Assembly (NCBI RefSeq): GCF_900168125.1
Contig: NZ_FUZF01000008.1
Location: 1 to 64,000, forward strand
Length of the DNA: 64,000 nucleotides
From: Sphingobacterium nematocida
Lineage (GTDB): Bacteria; Bacteroidota; Bacteroidia; Sphingobacteriales; Sphingobacteriaceae
Reading direction: 5' to 3'
Part shown: positions 1 to 64,000 of the stretch, piece by piece
How positions within the stretch are numbered: position 1 is the first letter of the stretch
How the letters are laid out: each line of letters opens with the position of its first letter
Made by a program: the position numbers and the translations under genes
Notes under the pieces: model-generated
Seen by the model: the letters and a program-made list of their open reading frames with translations, nothing else
Told to the model about the DNA's origin: nothing
Databases searched by the model: none

Positions 1-1
1 T

Positions 2-1092
2 ATGAACTGTGTTTAAATCCAAACTTAAATTTAATTTTCTCCAAATAATATTCTGTTAGGAGAGCTGTACTTTATACGGTTCCCCTGATTTTGCTATTGC
101 AAATACCTGTTTGATCAGCTTGTTTACCGCTGCTATTATTGCTACCCGATAAGGTTTTCCTTTACCCCTCAACCTTTCGTAGAGATCTTTACAGGCTTTG
201 TTGCATTTTATGGCAGAAACGGCTGCCATATATAATACTTTTCTTACCTGTCCCATTCCCATTTTACAGATATGACCTTTACCTTTCACACTTGTACCTG
301 ATTCATATATCCTGGGCGCCAGTCCGAAATAAGATATGACCTGCTTGTAGTTTTTGAACATCCCGAAGCCATCTGTAGCAATGATCAGCATAGAAACACT
401 TCTGGGACCTATACCGGGTACACTTCTGATATTAGAGGCCATTTCTGCGTAGTGCTGTTTTATCAGGATTTCTATCTGGCGCTCTTTCTCCCCAATCCGT
501 TTATCATGGCTTTCAACCTCCTCCGTTATTTCATCATACAATAGCCTATCTATTGTGCCTGCGGCCTCAAAAGCATGCAATTGACTACCTAACATGTGCC
601 TTCTTTGCTTAAGCCCCTCCAGATAAGTTTCCAGATTGCGGATGCTTTGGATTGCTTCAGTTGGAGGTTCCCAGAGCTTAGGACTGGTCATCTGTACAAA
701 CGCTGCTATTACCATCGCATCTTTCTTGTCTGTCTTTGCTCTAGACAATCTCATCTGTGCAAACCGGCGTATAACCAATGGATTAACTACTGAAACACGT
801 GTTCCCGAATCATATAAAAATCTTGCCAGCTGGAAGTAATAAGGACCTGTCGCTTCCATCGCAACATGGCTCCCTTGGGTATGCCGAAGCATATCCGTAA
901 AACCTTTACTATTGTTAGCAAACCTGCCCTTGAAAGCTACTTTGCCTTCTTTTAAAACTGCAATGTCAAAATAATCTTTTGAACAATCGATTCCTGTTAC
1001 CATATTTGTACTAATCGTAAAAAAAGGATTTCAGCAGTTCTTATTATGACTTATCAATCGTAAAAACAGGCTCCTAAGGCCTAATGAACTGT
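2..1092. mobile_element. IS110-family element, boundaries uncertain
   Basis: The transposase gene is flanked by the same 9 bp, ATGAACTGT, at 2-10 and 1084-1092. Each contains a CT dinucleotide, the core type known from IS621 of this family, so the element could run between these copies (about 1.08 kb). No terminal inverted repeats are seen, as expected for IS110. The alternative is that the right end lies further out, near 1190, because a strong hairpin sits at 1112-1182. Comparison with an empty site would settle it. Confidence 0.4.
56..1003 (-). CDS. IS110-family transposase (DEDD recombinase)
   Basis: 315-residue transposase, close to the usual 310-350 for the family and without internal stops, so probably intact. 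The N-terminal RuvC-like DEDD domain is visible: GIDCSKD (first Asp, about residue 6), VAMEATGPYY (Glu, about residue 50) and the KTDKKDA pair of Asp near residues 90-95. A coiled, charged middle segment (about 120-190) leads to the C-terminal Transposase_20 domain, with SVPGIGP near 193 and SGTS supplying the conserved serine near 236. IS110 enzymes excise and insert their element without terminal inverted repeats, guided in characterised members by an element-encoded bridge RNA. The gene points away from the neighbouring TonB receptor gene's 3' end. Family assignment is firm; activity is not known. Confidence 0.95.
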   Translation of the reverse strand: MVTGIDCSKDYFDIAVLKEGKVAFKGRFANNSKGFTDMLRHTQGSHVAMEATGPYYFQLARFLYDSGTRVSVVNPLVIRRFAQMRLSRAKTDKKDAMVIAAFVQMTSPKLWEPPTEAIQSIRNLETYLEGLKQRRHMLGSQLHAFEAAGTIDRLLYDEITEEVESHDKRIGEKERQIEILIKQHYAEMASNIRSVPGIGPRSVSMLIIATDGFGMFKNYKQVISYFGLAPRIYESGTSVKGKGHICKMGMGQVRKVLYMAAVSAIKCNKACKDLYERLRGKGKPYRVAIIAAVNKLIKQVFAIAKSGEPYKVQLS

Positions 1093-1103
1093 CCAAGTTC
1101 GTA

Positions 1104-1190
1104 ATAAGAATGAGAGAAGGGGACTAACATACCGAAGAGTCTTATATGACTAATGACGAACTAAAGTCTTATTCCTTCTCTCTGCTGGAT
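1104..1190 (-). ncRNA. Candidate IS110 bridge RNA (hairpin upstream of transposase)
   Basis: Upstream of the transposase start, GAGAGAAGG (1112-1120) pairs perfectly with CCTTCTCTC (1174-1182). The roughly 53-nt interior carries a smaller AGTC/GACT hairpin. Bridge RNAs of the IS110 group are encoded in the non-coding end upstream of the transposase and have stems with large internal loops. The assignment is inference from position and shape only. It conflicts with the shorter element boundary suggested by the ATGAACTGT repeats. Confidence 0.25.
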
Positions 1191-1333
1191 CTTAACCTAA
1201 ATACAAAACTATATTCTGTATCTGATAATCCTGCTGTTGCTTTACAAACTTACGATGACGACACAGTTTTCAAGTCTTTCATCGATAAGGTATGACGCCC
1301 GCCGAAGGCAGTTGCGTAGCAAACCAATCTGTA

Positions 1334-3799
1334 TTAAAAACGAATGTTTACGCCTAGCATAAAATTAGTTGTTGCTTGCGGATAGTAGAAGTTATAGTAA
1401 TCCCGTTCGGCTCTGTTCTCAAATTTCTGTCCCCAAGTGTAACCGTTTGTTGTGTACTTGGTGTTGAAAATATTGTTAATCATGAGATTGCAGCCGATTT
1501 CTTTAAGTCCTAATGCCGAGAATGTGTAGTTTGCCAAGAAATTGTTTACAAAAGAAGGGTCAATGGATCTTTCTTCTGCTGAAGTATTGTCTAGGTATAG
1601 ACGTGATACGTATTTAGACAATAAGCTGAAAGAAAGTCTTTCCACTGGAGTGTATGTGAAATTATTGGAAAGAATTGTTGACGCAGATTTCGCAATTTTT
1701 GTGTTTCCTAAATTACGTGAGTCTTCTCTTAGGTAAGTCCAGTCCGTGTCATTATCATACACCTGATAATATTCGACAAAGTCATATATTTTATTGTCGC
1801 TCAGCGCAGCTGTTGCTGACCAAGTGAAGGTGCTACTAATCCTCCATGAAGCGTCAAGCTCTAGTCCGATACGATGACTTTTAGGAATGTTCATACGCAA
1901 CTCAGCTCCTGTATTATTCAATGTTCCGGTTGGGATCAGCTGATCTTTGTACAGCATTGCATACGCATTAGTCCCAATATTAAACCCTTCATTACGGAAG
2001 CGATAGCCTAGTTCGATATCTTGCATGCGTTCCGGTTTCGGGAACTCGTTTCTTGGATTTTCTACATAATCTTTACGTACAGGTTCCTTGCTTGCATAAG
2101 CGTAAGATGCGTATATGTTTGAGTTCCCGTTAAGGAAATAGGTTGCACCTACTTTAGGGTTTACAAAGTTTAATTTGTCGCTGAAATCCAGGTTTTTGAT
2201 TTTGTCGTCATCGCCTTTTACCGTATAATTTACGTTGCGGTACTGTACATCAAAGTTGAAAAGCCATTTGTCTAGTTTGTAGTCGGCTTTAGCATACATA
2301 TTAAAGTCGTTCTTTTGCGCATCATTCAGGTAGTATTTGCTACCAGGATTAGGATTTGCATTGAATTCATCCCAAATGACCTTACCGTAATGATCGCCTT
2401 TGTATTGATTGTATCCTCCTCCAAAAATGAAGTTCCATTTGCTGGATGCTCTATAATCAAAGGAGTAAATGAGCCCGTAGAAATGGTTGTCCAGCCAGCG
2501 CTGACGGATAAGGTCTGATTTCTTGATAGTTTCCTGTCCGACTGTTACATCGGGTATCCCGTAGTTTACGAGTTTATCTTTTATGCGGTATTCTTGGTAG
2601 TAGCCTGCACCACGGGTGTAATGTAAGGCGGAGTTGAATTTCAGCTTTTCACTAATGATGTTGGTATACTGTAGATGACTATGCGTCTGCTTATAGTTGT
2701 CTGTTTGATTATCGTAAGTGTAGTAGTTGTATTTTCTATCAGCATTTAGTAGACGGTCGTATTCGGGACCATCATATAATCCCAAGGCCTCGTTTGCATA
2801 CTTGATAAGAAGGGCTTTGTCGCCAGTCAGGAGTGGTTCGGGGGTCCCGTACCATGCCTGATAGGTCTTTTCTTTTCCAGTGAAGACGGTTGCCTTTAAG
2901 GTGTGTTTGTTCGTGTATAGCCCAGCGTCCACATATAGTGATCTTAAATTTGAGGATGCGCGATCAATGTATCCATCGGATACGATTCGTGATAAGCGGG
3001 TGTTAATAGCGAACTTGTTGCCGATAAGCCCCGTTCCGCCTTTAACGGTGTTTTTCCACGAATTGTACGATCCAAAGGAGTTATTTAATTCGGCGTATGG
3101 TTTTTCTTCCAGTGCATCGGTCTGGATGTTTAATGAAGCACCGAAGGCACCTGGACCATTTGTGGAGGTACCTACACCACGTTGTATCTGTATACTTTCG
3201 GTACTGGAGGCAAAGTCAGGCAAGTTGACAAAAAATGATCCCATACTTTCGGCATCATTTAGTGGAATGCCGTTTAAAGTGACATTAATACGTTGGCTGT
3301 CTGAACCTCGGATCGTCATATTGGTATAACCAATCCCTGCGCCAGCATCTGATCCAATGACTACACCAGGTGTTTGATCTAGTAGGTAAGGAATGTCCTG
3401 CCCTAGATTTTTCTTCTTGATATCTTCTTTTGTTAGATTTTTGAACGTTGTCGCCGAATTTTCCTTGGCACGGGTAGCATAGACAAAGGCTTCGTCGGCT
3501 TGTATAACAGCGGTTTGAAGTGTGATATTGATGCTTCGTTGTCCAGCGGTTACTGGGCCAGTAAAAGATCTGTATCCCAAATAATGGACTTTGATTGTTC
3601 GATTGCCCTTCGTTCCTGCCGTGAATATAGCTATTCCGGATTTGTCGGTTTGTTGGGTTGTGTTGCCCATCGTTACAGTTGCGCCCTGTAACAATTGAGC
3701 TTGACTGTTTGTCACTGTTACGGTAACATTTTCCTGTGCTATCACAACCATAATGGTAAGTATTCCTGCCAGACCAGTAGCAATAAGATGCTTAATCAT
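1334..3799 (-). CDS. TonB-dependent outer-membrane receptor, probable thiamin importer
   Basis: 821-residue outer-membrane transporter. An N-terminal signal peptide (about 1-21) is followed by a carboxypeptidase-regulatory-like domain (about 25-95), a plug domain (about 110-230, with LNGIPLNDAES and a GVGTSTNGPGAFGASLNI segment) and a long beta-barrel ending in the aromatic signal GVNIRF. It has no SusD partner, so it resembles classical vitamin or siderophore receptors rather than SusC. The gene is preceded by a TPP riboswitch on the same strand, which implies repression when thiamin pyrophosphate is plentiful. TPP-riboswitch-controlled TonB receptors of Bacteroidota are established thiamin transporters, so thiamin or a precursor is the inferred substrate. 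No other thiamin gene is visible nearby. Confidence 0.85.
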   Translation of the reverse strand: MIKHLIATGLAGILTIMVVIAQENVTVTVTNSQAQLLQGATVTMGNTTQQTDKSGIAIFTAGTKGNRTIKVHYLGYRSFTGPVTAGQRSINITLQTAVIQADEAFVYATRAKENSATTFKNLTKEDIKKKNLGQDIPYLLDQTPGVVIGSDAGAGIGYTNMTIRGSDSQRINVTLNGIPLNDAESMGSFFVNLPDFASSTESIQIQRGVGTSTNGPGAFGASLNIQTDALEEKPYAELNNSFGSYNSWKNTVKGGTGLIGNKFAINTRLSRIVSDGYIDRASSNLRSLYVDAGLYTNKHTLKATVFTGKEKTYQAWYGTPEPLLTGDKALLIKYANEALGLYDGPEYDRLLNADRKYNYYTYDNQTDNYKQTHSHLQYTNIISEKLKFNSALHYTRGAGYYQEYRIKDKLVNYGIPDVTVGQETIKKSDLIRQRWLDNHFYGLIYSFDYRASSKWNFIFGGGYNQYKGDHYGKVIWDEFNANPNPGSKYYLNDAQKNDFNMYAKADYKLDKWLFNFDVQYRNVNYTVKGDDDKIKNLDFSDKLNFVNPKVGATYFLNGNSNIYASYAYASKEPVRKDYVENPRNEFPKPERMQDIELGYRFRNEGFNIGTNAYAMLYKDQLIPTGTLNNTGAELRMNIPKSHRIGLELDASWRISSTFTWSATAALSDNKIYDFVEYYQVYDNDTDWTYLREDSRNLGNTKIAKSASTILSNNFTYTPVERLSFSLLSKYVSRLYLDNTSAEERSIDPSFVNNFLANYTFSALGLKEIGCNLMINNIFNTKYTTNGYTWGQKFENRAERDYYNFYYPQATTNFMLGVNIRF

Positions 3800-3865
3800 A
3801 AATGTAAAATAATTTGAGTTAAACCAAACTATTGCAAGGGGTTACAATAGCGATAAATTTAACCG

Positions 3866-3970
3866 CCCTTTCCCTACGCTGGCATTATCCAGATCAGGTG
3901 CTCCCAATTTTACATCGGGACGGGTATAATCTCAGCCTTTCTTTATGTTCTTATGAACAAGGCACCCCTT
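3866..3970 (-). promoter_or_regulatory. TPP (thi-box) riboswitch
   Basis: Read on the minus strand, the leader contains the diagnostic thi-box parts in order: GGGGTGCC opening stem P1/P2, CTGAGATTATACCC, then ACCTGATCTGGATAATGCCA and GCGTAGGGAA. A short extra arm built on GTTCATAAGAAC lies in P3. The aptamer sits 67 nt upstream of the TonB receptor start. No separate terminator is obvious between aptamer and gene, so translational control is more likely (inference). Confidence 0.95.
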
Positions 3971-3980
3971 TTCGATGGCG

Positions 3981-4010
3981 CAAACATAGAATATTTTTTT
4001 TACAAAACAA
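3981..4010 (-). promoter_or_regulatory. Bacteroidota-type promoter of the TPP-controlled receptor
   Basis: On the minus strand, TTG (4010-4008) and TATGTTTG (3988-3981) are separated by 19 nt. This fits the Bacteroidota sigma consensus TTG-N19-TAnnTTTG exactly. A start about 6 nt downstream puts the transcript's 5' end immediately before the riboswitch P1 stem. Confidence 0.75.
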
Positions 4011-4155
4011 AAGTTCATCTTCTTTGTGTAAAATAAATTACTTAATTTGTCATGAGTATTGGTTTAAAGCAATATTTTGTATTAAATTTACATTTTCTAA
4101 TAGGGCGACTCTTTTGCCCATAGAAAATACACACACACTAACTATTGGTATATAA

Positions 4156-5325
4156 ATGGTTCATTATTATTCAGCTGATTATGTGATGCCAGTCACGTCC
4201 AGCCCTATCAAAAATGGGGTGATTGCAATGGACGAAAATGGTACGGTTTTGGGAATATATGATAATGATTCGGTGCCGAATAATGTAGAAATAGAGCGCT
4301 TGAAGGGCGTTTTGATTCCTGGTTTTATTAACGCACATTGTCATTTGGAGTTGTCTCATCTGTCAGGCAAAATTTCTCAAGAGCAGGGTTTGGTTAAATT
4401 TATCACCGAGGTGATGTCAAATCGAGGTGCAGACGATGATGTTGTCCGTGAAGCGATGGTAGTTGCAGATCGGGCGATGTATGATAGTGGTATACAAGCT
4501 GTCGGTGATCATGTAAACTCGGCTATTTCGGCTCCTATTAAAGAAGAGAGCAAGATTGCTTACCATACTTTTGTTGAAATATTGGGGTTGAATGATGAAG
4601 AGGCCAATCGTAAGATTGATGAGGCTAGGGAGATTGAATTTCATTTTGATTCTGCTCATGCCTCGATAACACTACACGCACCTTATTCCTGTTCAAAGGC
4701 ACTTTTCAAAGCTTTTAAAAAGTCTGTTTCCGATGATAATATCATTTCAATCCACAACCAGGAGAGCGAAGAGGAAAATAAGCTTTTCCGTTATAAGACA
4801 GGAGAATTTTTAGATTTCTATAAACAAATCGGTTTTTCTGCGGATGACTTTAAGGCGCAGGCGAGAAATTCTGTACAGACATATATGTCTTATCTTCCGA
4901 CTGGTAATAAAATTATTCTCGTACATAATACTTTCACCTCGTTAAAGGATTTGGATTTTATCCGTAGAATGGGAAGGGATGTTGTGATGTGTATCTGTCC
5001 AAAGGCTAATCTATATATTGAAGGTACACTTCCTAAAGTGAGTATTCTTGAACAAAATGGATGTGAGATTGCGATAGGTACGGATAGTTTGGCATCTAAT
5101 GATACCTTAAATATATTGGACGAACTCAAAACGCTGCACAAACATTTTCCTGAACTGGATTTTGTAAAAACGGTACAATGGGCGACTATCAATGGAGCAA
5201 AGGCATTGGCTTTGGAAGAGAGTTTGGGCTCACTAGAGGTGGGCAAGACTCCAGGTTTATTGCTTGTTAAGAATATGAATCACTTCAAAATGACAGACAA
5301 AGTTCAAATAGAGCGTATTGCTTAA
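4156..5325 (+). CDS. Amidohydrolase family metal-dependent deaminase/hydrolase
   Basis: 389-residue TIM-barrel amidohydrolase of the chlorohydrolase/SsnA/S-adenosylhomocysteine-deaminase type. The HxH metal site is NAHCHLEL (His61, His63). Further expected ligands are SIHNQE (about His199), LVHNTF (about His255) and GTDSLASND (Asp about 313). Such enzymes hydrolyse C-N bonds of nucleobase-like or guanidino substrates in the cytosol. The true substrate cannot be read from the sequence: an aminodeoxyfutalosine deaminase is possible in principle, but no menaquinone genes are nearby. It is divergent from the TPP-regulated receptor. The ATG at 4156 gives a proper N-terminal beta-sandwich and is kept. 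Confidence 0.85.
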   Translation: MVHYYSADYVMPVTSSPIKNGVIAMDENGTVLGIYDNDSVPNNVEIERLKGVLIPGFINAHCHLELSHLSGKISQEQGLVKFITEVMSNRGADDDVVREAMVVADRAMYDSGIQAVGDHVNSAISAPIKEESKIAYHTFVEILGLNDEEANRKIDEAREIEFHFDSAHASITLHAPYSCSKALFKAFKKSVSDDNIISIHNQESEEENKLFRYKTGEFLDFYKQIGFSADDFKAQARNSVQTYMSYLPTGNKIILVHNTFTSLKDLDFIRRMGRDVVMCICPKANLYIEGTLPKVSILEQNGCEIAIGTDSLASNDTLNILDELKTLHKHFPELDFVKTVQWATINGAKALALEESLGSLEVGKTPGLLLVKNMNHFKMTDKVQIERIA

Positions 5326-5354
5326 ATAAAATTATTACTTTTGTAATCACGAAG

Positions 5355-5400
5355 CATCGGCGTATATTTCACCTGAATAAGGCAGGAGAATACGCCGATG
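5355..5400. terminator. Hairpin between amidohydrolase and acylphosphatase genes
   Basis: CATCGGCGTAT (5355-5365) pairs perfectly with ATACGCCGATG (5390-5400). A nested CCTG/CAGG pair lies in the loop (5372-5375/5383-5386). There is no U-run after the stem, so it is a weak terminator candidate; an mRNA-processing or repeat structure is an alternative. Confidence 0.4.
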
Positions 5401-5425
5401 TTCCGTATATGACTATATATTACAG

Positions 5426-5707
5426 ATGAAACATTGGGATATTACCGTTAAAGGAAAAGTTCAAGGCGTTTATTTTAGGCTTACAACAAAAGCGGTCGCT
5501 GATCAGTTGGGGGTAAAGGGATTCGTTCTAAATGAACCAGATGGTACCGTATATATTGAAGCGGAGGGGGATGATTTCGGTTTAAAGTCACTTGTTGAAT
5601 ATTGTGAAGAAGGTCCCGATAGGGCAGAGGTTGAGTCTGTTGTTTATGAAGAACGGGACGAACTGAAAGGATTTAAGGATTTTCTCGTATTGAAAAAACG
5701 AAAGTAA
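5426..5707 (+). CDS. acyP: Acylphosphatase
   Basis: 93-residue acylphosphatase, the normal length for the family. The phosphate loop GKVQGVYFR contains the catalytic arginine (Arg18), and the second signature FVLNEPDGTVYIEAEG supplies the catalytic asparagine (about Asn36). It hydrolyses carboxyl-phosphate bonds such as acetyl-phosphate or 1,3-bisphosphoglycerate in the cytosol. It ends 6 bp before the flippase gene, so the two are probably co-transcribed, without an obvious functional link. Confidence 0.95.
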   Translation: MKHWDITVKGKVQGVYFRLTTKAVADQLGVKGFVLNEPDGTVYIEAEGDDFGLKSLVEYCEEGPDRAEVESVVYEERDELKGFKDFLVLKKRK

Positions 5708-5713
5708 AAAGTT

Positions 5714-7225
5714 GTGTCTGTAGTCAAACGATTTTTGAGTGATACATTAATCTACGGTCTGTCGACTATAGTAGCAAGATTGCTCAATTTTGTCCTAACC
5801 CCATTGTTTGTTAAGAAGTTTGAAACTTCTGTCTATGGGATATTTACCCATATGTATGCTTGGGCAGCTTTTATCAATACATTTTTGGCATTTGGTATGG
5901 AGACGACTTACTTTAGGTATCTAAATAAGGTCGAAGCATCTGAAAAACCCAAAGTATTTAATACCACATTTATAATCACCCTGCTGACAACTGCATTGTT
6001 CTTGTTAAGTATGTTTACTTTTCTAGCCCCTATTGTTAGATGGTTCGCGGGTAATGGCTTACAGGAGCTGTCTGATTATAGAAGTTATATTTACTTTATG
6101 AGCTTGACTTTGGCTGCTGATGCATTAGCTATTGTGCCTTTTGCCAAATTGCGTGCCGAAAATCGACCTATACGATACGGGACGATAAAGCTGATCAATA
6201 TCTTTGTTTTTGTTGGGTTTAATTTAATTTTTCTTGTCTGTATACCTTGGTTGCTAAGCTATCAACCTGCGTTAGGTGGTTCTTTCTCCTGGTTTAAGGA
6301 AGGTTGGGTTGGCTATGTTTTTCTATCTAATCTAATTGCTAGTCTAGTTACTCTCATACTGCTGTTGCCACAGATCAAAGGTTTTAGTTTTAAGTTGGAT
6401 CAAACCCTATTGCGGTCCATGCTGACTTATAGTTTTCCTATTTTTATAGCTAACGTGTCCTTTATTGTCAATGAGAACCTGGATAAGATCTTGTTACCTA
6501 ATCTTCTGCCTGGGGAAAAGGGGGAGAGTGATTTAGGGATTTATGGTGCCATAGCTAAGATCGCTGTGTTCCTAAGTATATTTGTTCAAGCTTTTCGTTT
6601 GGGGGCAGAGCCATTCTTTTTTTCTTTTGCGAAAAATGAAAACGCAAAGAAAGTGTACGCATTGATCATGGAGTATTTTGTAATCGCGATGATGTTGGTG
6701 ATGGTTGGTTTGTCGATGAATATAGAATGGCTTAAGTATTTTATAGAAGGAGGAGATGCGGAGCAGTCGGCTAAATATTGGTCTGGTCTCAACTTAATAC
6801 CTGTAATATTATTTAACTACGTGTTGCTCGGTATTTATATGAATTTGTCGGTATGGTACAAACTGTCAGACCAAACTAGGTATGGCTTATACATATCAGG
6901 AATAGGAGCTATTATTACGACCGTGTTGTGTTATTTGCTTATTCCTTCAATGAGTTATATCGGTGCTATCATCGTAACATCGGTTACTTATTTGACTATG
7001 GTAGGACTTTCTTATTTTTGGGGACAAAAGAACTATCCTATACCTTACGATCTGAGAAAGATGCTTTTATATATTTTAATAGGATCTGGCTTGGTCGCTA
7101 TAAATTATCTGTTTTTTGAGCGTAGCTTCTGGACTGGAAATATCCTGTTGGTCTTGTATACTCTTTTAATCTTTTGGCAGGAAAAAGCGTTTATTCAGCG
7201 GGTGTTAAAGTCTTTGGTGAAGTAA
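5714..7225 (+). CDS. Polysaccharide/lipid-linked oligosaccharide flippase (Wzx/MurJ-like, MOP superfamily)
   Basis: 503-residue integral membrane protein with about 12-14 hydrophobic segments along its whole length, starting with DTLIYGLSTIVARLLNFVL. This is the typical N-terminus of polysaccharide biosynthesis proteins of the MOP superfamily. The family flips undecaprenyl-linked glycans or related lipids across the inner membrane. The start is GTG at 5714, 6 bp after acyP; no ATG gives as complete a first helix. It converges with dusB, leaving 2 bp between the stop codons. No glycosyltransferases are adjacent, so the substrate glycan is unknown. Confidence 0.85.
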   Translation: MSVVKRFLSDTLIYGLSTIVARLLNFVLTPLFVKKFETSVYGIFTHMYAWAAFINTFLAFGMETTYFRYLNKVEASEKPKVFNTTFIITLLTTALFLLSMFTFLAPIVRWFAGNGLQELSDYRSYIYFMSLTLAADALAIVPFAKLRAENRPIRYGTIKLINIFVFVGFNLIFLVCIPWLLSYQPALGGSFSWFKEGWVGYVFLSNLIASLVTLILLLPQIKGFSFKLDQTLLRSMLTYSFPIFIANVSFIVNENLDKILLPNLLPGEKGESDLGIYGAIAKIAVFLSIFVQAFRLGAEPFFFSFAKNENAKKVYALIMEYFVIAMMLVMVGLSMNIEWLKYFIEGGDAEQSAKYWSGLNLIPVILFNYVLLGIYMNLSVWYKLSDQTRYGLYISGIGAIITTVLCYLLIPSMSYIGAIIVTSVTYLTMVGLSYFWGQKNYPIPYDLRKMLLYILIGSGLVAINYLFFERSFWTGNILLVLYTLLIFWQEKAFIQRVLKSLVK

Positions 7226-7227
7226 CA

Positions 7228-8223
7228 TTACACTACCTCTATTACAAATTTGTCTTTAATCTCTTCGAGTACATCTTGGATATCGTCATAAGAAGATAAA
7301 CCTACTAGCTTCATCCGGTATTCTTTGAAATCAGGTATTCCTTTGAAGTAATTGGCATAGTGCCTGCGCATTTCGAATATACCGAGTTTATCACCTTTCC
7401 ATTCAATCGATTTGGTGAGGTGGGTGTGGCATACATCCACACGTTCGGCTATGGTTGGCCCCTCTAACCTTTCTCCGGTCTGAAAGAAATGTTTGATCTC
7501 TCTAAAGATCCAAGGATAACCGATGGAGGCTCGGCCGATCATAATGCCATCTACTTCATATTCCTGCCTCCAAGCAGCTGCTTTTTCGACAGAATCGACA
7601 TCACCATTCCCGAATATTGGAATCTTTATCCGCGGATTACGCTTGATATCTCGTATCATGGACCAGTCAGCCTGTCCTTTGTATAATTGCGCGCGTGTAC
7701 GACCATGTATGGCTAGCGCCTGGATACCTACATCCTGTAGGCGCTCGGCAACTTCATAAACATTTTTGGTGGTATCATCCCATCCTAATCTTGTTTTTAC
7801 GGTGACAGGAAGGTGTGTCGCTTCTACAACAGCTTTGGTCATGGCTACCATTTTATCTATGTCTTGCAACAAGGAAGACCCTGCTCCTTTACAGACAACT
7901 TTCTTGACAGGACAGCCGTAATTGATGTCTATCAGATTGGGATTCGCTTTGGTGCATATTTCTGCTGATTGACGCATAGACTCGATGTCTCCTCCAAAAA
8001 TTTGGATACCGATAGGTCGTTCGTATTCGAAGATATCCAATTTTTGAACAGACTTCGCTGCATCGCGGATCAATCCTTCGGAAGAGATAAATTCGGTATA
8101 CATCATATCTACTCCATTCTGCTTACAAACGTAACGAAATGGAGGGTCGCTGACATCCTCCATAGGAGCAAGCAATAATGGGAATTCACCTAGATCAATG
8201 TTGTTACCGATTTTTACAGACAT
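7228..8223 (-). CDS. dusB: tRNA-dihydrouridine synthase
   Basis: 331-residue FMN-dependent Dus enzyme that reduces uridine to 5,6-dihydrouridine in tRNA. The N-terminal TIM barrel shows LLAPMEDVSDPPFR (FMN loop), INYGCPVKKVVCKGAG with the catalytic cysteine, VKTRLGWDD, and IHGRTRAQLYKGQADW. It ends with the helical domain carrying MRRHYANYFKG. Length and motifs match bacterial DusB. A TACCTTTG box lies only 4 nt before the ATG (8235-8228), so the mRNA may be leaderless. Confidence 0.95.
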   Translation of the reverse strand: MSVKIGNNIDLGEFPLLLAPMEDVSDPPFRYVCKQNGVDMMYTEFISSEGLIRDAAKSVQKLDIFEYERPIGIQIFGGDIESMRQSAEICTKANPNLIDINYGCPVKKVVCKGAGSSLLQDIDKMVAMTKAVVEATHLPVTVKTRLGWDDTTKNVYEVAERLQDVGIQALAIHGRTRAQLYKGQADWSMIRDIKRNPRIKIPIFGNGDVDSVEKAAAWRQEYEVDGIMIGRASIGYPWIFREIKHFFQTGERLEGPTIAERVDVCHTHLTKSIEWKGDKLGIFEMRRHYANYFKGIPDFKEYRMKLVGLSSYDDIQDVLEEIKDKFVIEVV

Positions 8224-8227
8224 GGTA

Positions 8228-8235
8228 CAAAGGTA
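8228..8235 (-). promoter_or_regulatory. Possible -7 element of dusB
   Basis: Minus-strand TACCTTTG fits TAnnTTTG and ends 4 nt before the dusB ATG, which would make the transcript leaderless. No clear TTG lies 18-20 nt upstream, because the region is filled with AGTTAGAA repeats. The call is therefore tentative. Confidence 0.4.
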
Positions 8236-8255
8236 AGGAAAAGTTAGAAAGTTAG

Positions 8256-8278
8256 AAAAAGTTAGACTTCAGCTAACT
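8256..8278 (-). terminator. Weak terminator after trpC
   Basis: On the minus strand, AGTTAG and CTAACT form a 6-bp stem with a 7-nt loop followed by TTTTT, just after the trpC stop. The stem is short, hence moderate confidence. The sequence also overlaps a small AAGTTAGAA-type tandem repeat. Confidence 0.45.
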
Positions 8279-8281
8279 CTC

Positions 8282-9070
8282 TTAACCCGCTAATTGTTTA
8301 ACAAAATCTTGCATTGCTTCTCCTGGAGCCATAGTCTTCATGAAATTCTCACCGATCAAGAAGGACTGAAATCCTCGTTTTCGTAAATCCATGATGGTGC
8401 TTGGATCGGATATTCCACTTTCTGAGACCTTGATAAACTGATCAGGTATTTTGTTGACAAGGTCATAGGAATGATCCAATGAAACGGTAAAGTTCTTTAA
8501 ATTCCGGTTATTTACACCGATGGCATCGATACTATCGAATATATTGTGCTGGAGTTCTTCTTCATTATGCACCTCCAGTAGGACATTAAGACCCAATGAT
8601 TTTGCATAGTTGGATAAGGATTGAACTTCTTCCGGAGTAAGACATGCCGCAATAAGGAGAATGATGTCTGCTCCATATGCTTTTGCTTCTGCTATTTGAT
8701 AGCTATCAACGATAAATTCTTTGCGAAGCAGAGGGATCTGTAATACCTCTCTGGCATTGCTAAGATCGGCGAGGCTACCTTGAAAGAAGTCTCTGTCTGT
8801 CAGTACAGAGATGGCAGAAGCCCCAGCAATTTGGTACCCCTCAACAACTTCCTGTACGGTAGAACTATTATTAATGATCCCTTTGGAAGGTGATGCACGC
8901 TTGTATTCGGCAATGATACCTGTCCGTAATGGATTTTCTATGGATTCTTTTAAGGAATAGCAGGGCCTTGAAAATAAGGGGAACTGCTCTAGCTGTTGCA
9001 AAGATGTTTTGCTCTTAGCTTCAGCAACTTCTATCTTTTTTCTTTCGATGATTTTATCTAGTATGGTCAT
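8282..9070 (-). CDS. trpC: Indole-3-glycerol-phosphate synthase
   Basis: 262-residue TIM-barrel enzyme that converts CdRP to indole-3-glycerol phosphate in tryptophan synthesis. Conserved elements in order: EYKRASPSKG, SVLTDRDFFQGS, LLRKEFIVDSYQI (catalytic Lys), GVNNRNLKNF and SESGIS. It is monofunctional, with no fused TrpF domain. It is separated from trpG by 126 bp containing a 17-bp tandem repeat, rather than by trpD as in the common trpEGDCF order. Whether it is still transcribed from the trp promoter is unproven. Confidence 0.97.
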   Translation of the reverse strand: MTILDKIIERKKIEVAEAKSKTSLQQLEQFPLFSRPCYSLKESIENPLRTGIIAEYKRASPSKGIINNSSTVQEVVEGYQIAGASAISVLTDRDFFQGSLADLSNAREVLQIPLLRKEFIVDSYQIAEAKAYGADIILLIAACLTPEEVQSLSNYAKSLGLNVLLEVHNEEELQHNIFDSIDAIGVNNRNLKNFTVSLDHSYDLVNKIPDQFIKVSESGISDPSTIMDLRKRGFQSFLIGENFMKTMAPGEAMQDFVKQLAG

Positions 9071-9084
9071 TTTTTTAGTCGTAA

Positions 9085-9141
9085 GTGATGAAGGCTATGA
9101 AAGTGACAATGTTATGAAAGTGATAATGTTATGGAGGTTAT
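9085..9141. repeat. 17-bp tandem repeat in the trpG-trpC gap
   Basis: GAAAGTGACAATGTTAT (9099-9115) is followed directly by GAAAGTGATAATGTTAT (9116-9132), with degenerate partial units on both sides. It occupies the place where trpD would normally be. Confidence 0.75.
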
Positions 9142-9196
9142 GAAGGTTTAACTATAGACTTCATAACTACATCATCTACATCACCTCTGTCACTTT

Positions 9197-9769
9197 TTAT
9201 TTAAGCCAATTCTCTATTAATTTCTTTCCATTATCGGTCAATATTGATTCCGGATGGAATTGCATTCCGCGGACATCGTATTGCTTATGGGCTAGTGCCA
9301 TGATGGTTCCATTTTCATCAACAGCAGTTATTTTTAGACAGTCCGGTAAGCTTTTCTCATCAACAGCCCAAGAGTGGTATCGTCCTATTTTCGATTCTTT
9401 GGGGAAGTCTTGAAAAAGCTTTTCGTCTTTGTCTGTGATAATGATGGATGAGGCTACACCGTGCAATGGTTTTGGCATATTAAAAAGTTTGCCGCCAAAT
9501 ACCTCAGCAATTGCCTGTTGGCCTAGACATATACCTAAGATACGCTTGTTTGGTGCGTAGGTTCTGATCACCTCCATCAGTAGTCCGGCTTCTTCAGGTA
9601 TACCTGGGCCCGGAGATAACAATATGTTTTCAAATTGATCGACATAGTCTAGGTCGAATTTGTCGTTACGTACGACTTCGTAGTCTACTCCCAATTCTTG
9701 TAACAAATGGACGAGGTTGTACGTGAAAGAATCATAGTTGTCTATGACTAAAATTTTATCTTTGTTCAT
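9197..9769 (-). CDS. trpG: Anthranilate synthase component II (glutamine amidotransferase)
   Basis: 190-residue class I glutamine amidotransferase. It shows LVIDNYDSFTYNLVHLLQ at the start, LSPGPGIPEEAG, the nucleophile motif GICLGQQAIAE, and the His-Glu dyad in MQFHPESILT. It supplies ammonia to TrpE to form anthranilate from chorismate. PabA activity in folate synthesis is possible, as in many bacteria with one copy. Its start overlaps the small upstream ORF by 14 bp, which suggests translational coupling within trpE-orf-trpG. Confidence 0.95.
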   Translation of the reverse strand: MNKDKILVIDNYDSFTYNLVHLLQELGVDYEVVRNDKFDLDYVDQFENILLSPGPGIPEEAGLLMEVIRTYAPNKRILGICLGQQAIAEVFGGKLFNMPKPLHGVASSIIITDKDEKLFQDFPKESKIGRYHSWAVDEKSLPDCLKITAVDENGTIMALAHKQYDVRGMQFHPESILTDNGKKLIENWLK

Positions 9770-9983
9770 CTTGTAACAATTGACTGGTTTCCACTAGTTG
9801 CTGTATTTCTTTATTCGCTGCTATCAAATCTACGAACTCTGTGTCGTTCGTATTCCCTATCTTTTGTTTTTTTGCCATATACTGTTTGCGTAAATGGAGT
9901 AATTCCAAAATTCTGGTGTCAATAGTTTCGATGCTTGCTGTGAGGTGCGTCGTGTTCTCACAGTATTCAAGAGGACGTATCAT
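9756..9983 (-). CDS. Small chorismate-mutase-like protein between trpE and trpG
   Basis: 75-residue, almost wholly helical protein. Its first half (SIETIDTRILELLHLRKQYMAK) matches the pattern of the first helix of AroQ chorismate mutase, with the ID..IL.LL..R spacing. The Arg of LLHLRKQY corresponds to a substrate-binding arginine. The lysine expected next (after KIG) is replaced by Asn-Thr-Asn, and the protein is shorter than the roughly 90-residue AroQ domain. It may therefore be inactive or structural. It overlaps trpE by 4 bp (ATGA type) and trpG by 14 bp, so it is translated as part of the operon and is unlikely to be a chance ORF. Function is unknown; a chorismate-handling or complex-stabilising role is inference. 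Confidence 0.7.
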   Translation of the reverse strand: MIRPLEYCENTTHLTASIETIDTRILELLHLRKQYMAKKQKIGNTNDTEFVDLIAANKEIQQLVETSQLLQDEQR

Positions 9984-11383
9984 AGGGTTTGTGCTATTTC
10001 AAGGGCTCTGCGCAGTGCAGCAATTTTGTTATTTACTTCTTGTAGTTCTTTTTCTGGGTCAGAATCCAATACGATACCTGCTCCAGCTTGGTAGTGTAGC
10101 ATGTTTTCTTTGCTCAGGAAGGAACGTATGATAATGGCATGGTTAAAATCTCCGTTGAAGCCCATAAAGCCTATAGCCCCAGCATAGAAAGAACGCTGCA
10201 TTCCTTCATAACGATCTATTAATGTGATGGCCATATGTTTCGGAGCTCCCGATAATGTACCAGCGGGATAGGTGTCGCCTACTACGTCAAACGGATTGGC
10301 AGTAGGTTTTAGTTTTCCTGATACTTTGGAGACTAAATGGATGATATGGGAATAGTACTGTGCTTCTTTGTATGATTTGACTTGAACGTCTGTACAGTGA
10401 CGGCTAAGGTCATTGCGAGCCAAGTCGACGAGCATGACGTGTTCTGCGGATTCCTTGGGATCATTTTTTAGTTCTTCCGCAATTTTTTCATCTTGTTCCA
10501 TGTCCCCAGTACGCTTGAAGGTTCCGGCGATGGGGTATATGGTTGCTTCTCCCTTTTTGATGGTGAGCTGCGCTTCCGGAGAAGAACCAAAAAGCTTGAA
10601 GTCTCCGTAATCAAAGTAGAATAGGTAAGGGGAAGGGTTGACTGAACGTAAGGCTCGGTATACATTGAATTCGTCACCGGCAAACGGCGTTGAAAACCCT
10701 CGTGATGGTACGATTTGGAATACGTCACCTCTACGGATATGAACTTTCATTTTTTCGACGAGAGCTTTGAAGGCGTCATCGGTCATATTTGACTTTTCTT
10801 CTCCTTTTGTACGGAATGAGTATTCCGGAAAATTTTTATTTTGAATCAAATACTCGATACGTTCCAGTTCGCTCTCTTCCTCGTCCAGTAGGTGCTCGAA
10901 GATATAAAGCTGGTTGCGAAAATGGTCGATAGCAATGACATATTTGTAAACATGGTATTGTAGAAAGGGTATTTTTCGGCTGCTTTCTAAGTTGGCTGTA
11001 AGGATTATATCCTCAAAATGAGCTACAGCATCAAAGGTGAAATAACCGAATAATCCATTGGAAATAACGTTTGTGTCGGCTAGGTATTCCTCCTGAAAAG
11101 ATTGTCTAAAAGCAGATACTTCGGTTCTTAGGTTAATGGAGGAAGCAGCTTTGACCACTTTCTCCTGGTTGGGATAACTAATCGTCAAGTTATTCTCATT
11201 CAATACTAATCCGGCAATCGGTTGACAGCAGATATAGCTGATATTGTTGTCTCGGCTGTGATACTCCGAACTTTCGAGTAGAATACTGTTCGGAAAGGTA
11301 TCCCGCATACGAAGATAGATACTTACTGGCGTCGTGGTGTCAGCGAGTATTTTTTTGTGGTTTGTTTTGAATGCGTATGTCAT
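9980..11383 (-). CDS. trpE: Anthranilate synthase component I
   Basis: 467-residue chorismate-utilising enzyme. The N-terminal part has the LLES motif (35-38) that binds tryptophan for feedback inhibition. The C-terminal catalytic domain shows VFQIVPSRGF, GSSPEAQLTI, YPIAGTFKRTGD, MLVDLARNDLSRHC, GTLSGAPKHMA, and QAGAGIVLDSDPEKE. Together these identify TrpE rather than PabB. With TrpG it makes anthranilate from chorismate and glutamine. It is the first structural gene after a leader with a Trp-rich ORF and attenuator. About 190 nt lie between attenuator and start, and they contain one R1 palindromic repeat. Confidence 0.97.
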   Translation of the reverse strand: MTYAFKTNHKKILADTTTPVSIYLRMRDTFPNSILLESSEYHSRDNNISYICCQPIAGLVLNENNLTISYPNQEKVVKAASSINLRTEVSAFRQSFQEEYLADTNVISNGLFGYFTFDAVAHFEDIILTANLESSRKIPFLQYHVYKYVIAIDHFRNQLYIFEHLLDEEESELERIEYLIQNKNFPEYSFRTKGEEKSNMTDDAFKALVEKMKVHIRRGDVFQIVPSRGFSTPFAGDEFNVYRALRSVNPSPYLFYFDYGDFKLFGSSPEAQLTIKKGEATIYPIAGTFKRTGDMEQDEKIAEELKNDPKESAEHVMLVDLARNDLSRHCTDVQVKSYKEAQYYSHIIHLVSKVSGKLKPTANPFDVVGDTYPAGTLSGAPKHMAITLIDRYEGMQRSFYAGAIGFMGFNGDFNHAIIIRSFLSKENMLHYQAGAGIVLDSDPEKELQEVNNKIAALRRALEIAQTL

Positions 11384-11409
11384 ATGTGTATAATCTGTTT
11401 ATTATCTGT

Positions 11410-11463
11410 CATATGGAATACTCATGGGTGTTTGTGCTTCGCTAAACATGAGTATTTCATATC
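11410..11463. repeat. R1 palindromic intergenic repeat, copy A
   Basis: ATATGGAATACTCATG (11411-11426) pairs with CATGAGTATTTCATAT (11447-11462) with one mismatch. The loop contains a TGTTT/AAACA pair. It is a shorter relative of copies B (43270-43336) and C (49823-49892). It lies in the transcribed trp leader between the attenuator and trpE. Confidence 0.7.
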
Positions 11464-11569
11464 TGTACGTATATGTTTAATTGTTGCTAGCGTCCTTAGT
11501 TTACTTTTTCAATTTTACAGCATCTGTTTTTCCGAAGGTTCTGTTCTTGCCTCTATAAATTTTATTAAA

Positions 11570-11602
11570 CCAAAAAAGCCCGACGAAATACGTCGGGCTT
11601 TT
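11570..11602 (-). terminator. trp attenuator (intrinsic terminator)
   Basis: On the minus strand, AAAAGCCCGACG (11602-11591) and CGTCGGGCTTTTTT (11585-11572) form a GC-rich stem with a 5-nt loop followed by a U-tract. It lies about 30 nt after the stop of the Trp-rich leader ORF and upstream of trpE. Its 5' arm can pair instead with GCGTCGGG inside the leader ORF, giving an antiterminator. Confidence 0.9.
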
Positions 11603-11632
11603 GATTTATGGTTTTGGTTGATTAAAAAATCC

Positions 11633-11716
11633 TTATTCTGAAAACCAATAGAGGTGCCTCCCGACGCTATTTGCTCCGGGCCACCACCAAAATTGATATG
11701 TACTTTGTGTCATCAT
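11633..11716 (-). CDS. trpL: trp operon leader peptide with three consecutive Trp codons
   Basis: 27-codon ORF, too short for usual gene calling. It begins with ATG ATG, reads MMTQSTYQFWWWPGAN at its start and ends HLYWFSE: three consecutive Trp codons plus a fourth near the end, in a genome where TGG is rare. It is followed by an intrinsic terminator that precedes trpE. The RNA has the classical choice of pairings. Region 1:2 is GGTG and CCCG with CGGG and CACC. Region 2:3 is CGTCGGG (within 11660-11667) with CCCGACG. Region 3:4 is the terminator. A ribosome stalled at the Trp codons would cover region 1 and free region 2 for the antiterminator. The promoter places the transcript start within a few nucleotides of the first ATG, so the leader is likely leaderless. 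Confidence 0.85.
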   Translation of the reverse strand: MMTQSTYQFWWWPGANSVGRHLYWFSE

Positions 11717-11723
11717 TACACCA

Positions 11724-11752
11724 CAAATTTAGAATAATTTTTAAATAATCAA
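11724..11752 (-). promoter_or_regulatory. trp operon promoter
   Basis: On the minus strand, TTG (11752-11750) and TAAATTTG (11731-11724) are 18 nt apart and match the Bacteroidota consensus. Transcription would start near 11717, at or 1-3 nt before the leader peptide ATG. Confidence 0.7.
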
Positions 11753-11772
11753 ACTCTTTTTGTTAAAAAAAT

Positions 11773-11858
11773 AAAACTTTCATGATTTTATTGAATTATC
11801 AATAGAATTATGGAAGTTCTTGATCGTCTTTACGAATAAACTCTTTCAGAAAAAAAAA
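11773..11858. repeat. R2 intergenic repeat, divergent copy
   Basis: Contains AAAACTTTCATGAT, then ATGGAAGTTCTTGAT, then CTCTTTCAGAAAAAA, in the same order and spacing as the better-preserved R2 copies at 30624-30705 and 63087-63247. It lies between trmD and the trp promoter and is the most degenerate copy. Confidence 0.6.
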
Positions 11859-11887
11859 GTTACAAAGGCTTACTTAATTAGCAACTA

Positions 11888-12568
11888 CTACTCTTCGTTC
11901 AATAAATCAGGTCTTCTTTCCTGTGTGCGCTGGAGCTGCTGTTCATCCCTCCAAGCGTTGATTTTGGCCTCGTTGCCACTTAATAGAATATCGGGTACCT
12001 TATGCCCCCGCCATTCCGCTGGTCTTGTATATATAGGAGCATCGAGCAAGCCATCTTGAAAGGAGTCGGACAGAGCCGATGTTTCGTCGGATAGAACACC
12101 AGGTATCAGTCGTACTATAGCATCAACCAGGATCGCTGCCGGAAGTTCACCTCCCGAAAGTACATAATCGCCGATCGATATTTCACGTGTCACGAATATG
12201 TCGCGTATACGCTGATCTATTCCCTTATAGTGACCACATAACACGATGATATTGCCTTTGGTCGAGAGATCGTTGGCAATAGCTTGGTTGAGCGTAGTGC
12301 CGTCTGGGGTCATATATATGATTTCATCATAGTCTCTTTCGCTCTGGAGTTTTTCAATACACCTAGCGAATGGTTCAATTTGCATGACCATACCGGAGCC
12401 TCCCCCATAGGGATAATCGTCGACAGATTTTTGTTTATGGGTACTGTAGTCTCTAAGGTTGTGAACGTGAATTTCACTCAATCCTTTTTTTTGTGCGCGC
12501 TGTAAGATTGAATGTGCAAATGGACTATCCAGTAGTGAGGGTAATACGGTAATGATGTCAAATCTCAT
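11888..12568 (-). CDS. trmD: tRNA (guanine-N1-)-methyltransferase
   Basis: 226-residue SPOUT methyltransferase that makes m1G37 in tRNA. It shows [22 protein letters not shown], the [10 protein letters not shown] loop, [12 protein letters not shown], the knot segment [19 protein letters not shown], and RPAEWRG followed by [13 protein letters not shown]. Length is normal. In many bacteria trmD follows rpsP-rimM; here those two lie about 50 kb away, so the cluster is split. Confidence 0.97.
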
Positions 12569-13126
12569 CCTGCAAAAATATGTAAAATGCTTTGTATTCG
12601 CGAATGTTTATCAGTAAGGCGGCTAGTCGATATCTACGATTTTGGAACAGGCAATAAGTTGTACTGTTACAATCTTAATGTGAGGACTGTGTGTTTTAAC
12701 AAATATTTTAAAAGTATTAATAAGATTAAATCTAATTAGATGATTAGTTTGTTTTGAAATTTTATTTTGATTTTTTAAGTGTGTTGAAATAAAATTTGGA
12801 GTATTCAAATTTTCTTAAAATATGTTAAATCTACAGCCGCACTTGCATGATTTTCATCAACAGAATATTTTGATTGTGTATATTTTAATGAAAAACGTTT
12901 TGACTTAAAAAACTTGCAACGACAACTTGTGTCTGTTATATTTGTCACCCCGATTCTTCTGGATGAAGGCACACTAACTATTTATACTTCTCTTTAATTG
13001 TGGAAAGTGATTTTTTGCGCTTTCTAAATATTCGCGTATCGCAGTTTAGTCCGTGCAATTTAACAGTTGTATTATATACTAACGTTTAAGCATTGAAAAT
13101 TATTTTTTATACACATATACTTTAAC
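12569..13126. other. 558-bp intergenic region with SusC promoter, otherwise no gene seen
   Basis: AT-rich spacer between the trmD start and the first SusC gene, which diverge from it. A promoter is recognisable at 12914-12944, leaving a roughly 180-nt untranslated leader. No convincing ORF, RNA gene or repeat was found in the rest. Unlike the next two SusC leaders, it contains no MKQ uORF. Confidence 0.6.
12914..12944 (+). promoter_or_regulatory. Promoter of first susC/susD pair, with TTTGTCACCCC box
   Basis: TTG (12914-12916) and TATATTTG (12937-12944) are 20 nt apart, a good Bacteroidota promoter. The sequence running out of the -7 box, TTTGTCACCCCG, recurs before fecR at 29414-29425. Confidence 0.65.
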
Positions 13127-16100
13127 ATGAAACAAAAATTACTCAGTTTTATTTTTGTGTTTACATTCCTCGTTGGGGTTTCGTTTGCACAAAATCGTCA
13201 GGTGAGTGGTAAGGTGACTTCTTCAGTAGATGGTGCTCCGGTTGTGGGGGCGTCCATTTCAGTGGTGGGGACCAGTACTGCTACACAAACTGACAATGCA
13301 GGTGTCTTTAAAATCAATGTTTCGGACGGTTCGACTTTGAATGTTTCTTACATCGGTTATCTTGCGCAGCGTATCGCGGTGGGTACGCAAACTACAATTA
13401 ACATTATTTTGGAATCTGAAGAGAACTCTTTGGAAGAGGTGGTCGTAACCGCTTATGGCACCCAGACTAAAGAGTCAATAGCAGGATCTATATCCACTTT
13501 AAAGTCTAAAGATTTGGAGCAGGTTCAGTCTGCTAACGTCGTTCAGTCGTTAGCTGGTAAAGTAGGTGGTGTACAAATCCGCTCTACATCAGGACAGCCA
13601 GGAGCTGCTGCTACTGTACGTTTCAGGGGATTAGGATCTATTTCGTCATCAAATGATCCTCTTTATGTAGTAGATGGGGTGCCTTTTAACGGAGATGTAG
13701 CTTCTATCTCTTCGCAGGATATCGAAGAAATGTCTTTTTTGAAAGATGCGGCGGCAAATGCACTATATGGTAGTCGTGGAGCTAATGGGGTAATTATTAT
13801 AACCACAAAGAAAGGGAGGAATAATAATAAGGTTGACATTTCCTTTGAATCACGTGTAGGTGTCAATTCTCGCGCGGTTAAAGATTATGATTTCATCACC
13901 GATCCTAAAGAGTATTACGAGTTAAGATGGCAAAGACTTCGTTTAGGTCAACTTTCAGGTGGAGTGTCAGATGTTGACGCTAGATCTACTGCTTCAAATA
14001 CTCTTTTCAACGATTTGAAATATAACATTTTCAACGTGCCAAACAACGAAATCGTAGATCCGAGTACGGGAAAGATTAATTCAAATGCTGAAGTTATGTA
14101 TCACGATAATTGGAATGATTATCTGTTTGATAATAGCGTTAGACATGAACATTCTTTAAATTTGAGATATGGTAACGAAAAGGTGTCTGCATATTTATCT
14201 GGGGGGTATTTGAAAGATGATGGCTATGTGGTGAACTCCGGTTTTGAACGGACTTCAGCTCGAGCTAATTTGGAGTTTCGTCCATATGATTTCGTGAAAT
14301 TAGGAGGGAATGTAAATTTTGCGGGGACAAAATCAAGAGACCCTCAATCCGGAAAAGGTTCGAGTACGTATTCAAACTTGTTTTCATGGTCTAGAAATAT
14401 GGCGCCTATTTATCCAATATTTGCCAGAGGTGTGGATGGTTCAATATTAACCAATGCAAATGGTCGCGAACTTTATGACTGGGGACGTGGAGAAACTATT
14501 AATCCGGACGGATCAGAAGCTCGTAGACCTTATATTACTAACATGAATCCTTATGCATCCACATTGTTAGATATTCAAACGAATACCAATTCAAATATTG
14601 GACTGAGGACTTATGCGTCTTTTGATTTCTTGAAAAACTTTAATTTCACCTACAATATAGGCTATGACTTTATCGCGAGTAACAGACTTCGTTACGGAAA
14701 TACCGAAGGAGGGGACGATTCCCAATATGGGGGGCTAATTACGAATGCAATAACTCACGAAAGTACGTTAACTAATCAACAACTATTGACGTATGACAAT
14801 AAGTTTGGTCAGCACGCATTAAACGTGATGATAGGTCATGAAAGCTCTAACTATATTAATAAAATGATTTCTGGAACTAAAAGCATGATTGTAATTCCAG
14901 ACGAGTTGTTTTTATCCAATGCGAGTAAATTTAATTCTCTAAATGGTTATAGTGATTTATACAAAGTAGAAGGGTATCTGTCTAAGCTGACTTACAGTTA
15001 TTCGAATAAGTATTACGTGAATGCTTCATTTAGAAGAGACGGATCTTCTGTTTTTCATCCAGACAGTAGATGGGGTAATTTTTATGGTGTCGGTGGTGCA
15101 TGGATTGTGTCTAATGAAGATTTCTTAGCTCCTATCGATGTGATTTCAAATCTCAAGTTAAAAGCTAGTTACGGAGAACAGGGGAATGATAATTTATACT
15201 ACCCATCTTATGTAAGTATGGATCATAGAAGCCATTTTGGGTATGCAAGAAATTTCTATCCTTACATGGATCAGTTTGAGATTACTGCCGATGCTGAAGG
15301 AAACCCTTCGATTAAACAGGTTTACACAGGGTCTAAGGATTTGAAATGGGAAGTGTCACGTAATTTCAATACGGGTTTTGAATTAGGAATGTTTCAGAAC
15401 CGGTTGAATATTGACTTTGAATTCTTTGTTCGAAAAGTTTCTGATATGTTGTATAACTTCCCTCAAGCTCCTTCGTCAGGTATTCCAGCTATTTCCAAAA
15501 ACATTGGAGATATGAAGAATACAGGTGTTGAGATTGCTATTAACGGGGATGTGGTGCGTTCTGACAACTGGAACTTAAATCTATGGGCAAATGCAACACA
15601 CTATAAAAATAAAGTCACGAAATTGCCACAACCGTTTGTAGCAACTGGAGGTATTTTTAGATTTGTAGAAGGTGAAAGTGCTTACACTTATTATTTAAGA
15701 GAATTTGCTGGTGTCAACCCAGAAACGGGTATGGGATCTTGGTATAAAGGTGAAGCAGACAAAATTACAGGTAAGCCAATTGGAGAGCAAGGTACTACCG
15801 AAGTTCATTCGACTGCTACTCAGTATTTGTCCAACAAGACAGCACATCCTGATTTATATGGAGGATTTGGTTTCGATTTGCGTTATAAAAAGCTTTCATT
15901 CAATGCGGGATTTGCTTATCAGCTAGGTGGATATGTGTTTGATAATGTGTATCAGAGTCTCTTTAATGAAAGTACTGGTATGGGAAATAGTGGGGCAAAC
16001 TTTCATAGAGATGTTTACAATACATGGACACCGGAAAACCCAAATGCTGCATTGCCAATTCTTGCAGATGCTGGTTTAAATCAATATAATTCTTCTGACT

Positions 16101-16357
16101 TATTCTTGATTTCAGCTAATTATTTAAGTCTTGAGAATGTGGGTTTATCATATGACTTATCGAATAAAACTTTTGATAGAGTAGGTGTAAAAAATGCTAG
16201 ATTGAGCTTATTAGGTAACAATCTATTTATGATATCTAAACGTCAGGGTTTGGATCCGCGGATGATGCAACTAGGAGGTGAACTCAATAATGGTTTAACA
16301 CTTAACAGTTACTCTTTATTACGCAGTGTTTCTTTAGGTCTATCTATTAATTTCTAG
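13127..16357 (+). CDS. SusC/RagA-type TonB-linked outer-membrane transporter (pair 1)
   Basis: 1076-residue SusC homologue of full length. Signal peptide about 1-21 (MKQKLLSFIFVFTFLVGV), carboxypeptidase-regulatory-like domain about 25-105, TonB-box-like EEVVVTAYG near 105. The plug domain (about 115-230) is complete, with PLYVVDGVPF and ALYGSRGANGVIIITTKKG, and the barrel ends in LGLSINF. SusC forms the outer-membrane barrel of a pedal-bin importer closed by its SusD lipoprotein and is energised by TonB-ExbBD. The partner SusD starts 3 bp after its stop. The substrate is unknown; no glycoside hydrolase or peptidase is in this pair's transcript. Confidence 0.95.
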   Translation: MKQKLLSFIFVFTFLVGVSFAQNRQVSGKVTSSVDGAPVVGASISVVGTSTATQTDNAGVFKINVSDGSTLNVSYIGYLAQRIAVGTQTTINIILESEENSLEEVVVTAYGTQTKESIAGSISTLKSKDLEQVQSANVVQSLAGKVGGVQIRSTSGQPGAAATVRFRGLGSISSSNDPLYVVDGVPFNGDVASISSQDIEEMSFLKDAAANALYGSRGANGVIIITTKKGRNNNKVDISFESRVGVNSRAVKDYDFITDPKEYYELRWQRLRLGQLSGGVSDVDARSTASNTLFNDLKYNIFNVPNNEIVDPSTGKINSNAEVMYHDNWNDYLFDNSVRHEHSLNLRYGNEKVSAYLSGGYLKDDGYVVNSGFERTSARANLEFRPYDFVKLGGNVNFAGTKSRDPQSGKGSSTYSNLFSWSRNMAPIYPIFARGVDGSILTNANGRELYDWGRGETINPDGSEARRPYITNMNPYASTLLDIQTNTNSNIGLRTYASFDFLKNFNFTYNIGYDFIASNRLRYGNTEGGDDSQYGGLITNAITHESTLTNQQLLTYDNKFGQHALNVMIGHESSNYINKMISGTKSMIVIPDELFLSNASKFNSLNGYSDLYKVEGYLSKLTYSYSNKYYVNASFRRDGSSVFHPDSRWGNFYGVGGAWIVSNEDFLAPIDVISNLKLKASYGEQGNDNLYYPSYVSMDHRSHFGYARNFYPYMDQFEITADAEGNPSIKQVYTGSKDLKWEVSRNFNTGFELGMFQNRLNIDFEFFVRKVSDMLYNFPQAPSSGIPAISKNIGDMKNTGVEIAINGDVVRSDNWNLNLWANATHYKNKVTKLPQPFVATGGIFRFVEGESAYTYYLREFAGVNPETGMGSWYKGEADKITGKPIGEQGTTEVHSTATQYLSNKTAHPDLYGGFGFDLRYKKLSFNAGFAYQLGGYVFDNVYQSLFNESTGMGNSGANFHRDVYNTWTPENPNAALPILADAGLNQYNSSDLFLISANYLSLENVGLSYDLSNKTFDRVGVKNARLSLLGNNLFMISKRQGLDPRMMQLGGELNNGLTLNSYSLLRSVSLGLSINF

Positions 16358-16360
16358 AAA

Positions 16361-17836
16361 ATGAAAAAGACAAAAAATATTATATATATGCTTGCTGCCG
16401 GAATCGTTTTTTCATCCTGTAGCAAAGAGTTTTTAACTGTCGATCCGCAATCAACGATAAACTCCGAACAGTTAGGATCTTCACCAGCTGCTACGATGGG
16501 ATTGTTGAAAGGAGTTTTGGCAACTTTAAGGTCTGCTACTACAACCGGTTATGCACAACATGAAGATTTTGGTCATAAAGGGGTATTATCTGTTATAGAT
16601 CTTATGGGGAATGATGTTGTGATGGAGAACTTGAGTTTTGGAGGTTTTAATTATAACTATACTGGGCGTGTCTCTACGAATTCCCGGTCCCATTTTCCTT
16701 GGTTTACTTATTATACACAAATCAAGAATGTAAATACGATCATAAGTAGCGTTGATCCAAGTACAGGTGACGCCGAATTAAAAGCGATCAGAGGACAAGC
16801 TCTCGCATTGAGAGGTTATTTTCATTTCATGCTGGCACGTATTTATGGGCCTACTTACCTTGGTAATGAGACTGGATTGAGTATTCCAATAAATGCAGAA
16901 ACTTTATCTTCAAAAAGAAATACAGTTTCTGAAGTTTATTTACAGATCGAAAAAGACTTAGTCGATGCGATTGCTGCTTTGGAGGGTTATTCTAGGCCCA
17001 ATAAGGAGCTGATCGACCAAAGTGTAGCTGAAGCCTTCTTGGCGGATGTTTATTTGGAGATGGGTAAATATAAAGATGCAGCGACTTTTGCAAACTCGGC
17101 GAGAAACAGTTATAAACTTTTAGATGAAGCGGGCTGGACAAATGGATTTTATAATATCCAACAAGAAGAGACAATGTGGGGCGCTGACCTCAATGCCGAG
17201 CTCACCACATTTGTAGCAAATTTTTATTCACTTTTTGATAATACAAATACGGGATATGCAGAAGGTGGAAATATTTCCATTGACAAGCGTTTGTATAATG
17301 CAATGTCGGACTCTGATTATAGAAAGAAGATGTTCGCAGGAGATAAAGGAGCGTCGTTTACTACACCTGATGCAAGTGGGAAATTGGTCACTACAGAGTA
17401 TGGTCCTTATGTAAGTTTCAAGTTTAGAGACTTGACTACGGACAGAGTGTCTGGTGATTATATTTACCTTCGTTCTGCTTTAATGTATTATGTTGAAGCG
17501 GAGGGGTTAGCCCGTTCTGGAAACGAACAAGGAGCTAGGGATGTTCTTTATGACATAACTAAAAATAGGGACGCAAATTATATTAAATCTACCAAAAGTG
17601 GAGTAGATCTAATTGATGAAATCATTACTCAAAAGCGAATAGAGTTATGGAGCGAAGGATTTGCTTGGTTTGATTTGAAGCGTTTGGGTAAGGGAGTCGA
17701 GCGGAATTATGAGGGAACTAATCATCCTGCATATGGAAGATTAAATATCCCTGTTGGCGATAGTAAATTTTTATTTATGATTCCTCAAGCTGAGGTTGAT
17801 GCAAACCCAGACGTATTGCCTAATAATCCACAATAA
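16361..17836 (+). CDS. SusD/RagB-type nutrient-binding lipoprotein (pair 1)
   Basis: 491-residue outer-membrane lipoprotein. A lipobox ends in FSSCSK (Cys about 20), followed by an SusD-like N-terminal part and tetratricopeptide-type helices. QALALRGYFHFMLARIYGPTYL is the typical RagB/SusD helix, and IDEIITQKRIELWSEGFAWFDLKR is the conserved C-terminal motif. It captures substrate and lids the preceding SusC barrel. It begins 3 bp after susC and is followed by an intrinsic terminator, so the pair forms a two-gene operon. Confidence 0.95.
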   Translation: MKKTKNIIYMLAAGIVFSSCSKEFLTVDPQSTINSEQLGSSPAATMGLLKGVLATLRSATTTGYAQHEDFGHKGVLSVIDLMGNDVVMENLSFGGFNYNYTGRVSTNSRSHFPWFTYYTQIKNVNTIISSVDPSTGDAELKAIRGQALALRGYFHFMLARIYGPTYLGNETGLSIPINAETLSSKRNTVSEVYLQIEKDLVDAIAALEGYSRPNKELIDQSVAEAFLADVYLEMGKYKDAATFANSARNSYKLLDEAGWTNGFYNIQQEETMWGADLNAELTTFVANFYSLFDNTNTGYAEGGNISIDKRLYNAMSDSDYRKKMFAGDKGASFTTPDASGKLVTTEYGPYVSFKFRDLTTDRVSGDYIYLRSALMYYVEAEGLARSGNEQGARDVLYDITKNRDANYIKSTKSGVDLIDEIITQKRIELWSEGFAWFDLKRLGKGVERNYEGTNHPAYGRLNIPVGDSKFLFMIPQAEVDANPDVLPNNPQ

Positions 17837-17866
17837 CGCTAAGTTTTATTTTCCTATTAGTATCAG

Positions 17867-17896
17867 TGCCTCTCACTTTACGAGAGGCATTTTTGT
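17867..17896 (+). terminator. Terminator after susD of pair 1
   Basis: TGCCTCT (17867-17873) pairs with AGAGGCA (17883-17889) and is followed by TTTTTG, 30 bp after the susD stop. Confidence 0.85.
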
Positions 17897-18067
17897 TTGT
17901 TTTGTTTTCAAAAATACGATGTTCGAAATATGGGTTTTGACATTGGTTGTCTAGTCAAATGATATATGATATTGTTACAAGTTAATTTGTATTCCGTATT
18001 TTTTCTTGTTCCAAGCTGTATTTTTGAAAAAAAAATGTTAAAAAGTGTGAAACTTTATTTTTTTTTA

Positions 18068-18423
18068 TATGTTTGCATAGTAATATCGTTGTTGCGACTT
18101 ACTACTACTAACACACAAACAATTTTAAAAACTAAACACACAAAACATGAAACAGAAATTACTCAGTTTATTCCCACTTCTACGCATTTAATTTTTAAAA
18201 AAATAAGTTTGGACCTAACGCTGCTACGTTGGAGTTCAAAACTATCTGTTATTTCTTTAAATGCTTAAGCCATGCTGATAAGGATGCTGGCAGTTTTTAA
18301 TTTTATCATTTTTGGTAAAATAGTTTAACCGTATCTATGGCTAGATTTAGGAGTGGAGTGGTATGTCCAGGTCATTATTTATCTAATTTGTTGTGAACAA
18401 TTTTTAACTAAACACATAAACAC
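18068..18423 (+). promoter_or_regulatory. Conserved SusC leader with uORF, copy 1
   Basis: A -7 box TATGTTTG (18068-18075), preceded by a T-tract, starts a leader of about 350 nt. It is related along most of its length to the one before susC of pair 3 (23507-23860). Shared blocks are TATGTTTGCATAGTAATATC, a CTAAACACA stretch with a short MKQ ORF, a TTTTATCATTTTTGGTAAAA hairpin, and AACAATTTTTAACTAAACAC just before the SusC ATG. The homology extends about 60 nt upstream of the -7 box, so the whole promoter-leader unit is duplicated. Function is unknown. Confidence 0.65.
18147..18191 (+). CDS. 14-codon upstream ORF mimicking the SusC start (copy 1)
   Basis: Reads MKQKLLSLFPLLRI then stop. The first nine codons and about 20 bp before the ATG match the start of the SusC gene 277 bp downstream. 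The counterpart at 23587 reads MKQNLLSLFSFLHV, also 14 residues, so length and start are conserved while the tail differs. It may be a regulatory leader peptide or a recombination scar; translation is not shown. Confidence 0.45.
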   Translation: MKQKLLSLFPLLRI

Positions 18424-21189
18424 ATGAAACAAAAATTACTCAGTTTATTTTTTGTGCTGACCTGCCTAATAGGCGTGTCAATGGCGCAAAATCGTCAGGT
18501 GAGTGGTAAAGTAACTTCATCTACGGACGGAAGCCCAATAGCGGGAGCTTCTATTTCTGTCGTAGGCGGTTCGTCGGCTACTCAATCTGATGGTTCAGGT
18601 AACTACTCATTATCTGTACCACAGGGCTCAACGTTGAACTTTAGTTACATTGGCTATGCCTCCCAGAGGATAAATGTTGGTAGCCAATCGACTATTAATG
18701 TTGTCTTGATTTCTGAAGATAATTCCTTAGAAGAAGTGGTTGTTACAGCAATGGGTATAACAAGGGAGAGACGTGCACTAGCTACGGCAACCCAGGAAAT
18801 AAAATCTGATATTTTGACGCAAGCTTCTAACAGTAATCTTGCTACAGCAATTCAGGGTAAAGTTTCTGGAGTTGAGGTAAGTCTTTCTTCAGGGATGCCG
18901 GGTGCATCTGCCAAGATTACGATTCGGGGGTCTAGATCCTTTACAGCGGATAATACATATACACAGGCAAGTGGTAAACAGCCCGGTAAATATTATGTGC
19001 CACAACGAGCAGCAGCAGGTTTAGACCCATGGGCGACCCCACAAGCCTATAATAATGCAAAAGAGTTTTTTGATATTGGTACTACCTATAATAACTCTTT
19101 GAACCTTATACAAGGATTGGATAAAGGACATTATGCGTTGTCTTTAGGTGCGACTAATGCCAAAGGAATCGTACCTTCTACGGGGATGGATCGTTATAAT
19201 GCTAAGTTAGCGGCTCAAATCAATCCTTCAGAGAAGTGGACAACTGGTTTTACTGGAAATTATATAAATTCGAATATTTCCAAACAAACTGGTGCGAATG
19301 ATGGTATCATGGCTACTGTTTTTCCGGCTCCTCCTTCTTATGATCTTAAGGGGATTCCTAATCATGTGGCGGGAAATCCTTATTCTCAAAACAATTATAG
19401 AGGAGGCAGTTTTGATCAACCCTATTGGGGAACAGAGCACAATAGGTTTACTGAAGGAACACAACGTTTTTTCGGTAATAGTTTTGCTCAATATGTAACA
19501 CAGTTTTCTGAAAACCAAAAGTTAACTTTGAGATATCAGTTAGGTGTGGATTCCTATACCTCTAATTTTACAGATTTATGGGGTTATGGTAAAGCGGGAG
19601 TTACAAGAGGACAGGTTGAGAATTACCATTATTCAGTTACAGAACTAAACTCCCTAGCTACAGCTCGTTACGATTGGAAAATTAATGAGGATTTGACTTT
19701 TGACATGATGTTGGGTAACGAGATTGTGGACAGACATCGTCGTACTGATTATGCATTTGGTTCCAACTTTAATTTTTCTGGATGGAATCACATTAATAAT
19801 GCAACTACTTATACTGCTGAGCAGACATTAAGACAAAACCGAACTTTTGGTTTGTTTGGGAATATTAATTTAGGTTATAAAAATATGTTGTACCTAAATG
19901 TTACTGGTCGTAATGATGTTGTTTCGAATATGCCACGTGACAATCGCTCTTTCTTCTACCCTTCTGTATCTACTTCATTCATATTTACTGAATTGGAAGG
20001 TTTGAAAAGTGATGTGTTGAGTTTTGGTAAATTGAGAGCATCTTATGCTGAGGTAGGGCAGGCTGGTAACTATTACGACTCATATTATTCAATTCCTACA
20101 TATGGTGGAGGTTTTTCTAGTGGTACACCTATTATATATCCAATTGGAGGAACAGTTTCTTTCACTCCAAATTCAGTGTTATACGATCCGGCTCTAAGAC
20201 CTCAAAATACCAAGGCTTATGAGATTGGAACCGATTTAACATTCTTAAACGGGCTTTTTGACCTAACATATACATTCTCCCGCCAAGACGTAAAAGATCA
20301 AATTTTTGAGGTGCCACTTGGTGGATCTAGTGGATTTAGTAGTTTGGTTACAAACGGAGGGCGAGTGCACACAAATGCCCATGAAGTTACTTTGAATGTG
20401 TCTCCATATAGAGATGGCGATTTTCGTTGGAACTTTGCTTTGAATTTTACTAAAATAGATAACTATGTAGACGAACTAGCTGATGGGGTAGAGAGTATTT
20501 TCTTGGGGGGATTTGTTGAACCCCAAATCCGAGCTGGTATGGGTGAGAAGTTTCCAGTTATTTATGGTAATTCATTCTTGAGAAATGAAGCGGGGCAAAT
20601 TGTTGTAGATGCAAATGGTTTACCACAACAAGGAGAGCAACAGGTAATTGGTAGAGTATCTCCCGATTTTCTACTTGGATTTAATACTCGTTTGGAATAT
20701 AAAAAGGTAAGGCTGTCAGCTGTTTTAGATTGGAAAAATGGAGGACAAATGTTACATGGTACCGGAGGTATTTTAGATTATTATGGTGCTAGTCAAAAAT
20801 CAGCGGATTTTCGCTCTGGTGATCCGTTTTTGTTTGATAGAGAGGCAGTCAAAGAAGTGTCTCCTGGAGTATATGAGAAAAACGACATTTTAATTGATCC
20901 CTCTGATGCTTTTGCTTATTTTAATAGATTGAATGGTATATCGGAATCCTCGGTTTTTGGAACTTCATTTGTCAAATTGCGGGAGATTTCATTAGGCTAT
21001 CCTGTCTATACAAATACGAAGTTCTCTGTCGATTTAAATGCTTTTGCGCGTAACTTGATCCTTTGGTCAGAATTAAAAGGATATGATCCAGAAGCTTCGC
21101 AAGGAAATACAAATATGTCTGGGGCTTTTGAACGTTTTTCACTTCCAGGAACATCGAGTTATGGTTTTGGCTTAAACATCAAATTCTAA
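18424..21189 (+). CDS. SusC-type outer-membrane transporter lacking most of the plug (pair 2)
   Basis: 921 residues against 1072-1234 for the other three SusC proteins here. Signal peptide, carboxypeptidase-regulatory-like domain and EEVVVTAMG TonB-box region are normal. The sequence then passes from TIRGSRSFTADNT (residues about 165-178) straight to YTQASGKQPGKYYVPQRA. This skips the PLYVVDG and LYGxRGANGVIIITTK motifs that all the other SusC proteins here carry. The reading frame stays open to a normal barrel end (YGFGLNIKF). An in-frame deletion of roughly 150 residues of the plug and early barrel is inferred. Such a protein may be inactive or leaky. Its partner gene follows 4 bp later. 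Confidence 0.85.
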   Translation: MKQKLLSLFFVLTCLIGVSMAQNRQVSGKVTSSTDGSPIAGASISVVGGSSATQSDGSGNYSLSVPQGSTLNFSYIGYASQRINVGSQSTINVVLISEDNSLEEVVVTAMGITRERRALATATQEIKSDILTQASNSNLATAIQGKVSGVEVSLSSGMPGASAKITIRGSRSFTADNTYTQASGKQPGKYYVPQRAAAGLDPWATPQAYNNAKEFFDIGTTYNNSLNLIQGLDKGHYALSLGATNAKGIVPSTGMDRYNAKLAAQINPSEKWTTGFTGNYINSNISKQTGANDGIMATVFPAPPSYDLKGIPNHVAGNPYSQNNYRGGSFDQPYWGTEHNRFTEGTQRFFGNSFAQYVTQFSENQKLTLRYQLGVDSYTSNFTDLWGYGKAGVTRGQVENYHYSVTELNSLATARYDWKINEDLTFDMMLGNEIVDRHRRTDYAFGSNFNFSGWNHINNATTYTAEQTLRQNRTFGLFGNINLGYKNMLYLNVTGRNDVVSNMPRDNRSFFYPSVSTSFIFTELEGLKSDVLSFGKLRASYAEVGQAGNYYDSYYSIPTYGGGFSSGTPIIYPIGGTVSFTPNSVLYDPALRPQNTKAYEIGTDLTFLNGLFDLTYTFSRQDVKDQIFEVPLGGSSGFSSLVTNGGRVHTNAHEVTLNVSPYRDGDFRWNFALNFTKIDNYVDELADGVESIFLGGFVEPQIRAGMGEKFPVIYGNSFLRNEAGQIVVDANGLPQQGEQQVIGRVSPDFLLGFNTRLEYKKVRLSAVLDWKNGGQMLHGTGGILDYYGASQKSADFRSGDPFLFDREAVKEVSPGVYEKNDILIDPSDAFAYFNRLNGISESSVFGTSFVKLREISLGYPVYTNTKFSVDLNAFARNLILWSELKGYDPEASQGNTNMSGAFERFSLPGTSSYGFGLNIKF

Positions 21190-21193
21190 TATA

Positions 21194-22777
21194 ATGAAAA
21201 TCAGGAATAATATATATAAAATTTTAGCATTGGGGTTACTTGCTACACCAGTTGCTTTTTCGTCTTGTTCGGAAGACAGAATGGACGAAATAAATTTCAA
21301 TAAAAATAATCCCACCGATGTTGAAGCTAAATTTATTTTGGCAGATGTGATAACATCTACTGCTGTAAATAGTGTGGGAGGGGACCTCAATACCTATCTT
21401 TCAGCTTATGTTGAGCATGAAGTGGGGACACATAATCAGTTGTGGAATGCAGAGCATCGTGAAGGGGAACCTCAGAACGCAACCACATTTAATAACAGTT
21501 GGAATAGTATTTACAGTACTATTAATAATGCGCGTATCGTTGTAGCCAAATGTTCCGAGGGTGGAGCCCAAGAAGGAAACAATGCTACTTTGGGGGTGGG
21601 ACAAATTTTATTGGCTTATAATATGGCTATATTAACTGATATGTATGGTGATGTGCCTTATTCAGAGGCGTTTAGTCCTTTTGAGAATAAAACACCCCCA
21701 TTAGATAAACAGGAAGCTATATACACTCAAATAGTTGGTTTATTAGATGCAGCTATCATTAATATTCCAAAAGGAGATAAGCATGGTACAGGATCTTATG
21801 CTACTCACGATTTTTTATATAAGGGTAGTAACAGTAAATGGATTCAATTTGCGTACGGTCTTAAAGCTAGATATGCTATGCGTCTATCTTTTAAGGCTGC
21901 CGACAAAAATAAAGCATGGGAGGATGTAATCCAATTTGTAGACAAATCGTTTCTAGGAGCTACAGATGAAGCTGCCTTCAATGTTTATGATGCCCAGAAT
22001 TTAAACCCGTTATTCGATTTTCAATGGTCCCGTGACGGACTTGCAGCGAGTAAGAGTATAGCTGACAAGTTGATAGAGCGGAATGATCCTCGTCGAAATA
22101 GGAACTTTACTAATCCAGATTGGGAACAGATTGACAATATGGAGACTAATAGTGATGCTTATGGAGATCTAGCCCCTAATGGAACGAATGAGCAGGTACA
22201 GTATACCTATTTGACATCTACATTTGTGTTTTCCCAAACGGCTTCAACATTATTGTTGAGTTATCATGAGTTACAATTTTTAAAAGCGGAAGCAATGCAG
22301 AGACTGGGGAGATCTATTAATGATATTGAGCCTGTTTTGAAGAGTGCAATTACTGCTGCTATTGTTAATTCTGAGAAATCTGTTAATGCTGCATTTGTTG
22401 CACCGTCTCCTATACAATTTGGCGGTATTTCTGAAACTTCTCCGGATATTACAGCTGGTGACATTAATACTTATTTTGAAGGTGAGGTCAAACCTTTGTT
22501 CGTTGTAAATCCTTTGAAAGAAATTGTTGTGCAAAAATATCTAGCATTTTTTGGCGCCTCAGGAGAGTCAACAGAGATGTTTAATGATATTCGTAGGTGG
22601 AAGGCGATGGGTGAAAATTTAATAAAGCTTGATAATCCCAATAATGCTTCAAAATTTCCGGTTAGACTACCCTATGGCAATTCAGACGTAACGACCAATC
22701 CAAATGTTCAGACTGCATATGGAAACGGCACGTATGTATATTCTGAAAATGTTTGGTGGGCAGGTGGAACTCGATAG
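21194..22777 (+). CDS. SusD/RagB-family nutrient-binding lipoprotein, SusD-like 2 type (pair 2)
   Basis: 527-residue lipoprotein with lipobox VAFSSCSED (Cys about 27). It resembles the second SusD-like family rather than classical SusD: INFNKNNPTDVEAKFILADVITS at the start, ILLAYNMAILTDMYGDVPYSEAF in the helical core, and EIVVQKYLAFFGASGESTEMFNDIRRWKAMG near the C-terminus. That family usually partners SusC proteins with the SRSFTGNNQPLYV type of plug, consistent with its neighbour before the deletion. It appears intact, so its SusC damage may be recent. An intrinsic terminator follows. Confidence 0.9.
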   Translation: MKIRNNIYKILALGLLATPVAFSSCSEDRMDEINFNKNNPTDVEAKFILADVITSTAVNSVGGDLNTYLSAYVEHEVGTHNQLWNAEHREGEPQNATTFNNSWNSIYSTINNARIVVAKCSEGGAQEGNNATLGVGQILLAYNMAILTDMYGDVPYSEAFSPFENKTPPLDKQEAIYTQIVGLLDAAIINIPKGDKHGTGSYATHDFLYKGSNSKWIQFAYGLKARYAMRLSFKAADKNKAWEDVIQFVDKSFLGATDEAAFNVYDAQNLNPLFDFQWSRDGLAASKSIADKLIERNDPRRNRNFTNPDWEQIDNMETNSDAYGDLAPNGTNEQVQYTYLTSTFVFSQTASTLLLSYHELQFLKAEAMQRLGRSINDIEPVLKSAITAAIVNSEKSVNAAFVAPSPIQFGGISETSPDITAGDINTYFEGEVKPLFVVNPLKEIVVQKYLAFFGASGESTEMFNDIRRWKAMGENLIKLDNPNNASKFPVRLPYGNSDVTTNPNVQTAYGNGTYVYSENVWWAGGTR

Positions 22778-22804
22778 TGAGAGTTTGTCTTGTAAATGTA
22801 TGAT

Positions 22805-22838
22805 AAAATAGGTTGTCAAAATCACGACAACCTATTTT
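22805..22838 (+). terminator. Terminator after susD of pair 2
   Basis: AAAATAGGTTGTC (22805-22817) pairs perfectly with GACAACCTATTTT (22826-22838), a 13-bp stem with an 8-nt loop. Confidence 0.85.
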
Positions 22839-22915
22839 ACTTCATCACTTTTTTCTTTCAATTGCTTTAGCCGTCGCTGCATTATTTGTAACTAATTTTA
22901 GAACTATATGATTAT

Positions 22916-23229
22916 TTGTCATTTATTTTTTTATACCTTATAATTCTTGGGGCCGATGTCAAGAAAATAGATGAGACGACTTTTGAGATTGTTTATCAGA
23001 TAACAGGTTATAATAACATTAAAGTTGTTGTAAGTCCTGGGGATAAGTCTCTTAGTGTTGCGAAACAACCTTGGGGGCAGCCTCTGTTGATTCGGCAGCA
23101 GTAAATTACGTTAATCCATGTAATGCAAAATACGTATTAACGGATCTTATACTGTTGCAGCAGGTAGATTTGGGGCATATGCGTCGGAGTTGTGAAGCAG
23201 CTAACATTGAAAAATTAGATTTTTACTAA
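22916..23229 (+). pseudogene. Frameshifted remnant of a SusCD-associated lipoprotein gene
   Basis: The reading frame encodes GADVKKIDETTFEIVYQITG and on to VAKQPWG, then breaks at a five-G run near 23075. It continues in the next frame as AASVDSAAVNYVNPCNAKYV (ending around 23140), changes frame to TVAAGRFGAYASEL (to about 23195), and again to EAANIEKLDFY with stop at 23227-23229. Such coherent protein text across three frames indicates a decayed gene. The style resembles short C-terminal domains of lipoproteins encoded after SusC/SusD pairs; the exact family is not recognised. It is followed by its own terminator. Confidence 0.65.
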
Positions 23230-23237
23230 ATACCATT

Positions 23238-23271
23238 CCCCCGATGTACATTGTATATCGGGGGATTTTTA
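23238..23271 (+). terminator. Terminator after the decayed lipoprotein gene
   Basis: CCCCCGAT (23238-23245) pairs with ATCGGGGG (23257-23264) and is followed by ATTTTTA, 8 bp after the old stop codon. Confidence 0.8.
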
Positions 23272-23506
23272 TACTTATTTCCGGTGTCAATAGATTAATC
23301 AATAAGCTAAATATTTTACAACTAAATTGCTCCCAATTAAGTTTGGTTCCTGTTATTATAGAATAGCAATGTGAGATCGCGGGTGTTTTTTATTGCTAAT
23401 GTATTGGTGAATGTTACATTGTATTATTGATTTCCGTATTATTTTTTGTGTAAAGTTGTTTTTGTAAAAAAATATGTTAAAAAGTGTAAAATATTGTTTT
23501 TTTTTA

Positions 23507-23860
23507 TATGTTTGCATAGTAATATCGTTGTTACGATAGAACAACTGCTAACAACAAACAATTTTAAAAACTAAACACACAAACACATGAAACAAAATTT
23601 ACTCAGTTTATTTTCCTTTCTCCACGTTTAGATCATTTTTTTACGTCGGATACAAATTGACCTACAAAGTCAACTTCGTATTAATTTTTAGAATACTTTA
23701 AGTATGGCGATTTGTATCGCTGGCTTCTCCCATGATTTATCATTTTTGATAAAACGTTTTACCTGCGTCTGTTATTAGATCCGGCCTGGAGATATCATGG
23801 GAAGTTCTCAGGTTATTCTAATCTATTTTTAAACAATTTTTAACTAAACACAATAAACAC
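23507..23860 (+). promoter_or_regulatory. Conserved SusC leader with uORF, copy 2
   Basis: Homologous to 18068-18423: same TATGTTTGCATAGTAATATC promoter block (23507 on), CTAAACACA stretch, 14-codon MKQ ORF (23587-23631), hairpin TTTATCATTTTTGATAAAA and AACAATTTTTAACTAAACAC before the SusC ATG. The spacers between blocks have diverged strongly while block order and total length (354 against 356) are kept. This suggests selection on the blocks. Confidence 0.65.
23587..23631 (+). CDS. 14-codon upstream ORF mimicking the SusC start (copy 2)
   Basis: Reads MKQNLLSLFSFLHV then stop, 274 bp before the SusC start MKQKLLSLFFVLTC. It has the same length and position as the uORF of pair 2, with a differing tail. 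Same interpretation and uncertainty as copy 1. Confidence 0.45.
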   Translation: MKQNLLSLFSFLHV

Positions 23861-26800
23861 ATGAAACAAAAATTACTCAGTTTATTTTTTGTGCTGACTT
23901 GTCTGATTGGAGTGGCTACTGGCCAAAGTCGACAAGTGAGCGGAAAGGTTACCGATGAAAGTGGGGTCGCTCTTTCAGGAGTAACTGTTATTTCCCAAAA
24001 GAGTACTGTAGCTACTCAAACGGATAACTATGGGAACTATATAATCCAATCGGAAAAAGGAAGTACGATTACATTTCGTTTGATTGGTTATGCTGATAGA
24101 GCGTTGACAGTAGGTGATGCTAATACGATCAACGTAAAATTGATCGAATCAAATGTTGGATTAGAAGAAGTTGTCGTTACAGCCTACGGTAAACAAAACA
24201 AGGAAGCTATAGTAGGGGCTGTAGCGAGTATTTCATCAAAGGATATTGAGAAAAGACCTGTTAGTTCAGCTACCGCTGTACTGGAAGGACTTGCGCCAGG
24301 TGTCATGGTCAATAATTCTAATGGTCAGCCTGGGGCGTCTCCTAATATTCGTATCCGTGGGTTTGGTTCGGTTACAGGTAGTTCTGCTCCTGCCTATATC
24401 TTAGATGGAGTCGTTTTCGAAGGAAATATCAGCGATATTAATCCCGCTGATATTGAGTCGATTTCAGTATTGAAAGATGCTACTTCTGCTACTTTATACG
24501 GAAATCGTGGTGCCAATGGAGTGATTGTTATTACAACTAAGAGAGGTTCATCTGGAAGTTCGGATTTATCTTTGGTTGTAAATCAAGGATTGTTCACTAG
24601 AGGTATTCCTGAATACGACAAGTTGGATGCGAAGCAATTTATGGAGGCCGCTTGGCAAGGTTTTAGAAATCAGTACATGTGGGCACCCAACAATAAACTC
24701 ACGCTGGAGCAAGCGAATGCAGAAGCTACGAAAAATCTTGTTCCAACCGTTCTTAAATTGAATATATTCAACTTGCCCGATGATAAGCTTTTCGACGGAA
24801 ATGGTAATTTGCTTCCTGAAGCTACGATCAAAGGTACGTACGGAGAAGATTTGAACTGGTTCAAGTATATTGAACGAAAAGGTTATAGACAAGATTATAA
24901 TCTTAGTGGAAGAGGTGGAAATGAGAAAGGGAATTATCTCTTTTCGGTCGGCTACCTGAATGAAGAGGGGTATATTAAAACATCTGATTTTGATCGGTTA
25001 TCAGGACGATTAAGTGCTACCATTACTCCTAAATCATGGATTAGCGCCGGATTATCTGCAAATGCCAGCCATCAAAACAGTAATAACACTTCAGAGGGGG
25101 GAGGTTTTACAAACCCTTGGAATTATGCGCGGGAAGTTGCCCCTATATATCCAGTCTATCTTCATGATGCAGTTACTGGAAATTATGTTCTTGACAGTGA
25201 TGGGCAAAGGATTTATGATAACGGAGAAACGTCTCGTAATCAAAATGTCGGTCGGCATATGATTTGGGAGAATGAGCTCAATCTGGATGCGATGTTAAGA
25301 AATACATTGAATTCACAGGCTTTTGTAAATATAAAGTTTTTGAAAAACTTCGATTTTAAAGTTTTAGGTGACATTAATGTTCGAAATTCGCTAAGAAAAG
25401 AATATCAAAATGCACTTATTGGAGATGGAGTTGGAAATAAAGGAAGAGGTATTAGAACAATTTATAATTATAAGAATTATACATTTGCACAACAATTGAC
25501 CTACGCCAATACCTTTGCTACGCATCACAACATTGATTTATTTGTTGGCCATGAGAATTATAGTAATTGGTATAATTACTTATATGGTTTCAAAGCAAAT
25601 CAAAATTTTGCTGGGAAACACGAACTTGTAAATTTTACACAAATCACAAACTTGACTGATTATCAGGTTGAGCGGTCATCAGAATCTTACTTAGGTAGAG
25701 CCAGATATAATTACGATGAGAAATATTTTGTCGAGGGGTCTTTTCGTAGGGATGGTTCTTCTCAGGTATCTCCAGATCATAGATGGGACAATTTTTGGTC
25801 TTTGGGTGCTACCTGGATGATTTCCAAAGAGAACTTTATGCAGAATGCGGCTTGGGTAAATGCGTTGAAACTAAGAGCCGCAACAGGTGTTGTAGGAAAT
25901 TTAGCTAGTCTAGGTGAATATGATTTTATGAGCTTGTATGCGATGGGGCAAAATAATAATCAAGCCGCATTATATAAAAGTAATATTGAAAACTTGGATT
26001 TAAGATGGGAAGGAAATAAATCTACGTCTTTGGCTTTAGAAGGTCGCTTATGGAATAGAATGAATTTTGTTGTTGAATATTTCAATAAAACCTCAAACGA
26101 TTTGATTTTCAATGTTAATCTGCCTTTGTCCGTTGGTTCGGTGGATAACTTAGTAGGTGCGGCTCGAGTGAAGCGAAATTTAGGACAACTAGTTAATAAA
26201 GGTTTCGAGTTTACTTTTGATGTAGATGCCATTAAAACATCAGATTTAAGATGGAATATCGGAACAAATGCTTCATTCTTTAAGAATAAGATTGTAGAAA
26301 TGCCTGCTCAATATAAGGAAGCCGGCTTACTTGCATCTCCATTTAATTATAAAGAAGGCCACTCGGTGTATGATTTTTATTTGTACCAGTATGCAGGTGT
26401 TGATATGATGACTGGACAAGCGCTTTATCGTGCGGACACCGAAAAATACGATCCGACCAACAAAGCTGGCGCCTGGTCTCCGTTCCAGCAGGAAGTTAAT
26501 GGAACTATGTATACGAGAAACGCTGCTTATGCGAAAAGAGAATATAGTGGCTCTGCAATACCAAAGTTAATGGGCAGTTTTTCAACGGCATTAGATTATA
26601 AAGATTTTAGTTTGTCAGCATTATTTACGTATTCAGTTGGAGGAAAGGGCTTAGATTATTCTTATGTGAGTTTAATGGGGCTTGGTAGTACGCCTTCAGC
26701 AGTTCATGCAGATGTTGCAAAATCTTGGAAAGAGGCTCCTGTTGGCATGACCGAAACCTCTGCAAATCGTATCAACCCAGATGCAATACCACAAATTAAC

Positions 26801-27079
26801 TTTACAAATAGTGCCTATAACAATAATAACATCTCGACACGTTTTTTGATGAGTAGTTCTTATTTGAGCATTAAAAATATTGCCTTAGGATACAGACTTC
26901 CAAGTGCAATACTGGATCGTGTTAATATGCGTCGGGCAAGCTTAATGCTAACTGTAGAAAATCTAGCTACGTTTACAGCTTTAAAAGGCTATAGTCCACA
27001 ACAGTCGTTTGGAGGAACAAGCGATAATAGATTTGTGCCATTCAGAACATATTCATTGGGAGTTAATATAGGTTTATAA
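23861..27079 (+). CDS. SusC/RagA-type TonB-linked outer-membrane transporter (pair 3)
   Basis: 1072-residue full-length SusC homologue. The first 19 residues are nearly identical to those of pair 2. Carboxypeptidase-regulatory-like domain about 25-100, EEVVVTAYG near 105, complete plug with APAYILDGVVF and TLYGNRGANGVIVITTKRG, and a barrel ending in YSLGVNIGL. The mature part is quite different from pairs 1 and 2, so only the 5' end and leader are shared. The SusD partner follows 13 bp later. Substrate unknown. Confidence 0.95.
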   Translation: MKQKLLSLFFVLTCLIGVATGQSRQVSGKVTDESGVALSGVTVISQKSTVATQTDNYGNYIIQSEKGSTITFRLIGYADRALTVGDANTINVKLIESNVGLEEVVVTAYGKQNKEAIVGAVASISSKDIEKRPVSSATAVLEGLAPGVMVNNSNGQPGASPNIRIRGFGSVTGSSAPAYILDGVVFEGNISDINPADIESISVLKDATSATLYGNRGANGVIVITTKRGSSGSSDLSLVVNQGLFTRGIPEYDKLDAKQFMEAAWQGFRNQYMWAPNNKLTLEQANAEATKNLVPTVLKLNIFNLPDDKLFDGNGNLLPEATIKGTYGEDLNWFKYIERKGYRQDYNLSGRGGNEKGNYLFSVGYLNEEGYIKTSDFDRLSGRLSATITPKSWISAGLSANASHQNSNNTSEGGGFTNPWNYAREVAPIYPVYLHDAVTGNYVLDSDGQRIYDNGETSRNQNVGRHMIWENELNLDAMLRNTLNSQAFVNIKFLKNFDFKVLGDINVRNSLRKEYQNALIGDGVGNKGRGIRTIYNYKNYTFAQQLTYANTFATHHNIDLFVGHENYSNWYNYLYGFKANQNFAGKHELVNFTQITNLTDYQVERSSESYLGRARYNYDEKYFVEGSFRRDGSSQVSPDHRWDNFWSLGATWMISKENFMQNAAWVNALKLRAATGVVGNLASLGEYDFMSLYAMGQNNNQAALYKSNIENLDLRWEGNKSTSLALEGRLWNRMNFVVEYFNKTSNDLIFNVNLPLSVGSVDNLVGAARVKRNLGQLVNKGFEFTFDVDAIKTSDLRWNIGTNASFFKNKIVEMPAQYKEAGLLASPFNYKEGHSVYDFYLYQYAGVDMMTGQALYRADTEKYDPTNKAGAWSPFQQEVNGTMYTRNAAYAKREYSGSAIPKLMGSFSTALDYKDFSLSALFTYSVGGKGLDYSYVSLMGLGSTPSAVHADVAKSWKEAPVGMTETSANRINPDAIPQINFTNSAYNNNNISTRFLMSSSYLSIKNIALGYRLPSAILDRVNMRRASLMLTVENLATFTALKGYSPQQSFGGTSDNRFVPFRTYSLGVNIGL

Positions 27080-27092
27080 ATAAAAAAAAGCG

Positions 27093-28634
27093 ATGAAAAA
27101 TATATATAAATTAGGTGTTCTGCTTGCCGTGACATTCCTAGGTGTTGGATGTAAAAAAGAATACTTAGAGAAGTTTCCAACGGCAGAAGTTTCCCCCAAT
27201 ACAGTTTTTGAAACTGTTGACAACGCCAAAATGGCTGTAAATGGATTGTCTAGATTGATGAAAAGGCAATATTTGGAAAGCCAGGGTTTTAATGGAGAGG
27301 GAACAATAAAGATGTGGTATGGCAATTATGCCGGTAACCATTGTGTGGTTCCTATGACGGGATGGAGTAGTGTTATAAATTTGGAATACGTAGCTAATCC
27401 CCTGAGTACCTATACATATTATCCTTGGTACTATTATTATACTATTATTGGAAATGCAAATACCATAATTAGTCAAATTGATGCTGTGCCAGGAGATGAG
27501 AAAGAAAAGCAAAAGATAAAAGCTCAGGCACTCACTTTTCGGGCGTATTGTTATATGATGTTGGCGCAGTTGTACGGTGATAGATGGTCTTCATCTAATA
27601 ATGGAGCAACAAATGCAGTGGTGTTACGGACGGTTGATGGATTGGAAGATATGCCTTTGTCTACATTGGGACAAGCTTATGAGCTTATTTATAACGACTT
27701 GAATACTGCTGTTGGCCTGTATGAATCCTCTGGATTAGATCGGGCTGCAGCCAATAACTATGAAGTTAACAAGGATGTTGCTTATGCAATATATGCAAGA
27801 GCGGCACTAAATCGTGAAGATTATCCCAATGCGGAGAAATATGCTGCGTTAGCAAGAGCGAAGTATCCACTAATGTCAGCTACTGAATACAAAGCCGGAT
27901 TTTCTACACCGAATAAAGAATGGATATGGTCAGTTTATGATAATGAGCAAGAAACAATACATTTTTATTCTTTTCTTTCATATATGGCCTATAACTCTAC
28001 CGCTTCTGTAGTACGTCTTTATCCGAGATCAATAAGCAAAGAGTTATATCAAAAAATTCCTAGCTCCGACATAAGAAAAAATATGTTTTTGGATCCAGTT
28101 TCTACGGGACTGACATTTAATAGTACAACTGGTCAAGGAAATGCAGCGGCTTTAGCCTATGTCAGAAACATTTATAAAGATGTACGGCCAGATGCGGTGG
28201 CATTTGCATATATGCAATTTAAAATAAATGCCGTAGGGTTGCCCGGTGTAGGACATCTAAACAACTTTAGGGCTTCAGAAATGTATTTGATTGAGGCCGA
28301 AGCTAAATTTAAACAAGGTAAGGATGCGTCTTTAGTTCAGGGAATACTAAATGACTTAACTGCTAAATCAGGGAGAGATCCAAATTATAATTGCACAGCT
28401 ACTGGAGCGGCTTTGTTTGACGAAATCAAAAAATATAGAGCTATTGAATTGTGGGGAGAGGGCTTTGATTTCTTTGATATGAAGCGTTGGGGTGATCCGA
28501 TCATTAGAAAGTCATTTGCTAATGGAGGAAACTTCCAAGGGGCATTAGCATCAACAATACAACCAACTGATGCTAATGGTTGGAAGTTGGTTACACCTGC
28601 TCGAGAGACAGATTACAATACACTTATTGATTAA
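27093..28634 (+). CDS. SusD/RagB-type nutrient-binding lipoprotein (pair 3)
   Basis: 513-residue lipoprotein with lipobox FLGVGCKKE (Cys about 16). RagB/SusD features: AQALTFRAYCYMMLAQLYGDRW in the helical core and LFDEIKKYRAIELWGEGFDFFDMKRWG at the C-terminal end. It is co-transcribed with the preceding SusC and ends before a strong terminator. Confidence 0.95.
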   Translation: MKNIYKLGVLLAVTFLGVGCKKEYLEKFPTAEVSPNTVFETVDNAKMAVNGLSRLMKRQYLESQGFNGEGTIKMWYGNYAGNHCVVPMTGWSSVINLEYVANPLSTYTYYPWYYYYTIIGNANTIISQIDAVPGDEKEKQKIKAQALTFRAYCYMMLAQLYGDRWSSSNNGATNAVVLRTVDGLEDMPLSTLGQAYELIYNDLNTAVGLYESSGLDRAAANNYEVNKDVAYAIYARAALNREDYPNAEKYAALARAKYPLMSATEYKAGFSTPNKEWIWSVYDNEQETIHFYSFLSYMAYNSTASVVRLYPRSISKELYQKIPSSDIRKNMFLDPVSTGLTFNSTTGQGNAAALAYVRNIYKDVRPDAVAFAYMQFKINAVGLPGVGHLNNFRASEMYLIEAEAKFKQGKDASLVQGILNDLTAKSGRDPNYNCTATGAALFDEIKKYRAIELWGEGFDFFDMKRWGDPIIRKSFANGGNFQGALASTIQPTDANGWKLVTPARETDYNTLID

Positions 28635-28646
28635 TCTAAGAAATAG

Positions 28647-28685
28647 AAAATCCCCTCTACTATTATTTTTAGAGGGGATTTTTTA
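28647..28685 (+). terminator. Terminator after susD of pair 3
   Basis: AAAATCCCCTCTA pairs with TAGAGGGGATTTTTT around an 11-nt loop, 13 bp after the stop codon. Confidence 0.9.
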
Positions 28686-28760
28686 ATAATAATTGAATAC
28701 AGTCTAAGAAGCGTGAAATTTACTCTTTTTGTGCCTTATAACTTATAGCTTAGATTCCAT

Positions 28761-28791
28761 TTGACATTTTATTAGTTATATCTTATATTTA
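28761..28791 (+). promoter_or_regulatory. Promoter of the ECF sigma factor gene
   Basis: TTG (28761-28763) and TATATTTA (28784-28791) are 20 nt apart. This is one mismatch from the Bacteroidota consensus, about 40 nt upstream of the start codon. Confidence 0.6.
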
Positions 28792-28831
28792 CTTAAGACA
28801 GTAGATATACCATATTCCTAAAGAAGAGCGG

Positions 28832-29365
28832 ATGAATTTCGAGGACCAAATTGAATTTAAAAAGCATTACAAGGTATTGTGCTATTTTGCCTGGGAGATG
28901 GTGAAGGATACCGAAGTGGCTGAAGATTTGGTTCAGGATGCCTTTATAGCTTATCTCAATAATAAAAGCAAAATCTCTTCTGATCCGATGGCCGTTCGGT
29001 CTTTTCTATACAGTACCATTCGTAATGCGGTATACAATTTAAGTAGGAAGAGTAAGACTGTGCAAAAATACATTGGGCGTCAGTCCCTGAATGAGATTGA
29101 TCCTATAGATTATGAACATAAAATAATCCGGGCCGAATTTATGGGGGAGGTTGCTCGTATTGTTGAAGGATTACCCGATTCTTGCCAGTATATATTTAAA
29201 CTCAGTTACCTAGATGGGCTTTCTAACCAAGAGATTGCCGATCATTTAGCTATTTCTGTCAATACCATTAAAACCCAGAAGCAGCGTGCGCTTCGCGTAT
29301 TACGGCAAAAAATCCATCCACAATACTTTTTTCTCGTATTATTGCTGGTTCTTACCAGTAATTAA
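28832..29365 (+). CDS. ECF sigma-70 family RNA polymerase sigma factor (FecI-like)
   Basis: 177-residue ECF sigma factor. Region 2 shows EVAEDLVQDAFIAYL (about 30-45), and region 4 has the helix-turn-helix LSNQEIADHLAISVNTIKTQ (about 128-147). It directs transcription of its cognate transport operon when released by the FecR protein encoded next. Signalling comes from the STN domain of the SusC protein two genes on. The C-terminus ends in a short hydrophobic stretch (FFLVLLLVLTS), a frequent feature of Bacteroidota FecI-like factors. Confidence 0.93.
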   Translation: MNFEDQIEFKKHYKVLCYFAWEMVKDTEVAEDLVQDAFIAYLNNKSKISSDPMAVRSFLYSTIRNAVYNLSRKSKTVQKYIGRQSLNEIDPIDYEHKIIRAEFMGEVARIVEGLPDSCQYIFKLSYLDGLSNQEIADHLAISVNTIKTQKQRALRVLRQKIHPQYFFLVLLLVLTSN

Positions 29366-29456
29366 TTATCTCATTTCTAGTTATTAATGTTTTTGTTAAA
29401 AAAATGTTAATTTTTTGTCACCCCGTTTCTCCATCTCCGTTTCTTATATACAAATT

Positions 29457-30602
29457 ATGATAACAGACCCTTTATATATAGCTCAATTAGTGAGCAAAAA
29501 ATTTCGCGAAGGATTGACGGAAGAAGAAGGTTATGATCTTCGAGTTTGGTCAGAGCGAGACTCTCGTAATTTAGAGCTTTTGCGACAGTTGGAAAGCGAA
29601 GTAAAGGAAGGAGTTGATACGCGCATTTTTAATTCGTTTGATGAAGATCGTTCATGGGCTGTCATACAACAACGTCGACGTAAACAATTATTTCAATTTT
29701 GGACACGTGTAGCTGCAATGCTAGCGGTGGTAGCAAGCATTTCATTTTTTGTTTTGCGATTCAGCCAGAATAAGGAGGAGACACGGATCGTAGAAAGTAA
29801 AGATACCCGTTATAAAAATGATGTGCTTCCTGCGATAAAGGGAGCAAAGATTGTTCTTGCGGATGGGACTGAAGTTAAGGTCGATGATAATCTAGCTTTG
29901 CTTCCGGATGGTACTATTGCTACGGAAGAGAAAAAAATACTGGCAAATTCGAGCGAATCAACCCTGAATACGTTGATTGTACCTGCAGCTAATTTTTTAA
30001 ATCTGACCCTTTCCGATGGTACCAAAGTATGGGTCAATGCCAGTAGTGAATTAGTTTTTCCAAGCCGTTTTGCTAAAGATAAAAGACAGATTAAATTGAA
30101 AGGTGAAGCTTATTTTCAAGTGACTAAAGATGTGGAAAGACCTTTCTACGTTGAAACCGATGGAGGTAATGTAAAGGTGTTAGGCACACATTTTAATGTT
30201 TCGGCGTACAGTGATAGACCAATTACCACATTGGAAGAGGGGAAGGTTCTTGTTTACAAGGGTGATCTCGAACAAATCCTTTTGCCAGGAATGAAGGCGG
30301 AGATCGTGGGGAATAGAATTGATGTGCGTAAAGCCGATTTACAAAAAGATCTAGCTTGGAAGAATAACTCATTTTATTTCAAGGGAGATAATATCGTAAA
30401 TATTGCAAAGCAACTGCAAAATTGGTACGACATTGAGGTTTCTTTTTCAAAAGGAGTTTCGCTATCTCAAACCTATACCGGAGAAATTAGCCGATCGGCA
30501 AACTTGACAGAGGTTTTGAAAATGTTAGAATTTGTAAGTGATTTAGATTTTAAAATAGACAACAACAAATTATTAATCTTAAAAAAAATAGTAAACGTAT
30601 GA
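29457..30602 (+). CDS. FecR-family anti-sigma factor
   Basis: 381 residues from the ATG at 29457. A TTG start at 29415 would add 14 residues but would run through the TTTGTCACCCC box, so it is rejected. Cytoplasmic N-terminal helical domain about 1-75, one transmembrane segment about 80-100 (VAAMLAVVASISFFVLRF), periplasmic FecR domain (LTLSDGTKVWVNASSELVFPSR and FYVETDGGNVKVLGTHFNV), and DUF4974-like C-terminal domain (NIAKQLQNWYDIEVSF). It holds the ECF sigma factor until the substrate-loaded SusC signals through its STN domain. Confidence 0.93.
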   Translation: MITDPLYIAQLVSKKFREGLTEEEGYDLRVWSERDSRNLELLRQLESEVKEGVDTRIFNSFDEDRSWAVIQQRRRKQLFQFWTRVAAMLAVVASISFFVLRFSQNKEETRIVESKDTRYKNDVLPAIKGAKIVLADGTEVKVDDNLALLPDGTIATEEKKILANSSESTLNTLIVPAANFLNLTLSDGTKVWVNASSELVFPSRFAKDKRQIKLKGEAYFQVTKDVERPFYVETDGGNVKVLGTHFNVSAYSDRPITTLEEGKVLVYKGDLEQILLPGMKAEIVGNRIDVRKADLQKDLAWKNNSFYFKGDNIVNIAKQLQNWYDIEVSFSKGVSLSQTYTGEISRSANLTEVLKMLEFVSDLDFKIDNNKLLILKKIVNV

Positions 30603-30623
30603 TTTAAATTATGTACACCAAAA

Positions 30624-30705
30624 TGAAACTTTCATGATTCCTTTGGATAACAAACAGATATGAAAGTTCTTGATGTCCATTGAATACGGACATTTCAGAA
30701 AAAAC
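30624..30705. repeat. R2 intergenic repeat, single copy
   Basis: Well-preserved copy: GAAACTTTCATGATTCC, ACAAACAGATATGAAAG, TTCTTGATGTCCATTGAAT, then GACATTTCAGAAAAAA. It matches the reverse complement of the pair at 63087-63247. It sits between fecR and the STN-SusC gene. Confidence 0.75.
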
Positions 30706-30729
30706 AGAGGTGTTGCAGCACCCCTGTTT
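30702..30729 (+). terminator. Imperfect hairpin between fecR and susC of pair 4
   Basis: AAACAG-AGGTG (30702-30712) pairs with CACCC-CTGTTT (30719-30729) with one mismatch. Only a short T-run follows. It could separate sigma/anti-sigma transcription from the transport genes. Confidence 0.4.
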
Positions 30730-30784
30730 AGATTCATTAAGCTAAGAATTTTAACCATTAACATTAACTCAATTACTCAAATGT

Positions 30785-33700
30785 ATGAATAACTTATCAT
30801 TTGGCAAAGGGCGTAATACCCTATCGGGAACTCCTTTTCCAGTAATTTTCCGGATTATGAAAATAGCAACAGCCTTAATGTTAGTTTTTATGACCTGTGC
30901 ATATGGAAGCGGAAAAGCCCAAAAGGTGTCCCTTTCCTTGCGTAATGCCAAGTTGGAAGACGCTTTTAAGGAAATAAGCAAACAGACAAACTACAAGTTT
31001 CTTTATAATGATGCCTTAATAAAAGAGGCTAAAAGAGTGAACTTAACTCTTGACGAAACAAATCTCCCAGATGCTATGTCAAAGCTTTTGGAGAATAACA
31101 GAATGGCTTATAAGATTATTGATAAGACCATAACTGTTAGTTCATTAGAAGAACGAGGTAATGCTCCAGTAACGGTAAAGGGATATTCCCAGCAGAATCA
31201 AGTAAAAGGAACTATTCTTAATATCGAAGGAGAACCCTTGGCAGGAGCTTCAGTTTCTATAAAAGGAGGAAGTACTGCTGTGTCAACCAATGCGCAGGGT
31301 GAGTTTACTATCAATGCCCCCGCAAATGCAACATTGGTAGTTCGCTTCATTGGTTACGACGCCACAGAAATCGCTGTGGGCGGAAGGAAACTAATAAATA
31401 TCAGACTTAAAGCAAAGGATAACACCTTAGATGCGGTCGACGTTATAGCTACTGGTTATCAGAATGTTGATCGAAAGCTATTTACAGGAGCCACGACACG
31501 GGTGAATGCGAAAGATGCAGAGCGAAACGGTGTTCCAGATATTTCTAGAATGCTGGAAGGGCAAGCAGCAGGGGTCTCCGTGCAAAACGTATCTGGTACA
31601 TTTGGTGCTGCTCCCAAGATTCGTGTTCGTGGAGCTACATCACTATCTGGAGACAATAAACCTCTTTGGGTGGTAGATGGTATTATTTTAGAGGACTTGG
31701 TTAATATTTCGAATGAAGCGTTGTCAACAGGAGATGCGAATACATTAATTGGTTCATCTGTCGCTGGTCTTAATCCGGATGATATAGAGTCATTTACAAT
31801 CTTAAAGGATGCCGCTGCCACTGCGATGTATGGAGCTCGCGCAATGAACGGAGTAATAGTTGTAGTCACTAAGAAAGGTCGAAATACCGAAGGAAAAACC
31901 CACTTAAATTACTCGAGTAATTATACGACTTATCTAAAACCGAATTATGATCAGTTTGATATTATGAATTCTGCAGAGCAAATGTCGGTTTTGATTGAGC
32001 AGGATAATAAAGGATACTTTAACCATAGCTCGGTATCCCGTGGTGCTACAGGAGGTATCTTTTCTAAAATGTATAATGAAATGTATCGTCTGGGAAATGA
32101 TGATGTTACTTTCGGACTTGAAAACACTACCGCTGCAAAGTTGAATTATTTAGAAAGATATGCTAGAGCCAATACGGATTGGTTTAATGTTTTGTTTAAA
32201 AATTCATTACTGCAAGATCACTCAATCAGTCTGACATCTGGTTCTCCCAAGTCTCAAACTTATCTTTCAACGTCTTTTATTCATGACAATGGTCAAACAG
32301 TTGGAGATAAGGTAAAAAGATACACTGCCAATTTAAGGAACACATTTAATATGAGTGAGAAATTATCGGCAGAGGTGTTGGTTAATGGCTCTATCCGGGA
32401 TCAAAGAGCGCCCGGAACTCTTACTAGAATGTCAGATCCTGTTTTTGGGCAATACTCGAGAGAGTTTGATATAAACCCATATTCATACGCATTAAATACT
32501 TCACGATTAATTACACCGTACGATGAAATGGGTAATTTAGAGTATTTTACTAGAAGTTACGCGCCGTTTAATATTATCAATGAGTTAAATACAAATTATC
32601 TTAACTTATTGAATATGGACTTGAAAGTACAGGCTGGTGTCAAATACAAGATAATTCCTCAATTGACAGCCTCTTTGGATGCTGCTTATCGATATGCTAA
32701 TACAGAGAGACAACACTATATTTTAGAGGGATCGAATATGGTACAGGCATATAAAGCAGCTGGAGATGCAACGATTGCTGATGACAATATACTGTTGTAC
32801 AAAGATCCTGATCTGCCAAACTCTTTACCACAGGTTGTTCTACCAGAAGGAGGGTTTTATAATACCACATTGAATAATCTTAAGAACTACTACTTTCGTT
32901 CTAACCTAGAATTTGATGAGAAATTTTCAGAAAACCATAGGCTTAACCTATTTGGTTCATTTGAGATGAGATATACAGATCGTCAATTTTCAGATTATGA
33001 AGGGATCGGATATCAATATCAAAATGGAGGGTTAGTAAATCCCAACTATCGGTTTTTCAAAAAAATGATAGAGGGAGGAGATCCTTACTTTGGGATGGGG
33101 TATGAATGGGATAGATTTGTTGCGGGGATGTTTCGCGGTGCATATGCTTATAAAGATAAATATAGCGTGAACTTCACAACAAGAATTGACGGATCAAATC
33201 GACTGGGCGAATCGAATGTGGCTAGATGGTTACCAACTTGGAATGTATCTGGTAAATGGAATATTGATCAAGAAAGTTTCTTTAATGCTGATAACAATAT
33301 TTTGACAGCAGCAAGTATCCGTGGTACTTATGGGTTGGTAGCCAGCCTAGGTAATGCCCGGAATGCGACACCAGTATTTTACAATCGAATAGCATACAGG
33401 CCATATGAAGATGAGAAGGAAACACTTACTATGTTAAGTAGTTTAGGGAATTCTGAATTGACTTGGGAAAAGCTATATGAACTGAATATCGGTACAGATT
33501 TGCAGTTATTCAATAAAATTGATGTTACAGCGGATTTTTATAAAAGAAATATTTTTGACCTAATTGGCAGTATTCGTACTTCAGGAATCGGCGGGCAATT
33601 TGTAAAGCAAGCCAACTATGCAGATATGGATTCTAAAGGATTCGAATTAACTGTAGCCGGTTCTCCGGTCAAAAACCCGGAGGGTTTTAGTTGGAGAACT

Positions 33701-34489
33701 CAGTTTAATTTTGGGGTGAATAAAAATACAGTAACGAGGCTGGACGTCAATCAAAACATATGGACTTTGGTAAGAGCTGAAGGTGCTGCAGTGCAAGGAT
33801 ACTCTCAAAGAGGTTTATTTTCTGTCAAATTTGACGGTTTAGATCCTAATTATGGATATCCTACTTATATCGGAACTGAGGGGGTTAAAGACACATATAT
33901 TTATTTGCAAAGCGAAGATATAGACGACTTAGTTTATCATGGTCCCGTGGATCCTACCTTTACAGGTGGATACTACAATAATTTCAGATATAAAAATTTC
34001 GGACTTTCAGCTTTGTTCACTTTTGCAGCAGGAAACTATATTAGGCTACAACCTAGTTTCTATTCCATCTATTCTGATATGGCTTCCATGTCGAAAGATA
34101 TGGTTAATAGATGGTTAATGCCGGGTGATGAACAGCTGACTAACGTTCCTGCTATTCTGGATCCAACTTCTTTAAACCGGATTTTAAGAGCTAATGGCAC
34201 GACAGTAAACGCCAATTATCCGTATAATGCGTACAATTATTCTGATCAGAGAGTAGCACGAGGCGATTTTATTCGACTTAAGCAGGTGCAGCTCACTTAT
34301 ACATTGCCTAAATCCATCACAGAACGTCTTAAAATGTCTTCTATGCAGTTAGCATTGGTCGGCAATAATATAGCGTTGCTATATTCTGATAAGAAACTTA
34401 ATGGTGCAGATCCCGAGTTCTTTAATAATGGAGGAGTTGCGATGCCAGTACCGAAGCAGTATACATTTTCATTGAAAGTAGGTTTTTAA
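30785..34489 (+). CDS. SusC-type transporter with N-terminal STN signalling domain (pair 4)
   Basis: 1234 residues, about 160 longer than pair 1 because of an STN domain (about 55-115, KLEDAFKEISKQTNYKFLYN and onward). This is followed by the carboxypeptidase-regulatory-like domain (about 135-215), the plug with PLWVVDGIILED and AMYGARAMNGVIVVVTKKG, and a barrel ending in TFSLKVGF. The long N-terminus before the hydrophobic signal segment (ALMLVFMTCAYGSG) is usual in this subgroup. STN domains transmit outer-membrane binding events to FecR, which fits the ECF/FecR pair upstream. With the SusD, metallohydrolase and DUF4302 genes it forms an inducible import unit. Confidence 0.95.
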   Translation: MNNLSFGKGRNTLSGTPFPVIFRIMKIATALMLVFMTCAYGSGKAQKVSLSLRNAKLEDAFKEISKQTNYKFLYNDALIKEAKRVNLTLDETNLPDAMSKLLENNRMAYKIIDKTITVSSLEERGNAPVTVKGYSQQNQVKGTILNIEGEPLAGASVSIKGGSTAVSTNAQGEFTINAPANATLVVRFIGYDATEIAVGGRKLINIRLKAKDNTLDAVDVIATGYQNVDRKLFTGATTRVNAKDAERNGVPDISRMLEGQAAGVSVQNVSGTFGAAPKIRVRGATSLSGDNKPLWVVDGIILEDLVNISNEALSTGDANTLIGSSVAGLNPDDIESFTILKDAAATAMYGARAMNGVIVVVTKKGRNTEGKTHLNYSSNYTTYLKPNYDQFDIMNSAEQMSVLIEQDNKGYFNHSSVSRGATGGIFSKMYNEMYRLGNDDVTFGLENTTAAKLNYLERYARANTDWFNVLFKNSLLQDHSISLTSGSPKSQTYLSTSFIHDNGQTVGDKVKRYTANLRNTFNMSEKLSAEVLVNGSIRDQRAPGTLTRMSDPVFGQYSREFDINPYSYALNTSRLITPYDEMGNLEYFTRSYAPFNIINELNTNYLNLLNMDLKVQAGVKYKIIPQLTASLDAAYRYANTERQHYILEGSNMVQAYKAAGDATIADDNILLYKDPDLPNSLPQVVLPEGGFYNTTLNNLKNYYFRSNLEFDEKFSENHRLNLFGSFEMRYTDRQFSDYEGIGYQYQNGGLVNPNYRFFKKMIEGGDPYFGMGYEWDRFVAGMFRGAYAYKDKYSVNFTTRIDGSNRLGESNVARWLPTWNVSGKWNIDQESFFNADNNILTAASIRGTYGLVASLGNARNATPVFYNRIAYRPYEDEKETLTMLSSLGNSELTWEKLYELNIGTDLQLFNKIDVTADFYKRNIFDLIGSIRTSGIGGQFVKQANYADMDSKGFELTVAGSPVKNPEGFSWRTQFNFGVNKNTVTRLDVNQNIWTLVRAEGAAVQGYSQRGLFSVKFDGLDPNYGYPTYIGTEGVKDTYIYLQSEDIDDLVYHGPVDPTFTGGYYNNFRYKNFGLSALFTFAAGNYIRLQPSFYSIYSDMASMSKDMVNRWLMPGDEQLTNVPAILDPTSLNRILRANGTTVNANYPYNAYNYSDQRVARGDFIRLKQVQLTYTLPKSITERLKMSSMQLALVGNNIALLYSDKKLNGADPEFFNNGGVAMPVPKQYTFSLKVGF

Positions 34490-34500
34490 TACTAAAGATT

Positions 34501-35982
34501 ATGAAGACAAAATATTTAATATATATAGCGGCAGTGAGCTTAGGAGGCACTTTCTCGTCTTGCGAAAAGTATTTGGAGAAAAGTCCGGACATGCGAACAA
34601 CCATCGATAACGTGGATAAGGTTGCCCAGTTAGTGGGAAGTGCCTACCCTTCTTATAACTATCTTGCAATGGCTGAACACTCATCTGATAACGTCTCAGA
34701 TAAAGGTGTTGGGGTGGGTCAAAATGATTCGCCATTCTCAGAGTATTATATGTGGGAAGATGTAATAGGTGATGGTAATAATACCCCTACGCAATATTGG
34801 AATACGGTATATGCTGGTATTGCTGCTGCAAACCACGCTTTAGAAGCGATTGAAAAGAATGACATGGGATCTGAGGTGCTCCCATATAAAGGGGAGGCCT
34901 TGGTAGCTAGGGCATACGGTCATTTTATGCTGGCACTTTTCTTTGCTCAGCCTTACGAAATAGGGGGAGCTAACAGTTCCGCTGGTATACCGTATGCAGA
35001 TAAGCCAGAGACGGTAGCTTTAGCTCAGTACGATAGAGAAACAGTGAAAATTACTTATGATAAAATAAAAAAGGATCTAGAAGAGGGGTTGCCGTTATTA
35101 CAGGGAGGTGTGTGGCAAGTGCCGAAGTATCATTTTAATTTTTCATCAGCTAACGCATTTGCTTCTCGTTTTTATCTTTTCATAGGTGAGTTTGAGAAGG
35201 CCATATCGGCAGCTAATAATGTTTTTCCCAATGGTAACTTTACAGGTAAAATAAGGGGGGTAAATTCTACATTAAAAGCAATGACCTCGGCTGAGTATCT
35301 GTTGGGTATGACTAAGATGGACAAAGACTTCAACCTATTAATTCGAGAAACTTATAGTGTGTACCAGCGAACCAGTAGTTCAGTATATCAAAGATTCGGA
35401 TATGGACAGAAAAAGTACAACGAGTTTTTTGCCACTCCACTTTTCGAAGGTACAACTTTATATACGAAAGGATTAAGTTATTCGAGTGGTCAACATTATA
35501 CCTCATATATGTGGAACGAGTATTTTCACTATACCAATGTTCAAGCTGGTATTGGATTTCCGTATATAATGCAACCACTATTGACTTCAGATGAAGCTCT
35601 ATTTAATAGAGCAGAGGGATATGCACATGTTGGTAATTATGTTAAATCATTAGAGGATATTAATCTCCTGTTGAGTAATCGTGTTAATAATTATAATCCT
35701 TCTATTCACACTTTGACTATTGAAAAGGCACAAGCAGCGGCGAAAACGGCGGACCCGAAGCAAGCCTTGATATATATAATTCTCAAGATGAAGCAAGCCG
35801 CGTTTGTTACTGAAGGCATCCGTTGGATGGATATAGTTCGCCACCGCTTACCAGTCACTCACGTTGTATTGGATCAGGATAATGAAGAGACACCTCATGT
35901 GTTAGAACCTAATGATCTAAGAAGAGTTTTTCAGATACCGAGTTCAGCTTCATTAGCTGGAGTAAGTCAAAATCCAAGATAA
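34501..35982 (+). CDS. SusD/RagB-type nutrient-binding lipoprotein (pair 4)
   Basis: 493-residue lipoprotein with lipobox GTFSSCEKY (Cys about 21). Typical RagB/SusD features: YKGEALVARAYGHFMLALFFAQPY (about 120-143), SAGIPYADKPE, and the C-terminal QAAFVTEGIRWMDIVRHRLPV. It begins 11 bp after the SusC stop and is the ligand-binding lid of that barrel. Confidence 0.93.
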   Translation: MKTKYLIYIAAVSLGGTFSSCEKYLEKSPDMRTTIDNVDKVAQLVGSAYPSYNYLAMAEHSSDNVSDKGVGVGQNDSPFSEYYMWEDVIGDGNNTPTQYWNTVYAGIAAANHALEAIEKNDMGSEVLPYKGEALVARAYGHFMLALFFAQPYEIGGANSSAGIPYADKPETVALAQYDRETVKITYDKIKKDLEEGLPLLQGGVWQVPKYHFNFSSANAFASRFYLFIGEFEKAISAANNVFPNGNFTGKIRGVNSTLKAMTSAEYLLGMTKMDKDFNLLIRETYSVYQRTSSSVYQRFGYGQKKYNEFFATPLFEGTTLYTKGLSYSSGQHYTSYMWNEYFHYTNVQAGIGFPYIMQPLLTSDEALFNRAEGYAHVGNYVKSLEDINLLLSNRVNNYNPSIHTLTIEKAQAAAKTADPKQALIYIILKMKQAAFVTEGIRWMDIVRHRLPVTHVVLDQDNEETPHVLEPNDLRRVFQIPSSASLAGVSQNPR

Positions 35983-35997
35983 TTAAAAGATATAGTT

Positions 35998-37401
35998 ATG
36001 AAACTGAAATTATTCACTATAGTAATACTCACCGTAATTTTAGGGATATCGGGGTGTAGGAAAAGCGACGAGAATCTTGACGTAGATCTATCAAAATATA
36101 ATTATGACAACTTTGAAAAGCTGCCTGTCGACGATTACATCTATACAAATCTTACTAAACCTTATAATATAGAAGTTGTATACCGATTTGATAGAAGTCA
36201 TACAGATATCGCAAAAAATATATCTCCTCCAAATATAGATAGGGTACAACCTGCTGTAGATATGATTCTGACAGGATTTATTAAACCCTATGAAAAATTG
36301 GGAGGTGCTCGTATGATTAAGGTTTATACACCGAAACAATTTGTGCTTTTCGGTTCTCATGCGTACAATGATAATGGTAGTGTTACTTTAGGAACCGCAG
36401 ACGGCGGTAGACGAGTCGTACTTTATGATATTAACAATATTAGTAAGACAAATGGGGTAGATATTAAAAGAAGACTACGTACTATTCACCATGAATTTAC
36501 TCATATCTTGAATCAAATGGTGGCAATTCCGCCTTCTTTTCGTACGATAACTGCTGATCATGTTGACAATTGGTTAGCAGCAGAAAATACTGATGCAGAA
36601 GCAAAACGTTTAGGATTTGTATCTAGATATGCAAGGAGTTCTTTTGGTGAAGATTTTGCAGAAATGGTGGCACATTTGTTAATAGAAGGGCAAGTATGGT
36701 TTGATAATTATGTAGCTGAAATTCCTGATGCGATGTACCGCGAGAGGATTCGTTTAAAAGAAACTGTCATTCGTGAGTACTTTAGTTCTTTTTTTCAAAT
36801 TGATTTTACAGAGCTGCAAATTGAGATGCAACGTGTTTTAAAAGAGGAATATAATACTACCCCACCGTCTGATAGGACTCAGGAGCTTCATTTTAGACTG
36901 ATGAATAATAAAATCAATACTATCAGATATACGGCGAATGCATCCTATTTAACACAGTATGGAGATCCAGCAGCAATAAAGGCCATTCTCGCGAATGTAC
37001 AGACTTCATTAAGGACTACACAGGCTAATGGGATTGTAGACTATTTTGAGTTTAGATTTACAGATGCAGAAAATCTAATATTTAGGATAGGTTATCGAAA
37101 TTCATCAACCACAGCAGCGTTAACAAGTGACTATTATTTTAAGATGGTAATAAATCCCGTAACAGGGGAAGTCAGCTTTGTTAAATCAACTGTTAATGGA
37201 GCCCATTTTGCAGGTAATGGAAGCGTGACGATGTCAGGGTTTGAGACTTATGTCCTTCCATATTTAACGAATCGAATTTTCATAGCAAGCTGGTTACCTG
37301 CTTCTATACCAGCGACTTCTCCTTTGTATAGAACATATGGTGGATTTTATGTGAAGGGAACGCCGGCAAATTATATTTATGGACCAGTTGTTTTAAAATA
37401 A
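35998..37401 (+). CDS. Substrate-import-associated zinc metallohydrolase lipoprotein
   Basis: 467-residue lipoprotein with lipobox LGISGCRKS (Cys about 20). The zinc site HEFTH (165-169) is followed about 50 residues later by FGEDFAEMVAHLL, which can supply the third acidic ligand. This is the gluzincin arrangement of the family named for its association with SusC/SusD import loci (TIGR04549 type). It is predicted to act at the cell surface, trimming peptide-like substrates for import by pair 4. The substrate is inferred, not shown. It lies 15 bp after susD and 4 bp before the next lipoprotein gene. Confidence 0.85.
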   Translation: MKLKLFTIVILTVILGISGCRKSDENLDVDLSKYNYDNFEKLPVDDYIYTNLTKPYNIEVVYRFDRSHTDIAKNISPPNIDRVQPAVDMILTGFIKPYEKLGGARMIKVYTPKQFVLFGSHAYNDNGSVTLGTADGGRRVVLYDINNISKTNGVDIKRRLRTIHHEFTHILNQMVAIPPSFRTITADHVDNWLAAENTDAEAKRLGFVSRYARSSFGEDFAEMVAHLLIEGQVWFDNYVAEIPDAMYRERIRLKETVIREYFSSFFQIDFTELQIEMQRVLKEEYNTTPPSDRTQELHFRLMNNKINTIRYTANASYLTQYGDPAAIKAILANVQTSLRTTQANGIVDYFEFRFTDAENLIFRIGYRNSSTTAALTSDYYFKMVINPVTGEVSFVKSTVNGAHFAGNGSVTMSGFETYVLPYLTNRIFIASWLPASIPATSPLYRTYGGFYVKGTPANYIYGPVVLK

Positions 37402-37405
37402 AGAT

Positions 37406-38722
37406 ATGAGAAGATTAATTATATTAATATTTGCATCCATTATGTTATTTGGATGTCAAGAACACGAAGCCGAATTGGTTTTTGATGGACTTCCAGAAGA
37501 AAGAATGGCTCAAAAGTTACAGGAACTACAAGAACGTTTGTTAGAGTCGCCTAGCGGCTGGAAGGCCACTTTGAATACTGGAACATCTACAAGTAAAGGA
37601 GCCTATAATTTTTATGTAGATTTCGATAATGGAAATGTTTGTAAGATGCAGGGAGATCTTACTCCAACTTCCTCCTCTACCTGGAGTACCAGTACTTATC
37701 GTGTTGTATGGTCTATGAATGCGTCATTGGTTTTTGATACATTCAATTACATTACTATGTTACAAGAGCCATCTTCCGCTTTTGGAGGTACTGCTCCTCA
37801 TGGTTATAGATCTGATATAGAGTTTGAGTATATTCGTTCTACCCCAGATAGTGTATTTTTGAAAGGGAAGAAATATCAACATGACTTAGTTCTTACCAAA
37901 ATATCTACCACGGATGTTGCTTCACTTGATGAAGGGAAATTGAAGACTAAAATTGACGAAGTAACTTCTTTTTTTGCAAAGAATCTAAACAGTTATTTTG
38001 AGATTGGTAATGATGGCGTTAAGTATGCTGTGTCGTTGGATCGAATTGCAAGAGCAATTATTATCAATTGGATTGAAGGAGATAAGGTAAATTCTGTAAA
38101 ATCAGCGTTTGCTTATAGTTTAGAAGGTGTGGATATATTCAAGCCAATTGAGTTGAAAGGAAACATATTGACAAAGATCGAATTGGTTGGTAGTACCGCA
38201 AAAATGATTTCCTTATCTGGTTCATATGAGTTGAAAAATAACACTATACCTATATTACCTATTACCTCATTATTTGCACACAATGGAGCTTTTAATGCAT
38301 TGGTGATAGAAGGATCAGCGATGCCAGTAGGTATTGTTTCGGAATTTAATAGCTTGTGGGAATCCCAATTGTCGAATTATGCTTTAAATAATGTAACGAT
38401 GGTATCCTTTATATTCAAACTAAATAATTCTAATACGGCCTCATTATTGGTACGATTTAATAGTGGAGGAACTGTGTACCTTGCTCAAGCAGATTACAAC
38501 TATACGCTGATTGACGGTATATTGAAGTTGTCTGCGCCAATCTCAACTAACGGTAATTATAATAACGGATGGGTGATAACTAATATTAAAAATTATTTTA
38601 GTGGTGCTGAATTTAAATTGGGTTACTCATCAAGTACCAACCCTGATGTCGTAAACATAGGCGGGCTGTATAAGACCAATAATGCAGCTTCATTTTTTTA
38701 CGGAAAACTTGCTAAAAATTAG
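37406..38722 (+). CDS. DUF4302-type lipoprotein
   Basis: 438-residue lipoprotein with lipobox MLFGCQEHE (Cys about 17). The N-terminal ERMAQKLQELQERLLESPSG followed by WKATLNTG and SKGAYNFYVDFDNGN fits the DUF4302 family, which is found at the end of SusCD-metallohydrolase operons. Biochemical role is unknown; a surface-exposed accessory of the import complex is the natural inference. It is the last gene before a terminator. Confidence 0.8.
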   Translation: MRRLIILIFASIMLFGCQEHEAELVFDGLPEERMAQKLQELQERLLESPSGWKATLNTGTSTSKGAYNFYVDFDNGNVCKMQGDLTPTSSSTWSTSTYRVVWSMNASLVFDTFNYITMLQEPSSAFGGTAPHGYRSDIEFEYIRSTPDSVFLKGKKYQHDLVLTKISTTDVASLDEGKLKTKIDEVTSFFAKNLNSYFEIGNDGVKYAVSLDRIARAIIINWIEGDKVNSVKSAFAYSLEGVDIFKPIELKGNILTKIELVGSTAKMISLSGSYELKNNTIPILPITSLFAHNGAFNALVIEGSAMPVGIVSEFNSLWESQLSNYALNNVTMVSFIFKLNNSNTASLLVRFNSGGTVYLAQADYNYTLIDGILKLSAPISTNGNYNNGWVITNIKNYFSGAEFKLGYSSSTNPDVVNIGGLYKTNNAASFFYGKLAKN

Positions 38723-38819
38723 CTAGCCCCATTGTAGCGTTAATAAGCAATACGCAAAGACAATGAGGATAGATAGGTGTATTGGACAAATAATATACCG
38801 AATTTTCAAATAATAAAGA

Positions 38820-38847
38820 AAAGGAGAGGATATATTCCTCTCCTTTT
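38820..38847 (+). terminator. Terminator of the pair 4 import operon
   Basis: AAAGGAGAGGA (38820-38830) pairs perfectly with TCCTCTCCTTT (38836-38846) around a 5-nt loop, followed by a short T-run. Confidence 0.85.
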
Positions 38848-39121
38848 GCGATTCCCGAATATATTGAGTTCTGCGAACATGTGAAAAACTGCTTGTGACT
38901 ATGCGTAATGATAGGAAATCCATTATCGCACTCACCTAAGAAAGGACTCTGGTTGGCTTCTGTTATCGTTTACTTTAGGTTTTAAATTTCTTAGGTCTTT
39001 CAAAAAAGAGCTAAAGAAATATTAAGGGAAGTTTAATGATGTGATCTCCGTAAATCCAGAATGCTTGGATAAGTTCATATCGACACTATTGAATATAAAT
39101 CCAAACATAGAGATAAAATAA
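38848..39121. other. Intergenic stretch, nothing recognised
   Basis: About 270 bp between the terminators of two convergent units. No ORF of note, RNA gene or repeat was identified. Short coding-like scraps occur but do not extend. Confidence 0.5.
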
Positions 39122-39147
39122 ATAAGGCGGAAAATTTTCCGCCTTAT
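39122..39147 (-). terminator. Terminator of mrp
   Basis: A perfect 26-bp palindrome built on ATAAGGCGGAAAA and TTTTCCGCCTTAT, directly after the mrp stop on the minus strand. It could work in both directions. Confidence 0.8.
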
Positions 39148-39149
39148 CT

Positions 39150-40208
39150 TTATCTATTCGCTAATATACTAACCTCTTGGGCTACTCTGCCAGCGATAAT
39201 TTTGTATGCTTCAGAGACGATCTCATCATTATCCAGAATGACAGGGAATCCATTATCTCCCGCATCGCTGATGGCTTTAACTAAAGGGATCTCACCCAAA
39301 AATGGTACCTGATTATCTTCGGCTAGACGCTTACCGCCATCCTTGCCAAAGATATAATATTTGTTTTCGGGTAGTTCAACTGGGGTAAAGTAAGCCATAT
39401 TCTCTACAATACCGATGATAGGGACATTGATACCCTCCATCTTGTACATCGCCATTCCCTTGATAGCATCGGCTAAGGCCACCTGTTGCGGTGTAGTAAC
39501 GATTACTGCGCCAGAGATAGGATAGGTCTGTGATACGGTGATATGTATATCACCCGTGCCTGGGGGCATATCTACTATTAAATAATCCAACTCGCCCCAG
39601 TCCGCATCATTAAATAACTGTTTGATAGCCGAAGTGGCCATAGGACCACGCCACGGAATCGGCTGATTGGGATCGGTGAAAAAGCCTATAGAAAGCAACT
39701 TAAGCCCAAACTTCTCAATAGGTACGATCTTCGTTTTGCCATCGTCAGTTTGTGTCGACATCGGTTTGGCTCCTTCCAGACCAAACATAATCGGGAGAGA
39801 TGGACCGTAGATGTCGGCATCTAACAGACCTGTTTTAGCACCTGTTTCTGCCAAAGCCAGAGCCAGGTTGCTCGCCACGGTAGATTTACCTACACCACCT
39901 TTGCCGGAAGAGACGAGAATAATATTCTTGATTCCTTTGAGTTGACTGGTGTCGACACTCGTGACACGCGACGTCATATTGATCTCCACCTCTATGTTTT
40001 TATCTACAAATAAGGCGATAGCATTGCGACAAGCATGCTCTATATGTGCCTTCATCGGGCATGCAGGTGTGGTCAGTACCACATCAAATTTTAACTTATT
40101 CGGAAGTATCTCTATATTTTGAATCATGTGGAGCGTTACCAGATCTTTTTTGAGATCGGGATCGTCTACATGGCTTAAGGCGTGTAATATCTGCTCTTTT
40201 GTAATCAT
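39150..40208 (-). CDS. mrp: Mrp/NBP35-family Fe-S cluster carrier ATPase
   Basis: 352 residues. The N-terminal MIP18/DUF59-type domain (about 1-85) is followed by a ParA-like P-loop domain with the deviant Walker A SSGKGGVGKSTVASNLA (about 101-117). Further motifs are DADIYGPSLP and YLIVDMPPGTGDIH, the Mrp signature. Mrp proteins carry and transfer iron-sulfur clusters in the cytosol. The CxxC cluster motif of some homologues is not seen; Bacteroidota members commonly have ENMAYFTPVELPENKYYIFG in that region, as here. Confidence 0.93.
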   Translation of the reverse strand: MITKEQILHALSHVDDPDLKKDLVTLHMIQNIEILPNKLKFDVVLTTPACPMKAHIEHACRNAIALFVDKNIEVEINMTSRVTSVDTSQLKGIKNIILVSSGKGGVGKSTVASNLALALAETGAKTGLLDADIYGPSLPIMFGLEGAKPMSTQTDDGKTKIVPIEKFGLKLLSIGFFTDPNQPIPWRGPMATSAIKQLFNDADWGELDYLIVDMPPGTGDIHITVSQTYPISGAVIVTTPQQVALADAIKGMAMYKMEGINVPIIGIVENMAYFTPVELPENKYYIFGKDGGKRLAEDNQVPFLGEIPLVKAISDAGDNGFPVILDNDEIVSEAYKIIAGRVAQEVSILANR

Positions 40209-40256
40209 AACTTCGTAATTCTTCTACAAAGCTACACATTGCCGCAGACAAACGTG

Positions 40257-40541
40257 TCATGCCTGCTTCAAATCCATGATCTTTTCGAAGACCTTGTCCA
40301 TAAATAAAACCGTGTCTAGGTTACGATCAAATTTGCGTTGTTCAAACACCAAGTCGTACGAATTGTCAAACTTCATGGCTACCAGTTCAAATTTTTGCAG
40401 CTCTAACCAGGCAGGGCTATTGTCTTTGTCTGGGACTGTACAGCTAATGGTTTTCAGACCACCCTCATTCGATACTTTGTAGTTTACACTCACGGGCCTC
40501 GAATTGGCCTTTGGATAATGTATTAAAATGTTATTGCTCAT
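40257..40541 (-). CDS. Conserved hypothetical small protein upstream of mrp
   Basis: 94 residues if started at the ATG of MSNNILIHYPKANSRP (40541). An upstream in-frame ATG adds 20 unlikely residues (MYFLPFYKSLIPYYL...) and is not preferred. Soluble, mixed alpha/beta, with no signal peptide or recognised domain. It lies 48 bp before mrp on the same strand and may be co-transcribed. Function unknown. Confidence 0.7.
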   Translation of the reverse strand: MSNNILIHYPKANSRPVSVNYKVSNEGGLKTISCTVPDKDNSPAWLELQKFELVAMKFDNSYDLVFEQRKFDRNLDTVLFMDKVFEKIMDLKQA

Positions 40542-40891
40542 ATACGTTTTGATTATTAAATAATACGGAATTAGTGACTTATAGAAAGGCAAGAAATACA
40601 CTCCTTATTTAGGAGACATTCTTTCAAACTAATCCATTTATTTTGTCTGAATTTCATAATATAGTGAAAATAAGTGGTATATGCAAGTTTTTGGCTTTGT
40701 AATGGCTTGTACATGGACGTGTGTAACATCGTAAATTGCGAATGGACTATAAAACCACCGTTTCGCTGTGGTACTTTTGATAAATAATTGTATATTAGGA
40801 TTATTAACTTATTTCGGACAAATTGTATTTGTAGTAAGAATATCTTTCGAATGAGTTATAGGCTACGAGTTCTCTCTAGGATCCATTCGTT
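40542..40891. other. Divergent intergenic region, nothing recognised
   Basis: About 350 bp of AT-rich DNA between the small protein gene (minus) and the DUF1963 gene (plus). It must contain promoters in both directions, but no full TTG-N19-TAnnTTTG match was found. No RNA gene or repeat was seen. Confidence 0.5.
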
Positions 40892-41710
40892 ATGCTAAAA
40901 GAAATTATAAAATACGTTGACGATAATATTAAAGAAAATGAAGAGGTTATAAAATCGTTGTTGGCCCATAGTATCGGATTTCAGCTAAATGGGACGAAGG
41001 AAGATTCGATTTCAAAGATTGGAGGAATGCCGTCTATGGATAAGAATTTGTTTCCTTGTCTAAACGGAGAGCCTTTGACTTTCATAGGACAGATCGATTT
41101 AAGTGAGATAAGCTCGGCGAATGATATTTTACCATCTACTGGTCTCCTGTTGTTTTTTGTATACACTGGTGATTTGGGGTATAGGTATCCCGATAGAAAG
41201 GGCGAATTTAGAGTTGTATATCTTGATGAGATTTCTTCCACTCCAGAATTTGTACAGGTAATCGACGAAAAATGCCAGCTTATGTCGTTTTTTCAATTCT
41301 ATACCTTTCCCTCTTATCAAGAGGGTGTTGTGGAGAAAAAGAATATTTCAAATGATGATCTTAATACAATCGACGAGATTCAAGAGCATATTTTATGGGG
41401 ATTAGAAAATGATTATGATGCACCTCATCAAATATTAGGGCATCCACATGCTATACAAGGTACAGTAAGGTTTTGGTGGGCTGCTAGTTATTTGAATATT
41501 GATCCTACTGTCGAAGATTTTTCAGAAGATGAAAGGGGACAAATTGACGTGATCGAGGACGAATTTTTATTACTTCTACAGTTAAATTTTTTGGATTCAA
41601 AAATTGATATAAAGACATTTGGAGATAGTGTGGTATACTTTGGTATCCATAAAGAAGATCTAAGGAGTAACAGCTTTGAAAACGCCGTACTCGTCATGCA
41701 GTGTACCTGA
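40892..41710 (+). CDS. YwqG/DUF1963 family protein
   Basis: 272-residue soluble protein. It shows KIGGMPSMDKNLFPCLNGEPL followed by TFIGQIDL, TGLLLFFVYTG, HQILGHPHAIQGTVRFWW, and FGDSVVYFGIHKEDLRSNSFENAVLVMQCT at the end. These are the usual landmarks of DUF1963 (YwqG). The family has no firmly established biochemical function. It stands alone between divergent and convergent neighbours and is followed by a very long hairpin. Confidence 0.85.
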   Translation: MLKEIIKYVDDNIKENEEVIKSLLAHSIGFQLNGTKEDSISKIGGMPSMDKNLFPCLNGEPLTFIGQIDLSEISSANDILPSTGLLLFFVYTGDLGYRYPDRKGEFRVVYLDEISSTPEFVQVIDEKCQLMSFFQFYTFPSYQEGVVEKKNISNDDLNTIDEIQEHILWGLENDYDAPHQILGHPHAIQGTVRFWWAASYLNIDPTVEDFSEDERGQIDVIEDEFLLLLQLNFLDSKIDIKTFGDSVVYFGIHKEDLRSNSFENAVLVMQCT

Positions 41711-41754
41711 TCGTCGTTGCACCGCCTATCTTCTTGTGTTGTTCCAATTGTGAA

Positions 41755-41810
41755 GCTTATATACAGAACAGGTTTCAACCCTTACGGATTGAAACCTGTT
41801 CTGTATAAGC
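41755..41810. terminator. Long bidirectional terminator between convergent genes
   Basis: ACAGAACAGGTTTCAA (41763-41778) pairs perfectly with TTGAAACCTGTTCTGT (41789-41804). GCTTAT/ATAAGC extends the stem past a 2-nt bulge. It serves the DUF1963 gene (plus) and the oxidoreductase gene (minus). Confidence 0.8.
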
Positions 41811-41823
41811 AAGCAAGAGTTAC

Positions 41824-43245
41824 TTAAAACGACCTATAGTCACCTTGTAAATATTGGTTTGCTTTTTCCTCTTTAAATTTGGCCTTTTTCGCATCCCAAT
41901 GTAAGGTCTCACCGGGGAATCGCCCCGCAATGGTACCCAAAAGAATAGTTTCTGTTAGTCGGGAAGCGTAATCAAAAGGAGCCGAGCATTCCGCTTTGCC
42001 CAAACAAGCATCTACAAACTGGTGGTAGTGCTTAGCGCCTTCCTTATCATAGTCACGCACGGGTTGACCTAAATTATATTTTTCCGACACCTTTTCTATT
42101 TCATTCGTGATATCTACGTACTGACCATCGACTATTTTTCGTGGTAGCTGCATGAAGTGTGGCAACAATAAACGCCCTTTGGTACCGACAAACATAGCGC
42201 CTTGTTCAGGCAGTTGGCCGTCGCCCGCTATTCCTGGGTCTAAGGATAATTTGGAAGGATCATCCTGTTTTTTTGCTTCTGTTTTAACAGCTTGCATATT
42301 GGGTAACGTTAGGTCTTCATGTATTGCTGGGGCACCTGGGCCATCATACCAGATCCATTTTAATGATTTGCCGGTATACTTGGTGCCTGGAAATTCATAG
42401 GTGACTTTATTGTGTTCCGGAAATCCAAACCCATTGGTAGCACGACACTCGTTGACGATCGTACGCGGCACGTCGAGTTGTAGCGCGTTATAAGGGGTAT
42501 CAAAAATATGAACACCCATATCGCCTAAAGTTCCACAGCCATAATCCATGATCTGTCTCCAGCGCCCCGGATGGTACACGCCTTTTTTATAGGGCCTTTT
42601 TGGCGAGGTGCCTACCCATAAGTTCCAGTCTAGTGTTTCTGGGATTGGATCCTCTCCCTGAGGAGGCGGCCCATCGTAACCGTGGTTTTTTGGAGACCAA
42701 GCGTGTACGGTATGTACCTTTCCGATAATACCCGATTGAATCAAATGTGTAGCTAGCTTATAGTCATAAAAAGAGTGTACCTGAATACCCATCTGCGTGA
42801 CTAATTTTTTTTCAGCTGCTACTCTTTTCATTTCACGCGATTCAGACACGTAGTGCGTTAGTGGCTTTTGGCAATAGACGGGTTTATTCATCTGCATGGC
42901 CAATAGCGAAGCAGGAGCATGGGTATGATCGGGCGTCGACACTATGACAGCATCAATTTGACCGCCAAGTTCGGCCATCATCGTACGATAGTCAGAAAAT
43001 ATACGCGCTTTGGGGTGTAGCTTGTGCGCTTCGGCTAGGTTTACAGCATCCACATCGCATAGTGCGAAAACATCCACATTCGCATGCGATGCAATGGCGT
43101 CCAAGTCTGCTCTACCCATACCGCCAACACCGATATGCGCCGTCCGCAAGCGACGATCTGTTGGGAAAGCTTTCAGAATAGAGGGCGAAAGGAGAAGTCC
43201 CAATGCACCTATTGCACTGCTTTTTAAAAATTCCCGTTTGTTCAT
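41824..43245 (-). CDS. Gfo/Idh/MocA-family oxidoreductase with export signal
   Basis: 473 residues. The N-terminal signal NKREFLKSSAIGALGLLLSP (about 2-21) is of the Tat type common in periplasmic Bacteroidota oxidoreductases, although the twin arginine is Lys-Arg here. A Rossmann NAD(P)-binding part has HIGVGGMGRADLDAI, and VYCQKPLTHYVSESREM carries the conserved lysine (EKP-type motif with Q in place of E). A Gfo/Idh/MocA C-terminal beta-sheet domain completes the protein. Such enzymes oxidise or epimerise sugars or cyclitols in the periplasm; the substrate is unknown. It has an R1 repeat 25 bp upstream of its start. Confidence 0.9.
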   Translation of the reverse strand: MNKREFLKSSAIGALGLLLSPSILKAFPTDRRLRTAHIGVGGMGRADLDAIASHANVDVFALCDVDAVNLAEAHKLHPKARIFSDYRTMMAELGGQIDAVIVSTPDHTHAPASLLAMQMNKPVYCQKPLTHYVSESREMKRVAAEKKLVTQMGIQVHSFYDYKLATHLIQSGIIGKVHTVHAWSPKNHGYDGPPPQGEDPIPETLDWNLWVGTSPKRPYKKGVYHPGRWRQIMDYGCGTLGDMGVHIFDTPYNALQLDVPRTIVNECRATNGFGFPEHNKVTYEFPGTKYTGKSLKWIWYDGPGAPAIHEDLTLPNMQAVKTEAKKQDDPSKLSLDPGIAGDGQLPEQGAMFVGTKGRLLLPHFMQLPRKIVDGQYVDITNEIEKVSEKYNLGQPVRDYDKEGAKHYHQFVDACLGKAECSAPFDYASRLTETILLGTIAGRFPGETLHWDAKKAKFKEEKANQYLQGDYRSF

Positions 43246-43269
43246 ATGTTTATAATTTGTTTTTTAAAG

Positions 43270-43336
43270 GCCATATGGAATATCCAACTTATACTCATTC
43301 GTGTTTGTTAAACAGTTGCAACATGGATATTTCATA
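43270..43336. repeat. R1 palindromic intergenic repeat, copy B
   Basis: CATATGGAATATCCAAC on the left and ATGGATATTTCATAAT on the right form an imperfect stem over a roughly 35-nt middle. It matches the reverse complement of copy C (49823-49892), sharing ATATGGAATATCCAAC, a CATTC-TATTTGT-like middle and GGATATTTCATA. It lies in the 5' region of the oxidoreductase gene. Confidence 0.75.
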
Positions 43337-43339
43337 ATA

Positions 43340-44046
43340 TAGTAGCGTTTATGTTTAAGTATGCTCTAAAATAATACTATTCTTTGTTTATTCCAAGTGT
43401 ATAGCTGCTGCGCTCTGGTATTTAGTATGTGGAATGTCAGCGCATATGGGTCAGATACTAAATGAGATGGGATATTTGTTTCATCGCACTAAAAATCTTA
43501 AAGGGGTAGACCAATCGCTTACTCCGGTTTTATTGCGAGCCCTAACTCGAAAGTAAATGTAGCTTCCTGCCGTAAATCCATCTTGGTAGGCGCGGAAAGA
43601 TCGGGTGGTAAACAAAGTCCCCTCAACTCCCCTTAAGTCTGCTCAAGTCCCCTTAACTCCGCTGTAGATTCGACTATGCTTCGATAACGCTCCGTACCAT
43701 CCTCGGGATTTCTTCGGGACTGCCTTGACACGTCTCCGACTACGCTTTGACCAGGTCTTGGCACAAAGGCAAACAATACTGGAACAATAGCCAAACAAAA
43801 GGCGAACCTATCCTAAGATTGTCTCGAACCTGTTTCCTAGCTTTCTTGGAGGAAGATGCAAGAACTATCGAAGACTATGTCACAAACCTGTACAAACCAA
43901 AAAGTCGGAGGTACGAAAGCCAATCTGGAAGCGCTTCGGCAGTAATGCCGCTATGTAAAAGGTACCTTATTTTGAATTTAAGGGCAGCATGTAGCGCCTT
44001 GTTAGATCGGTACGTTTTAAATCAAAGCTTACTAATCAAAATTATT
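43340..44046. other. Roughly 700-bp non-coding region of unusual composition
   Basis: No convincing gene. About 43500-43950 is richer in GC than its surroundings. It contains a near-tandem repeat of the type GTCCCCT-AACTCC-CT (43617-43662) and repeated TCCGACTACGCT/TTCGACTATGCT-like words around 43670-43755. An open frame runs through it into the downstream lipoprotein from 43747, but its first 100 residues are basic and unlike protein, so they are treated as non-coding. Origin unknown; a decayed mobile or repeat element is possible. Confidence 0.5.
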
Positions 44047-44736
44047 ATGATGCGTTTACTCTTAGCCACCTTAAGCTGTGCAGGACTTATCTTCACATCC
44101 TGTTTGAAAGATGATCCAACTGATCCGGAAATTATTGTAGAGCCGCCCTTCCCGATTGAGGTTAAACTGGATAGTATTCAGACAGGGACACTGTATAATG
44201 TGACTGTCGGAACTTCAGCGGAAGAAGTGTACAAAGGATTGCAGGGATTCACAAATTCCAGGGGTAAGATTGATTATTTGGCGATAACAGGTGTTTTGAA
44301 TACGAAGGTCACTGATCTACAAGGTAGGATACAGCTCTACAATGGACTCATCCTAAACCAACAGCCAAGTAGCCCACTGGCTAGTCAGATCTATTTTAAA
44401 GACAATAAAATAGCATCTATTTATTACCGTAACAGCCCAAATAAGTTAAGCAGATGGCCAGTCGATGCGGACAACCCTTTGAAAGTAGGGGATTCTGTGG
44501 AAAGTATTTATGACAAACTTGTCGCTTTACAGAAAGATAATCGCTATACCCGTTTTTTTGAATACATAGGTCTGTTTGAAAAAAATATGGATACTCCCTT
44601 TGATGCCTTTCAAAAGAAATCCGATCTATGGCAATTTAGTATCACTGAGGATGATAAAAACTTTATTCGTGTAGATTTGATTTTTGAAAATGCGGTGTTG
44701 CTAAAGGTACGCTCGAGACATGAACGATATCTTTAG
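44047..44736 (+). CDS. Hypothetical lipoprotein
   Basis: 230 residues from the ATG at 44047 (or 44050). The start is chosen because MMRLLLATLSCAGLIFTSCL is a clear lipoprotein signal peptide with Cys near 20; longer in-frame starts give an implausible basic extension. The mature part has two similar-looking beta/alpha stretches (VGTSAEEVYKGLQGF and VGDSVESIYDKLVAL), suggesting an internal duplication of a small domain. No family recognised. A stand-alone gene before the transglycosylase. Confidence 0.75.
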   Translation: MMRLLLATLSCAGLIFTSCLKDDPTDPEIIVEPPFPIEVKLDSIQTGTLYNVTVGTSAEEVYKGLQGFTNSRGKIDYLAITGVLNTKVTDLQGRIQLYNGLILNQQPSSPLASQIYFKDNKIASIYYRNSPNKLSRWPVDADNPLKVGDSVESIYDKLVALQKDNRYTRFFEYIGLFEKNMDTPFDAFQKKSDLWQFSITEDDKNFIRVDLIFENAVLLKVRSRHERYL

Positions 44737-44823
44737 GTGGGTTTTGTGAAACTTTTTCTTGCCAACTTTCGGGAATTCCGAGCATTTTATCTAAGTTTAT
44801 CATCGAATTAGGTAACGTCAGAT

Positions 44824-46869
44824 ATGAAGGTTTCAATGTCACGGAAAAGGTGGGTTATAATAGTGTTAAGCGCGTTTGTTGTTTTGATCGGAGCAGCATT
44901 TGCTTTTGCTATGTCCAAGCGCGAAGGTTATCTTAAAGCTGCGGTCGAAAAGGTACAGACAAAATTGAAGAACGATCATCAGATCGATTTTAAGGTGGAA
45001 AAATATCGTTTTGATGGCTTGACGACTGTGGTCTTTGACGGCGTAACGATCGTGCCGACTGGACGGGATACGTTGGCTTCGATGGATCATCTCGGCGTAC
45101 GTGTCCGCGTGTGGCCTTTATTGTTTGGAGAAGTCAAAATTGGGCAGTTTGATCTCGATAGGGGTAAAATTTCTTTTGTGAAGCGGGATACAGTGAGCAA
45201 TTATGATTTTCTCTTCCGAAAGAAGGCTAAGGATTCGACAGCTATAGAGCAACCTAATGAGCGAAATTTCGCAGAGTGGGCACAGCGGTTGGCGAAGCAG
45301 ATCTTTTCCAAGGTGCCTGATAATATGCGGATGAATGATTTTGAAATATCCTATCGGGATAGTCTATTATATCAGCGTATTCGAGTGCCACAAGCTATTA
45401 TCGATGATGGGGACTTTGAGACTAGTCTTTTCTTGAATGATCATGACGCGGAGTGGCGGTTGAAGGGTTATGTAAATGGTGACGATCAAAAGCTAAAGGT
45501 CGAAGTGTCTTCCAAAGAAAAAAATGCCGAGTTGCCTTTCTTGCGCGGCAAATATGGTTTGGGGATTAGCTTTGATAAACTGGTATTTGACTTGGCTGGG
45601 ATTAAGAAAGTGGAAACGGACCTGTTGCATGTGACAGGTGGCGTAGAATACGAAAACCTGGTTGTCAAGCACAGGCGTCTGTCGGACGAGCCTATTGTTT
45701 TACCACATGGTATTGCTGAAGGTGGGCTAGCTATTGCTAATGACTATATTGCGCTGACAGACAAATCAAAAGTAACGGTAAAAGAATTTTCTGTAGCTCC
45801 TAAAGCTAAGTTGATACTCAAGCCAACAAAGAAAATAGAGCTGTCTGTTCATACAGGCCCTTTTACGGCACAGAATTTTTTTGACGCTATTCCCCAAGGA
45901 TTATTTGAAAGCTTAGAAGGGGTTGAAGTCGCCGGGCAGGTAGACTATAGTCTGGATTTTGCGGTAGAGCTCGATAATCCGGATAAAATTATGTTTAGAT
46001 CGACCATCGATGATACGGACCTTAAGGTCCTACAATGGGGAAAGGCCAAAATAGATTCGCTTAATTTTCCGTTTGAATATGATGCTTACGATGATACCAC
46101 ATTGGTAAGGCATATCGTGGTAGGGCCCGCTAATCCTAATTTTACACCTCTGGTGCAGATACCCTATGTGTTGAAGACCACGGTTCGCAATACGGAAGAC
46201 CCGTTCTTCTATAAGCATAATGGCTTTGAAGAGGAGGCTTTTAAATTGTCTATCCGGACCAATATTAAAGAACGCAAATTCAAAAGAGGGGCGAGCACGC
46301 TGTCGATGCAGCTGGTGAAGAATGTATTTTTGAATCGGAAGAAGACGATGACACGCAAGTTTGAAGAGATATTGCTGGTGTGGCTGATGGAGGCATCGGG
46401 ACAGGTAAGCAAGGATCGGCTTTTTGAAGTGTATCTGAATGTGATCGAATGGGGTAAAGATGTATATGGTATAGCTGAAGCTTCGCAATATTATTTTAAA
46501 AAGAGACCACAGGATCTGAATTTAGGCGAGAGCCTGTTTTTGTCGAGCATTATTCCTCGCCCCAAAACAGGATTGTCTTCTTTTGATTATACGGGGCACC
46601 TTAAGCCTTGGGTGCAACGCCATTTTAATACTTATGGTTATATCATGACCAAGGTAGGCGATCTGAAAGAGGTAGACGTGCCGGCTAGTTACGGGTTTTA
46701 TGATGTGTTATTACAACCGGGGCTACGAGCGGCTGCACCACTGGTCCAGGATACGGTGTCGCGCGACGTTATAGACGAACACGAACTGTTTATTGAAGAA
46801 ATGGAAAGGGAGGAAGTTGAAAAGAAGCATATCCTCGAAAAGTTAATGGGTAAAGAACAAAAGAATTAA
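44824..46869 (+). CDS. Monofunctional peptidoglycan transglycosylase (GT51) with AsmA-like N-terminal region
   Basis: 681 residues with one N-terminal transmembrane segment (about 9-30). A roughly 400-residue periplasmic part resembles AsmA/TamB-like repeats (GVTIVPTGRDTLASMDHLGVRVR, VKIGQFDLDRGKI). The C-terminal GT51 domain (about 455-610) shows TEDPFFYKHNGF (catalytic Glu in the ED..F..H motif), RGASTLSMQLVKNVFLNRKK, LFEVYLNVIEWGKDVYGIAEA, and SLFLSSIIPRPK. GT51 enzymes polymerise lipid II. There is no transpeptidase domain. The domain combination is unusual compared with MtgA or PBP1; a Bacteroidota-specific family is likely. It is followed 6 bp later by hpt. Confidence 0.85.
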   Translation: MKVSMSRKRWVIIVLSAFVVLIGAAFAFAMSKREGYLKAAVEKVQTKLKNDHQIDFKVEKYRFDGLTTVVFDGVTIVPTGRDTLASMDHLGVRVRVWPLLFGEVKIGQFDLDRGKISFVKRDTVSNYDFLFRKKAKDSTAIEQPNERNFAEWAQRLAKQIFSKVPDNMRMNDFEISYRDSLLYQRIRVPQAIIDDGDFETSLFLNDHDAEWRLKGYVNGDDQKLKVEVSSKEKNAELPFLRGKYGLGISFDKLVFDLAGIKKVETDLLHVTGGVEYENLVVKHRRLSDEPIVLPHGIAEGGLAIANDYIALTDKSKVTVKEFSVAPKAKLILKPTKKIELSVHTGPFTAQNFFDAIPQGLFESLEGVEVAGQVDYSLDFAVELDNPDKIMFRSTIDDTDLKVLQWGKAKIDSLNFPFEYDAYDDTTLVRHIVVGPANPNFTPLVQIPYVLKTTVRNTEDPFFYKHNGFEEEAFKLSIRTNIKERKFKRGASTLSMQLVKNVFLNRKKTMTRKFEEILLVWLMEASGQVSKDRLFEVYLNVIEWGKDVYGIAEASQYYFKKRPQDLNLGESLFLSSIIPRPKTGLSSFDYTGHLKPWVQRHFNTYGYIMTKVGDLKEVDVPASYGFYDVLLQPGLRAAAPLVQDTVSRDVIDEHELFIEEMEREEVEKKHILEKLMGKEQKN

Positions 46870-46875
46870 ATAGAG

Positions 46876-47421
46876 ATGCGTACGATTGAGATTGATAATT
46901 ATAGCTTTGAACCTTTTATTGAATATGAACAGATCAAGAAGCGAATTCGTTTGATCGGTATAGACATTAATGTGCAGTATGCCGATAAACATCCGGTGTT
47001 CATCGGTGTGTTGAACGGTTGTTTTATGTTCATGGCAGATTTGATGAAGCAGGTGCATATTCCCTGTGAGATGTCTTTTGTGAAGTTGGCCTCCTACTCA
47101 GGAACCTCGAACGGGGATATCAAAGAATTGATCGGAGTGGGAATGGACCTCACGGGGCGTCATATCGTCATTGTGGAGGATGTGGTTGATTCGGGCAATT
47201 CATTAAAACACACAATGGAAGCTCTGGAGCGACTTGAAGTGGCGAGTATATCGGTCTGCACCTTGTTGCTGAAACCGTCTTGCTTGCAATATGATTTTGA
47301 TAATATTATGTATGTGGGATTCGAGATCGAGAAGGAATTTGTGGTAGGATATGGTCTGGATTACAATGGTCAATGTCGAAACCTCCCTGATATCTACAAG
47401 GAGGTAGCAAATATTGTTTAG
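46876..47421 (+). CDS. hpt: Hypoxanthine phosphoribosyltransferase
   Basis: 181 residues, normal length. It shows VFIGVLNGCFMFMADLM, the flexible-loop region CEMSFVKLASYSGT, and the PRPP-binding motif IVIVEDVVDSGNSLKHT. It salvages hypoxanthine and guanine to IMP and GMP in the cytosol. It overlaps the 3' end of the convergent tag gene by 4 bp. Confidence 0.95.
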   Translation: MRTIEIDNYSFEPFIEYEQIKKRIRLIGIDINVQYADKHPVFIGVLNGCFMFMADLMKQVHIPCEMSFVKLASYSGTSNGDIKELIGVGMDLTGRHIVIVEDVVDSGNSLKHTMEALERLEVASISVCTLLLKPSCLQYDFDNIMYVGFEIEKEFVVGYGLDYNGQCRNLPDIYKEVANIV

Positions 47422-47984
47422 TTTTTAGCATGACAACTATCTAAGTGGTCATTCACCATACCGACGGCCTGCATAAAGGCATAACAGATGGTGCTGCCAA
47501 AGAATTTAATGCCTCTTTTCTTAAGGTCCTTTGAGATGGCATCGGATTGAGGAGTGCTGGTAGGAGCATCTTTAAGCGAGAGCAGTTTGTTGGTGATAGG
47601 GGCCTGATCGGGCATAAAGGAGTATAGGTAGTTGTAGAAAGAACCGAACTCTTGTTGTATCCCTAAAAAAATCTGTGCGTTGGTCACTGTCGCTGCTATC
47701 TTACCTCTGTGACGAATTACCCCTGGGTCTTGAACGATCGTGTCGACTTGTTCAGCGGTGAATAGGGATACTGCTTTTGGATCGAAATCTGCGAACAGCC
47801 TACGATAACCTTCACGTTTGCGAAGGATGGTGATCCAGCTTAAGCCGGCTTGTGCCGATTCTAAAACGAGGAATTCGAATAGGATACGGTCGTCTGTGAC
47901 AGTTTTCCCCCATTCCTCATCATGATATTTTACATACAATGGGTCCTCTCCACACCATGGGCATCTAATGATTGTGTTACTCAT
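47418..47984 (-). CDS. tag: DNA-3-methyladenine glycosylase I
   Basis: 188-residue Tag glycosylase that removes 3-methyladenine from DNA. The zinc ligands are visible as RCPWCGEDPLYVKYHDEEWG at the start and HLDSCHAKN at the C-terminus. The core ESAQAGLSWITILRKREGYR carries the conserved aromatic and acidic residues of the base pocket. Confidence 0.95.
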   Translation of the reverse strand: MSNTIIRCPWCGEDPLYVKYHDEEWGKTVTDDRILFEFLVLESAQAGLSWITILRKREGYRRLFADFDPKAVSLFTAEQVDTIVQDPGVIRHRGKIAATVTNAQIFLGIQQEFGSFYNYLYSFMPDQAPITNKLLSLKDAPTSTPQSDAISKDLKKRGIKFFGSTICYAFMQAVGMVNDHLDSCHAKN

Positions 47985-48030
47985 AGATTCGTTTAGTTTT
48001 TATAGACAAAAATCCTACCTTTGGGCATAC

Positions 48031-49017
48031 ATGAAAACAAAGAATAGACTGTCGCAAATTAGGAAAAAAGTTGAATATCTGCTTTTGTTATTTATAGCGG
48101 TTTTTTCTTCTATGGTGGTCAATGCTCAGGTACTCCCGGATGTTAATATGTTGGATAGTACAGCGCTCGCTCAGCAAGATTCTATATTACATGTGCGTGC
48201 TAAAAAGGATTCTCTAGCCAGAATATATGTTTTTGTAGATCCCAATAGACCCAATCAACAGCTTGATAGTCTGCGTCAAAAGCTAGTGGTGACAGGTAAT
48301 GATTTCGTGTCTTGGATGGAGTTTGCAAATAGTTTGATCAAGGATAAACATATGCCTACGATGACTCCATCGCAAAAGACGGACCGCCCCTTATGGATTA
48401 TAGGGGTATTGATACTTTTGTTTTCGGGGATAGGTGTGGTGCGGCTCTTTTTCTACTCGACCTTTCACAATATTATCAACGGGTTCTTTAACGATAGGGT
48501 ATTGGGGCAGATTAGCAAGGAAGATAATGTGATGACCTCATGGCCTTATATTTTCTTATATGTGATCTTTAGCTTTTCGTTGGGACTATTCATCCTTATT
48601 TTTCAAGTAGCTTATAACCCAATGGGTGAGGTTAGCTTTGCTAATTTTTTGAAAATATCGGCGTTGGTGGGAGTCTTGTTTGTTGCCAAGATTGTACTTA
48701 TCCGGATTATCGCTGTGGTCTTTGAGGTCGAACGATTGGTGAGGGAATACATAGCTGTTTTGTATTTGGTGTACTTCAATAGTATGTTAATCTTAATGCC
48801 GCTGCTACTTTTCGTTACCTTTTTTCCAGCTTCCTACTTTAAGATTATATTAATTTTCTTTCTGATTGTTGTGTCTATCTTGTTCTTATACCGCTTTTTA
48901 CGAACTGCCATCGGTTTGGTAGGTAATCTAAAGTTTTCAATATTTTATTTAATTCTGTATCTTTGCAGCTTAGAAATTGCACCAATTTTAATATTAGTGA
49001 AAGCACTAAACAGTTAA
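48031..49017 (+). CDS. DUF4271 membrane protein
   Basis: 328 residues from the ATG at 48031 (MKTKNRLSQIRKK). An upstream in-frame start overlaps the divergent tag gene and adds an unlikely segment. It has a signal or first membrane segment (about 14-34), a soluble part rich in DS and charged residues, then six or so transmembrane helices from about 125 to the C-terminus. This organisation and its position immediately before hemD fit DUF4271 proteins of Bacteroidota, whose function is not established. Confidence 0.8.
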   Translation: MKTKNRLSQIRKKVEYLLLLFIAVFSSMVVNAQVLPDVNMLDSTALAQQDSILHVRAKKDSLARIYVFVDPNRPNQQLDSLRQKLVVTGNDFVSWMEFANSLIKDKHMPTMTPSQKTDRPLWIIGVLILLFSGIGVVRLFFYSTFHNIINGFFNDRVLGQISKEDNVMTSWPYIFLYVIFSFSLGLFILIFQVAYNPMGEVSFANFLKISALVGVLFVAKIVLIRIIAVVFEVERLVREYIAVLYLVYFNSMLILMPLLLFVTFFPASYFKIILIFFLIVVSILFLYRFLRTAIGLVGNLKFSIFYLILYLCSLEIAPILILVKALNS

Positions 49018-49028
49018 AGAAACAATTT

Positions 49029-49796
49029 ATGCAGATCGATGTTGCGAGAGCAAAAAAAGTAAAAAGTGTGTTGGTTACCTTGCCAAAACCTGAGAATGAT
49101 AAGTCACCTTATTTTACGTTAGCGGAAAAGTATAATTTGAAATTGGATTTTCGTGGTTTTATCCACGTCGAGGGGGTTCCCGCTCGCGAGATAAGAAAAG
49201 ATCGTATCAATTTTTCTGATTTTTCTGCTGTTATTTTTACAAGTAAGAATGCTGTAGACCATTTCTTTCGTGTGTGCGAAGAGATGCGGTTTGAAGTGTC
49301 TGCCGAATTGAAATACTTTTGTATTTCTGAAGCGATTGCGTTGTATTTGCAGAAATATATTCAATACAGAAAACGTAAGATTTTCTTTGGAAAACAGACC
49401 GCTAAGGATTTAGAGGAAGTGTTGAAAAAACACAGTAAAGAGAAGTTCTTGTTTCCATGTTCGGACGTAGCAAATGAGGAAACTCAAAAGTGGCTGCAGG
49501 ACAATGGTTATGATTTTACCCCTGCGGTTTTATTCAGAACAGTGATCAGCGATATTACAGACCTGAAAGATGTCTTTTATGATATCATTGTGTTTTTTAG
49601 TCCTTCAAGTGTGCAGTCATTGTATGAGAACTTTCCGGATTTTGTTCAGAATAATACGCGTATTGCAGCTTTTGGAGCGAGTACACAACAAGCCTTGTTA
49701 GAAAAAGGACTGTTGTTGGATATCCCTGCTCCTACACCAAGCGCACCGAGTATGACGATGGCGGTAGAACAGTATATCAAACAAGTTAACAAATAA
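49029..49796 (+). CDS. hemD: Uroporphyrinogen-III synthase
   Basis: 255 residues from the ATG at 49029 (MQIDVARAKKVKSVLVTLPKP). The longer frame starting inside the DUF4271 gene is rejected. Two alpha/beta lobes typical of HemD: SAVIFTSKNAVDHFF, FLFPCSDVANEETQKWL, and IIVFFSPSSVQSLYENFP with RIAAFGASTQQALLEKG. It cyclises hydroxymethylbilane to uroporphyrinogen III. It starts 11 bp after the DUF4271 gene. A perfect terminator follows. Confidence 0.88.
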   Translation: MQIDVARAKKVKSVLVTLPKPENDKSPYFTLAEKYNLKLDFRGFIHVEGVPAREIRKDRINFSDFSAVIFTSKNAVDHFFRVCEEMRFEVSAELKYFCISEAIALYLQKYIQYRKRKIFFGKQTAKDLEEVLKKHSKEKFLFPCSDVANEETQKWLQDNGYDFTPAVLFRTVISDITDLKDVFYDIIVFFSPSSVQSLYENFPDFVQNNTRIAAFGASTQQALLEKGLLLDIPAPTPSAPSMTMAVEQYIKQVNK

Positions 49797-49823
49797 AAGT
49801 AGCCTGCTTAGCAGGCTACTTTT
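49795..49823. terminator. Terminator after hemD
   Basis: AAAAGTAGCCTGC and GCAGGCTACTTTT form a perfect 13-bp stem with a 3-nt loop. It begins at the hemD stop codon. Confidence 0.9.
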
Positions 49824-49892
49824 ATGAAATATCCATATAGCAGAAACTATACAAATATGAATGAAATGTTGTTGGATATTCCATATGACCAT
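49823..49892. repeat. R1 palindromic intergenic repeat, copy C (reverse orientation)
   Basis: TATGAAATATCCATAT on the left and GGATATTCCATATGACC on the right. Its reverse complement aligns with copy B over about 70 bp, including the middle. It lies directly after the hemD terminator. Confidence 0.75.
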
Positions 49893-50186
49893 TAAAGGTC
49901 AAATTATTTATATATGAATATAGCGGTGTTAATTGTGAGATAAGAGTAGTGTTAAAAGATGTTAAAAAGAGGTTGGCGTTAACTTTTTTTTACTTTTTTT
50001 TGAGAATTCTTGTCTGAATAACATAATTAACACCTATTTTTAGGTGCTTCTTTTGCTAAAATTTGGCTTTAGGAGCAATTTTTTCGGAGCATATCTTTCT
50101 CAATTAGATCCTAAGAAACTGGAGGAGGTTTCTAGATTGTTGATATCGAGGCTTTAAAAAATGTTTTAGCTTAGATTATTTAGTTT
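49893..50186. other. Upstream region of gldK
   Basis: About 290 bp, very AT-rich, with long T-runs near 49985-50000 and a small ACACCTATTTTTAGGTG hairpin (about 50029-50046). It should contain the gld operon promoter, but no full consensus match was found. Confidence 0.45.
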
Positions 50187-51485
50187 ATGAATTTTAATCG
50201 GTACAGATTGTCTTATGGTTTGCTATGTATACTGATTGCGATAACTGCAATTGGATGCAAAGGCCCCAGTAATTCAGGTGAGCTAGTAGGCGTACGATTG
50301 GATAAATTGAAGGCGAGTAAGACACCACATGGTATGGTGTTAATTCCCGGAGGTACTTTTATCATGGGACAATCGGACGAAGATATCGGTTTTTCGCAGA
50401 CTGCTCAAAATCGGCAAGTAACCATCGCTCCGTTTTATATGGACGACACAGAGATCTCAAATAGCGAGTATCGCCAGTTTGTCAACTGGGTTAGAGATTC
50501 CATCTTAATTCATAATTTCTTGGGTGACGACTCTTACTTTGTACAAGGTGAAGGGGGTGGTGGCGAGCGCTATATTGACTGGGATAAGGTAAATAAGCAA
50601 TCTCCGTGGAGAGCGAAAGAACAAGATAAGCGTGAGCGACTGAACAGTATGTTTTATCAAGGCGAAGATCGGGTATTTGGACGCAATGAGCTCGATGTGC
50701 GTCTGTTGAAATATCACTTTGAATGGTACGACCTACAAGCTGCGGTTCGCGGTAAGAATGATCCTTCAAAAAGACGTTCGGATTTCATTATGCGTGACAC
50801 GATGCTTATTTATCCAGATACGACGGTATGGTTAGCTGACTTTAGTTACGCTGCTAATGAGCCAATGGTAAACGGTTATTTTTCACACCCCTCATTTGAT
50901 GATTATCCGGTAGTCGGTGTTACCTGGCGTCAAGCACAGGCGTTCAATTCATGGCGAACACAGTTATTTAATAATCAAGCTGCAAAAAATAGGGTACAAC
51001 CCCGATTTGATTATCAACTTCCTTCGGAGGCTGAGTGGGAATACGCGGCGAGAGGAGGCAAAGTAGGTATGCAATATCCTTGGGGCGGGCCTACAGCACG
51101 GAACGCAAGAGGCTGTTTGATGGCGAATTTTAAACCTGGAAGAGGTAATTATATCGACGATGGAGTCGCTTATACGGCGCCTGTATATTCGTATTGGCCA
51201 AATGATTTCGGTCTTTATAATATGGCCGGTAATGTTGCGGAGTGGACACAGTCGAGTTACAATGAATCGGCATATTCTTTTGTACATGATATGAACCCGA
51301 CATACACGTATACCGCTAAAGCATCGGACTTGGAGACGATGAAGCGTAAGGTGATCCGTGGTGGGTCATGGAAAGATGTAGGTTTCTTCCTGCAGAATGG
51401 AACTAGACAGTATGAATATCAAGATACATCGAAATCATACATTGGTTTTAGATCGGTTACAAAGTATGCCGGAGTAGCATATTAA
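50187..51485 (+). CDS. gldK: Gliding motility / type IX secretion lipoprotein GldK (PorK-like)
   Basis: 432-residue lipoprotein with lipobox ITAIGCKGP (Cys about 24) and a formylglycine-generating-enzyme-like domain. It opens with HGMVLIPGGTFIMGQSDEDIG and closes with YNMAGNVAEWTQSSYNES and VIRGGSWKDVGFFLQNGTRQ. GldK/PorK forms, with GldN/PorN, the ring attached to the outer membrane in the type IX secretion system. It is the first gene of gldKLMN, in canonical order. Confidence 0.95.
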   Translation: MNFNRYRLSYGLLCILIAITAIGCKGPSNSGELVGVRLDKLKASKTPHGMVLIPGGTFIMGQSDEDIGFSQTAQNRQVTIAPFYMDDTEISNSEYRQFVNWVRDSILIHNFLGDDSYFVQGEGGGGERYIDWDKVNKQSPWRAKEQDKRERLNSMFYQGEDRVFGRNELDVRLLKYHFEWYDLQAAVRGKNDPSKRRSDFIMRDTMLIYPDTTVWLADFSYAANEPMVNGYFSHPSFDDYPVVGVTWRQAQAFNSWRTQLFNNQAAKNRVQPRFDYQLPSEAEWEYAARGGKVGMQYPWGGPTARNARGCLMANFKPGRGNYIDDGVAYTAPVYSYWPNDFGLYNMAGNVAEWTQSSYNESAYSFVHDMNPTYTYTAKASDLETMKRKVIRGGSWKDVGFFLQNGTRQYEYQDTSKSYIGFRSVTKYAGVAY

Positions 51486-51538
51486 AAATAGAAGAGTCTT
51501 AAGAATTAATAACGAATTATATTATTAGCATTAGTCAA

Positions 51539-52180
51539 ATGGCACGCAAAAAGAAATTTGGTTTCGGAATCAACACGCTTATCAATTGGGGAGCAACAGT
51601 CGTAATTATCGGTTTGATGTTTAAAATTCTTCACTTTAAAGGTGGAGAGTGGATGATAGGTATTGGTCTTGCGGTAGAAGCATTATTGTTCTTCATCATG
51701 GGTTTTATGTCGGCAGAGAAAGACGTAGATTGGACGAGGGTATATCCCGAGTTAGATGAAGATTTCAATGGAGAGCTTCCGAAAAGAAGTGCTGCAGTAG
51801 CAGTCACTCAACCAACGGCAATTGGTAACACTGCTGCGTTGGACAAATTATTGCAGGATGCTAAAATTGATGAAAACTTGATCGGCAATCTGGGCGATGG
51901 CTTACGTACCTTTAGTGATAAAGTGTCTGCTATTTCTAAAGTAGCCGATACCGCTGTAGCAACCAATCAGTTTGCGGACAAATTGAATGCAGCTTCAACC
52001 GGAGCGTCTCAGCTTAGCCATGCCTTTGAGCGTGCAGCAGCAGACCTGCAGACGTTTAACGAAGCTTCTGGAGATATGCAGCAATTTAAAGAGCAGGTAA
52101 GTACGTTTAATAAAAATCTGACATCGTTAAATGCTATTTATGGCAATATGTTGTCGGCAATGAATGCAAATCGTTCCTAA
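51539..52180 (+). CDS. gldL: Gliding motility protein GldL (T9SS motor, inner membrane)
   Basis: 213 residues. Two transmembrane helices near the N-terminus (about 10-30, INWGATVVIIGLMFKILHF, and 36-60, WMIGIGLAVEALLFFIMGFM) are followed by a long cytoplasmic helical tail. GldL with GldM forms the proton-driven rotary motor of gliding and type IX secretion. The glutamate in the second helix (AVEALL) matches the known proton-pathway residue. Confidence 0.95.
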   Translation: MARKKKFGFGINTLINWGATVVIIGLMFKILHFKGGEWMIGIGLAVEALLFFIMGFMSAEKDVDWTRVYPELDEDFNGELPKRSAAVAVTQPTAIGNTAALDKLLQDAKIDENLIGNLGDGLRTFSDKVSAISKVADTAVATNQFADKLNAASTGASQLSHAFERAAADLQTFNEASGDMQQFKEQVSTFNKNLTSLNAIYGNMLSAMNANRS

Positions 52181-52221
52181 GTATCACTTTAATTAATGGG
52201 ATTTAAGGAAAATTAAAGATT

Positions 52222-53745
52222 ATGGCAGGACATAAGGAAACACCTAGACAGCGGATGATTGGTATCCTATACTTAGTGCTATTGGGCTTAGTAGCACTGA
52301 ATGTATCGGACTCAATTTTGGATGCATTCCGAAATCTAGGTAATAGTTTAAATACATCAACTCAAAATACACAGACTGGTATTGATAATATGTTTTTGGC
52401 TTTTCGCGAGACAAAAATGAAAGAGAACCCAGAACGTGCTCAACCGTTATTAACAAAAGCTGAAGAGGCACAAAAATTGATAGCTCAATTGACTGCTAAG
52501 CTGACGGAATATAACCAAACTCTTTCTTCACAGGGAGGAGGAATGGACGAAGAGACGGGAGATGTCAAATTTCGTAGTAGTACAGATATTTCGTATCGTG
52601 TGATGATTAATGAAGGACGTGGTAAGCAACTTCGGGATTTAATCAATAGTACTTCAGATCAATTGAAAAAACTGACGAATAACGAGGTGAGTTTTACTTT
52701 GTCTGCAGAAGATCCGGCACCTAGAGGTGGGGTTAAGAGAAGTTGGGAGGATGTGAACTTTGGAAGTGGTATTCCATTGACAGCAGCTATTACAGCATTA
52801 GACAAAATAAATGCGGATGCCAAAAATGCAGAGTCGGCTGTAGTGAAGCATATCTTTGGTAAGATGGACCAAGCAGTTGTTAACTTGGACAAGTTTGCTG
52901 CTGTTGCGGTAGCACCTACATCGTATCTTATCGCTGGTCAACCCTATACAGCGAAGGTATTTTTGACTGCATATGACTCGAAATCGAGCCCACAGATATC
53001 GGTAAATGGTTCGTCCATTCCTGTCGTTGACGGACAAGGGACGTATTCATTAACACCAGGTGTAGGTACGCACACTTGGCGTGGATCTATACGTGTACAG
53101 CAGACGGATGGTACGGTGAAAACCTACGAGACAGAACCGATGACATTTCAGGTTTCTAAGCCTTCGGCTGTGGTTTCGCCTGACGCGATGAACGTATTGT
53201 ATATTGGAGTAGACAATCCGATATCAATATCTGCTCCAGGGGTACCTGTTGAAAGTTTAAAAGTTTCGGGTTCTGGCGTAAATTTAACTGCAAAGGGAGA
53301 TGCTAAATATATTGCAAGGGTTTCGTCTCCAGGAGATGTGTCTTTGAATGTGACTGCAACAGTAGACGGTAAGACACAGAACCTAGGAACATCGAAGTTT
53401 CGTGTGAAACGTATTCCAAAACCAACGGCGCGTGTCGGAGGCAAGACAGGAGGCCGTATTTCCGCCGCTCAGTTAAGAGGGCAAACTGTTGTATCTGCTG
53501 CATTGGATAATTTTGATTTTGATGCTAAGTTTAGGGTGACTAAGTTTAGTATGTATATTGCTATACCTCGAGTAGATCCAATCGGCCCATACTCATCTGG
53601 TGGCAATGATTTCAGCGCGCAGATGAAGTCGGGATTGAGTGGTATAAAATCGGGCTCTGTGGTAATGATTTACGATATAGTTGGTGTTGGGCCGGATGGT
53701 ATGGCACAAAACTTGGAGCCAATTACTTTCCAAGTGACAAATTAG
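52222..53745 (+). CDS. gldM: Gliding motility protein GldM (T9SS motor shaft)
   Basis: 507 residues with a single N-terminal transmembrane helix (about 14-33, GILYLVLLGLVALNVSDSIL), a helical periplasmic segment, and Ig-like domains reaching to the outer-membrane GldKN ring. Landmarks are the RQRMIGILYLVLLGL start, the AAVAVAPTSYLIAGQPYTAKV domain start and the KPTARVGGKTGGRI domain start. With GldL it converts proton flow into rotation. It lies 41 bp after gldL. Confidence 0.95.
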   Translation: MAGHKETPRQRMIGILYLVLLGLVALNVSDSILDAFRNLGNSLNTSTQNTQTGIDNMFLAFRETKMKENPERAQPLLTKAEEAQKLIAQLTAKLTEYNQTLSSQGGGMDEETGDVKFRSSTDISYRVMINEGRGKQLRDLINSTSDQLKKLTNNEVSFTLSAEDPAPRGGVKRSWEDVNFGSGIPLTAAITALDKINADAKNAESAVVKHIFGKMDQAVVNLDKFAAVAVAPTSYLIAGQPYTAKVFLTAYDSKSSPQISVNGSSIPVVDGQGTYSLTPGVGTHTWRGSIRVQQTDGTVKTYETEPMTFQVSKPSAVVSPDAMNVLYIGVDNPISISAPGVPVESLKVSGSGVNLTAKGDAKYIARVSSPGDVSLNVTATVDGKTQNLGTSKFRVKRIPKPTARVGGKTGGRISAAQLRGQTVVSAALDNFDFDAKFRVTKFSMYIAIPRVDPIGPYSSGGNDFSAQMKSGLSGIKSGSVVMIYDIVGVGPDGMAQNLEPITFQVTN

Positions 53746-53764
53746 TAGCATAATAAGTACTATT

Positions 53765-54817
53765 ATGAAGAAGATAGTTTTATCGATAGCCTGTATAGGT
53801 ATAGCTTTTGCCGGTTTGGCGCAAGACGCTAACCTATCGAATAGCACAAAGCCTGTTCGTAGCAAGACGGATCAACCGCCTATCGATGGGTATTATAAAA
53901 ATACGGATATCGAAAACCGCAAGGTGATCGATTATGCGCCTATCAGACAAACCGATGTGTTCTATCGGAAGCGCGTCTGGAGAGAGCTTGATCTTCGGGA
54001 GAAAATGAATCAGGTTTTTGCTTCACCAAAAGCCCGATTGATGGATATTATTGTCAAAGCGATCCAAGCGGGGGAGCTGACAGCATATGATCCTACACCA
54101 ACCGCTGATAATCCTACAGGCGATAACTTTGAACTCATGCAGATTTTACCTATAGATCAGGTAATGGCACGTTTGGGGGGGGATAGCGTATTGGTTGAGC
54201 AGTTTAATGAAAATAACGAAGTCATTAGCTCGAAGTACGAAAACCGTGCTTTTAGTGGCGAGAACGTACTAAAATTTAGGATAAAGGAAGATTGGATTTT
54301 TGATAAACAACGATCGGTTTTCGAACCTCGTATTGTTGGTATTGCACCGTTGATCACGCCACAGGTTCCAGGTATGGAGAATGCTGTACAGCAGGGGGCT
54401 GTAGCAAATGCCGCAGACAATTATGATCCGTTCGATCCTTTTGCTGTGAAACCAGAGGGTGCTGCTAATAATGCCGCAAATGAAAACTCGACTACTCCAG
54501 AAAATGCACCTGTATTGCCAGGTGGAGATTCATTTGGACCTGTTGTGGATGCTACACCAGCATTTTGGATCTATTTTCCAGAGGCACGACATGTGTTCGT
54601 GAATAAGGAAGCGATGAATAGACATAATGCTGCTACAGGATTGAGCTACGATGATATTTTTATCAAACGTTTGTTCTCCAGTTACATCGTAAAGCAGGAC
54701 AACCCAGAGGATCTTCGTATTAAAGATTATATACAGGATGATATCGAACGTTTGTTTGAGTCTGAACGTATTAAAAAGGTAATCATGGATTGGGAGCAAG
54801 ACCTTTGGTCTTATTAA
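53765..54817 (+). CDS. gldN: Gliding motility protein GldN (PorN-like)
   Basis: 350 residues with a signal peptide (about 1-20, ACIGIAFAGLAQ). The GldN core is seen in DVFYRKRVWRELDLREKMNQ, LIDIIVKAI-type text and the C-terminal AFWIYFPEARHVFVNKEAMNR. An Asn/Ala/Pro-rich linker (about 210-250, NNAANENSTTPENAPV) interrupts the domain. It forms the periplasmic ring with GldK. Last gene of the gldKLMN run. Confidence 0.93.
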   Translation: MKKIVLSIACIGIAFAGLAQDANLSNSTKPVRSKTDQPPIDGYYKNTDIENRKVIDYAPIRQTDVFYRKRVWRELDLREKMNQVFASPKARLMDIIVKAIQAGELTAYDPTPTADNPTGDNFELMQILPIDQVMARLGGDSVLVEQFNENNEVISSKYENRAFSGENVLKFRIKEDWIFDKQRSVFEPRIVGIAPLITPQVPGMENAVQQGAVANAADNYDPFDPFAVKPEGAANNAANENSTTPENAPVLPGGDSFGPVVDATPAFWIYFPEARHVFVNKEAMNRHNAATGLSYDDIFIKRLFSSYIVKQDNPEDLRIKDYIQDDIERLFESERIKKVIMDWEQDLWSY

Positions 54818-55031
54818 TAAAATACTCGAGCTCTCAGCAGCCATTGATAAAGCAAATAATAAGATGAAAGTCACTTGTTATTTCAAAATATTTCTACATC
54901 TTAGTGCTTAGATTGTTTCTAAATAGAGTTGGAAAAAATCAATGATGGCATGAAAAATGTAGAAATATTTTTTTTAAAAGCATTCGTTTTTTATTACGTT
55001 ATAGTATAAAAGGAAATAAACTAGAAATCTT

Positions 55032-55904
55032 GTGAAACTACAACCTGTCGATAAAATATCGGAAATCACTCCAAAGGACTTTGTGAGAGATTACCTCAAT
55101 AAGGGACAACCTGTAATCATTAAGGACTTTATAAGCAAGGATAGTGCATGCTGGTCTAAATGGAGCTACGACTATTTCAAAGAAATAGCCGGGAGCGAAA
55201 AGATAAACGTTTATGGTAAAGAAGAGGAAAGTCAAAACTATGCGGCAAGTCCCCCGGTAGGGAAAATGACTTTCGCTGAGTACCTGGACAAAATCAGTTC
55301 AGAACCGACGGAGCTCCGTCTTTTTTTATTCAACCTTTTGAAAATCAGGCCCGAGCTAAAAAAGGACGTCGTTTATAACGATGTGACGGGCGGGAAGGTA
55401 ATACAAGGGCTACCTTATATGTTTTTTGGAGGAGAAGGATCGGCAACGCGAAATCACTTTGATATTGACATGTCCCATGTATTTATCTCCCAATTTCAGG
55501 GCTATAAGCGTATCTGGTTATTTCCCAATGATCAGTCGGATCTGATGTACAAATTGCCTTACAATTTCCATAGTATTACAAACCTAAAAAGTAGCAGTAC
55601 GGATGTGTACCCGGCATTGAAGTTGTTGGATGGTTATGAAGCTGTTATCGGCCCGGGCGAAACTTGCTATATGCCTGCGGGTTGGTGGCACTATATCCAA
55701 TATGAAACAGAAGGATATTCTATATCCGTTCGTGCCCTGGCAAATTCATTGGGCGAGAAGTTAAAGGGTGCCCGAAACTTATTTATAACGCGTCATTTTG
55801 ACGATACCATGCGTAAGATATTTAAGGATAGGTGGTTGGATTATAAAGTACAGGTGGCGACCCGGCGTGCAGAGCGAGCTATGAAGCGCCGTAAAGTGAA
55901 CTAA
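55032..55904 (+). CDS. Cupin-8/JmjC-like Fe(II)/2-oxoglutarate dioxygenase
   Basis: 290 residues from a GTG start at 55032; no suitable ATG precedes it. The cupin-8 fold has the metal triad as NHFDIDMSH (His and Asp, about 140-142) and GWWHYIQYE (His about 219). RIWLFPNDQ and GPGETCYMPAG are typical JmjC hydroxylase text. A basic C-terminal tail (RRAERAMKRRK) follows. Such enzymes hydroxylate protein or RNA-associated targets. Its place about 210 bp after gldN suggests a possible link to gliding or secretion, but this is inference. Confidence 0.88.
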   Translation: MKLQPVDKISEITPKDFVRDYLNKGQPVIIKDFISKDSACWSKWSYDYFKEIAGSEKINVYGKEEESQNYAASPPVGKMTFAEYLDKISSEPTELRLFLFNLLKIRPELKKDVVYNDVTGGKVIQGLPYMFFGGEGSATRNHFDIDMSHVFISQFQGYKRIWLFPNDQSDLMYKLPYNFHSITNLKSSSTDVYPALKLLDGYEAVIGPGETCYMPAGWWHYIQYETEGYSISVRALANSLGEKLKGARNLFITRHFDDTMRKIFKDRWLDYKVQVATRRAERAMKRRKVN

Positions 55905-55910
55905 AAGATA

Positions 55911-55942
55911 GAAAGCGAGTTCTGTTAGAGCTCGCTTTCTTC
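55911..55942. terminator. Bidirectional terminator between cupin and addB-like genes
   Basis: GAAAGCGAG (55911-55919) pairs with CTCGCTTTC (55931-55939) in the gap of the convergent genes, with T-rich flanks in both directions. Confidence 0.75.
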
Positions 55943-58843
55943 GTTTATAGAGACCGCATTTCGATAGAATAGTGTATATGGGTCTGATGGGTATATTTGC
56001 GTATCTGGATTGTGTCGAAAGGGTATAGCTGGATTAAAAATTTCTTCCAGTGTGGCTCTCATAAAATCTACAAAATTCGCCTTTTGCTCGGCCAAAAACT
56101 GGCCTTCCATTAATGCTCCATAACTACCGTAAAACAAAGTGCCTTCGTCACGCATCTTGCGGGCTACATATAAGTGTGGCTCTAATCCTCGATGACCAGT
56201 GACTTGCTCAAACACATAGGTATAGAATAGTGTTTGTACCAAGGCCTTATTCTCCGTATTGGCAGCTAATACTTTTTCCATGGTAGAGAATTTGACAACA
56301 TCTGCACCGGTTTTGTAATCGACGATACGTGTTTTGACCTCTCCTAAATCTGTAACGACCTGGTCTACGCGGTCAATAATTCCGTACAATGTTACTACCT
56401 CAGGTCGATCATTAATGTTAATCTCGAAATCGATCGTATAGTCTTGATCATTTTCCAGTTCGACGATTCGGAAAGATTGATAATGGTCTATATCGTATTG
56501 CAGGTACATCTTGACGTATTCACAGCCTATTTTGTGCATGATCGTTTGGAGGCTATTGAGCTCTTCTATGGAATTGAAAGTACTATGGTATTGATTCCCA
56601 ATTTCCTGTAAGACTAAAGATTCAATAGTCCCTATTTTTTCTTTTAATTCGTCGGTAGACGTAAATGTCTCTATACCTTTGTAGGGAAAGAGGATTTTCT
56701 CCATCACTTCGTGAATGACAGTGCCAAGACGATTCATCTCAAATTCCTGTGATATAGCAGGTGGTTCTTTTATTTCGGCTACATGTTTCAAGAAGAACTG
56801 CAGCGGTGAAGCTAGATAGGTGGTCAGAGCGGTAGCTGATATTCGACGCTTGTTTCGTACGAAAGTGTTGTACATCTTGTCCCATATAGCCTCCGTTTTT
56901 GGGACGACTAGTTCTGGTGAAGCGGGAGGAAACTGAATGCTCTGTTGTTGCTGGTGCTTCGCAAATTGAAACTGACTTTCAAACTCCAATTGGCGGATAA
57001 AGCGGCTTTCCTCTCCGGAGCTGCTCTCATCGACTATGCTGTTGTAGAAAATGTGGATATTCTCACTGTACTGAAAGTGCCTGTAGAAGAGGTATGCTGT
57101 CAAGGCATCCTGATTTTCTAAAATAGGTAGTCCATAAGCCCGACGTAAATTGTTTGGTAGGAATGTGACGCCGCTAGATGTTTTTGGTAAAACGCCCTCG
57201 TTTGCACCGAGGATATAAACATGATCGAAGTTGAGACATCGACTTTCTAATAAACCCATGATCTGTAGTCCATCTAATGGATCCCCTTCGATCGCAGAAT
57301 TGATCGTGACGATCGCTTTCCGGATCAGACCGATCTGGAAAACAACGCTTAGCTGGGGTATTTTTGAAAATCCCAGATGTAATTGATTGAGTACTTTTTT
57401 TGTCTCTATCAAAAGGTTGGCATCGATTTGTTTAATCTGACTATCTTGCGCTAAGGAAAGTAATAGGTTGTCTAAGATATGGACAAGTGTCGGGATAACC
57501 TCCTTTGCATTGTTTAATGGTCTGAAAAAATGAGGAAGTGTGCTACTACTGATCTGTATATCTTCTAATTCGATCTCAAACAATTGCTTTTCGTTCACAA
57601 ATTCCTGACTTGTCTTTTTTTCTTCCGATGAAATCCTACTCATAGGATTATTCAAAAAGGTCTCTAGATATTGGTAGGGTATCTTCTTCTTTTTGAGGTG
57701 AGAAATATCTTCATGGACATCCATCCAAAGACTTAGTACACCGAATATTGGCGATTGGGTCAAGGGAAATCCTGTTGTAATATTTACTTTTATATCGGGA
57801 AGACTTTGCAGTAGGGGGACTAATAGTGTTTCGTCTGCTAGTAGTATTGCAGCGCTCTTGCCTTCTAGCTCTTGGTCTAGGAGGACTTGGTGAAGCAGCT
57901 TTGTTTGGCTTACTTTTCCTGTCGAGGCATAAAGATGAACGGTATCTTTCCGGCTCCCAATGACATCGCTGTTATCAGCAATGGCGTTGATTAGACCGGT
58001 TTGAAAAATATTACGACGAATGAATAATCCAGCTTCTTGCTGTACGTCTTCTAGGTAATAACTGTCTGTATCAAAGTAAAATAATGCACGCTCCTCTTCC
58101 TGCCAGCGCTTGAATAGCCGTGCTTCTGCATTATTCAATGCGTTGAATCCTACGAATAGAATCTTTTTGTAAGGGACTAAGAAATCGGGATTGTCAACAG
58201 GTCCCTCTACTAGATTGCGATAAATTGTAGGAAAGTTGCTCTGTTTGAGGCTCTGTAGTTGGGTTTTGAAGTTCTTATACAGAGTAGGCAGTCGTTTCCA
58301 TAGTTTTAAGAAACGTTGCTGTACGCCGGTATGGCCTGCCATACTAAAAGATTGCCAAAACTGTCGGATAAAGTTTTGTTGTTCGGTAGTTAGGTGTTGA
58401 AATTCAATGTCGATACGACTGGTGTCGTATAACTCCATAAAAATATGATCAATGTCTACCAGATCATAGTCCAATTGACTAAAATCACTTAGGATAATTT
58501 CTGCAATTGGATAGAATTCTTCCAATGATTCAGGAGCTAGGCCCTCTTGCACCAGCAGTTCGTTATGCAGTTCAAAGAGGTAGAAAAATTGTGTCAGCTG
58601 GCTGACCTGTTCGGCATTGGAAGAAAGAGCAAAGAATTCCTGAATGGTATAGAATTGTGGGGACCAGATCGCTTGACCATAGGTGTCTGCTAGATGTTTC
58701 TTCAGATAGGTTATAGGACGCTTATTGTTAAAAACAATTGCTATTTCAGAAAGATCATTACCGAAACGCTTCTGAATATCTTCGGCGACTACTTTTAAAA
58801 ATGGGACCATGCTTTGAGTATTTAATATTTTGTAATTAACCAT
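55925..58843 (-). CDS. addB: AddB-like PD-(D/E)XK nuclease / inactivated-helicase subunit
   Basis: 972 residues. The N-terminal part is an inactivated UvrD-like fold (AIVFNNKRPITYLKKHL near 35-52 and CLNFDHVYILGANEGVLPK near 530-550). The C-terminal RecB-type nuclease is seen in LGTVIHEVMEKILFPY and IDRVDQVVTDLGEVKTRIVDYKTG, giving the D...DYK catalytic set. With AddA it resects double-strand breaks for RecA. The annotated start lies inside a heptamer repeat with several ATGs. MVPFLKVVAEDIQKRFG, 11 residues on (ATG at 58810), is the more usual family start, so the N-terminus is uncertain. Confidence 0.88.
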   Translation of the reverse strand: MVNYKILNTQSMVPFLKVVAEDIQKRFGNDLSEIAIVFNNKRPITYLKKHLADTYGQAIWSPQFYTIQEFFALSSNAEQVSQLTQFFYLFELHNELLVQEGLAPESLEEFYPIAEIILSDFSQLDYDLVDIDHIFMELYDTSRIDIEFQHLTTEQQNFIRQFWQSFSMAGHTGVQQRFLKLWKRLPTLYKNFKTQLQSLKQSNFPTIYRNLVEGPVDNPDFLVPYKKILFVGFNALNNAEARLFKRWQEEERALFYFDTDSYYLEDVQQEAGLFIRRNIFQTGLINAIADNSDVIGSRKDTVHLYASTGKVSQTKLLHQVLLDQELEGKSAAILLADETLLVPLLQSLPDIKVNITTGFPLTQSPIFGVLSLWMDVHEDISHLKKKKIPYQYLETFLNNPMSRISSEEKKTSQEFVNEKQLFEIELEDIQISSSTLPHFFRPLNNAKEVIPTLVHILDNLLLSLAQDSQIKQIDANLLIETKKVLNQLHLGFSKIPQLSVVFQIGLIRKAIVTINSAIEGDPLDGLQIMGLLESRCLNFDHVYILGANEGVLPKTSSGVTFLPNNLRRAYGLPILENQDALTAYLFYRHFQYSENIHIFYNSIVDESSSGEESRFIRQLEFESQFQFAKHQQQQSIQFPPASPELVVPKTEAIWDKMYNTFVRNKRRISATALTTYLASPLQFFLKHVAEIKEPPAISQEFEMNRLGTVIHEVMEKILFPYKGIETFTSTDELKEKIGTIESLVLQEIGNQYHSTFNSIEELNSLQTIMHKIGCEYVKMYLQYDIDHYQSFRIVELENDQDYTIDFEININDRPEVVTLYGIIDRVDQVVTDLGEVKTRIVDYKTGADVVKFSTMEKVLAANTENKALVQTLFYTYVFEQVTGHRGLEPHLYVARKMRDEGTLFYGSYGALMEGQFLAEQKANFVDFMRATLEEIFNPAIPFRHNPDTQIYPSDPYTLFYRNAVSINEESEL

Positions 58844-58874
58844 TAACCATTAACCATTAACCATTAACCATTAG
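58835..58874. repeat. Heptamer tandem repeat (ATTAACC)5 at the addB start
   Basis: Five exact ATTAACC units plus ATTAG. On the minus strand each unit carries ATG, so the addB start is preceded by four overlapping ATGs, each opening MVNG followed by stop. It lies in the 36-bp gap between addA and addB. Confidence 0.9.
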
Positions 58875-58879
58875 ATTGT

Positions 58880-61800
58880 TTATCTCACCTCGACTAGTTC
58901 ATTTACCTTGGCGTAGTACAGGTATCCTTTGACTTGCTTGTATCCCAGATTTTGAAGAGCTTTCATATACTGGTCTACTTGCGTCTTATGTTCGATGTAA
59001 TTGTCGCTGGTAAATTTGAAGTCTAATACGATGGTCTCCTCGGTATTGGTAAATACTTTGTCAGGTCGTAAGGTTCTGCCATCGGAAGTAATTATAGCCG
59101 ATTCATTCCATATTTTATGGTTGCCGATGAGCCAAGGGTTGATTTGGGGATGATGCCAGATCTGGTGGATTTCCTTTTCTAAAATTTCCTTATTTTCAGG
59201 GGCTAGTATACCTTCATCTATGTATCGGGCTATTATACGGGCAATATCACTTTCTTTGGAAGCCTCTGCCATGATTTCGTGTGCCAATATGCCGTATTGT
59301 GAGGCTTTTTCCATCATGAGGATGGTATTGATGCTCCTGCGACTGGATTTGTTGAGCGCTGTTTCCATTGCTTTTGAGATAGGGTAGTTTTTTAAAGCAA
59401 TAGTCCCTGTATCGCTTGCGGGAATAGACTCGATCCAATCTGTGACGATCTGATCTATGTTTATACGGCCTTCTTCGAGTGGAAATGGCGAACTGTTGTG
59501 TTCTAACACTTGATACAATACATCGGAGATCAGTTCATTTTTAATGTCTAAGCCGGTAATCTCACCCGTCTTTTTGTCCACGATTTCTTTAAAGCCGGGA
59601 GCTGTAATATAGAGATGTTCTACGGCTCGTGTTGTGGCTACATAGAGTGTATTGAGTGCGTCCATGTAGTTAAATAACATTTCTTCGTAATACTGTTTGT
59701 AAAAAATTGACCGTGCGACGTTACTGTTGTATTTAATAGGTATTTTACCAAGTTGAGCAAACGGTGAGTTTTCGGTGTTGATCCAAAAGTCGCCATTGAG
59801 CATACCGTCAATTCCCCATGCACAGAACGGAATCATCACAACATCATAGGCTAGTCCTTTGGACTTGTGAATTGTCGTGACCTCAATAGCATCGATCTTG
59901 CCGCTGGAAGGTAGAACTGCTTTATTGCCGTCCTCTTCCCAAAACTCTAAGAACTGTGTGATACCTCTCTCGCCACTAGCTGTAAAATTACTAACGATAT
60001 CCTTAAAGGTAAGGATGTAAGGCAGGTGTATGTTATCTTGGGATGTGAAGTCATAGATCTCAATAAGCTTCTCTACCAGATGTATGAGTGGAAGTTTCTG
60101 CCATATGTCCCAATTGGTGATGAGCTGTTGAGGTAGTATCCCTTCAAGCGATTGAATGTCGTTCGCTTTAAACTGTAACCATACCGTTGGATCAAAGGGC
60201 TGTTGTGTCTGGATCAATTGATACAGATGCGTTATGCGGGCATGATGGATGATGTGTTGATCTGAATTGTATACAAGTGCCTTGAGGGTCTCTATGAGCA
60301 GAATTATAGCGTCATTTGATGCTAAGGCGAGGGCATCTCCTGATATGACGTCGAAAGCCAGCTCGTGTGTGTTTTTGTATTCCATTAATTTTTGGATCAC
60401 GAGCATCGCCTGTGCATTGCTTCGAACTAATATACCGATTTGTTTGGCCTTATATCTTTTTGATGTAATCCATTCTCCGATTTTTTGACAAAGATTGGTG
60501 CTGGCGGTTTCCAAAACCTGATTAGCTCTGAATCGACCATCGTTAACGGGAAAGTAGTCAATCTCAATAGATCCTTGTGCTTTGGGATTGTTACTTTTTT
60601 GTTCTGGAATGAGTTGACTGCTATTTTGATAGGCGCGAATGAGCATACTGTCGTTTTGTTCATTTTGCCACCAACGTAAACCTTCTTCGGAGAGTTCCTC
60701 CGAGACTTTGTCATTCAATACTTGCTGTAGATGTTGTGGGATCTGTTCGTACAGGTAATTGTTGAATCGAATGATATTGGGTAGACTTCGGTAATTGGTG
60801 TCTAGTACACCGTTCTCAATAAAATCTTTTTTCGTTATTTCGGATAGATGAAATGAGTTGCTGACTTGCTCTTCTACTTGCTGCAATAGTATACGCCAAT
60901 CCCCATTACGCCAACGATAGATACTTTGTTTGACATCTCCGACAATAAGGTGTTCGTGTTGTTTTCCTTCGGTATTACCAAGTGCATTTAATAATAGAGG
61001 GCTATAGTTTTTCCATTGGATTCGGGAAGTGTCCTGAAACTCATCAAACAGGAAATAATTGTAGCGATTACCTATTTTTTCCCAAATGAAAGTAGGATCA
61101 TTGTTGTTGTCAAGCCCCAGTTTGTTTAATAGAAGCTGTGAATCTGAAATCAGCTGTGCTGCGTTTTCCTTACGCCAGATGCTTAAGAGGTCACTCATCT
61201 CTTTTAGCAGGCGGAGGTAATATAGGTTGCCCTGTACGGCTTGATAAGCGATGTATATAGGGGTCAGATTTTGGAGTTCCTTAAACTGTTGTAATACGGG
61301 ATAAAATGCTTGTATGTAATCGTACCGCACGTTTTTATCCACATCGGTAAAAGCTTCTTCATTGTCAATAAGTGCTATAAATCGTTCCATGACTTTGTCA
61401 AGGTCTGATAAGGAGAGCTTATGGACACGAGGGGATACCTTGTACGCTGAGACCAATTTATTGCGGGATTTGCCCTTCAGTTCGTCCGCTTGAATCTGTA
61501 ATGTTCGATAGGTATCTTGAAAAGATGTTATTGTGTGGCTGACAGCATCTAGATAGGATTGGGTCTTGTCTATGACCTCTGTGTTAAGCAGATTGAATAC
61601 CTGGTTGGTATCTGCCGATACCAGAGCACCATCGAACTCCTGAAAATTTTCGGAAAAAATTAAACCCGCTAACTGTGCTAATTGATTTCTGTAATTCCAA
61701 TTTTCGTTATTACTGATTTTTTTTTCTGCATAACCAATAATCCAATCCAAAAGATCTGGTCGTTCATCTAATAGCTGATTCAGCATGATGGTTAGATCGG

Positions 61801-62239
61801 CCTTCACCTTATTGGTATTCATTTCGATCTTATAACCCGCATCAAGGTTCAATTCGTAAGTGAACGATCGGATTACCTTCTGCGAGAATCCATCAATTGT
61901 ACTGATGGTAAAGTGGCTATAGTCGTGTAAGATTTTTCGATATACACGGTGTGCTTTTTGTTGAAGTGAGACCGCGTTCCAGCTTGGATTCTGTTCAAGT
62001 AACAAATCTCTGAAACTTTTTATTTTTCCGCTGTTATCACCAATAGCCAAACCTTGTAACACAGAGAGAATACGTTCTTTCATCTCTGCCGTAGCTTTAT
62101 TGGTAAAGGTAACGGCTAAAATCTCACGATAGCTGTTTTCATTGGCCAGTAATAGGGATAGGTAATGGAGGGTGAGACTAAAAGTCTTACCAGAACCGGC
62201 AGATGCTTTAAGAATTCGGAGAGGAGCGACATTGTTCAT
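58880..62239 (-). CDS. addA: AddA-like UvrD-family helicase-nuclease subunit
   Basis: 1119 residues. Walker A ILKASAGSGKTFSLTLH (about 9-25) and helicase motif Ia VTFTNKATAEMKERIL. Walker B is YFLFDEFQDTSRIQW (about 393-407), and later helicase motifs are VTTIHKSKGLAYDVVMIPF and TLYVATTRAVEHLYI. The C-terminal nuclease shows RPDKVF and TIVLDFKFTS, the D..DxK set. With AddB it processes double-strand DNA ends for homologous recombination. The two genes are 36 bp apart on the same strand. Confidence 0.92.
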   Translation of the reverse strand: MNNVAPLRILKASAGSGKTFSLTLHYLSLLLANENSYREILAVTFTNKATAEMKERILSVLQGLAIGDNSGKIKSFRDLLLEQNPSWNAVSLQQKAHRVYRKILHDYSHFTISTIDGFSQKVIRSFTYELNLDAGYKIEMNTNKVKADLTIMLNQLLDERPDLLDWIIGYAEKKISNNENWNYRNQLAQLAGLIFSENFQEFDGALVSADTNQVFNLLNTEVIDKTQSYLDAVSHTITSFQDTYRTLQIQADELKGKSRNKLVSAYKVSPRVHKLSLSDLDKVMERFIALIDNEEAFTDVDKNVRYDYIQAFYPVLQQFKELQNLTPIYIAYQAVQGNLYYLRLLKEMSDLLSIWRKENAAQLISDSQLLLNKLGLDNNNDPTFIWEKIGNRYNYFLFDEFQDTSRIQWKNYSPLLLNALGNTEGKQHEHLIVGDVKQSIYRWRNGDWRILLQQVEEQVSNSFHLSEITKKDFIENGVLDTNYRSLPNIIRFNNYLYEQIPQHLQQVLNDKVSEELSEEGLRWWQNEQNDSMLIRAYQNSSQLIPEQKSNNPKAQGSIEIDYFPVNDGRFRANQVLETASTNLCQKIGEWITSKRYKAKQIGILVRSNAQAMLVIQKLMEYKNTHELAFDVISGDALALASNDAIILLIETLKALVYNSDQHIIHHARITHLYQLIQTQQPFDPTVWLQFKANDIQSLEGILPQQLITNWDIWQKLPLIHLVEKLIEIYDFTSQDNIHLPYILTFKDIVSNFTASGERGITQFLEFWEEDGNKAVLPSSGKIDAIEVTTIHKSKGLAYDVVMIPFCAWGIDGMLNGDFWINTENSPFAQLGKIPIKYNSNVARSIFYKQYYEEMLFNYMDALNTLYVATTRAVEHLYITAPGFKEIVDKKTGEITGLDIKNELISDVLYQVLEHNSSPFPLEEGRINIDQIVTDWIESIPASDTGTIALKNYPISKAMETALNKSSRRSINTILMMEKASQYGILAHEIMAEASKESDIARIIARYIDEGILAPENKEILEKEIHQIWHHPQINPWLIGNHKIWNESAIITSDGRTLRPDKVFTNTEETIVLDFKFTSDNYIEHKTQVDQYMKALQNLGYKQVKGYLYYAKVNELVEVR

Positions 62240-62429
62240 CCTACAAAGTAAAAATTAAAAATGCGAAATTCAAAAGAGACTTTAAGCTATAAGCAATAGG
62301 CTATAAGCTATACGTTTTGGAGGTAGACTTGTTGCTTATAGCAGTACTAAGTGATTAAAAATCAGTTTGTCTTTTTAATTAACTTCGTTGAACTCGCAAG
62401 CTCGGTTTTTATTTTTTACTTTTTATTGT

Positions 62430-62437
62430 TATCTTTG
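62430..62437 (+). promoter_or_regulatory. -7 element of the rpsP promoter
   Basis: TATCTTTG fits TAnnTTTG, followed by CGTCCCC where transcription would start, about 50 nt before the rpsP ATG. The -33 position is a T-rich stretch without a clear TTG. Confidence 0.6.
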
Positions 62438-62494
62438 CGTCCCCTCTTACATACAGTACGGGGGATATGTTGAATACATAAATAATAATTAAAC

Positions 62495-63031
62495 ATGGCA
62501 ACTAAAATCAGATTGCAAAGACACGGTAAAAAAGGAAAACCTTTTTACCACGTAGTAGTAGCAGACTCACGTGCACCACGTGATGGTAAATTCATCGAGC
62601 GTTTAGGTTCTTACAACCCAAACACTAATCCAGCAACTATCGTTTTAGATTTCGAAAAAGCTTTAGATTGGATGAACAAAGGTGCTCAACCTACAGACAC
62701 AGCACGTGCTATCCTTTCTTACAAAGGTGTGTTGTACAAAAAACACTTGCAAGGTGGTGTGAAAAAAGGTGCTTTTGATGAGGCTAAAGCTGAAGAGCTT
62801 TTCACTAACTGGGCTGAAGGTAACACTGCTAAGATTGAAGGTAAAAAATCTGGTCTTGCAAATGCTAAAGAAGAAGCTAAAAAAGCTGCTTTAGTAGCTG
62901 AGGCTAAGAAAAAAGAAGAAAAAGCTGCTGCTGTAGCTGCTAAAAATGCGCCAGTAGAAGAAGTTGCTGAAGAAGTAGAAGCTCCTGAAGTAACTGAAAC
63001 TGCTGAAAACACAGAAGAAACTGAAGGTTAA
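62495..63031 (+). CDS. rpsP: 30S ribosomal protein S16 with long C-terminal extension
   Basis: 178 residues. The first 80-90 are canonical S16 ([53 protein letters not shown]). About 60-80 extra residues of low complexity follow, rich in Ala, Lys and Glu ([20 protein letters not shown] and onward). Bacteroidota S16 proteins often carry such tails. Codon use is strongly biased, as expected for a highly expressed gene. A strong terminator follows, so rimM probably has separate or read-through expression. Confidence 0.97.
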
Positions 63032-63052
63032 TCTTTCATAAAGTATTCAAAG

Positions 63053-63090
63053 AAAAATGGTCGGTTCATATTATGGGCCGACCATTTTTT
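63053..63090 (+). terminator. Terminator after rpsP
   Basis: AAAAATGGTCGG (63053-63064) pairs perfectly with CCGACCATTTTTT (63078-63090) around a 13-nt loop. Confidence 0.9.
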
Positions 63091-63247
63091 CTGAAAGTGT
63101 CTATTTTTAATGGACATCAAGAACTTTCATCTCTGTTGGTGATTCAATGGACATCATGAAAGTTTTTTCTGAAAGTGTTTGTTCTTTAAGGACATCAAGA
63201 ACTTTCATGCCTGTTGGTGATCCAGAGGGATCATGAAAGTTTTTTCT
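63087..63247. repeat. R2 intergenic repeat, two copies in tandem
   Basis: Copy 1 (63087-63169) and copy 2 (63164-63247) each read TTTTTCTGAAAGTG, GGACATCAAGAACTTTCAT, a CTGTTGGTGAT middle, then ATCATGAAAGTTTTTT. They share the TTTTTT junction. Both are reverse-oriented relative to the copy at 30624-30705. The pair occupies the rpsP-rimM gap and runs over a spurious upstream ATG of rimM. Confidence 0.85.
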
Positions 63248-63283
63248 TTTTTAATTTTTATTTTTGACTTTTTATTTAATAGA

Positions 63284-63808
63284 ATGACCATAGAAGAAAG
63301 CTTTTACATTGGATATGTAAGTAAAACCAGAGGACTCAAAGGGGAGGTGCAATTGTTTTTTGAATTTGAGGATTATAATGAACTGGACTTTGAGATTATC
63401 TTTTTGGAGGTTAATAAGAAGTTGGTTCCTTATTTTGTGGATCAGATCAAGCTTCATAACAACAGTACCGCATATGCTACATTTGAAGATGTAGATCATA
63501 TTGATAAAGCGCAGGTGTTGGTTCGTAAAAAAATGTACCTGCCGAACGATAAGATGCCGGAACGGGATCCAGATGATTTTAGGTATACAGATTTAGTGGG
63601 TTACTTGGTCATTGACGAGGAGCATGGTGAACTTGGGGAAATTATTGATGTGCAGGAGATGCCGCAGCAGTTTATAGCTACGGTAGATATGGATGGTAAG
63701 GAATTGATGTTTCCACTCTCCGATGATTTGATTCTGGGTATTGATCCCGATGAAGAAATCATTGAAGTAGAGCTTCCTGAGGGATTGGTCGATCTGTACA
63801 AAGAGTAA
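63284..63808 (+). CDS. rimM: 16S rRNA processing protein RimM
   Basis: 174 residues from the ATG at 63284 (MTIEESFYIGYVSKTRGLKG). An upstream ATG at 63233 is inside the R2 repeat and is rejected. N-terminal RimM barrel (FYIGYVSKTRGLKGEVQLF) and C-terminal PRC-barrel (YTDLVGYLVIDEEHGELGEI, GKELMFPLSDDLILGID). It binds S19 and matures the 30S head. Separated from rpsP by a terminator and two R2 repeats. Confidence 0.95.
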   Translation: MTIEESFYIGYVSKTRGLKGEVQLFFEFEDYNELDFEIIFLEVNKKLVPYFVDQIKLHNNSTAYATFEDVDHIDKAQVLVRKKMYLPNDKMPERDPDDFRYTDLVGYLVIDEEHGELGEIIDVQEMPQQFIATVDMDGKELMFPLSDDLILGIDPDEEIIEVELPEGLVDLYKE

Positions 63809-63861
63809 TTTTTTTACTTTTTCATTTTTACTTTCCACTTTTAACACCGATATTAGCAGAG

Positions 63862-63962
63862 CTTATAGAGAAAGGCCGAGGGAATAGACCCGAAGAAGCC
63901 TTAGCAACCTGACGCTGTTCAAGGTGCTACATTCTATCCACCAGCTGGCGGAAAAGATAAGC
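63862..63962 (+). promoter_or_regulatory. SAM-I riboswitch (S-box)
   Basis: CTTATAGAGAAAGG, GAGGGAATAGACCCGAAGAA, GCCTTAGCAACC, AAGGTGCTACATTC and closing GAAAAGATAAG are the S-box elements in order. The 3' end GATAAG closes P1 with CTTAT at the 5' end. It controls a methionine-synthesis or uptake gene beyond the right edge; which one cannot be seen. Confidence 0.93.
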
Positions 63963-64000
63963 TGCAGAATCACAAGGTCTTTGTGTGCTTTCTCTTAGCC

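Follow-up and report, generated by a model that had tools for sequence, protein, structure and literature searches.

A putative leaderless tryptophan attenuator ahead of the trpEGC operon of Sphingobacterium nematocida and its relatives

Upstream of the tryptophan biosynthesis genes of Sphingobacterium nematocida lies a short ORF in which three Trp codons follow one another, and two questions arise from it: whether the expression of the operon is regulated by transcription attenuation, with a ribosome as the sensor of charged tRNA-Trp, and how this ribosome starts translation on an ORF whose ATG appears to stand almost at the 5′ end of its transcript. We analysed a stretch of 64,000 nt (positions 1 to 64,000 of contig NZ_FUZF01000008.1), hereafter the window, together with the corresponding regions of relatives. 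The trpEGC leader is very probably a ribosome-mediated transcription attenuator sensing charged tRNA-Trp, in which the sensor ORF would be translated leaderless.

The trpEGC leader and its proposed switch

The trp genes form a minus-strand cluster in which trpC is followed by a dusB gene, and TrpE has its best named relative in Sphingobacterium sp. xlx-96 (94% identity). An earlier note on this DNA had described, in order before trpE, a promoter, a 27-codon ORF with four Trp codons (three in a row) and an intrinsic terminator; all of them were located on the minus strand, within the span 11570-11752 that it had claimed. The features of the locus are the following:

8282..9070, minus strand: trpC (NF001377, above cut-off)
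9197..9769, minus strand: trpG (TIGR00566, above cut-off; a family common to trpG and pabA)
9980..11383, minus strand: trpE, anthranilate synthase component I (best family TIGR00564, 422 bits, under the curated cut-off of 517.7)
11574..11602, minus strand: intrinsic terminator stem-loop with T-run (12 pairs, 7 GC)
11579-11585 and 11591-11597, minus strand: inside the terminator, region 4 CGTCGGG (11585-11579) and region 3 CCCGACG (11597-11591)
11609..11623, minus strand: AATCAACCAAAACCA block, between leader stop and terminator
11644..11648, minus strand: region 2b, TTGGT, possible second antiterminator helix
11645..11647, minus strand: fourth Trp codon (24), in the C-terminal tail
11660..11667, minus strand: region 2, GCGTCGGG, partner of region 1 or region 3
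11673..11680, minus strand: region 1, CCCGGAGC, adjoining the Trp codons on their 3′ side
11681..11689, minus strand: three consecutive Trp sensor codons (10-12)
11633..11716, minus strand: leader-peptide ORF, MMTQSTYQFWWWPGANSVGRHLYWFSE (ATG 11716, stop TAA 11635-11633)
11718..11719, minus strand: predicted transcription start, 4-5 nt after the -7 box (5′UTR of 2-3 nt, from spacing)
11724..11731, minus strand: -7 box TAAATTTG (TAnnTTTG, Bacteroidota consensus)
11750..11753, minus strand: -33-type promoter element TTTG

The leader ORF has 27 sense codons, of which codons 10, 11, 12 and 24 encode Trp, and contains a second ATG at 11713. The tail around the fourth Trp (..YWFSE or ..FWFSE) is found in 7 of 90 genus genomes, the one under study among them. 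Leader and terminator together fold better than all of 200 dinucleotide shuffles (z -4.0), while the leader deprived of the terminator has a less striking fold (z -1.9, with 9 of the 200 shuffles equally good). The self-hairpin including the Trp codons, also described in the earlier note, is present in the predicted fold, and the sequences of the antiterminator that it proposed, CGTCGGG and CCCGACG, turned out to be perfect complements.

In the mechanism that we propose, RNA polymerase would start 2-3 nt upstream of the leader AUG, and translation of the sensor ORF would for this reason be leaderless. Under a shortage of Trp-tRNA, the ribosome would stall on the three Trp codons and mask region 1, leaving region 2 (GCGTCGGG) free to pair with region 3 (CCCGACG), which is the 5′ arm of the terminator, and allowing readthrough into trpEGC. 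With Trp-tRNA in good supply, the ribosome would proceed, and region 2 would be either masked at the stop codon or refolded with region 1 behind the ribosome; region 3 would then pair with region 4 and transcription would end. Masking at the stop codon is possible, with region 2 starting at most 22 nt before the stop, in 77 of 126 distinct leaders; in the window species, with about 25 nt from region 2 to the stop codon, the refolding route would apply.

Some observations concern the surroundings of the leader. Between terminator and trpE there is an inverted repeat of 16 nt with a 20-nt loop (11411-11462), and the gap between the two measures 191 nt, compared to 62 and 97 nt in the relatives G022 and G034; in G077, inspection by eye revealed another extra hairpin at the place of this repeat. 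An IS110-family RNA-guided transposase is encoded at 56-1003 on the minus strand (NF033542, 216.7 bits, cut-off 140). A search for plasmid copies gave no match, with records near the window possibly left out of that search.

Conservation and compensatory changes among relatives

The regions upstream of trpE were collected from 90 of 93 genomes of the genus, leaving out G049 (trpE at a contig end), G076 (9% contamination) and G083 (no full trpE), and from a further 60 genomes that represent 17 other genera of the family. These 60 were hand-picked from the matches listed rather than drawn at random; they include no member of genera g5, g8 and g9, and members of g6, g11, g23 and g24 gave weak or no matches. 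An ORF with a cluster of Trp codons (WW, WWW or W-x-W) precedes trpE in 149 of the 150 genomes, belonging to 18 genera: in all 90 of the genus and in 59 of the 60 others, the exception being G118 of genus g3. The two trpD regions sampled from genus g3, G118 and G134, likewise have no such ORF, and Trp attenuation may have been lost in this genus. A terminator was detected by script in 145 of the 149 leaders, and in the remaining four (G003, G068, G229 and G116), which were excluded from the pairing, covariation and masking analyses, a hairpin with a T-run is seen by eye. In a broader sample of the phylum, all 33 regions read from the same class carry a Trp-cluster ORF (of 39 such genomes searched, two were already in the family set and four had no full-length trpE match), and among the 15 regions from other classes two are without it, the rest ranging from convincing WWW leaders to ORFs possibly due to chance. 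Since the sequences are related, these counts are not independent.

Covariation was evaluated on an alignment built without structure (130 distinct rows), using as controls the same stems with one partner slid by 1-3 columns. The antiterminator stem 2:3 has standard pairs in 86.9% of cells (18.6-43.7% when slid) and 44 cells changed on both sides (7-16 when slid), with G-C replaced by A-T in 23 rows and T-A by C-G in 19, for example; the terminator stem 3:4 has 98.5% (27.4-48.6%) and 47 cells (0-28), respectively. Counted by pairs, changes on both sides affect 3 of 7 in each of the two stems, which is no excess over the 2-4 of the slid 2:3 stem, and two pairs of 2:3 are often mismatched, one as A/G in 21 rows and the other as C/A in 20. 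The 1:2 stem is paired in 85.5% of cells in the genus (27.8-52.2% slid) and in 42.2% in the other genera (28.9-40.7% slid), and its changes on both sides are not in excess. The comparison of trpE regions that the earlier note had suggested bears out the conserved Trp codons and the covariation of 2:3 and 3:4; the third stem, 1:2, is supported in the genus and not clearly outside it.

Pairing energies point in the same direction. Region 2 pairs with the terminator arm of its own leader with a mean of -12.55 kcal/mol over 145 leaders, stronger than in each of 300 permutations of the arms (mean -11.06, sd 0.16, best -11.61); leader by leader, it exceeds the mean foreign arm in just 91 of 145, and it is worse in six genera. 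The possible second helix, between region 2b and the ACCAA at 11618-11614 inside the AATCAACCAAAACCA block, has an ambiguous register because of the repeat ACCAAAACC: the shifts +1 and -3 give 69.5% and 72.7% of pairing, and a register one off gives 47.1%.

In the masking folds, the stall-state model masks a ribosome on the Trp codons and the stop-state model hides all upstream sequence, which simplifies the situation of long peptides. In the stall state, 137 of 145 leaders (88/88 in the genus, 49/57 in the others) are predicted to have the 5′ arm of the terminator within the antiterminator, and in the stop state this arm is sequestered in only 4 (4/88 and 0/57, respectively); in the window leader, 7 arm bases are sequestered in the stall state, 0 in the stop state and 0 in the unmasked RNA. 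Without masking, the antiterminator is the preferred structure in 72 of 145 leaders (49/88 and 23/57), so that an untranslated leader would, according to these folds, not always terminate. As read from the sequences, antiterminator and terminator are mutually exclusive structures with compensatory changes, and the description of the locus as a classical ribosome-mediated attenuator agrees with its anatomy and with these alternative stems.

A terminator that acts constitutively, for example as the end of a small RNA, with the Trp-rich ORF devoid of any regulatory role, would be an extremely unlikely explanation: a strong terminator alone would indeed yield a short RNA, and in Sinorhizobium meliloti roles in trans are described for the trp leader RNA arising from termination, as well as for its peptide (excerpt of PMC7298713), but here the Trp codons are conserved along with region 2 and the terminator arm, and the stems 2:3 and 3:4 change in concert. 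Hardly more probable is the control of termination, instead of or besides the ribosome, by a protein or metabolite binding the AATCAACCAAAACCA block. The identity of this 15-mer in 80 of 90 genus leaders exceeds what the pairing with TTGGT alone would need; however, the block is absent from all 59 leaders outside the genus, which retain the Trp ORF and the terminator, it is missing from 10 leaders of the genus itself, and it can pair with the sequence after region 2. Ribosome-mediated attenuation thus remains the reading that we prefer.

The start of the sensor ORF

Promoters of Bacteroidota have the consensus TTTG/TAnnTTTG (excerpts of PMC6847099, PMC7366714 and PMC9723704). In Flavobacterium johnsoniae the -7 element lies at -12 to -5, and 4-5 nt between element and start are considered to indicate a probable promoter (PMC6847099, in the part available); the same -12 to -5 position is given for F. 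psychrophilum (excerpt of PMC9723704). If the spacing of F. johnsoniae is applied to the window, transcription would begin at 11719 or 11718, that is 3 or 2 nt before the ATG, in line with the earlier claim that the ATG is almost at the predicted transcript start. A generic sigma-70 scan did not report the TTTG/TAAATTTG boxes; it found 4 sites, where 2.5 are expected, one of them a 9-of-12 site at 11766-11737 on the same strand.

The distance from box to start codon was measured with a single rule (full box preferred, otherwise the nearest TTTG) in the leaders before trpE, hisG, pheA and trpD. Before trpE it is 4-11 nt in 148 of 149 leaders, whichever way the box is chosen, giving a predicted 5′UTR of 0-7 nt, and the lone exception is a member of the genus, G068, with 18 nt. 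For comparison, 62 of 20000 random window positions have a full box at this distance (4-11 nt) on their upstream side, as do 2 of 40 ORFs of at least 120 aa. In 136 of 147 leaders the -7 box is itself preceded by a TTG at 14-30 nt, and in 101 this distance is exactly 21 nt. In the same genus, the distance is 13-21 nt in the 15 his leaders (before hisG) and 17-22 nt in the 15 phe leaders (before pheA); when any TTTG is counted, 1 his and 4 phe leaders have one 4 nt before the ATG, and these also have a full box at 18-19 nt.

The attenuator might be real and its sensor ORF nevertheless preceded by an ordinary 5′UTR, with transcription starting further upstream or with a -7 match that is not an active promoter. 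This is unlikely, though it is the reading towards which the minority status of leaderless transcripts in the mapped Bacteroidota and the 18 nt of G068 would lean: in the excerpts consulted, leaderless transcripts are 5.5% in F. psychrophilum (PMC9723704), 5′UTRs under 10 nt are about 3.7% in Bacteroides thetaiotaomicron (PMC7366714) and those of 10 nt or less are about 13% in F. johnsoniae (PMC6847099). Against it stand the short spacing, which is kept in all leaders except one while its length and intervening bases vary, the distance of the TTG, fixed at 21 nt in 101 of 147, and the his and phe leaders of the genus, in which the same rule does not produce short spacing. Leaderless translation of the trp sensor is still favoured.

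The same minority figures agree with the earlier note in that a leaderless design is unusual, and do not support its suggestion that such a design fits bacteria making little use of Shine-Dalgarno sites; in fact, the authors of the F. johnsoniae study state that the missing sites are not explicable by leaderless translation (excerpt of PMC6847099). As the his and phe leaders are spaced at 13-22 nt, a near-zero predicted 5′UTR is proper to the trp leader and does not represent a general response to the missing Shine-Dalgarno sites, and the candidate explanation of a leaderless start as the default for leader peptides of the genus was ruled out by the same spacing. The near-zero predicted 5′UTR thus appears as a conserved trait that, of the kinds of leader peptide compared within the genus, is special to trp.

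Related systems and the other leader peptides of the genome

A leader-peptide Trp attenuator is, as such, a known kind of regulator. In Escherichia coli, trpL has an untranslated leader with a Shine-Dalgarno site and contains two Trp codons. The window leader resembles the E. coli attenuator in its Trp codons, in the 1:2, 2:3 and 3:4 stems and in the intrinsic terminator before trpE, and differs from it in having three consecutive Trp codons and a predicted 5′UTR of 2-3 nt.

Within the phylum, leader-peptide attenuators before amino-acid operons of F. psychrophilum are already in print (excerpt of PMC9723704), and the flavobacterial counterpart of the leader is RF01692, Bacteroid-trp, a Bacteroidete tryptophan peptide leader RNA that appears in Table 1 of PMC2864571 (seen in part). 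At E ≤ 0.01, RF01692 gave matches in 20 of the 198 genomes scanned from the phylum; 15 of these exceed the cut-off, and family f4 accounts for 18 of the 20. It shares with the window leader a WWW leader peptide followed by a terminator before trp genes in Bacteroidota; in the RF01692 loci read, however, region 2 (..CGTCGTGA) looks by eye complementary to the terminator loop and 3′ arm, whereas in the window leader it pairs with the 5′ arm. The covariance model has no match at the window leader, including scans at E up to 1 and up to 10, which rules out membership, nor at the 9 other trpE loci of the family that were scanned at gathering level. At the trpE loci scanned, RF01692 and Flavo-1 are the only gathering-level matches of Rfam 15, all at f4 loci, and in the window between 9000 and 14000 Rfam 15 gave sub-threshold matches only, with no known T-box or riboswitch family. 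RF01692 members in genus g29 have 16-20 nt from box to ATG (7/7), and 5 of the 15 f4 trpE regions read have 4-7 nt, which suggests that the short start may have changed more than once.

Leaderless attenuators have been described outside the phylum. In S. meliloti the leader RNA rnTrpL begins at the ATG of trpL and is thus a leaderless Trp sensor (excerpt of PMC7298713); it differs, comparing by description, in belonging to an Alphaproteobacterium, in its peptide of 14 residues and in its operon, trpE(G). In Actinobacteria, attenuation ORFs whose leaderless start has been mapped include leuL, metL and thrL of Streptomyces lividans and the ilvB leader of Corynebacterium diphtheriae, in groups where 17-33% of transcripts or genes are reported to be leaderless; they respond to other amino acids and some lack a typical terminator (excerpts of PMC8079986 and PMC5784534). 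Among the matches listed from the open-licence literature, itself seen in part, there is no leaderless Trp attenuator in Bacteroidota and no Trp attenuator in Sphingobacterium.

In the same genome, trpD lies outside the trpEGC operon, at G000:C17, followed by ORFs that we take by eye to be trpF and trpB. A candidate second Trp attenuator precedes it (L292 / L166, G000:C17:185778-186962, minus strand), with a WWW leader peptide, MNNFVINNAWWWHNR, 17 nt behind a TTTG and followed by a terminator-like hairpin. The single RF01692 hit of the genome falls directly before trpD (34.8 bits, E 0.0657, cut-off 49), a score that says little alone because 7 of 14 control genomes also match at the lax limit. 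In a survey of the family (81 genomes searched, 66 with a match, 51 regions read), 46 of the 51 regions have a Trp-cluster leader; its nearest TTTG is 5-17 nt away, 10-13 nt in 35 of 46, and with the full box preferred 3 of 46 move to 40-50 nt, the full box lying further off. These leaders (L293-L342) often show CATATTTG instead of TAnnTTTG as the presumed -7 box. Given the Trp-cluster leaders and the hairpin, each of the two trp operons seems to be equipped with a Trp attenuator of its own, the one before trpD apparently also short-leadered and less extreme than that of trpEGC.

The genome also encodes a Phe/Tyr-rich leader peptide, MHTATTYNYFYFFYFSDKSRG, before pheA and a His-rich one, MITLLSHHIHMHHRQFGDM, before hisG (L269, L221), each found in all 15 genus genomes examined. 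Before ilvD, an Ile/Leu/Val-rich ORF behind a -7 box was not found at 15 Sphingobacterium loci, one of the genomes (G014) having an ORF with such a cluster and no box; on inspection by eye the sequence preceding ilvD seems to be coding, and a leader may therefore lie further upstream in that operon.

We tentatively propose, with rather less than even confidence, that leaderless initiation is a working part of the Trp sensor. In that case, the ribosome would load on the 5′-terminal AUG once this has emerged from RNA polymerase, and the Trp decision would be tied to the first ribosome on each transcript and dependent on leaderless (possibly 70S) initiation. The family would have retained this mode for trpEGC, with the his and phe leaders of the genus remaining leadered and a second WWW attenuator lying before the separate trpD operon, and a single cell would possess two Trp sensors that differ in their mode of starting. 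If both attenuators are true, a leaderless sensor and a short-UTR sensor of one amino acid would be comparable in one cell. For the family as a whole, the trpEGC leader would represent a well-delimited RNA element, unmatched by Rfam 15 in the scans made, that controls Trp synthesis, and, in a phylum largely without Shine-Dalgarno sites, would serve as a natural reporter of leaderless translation.
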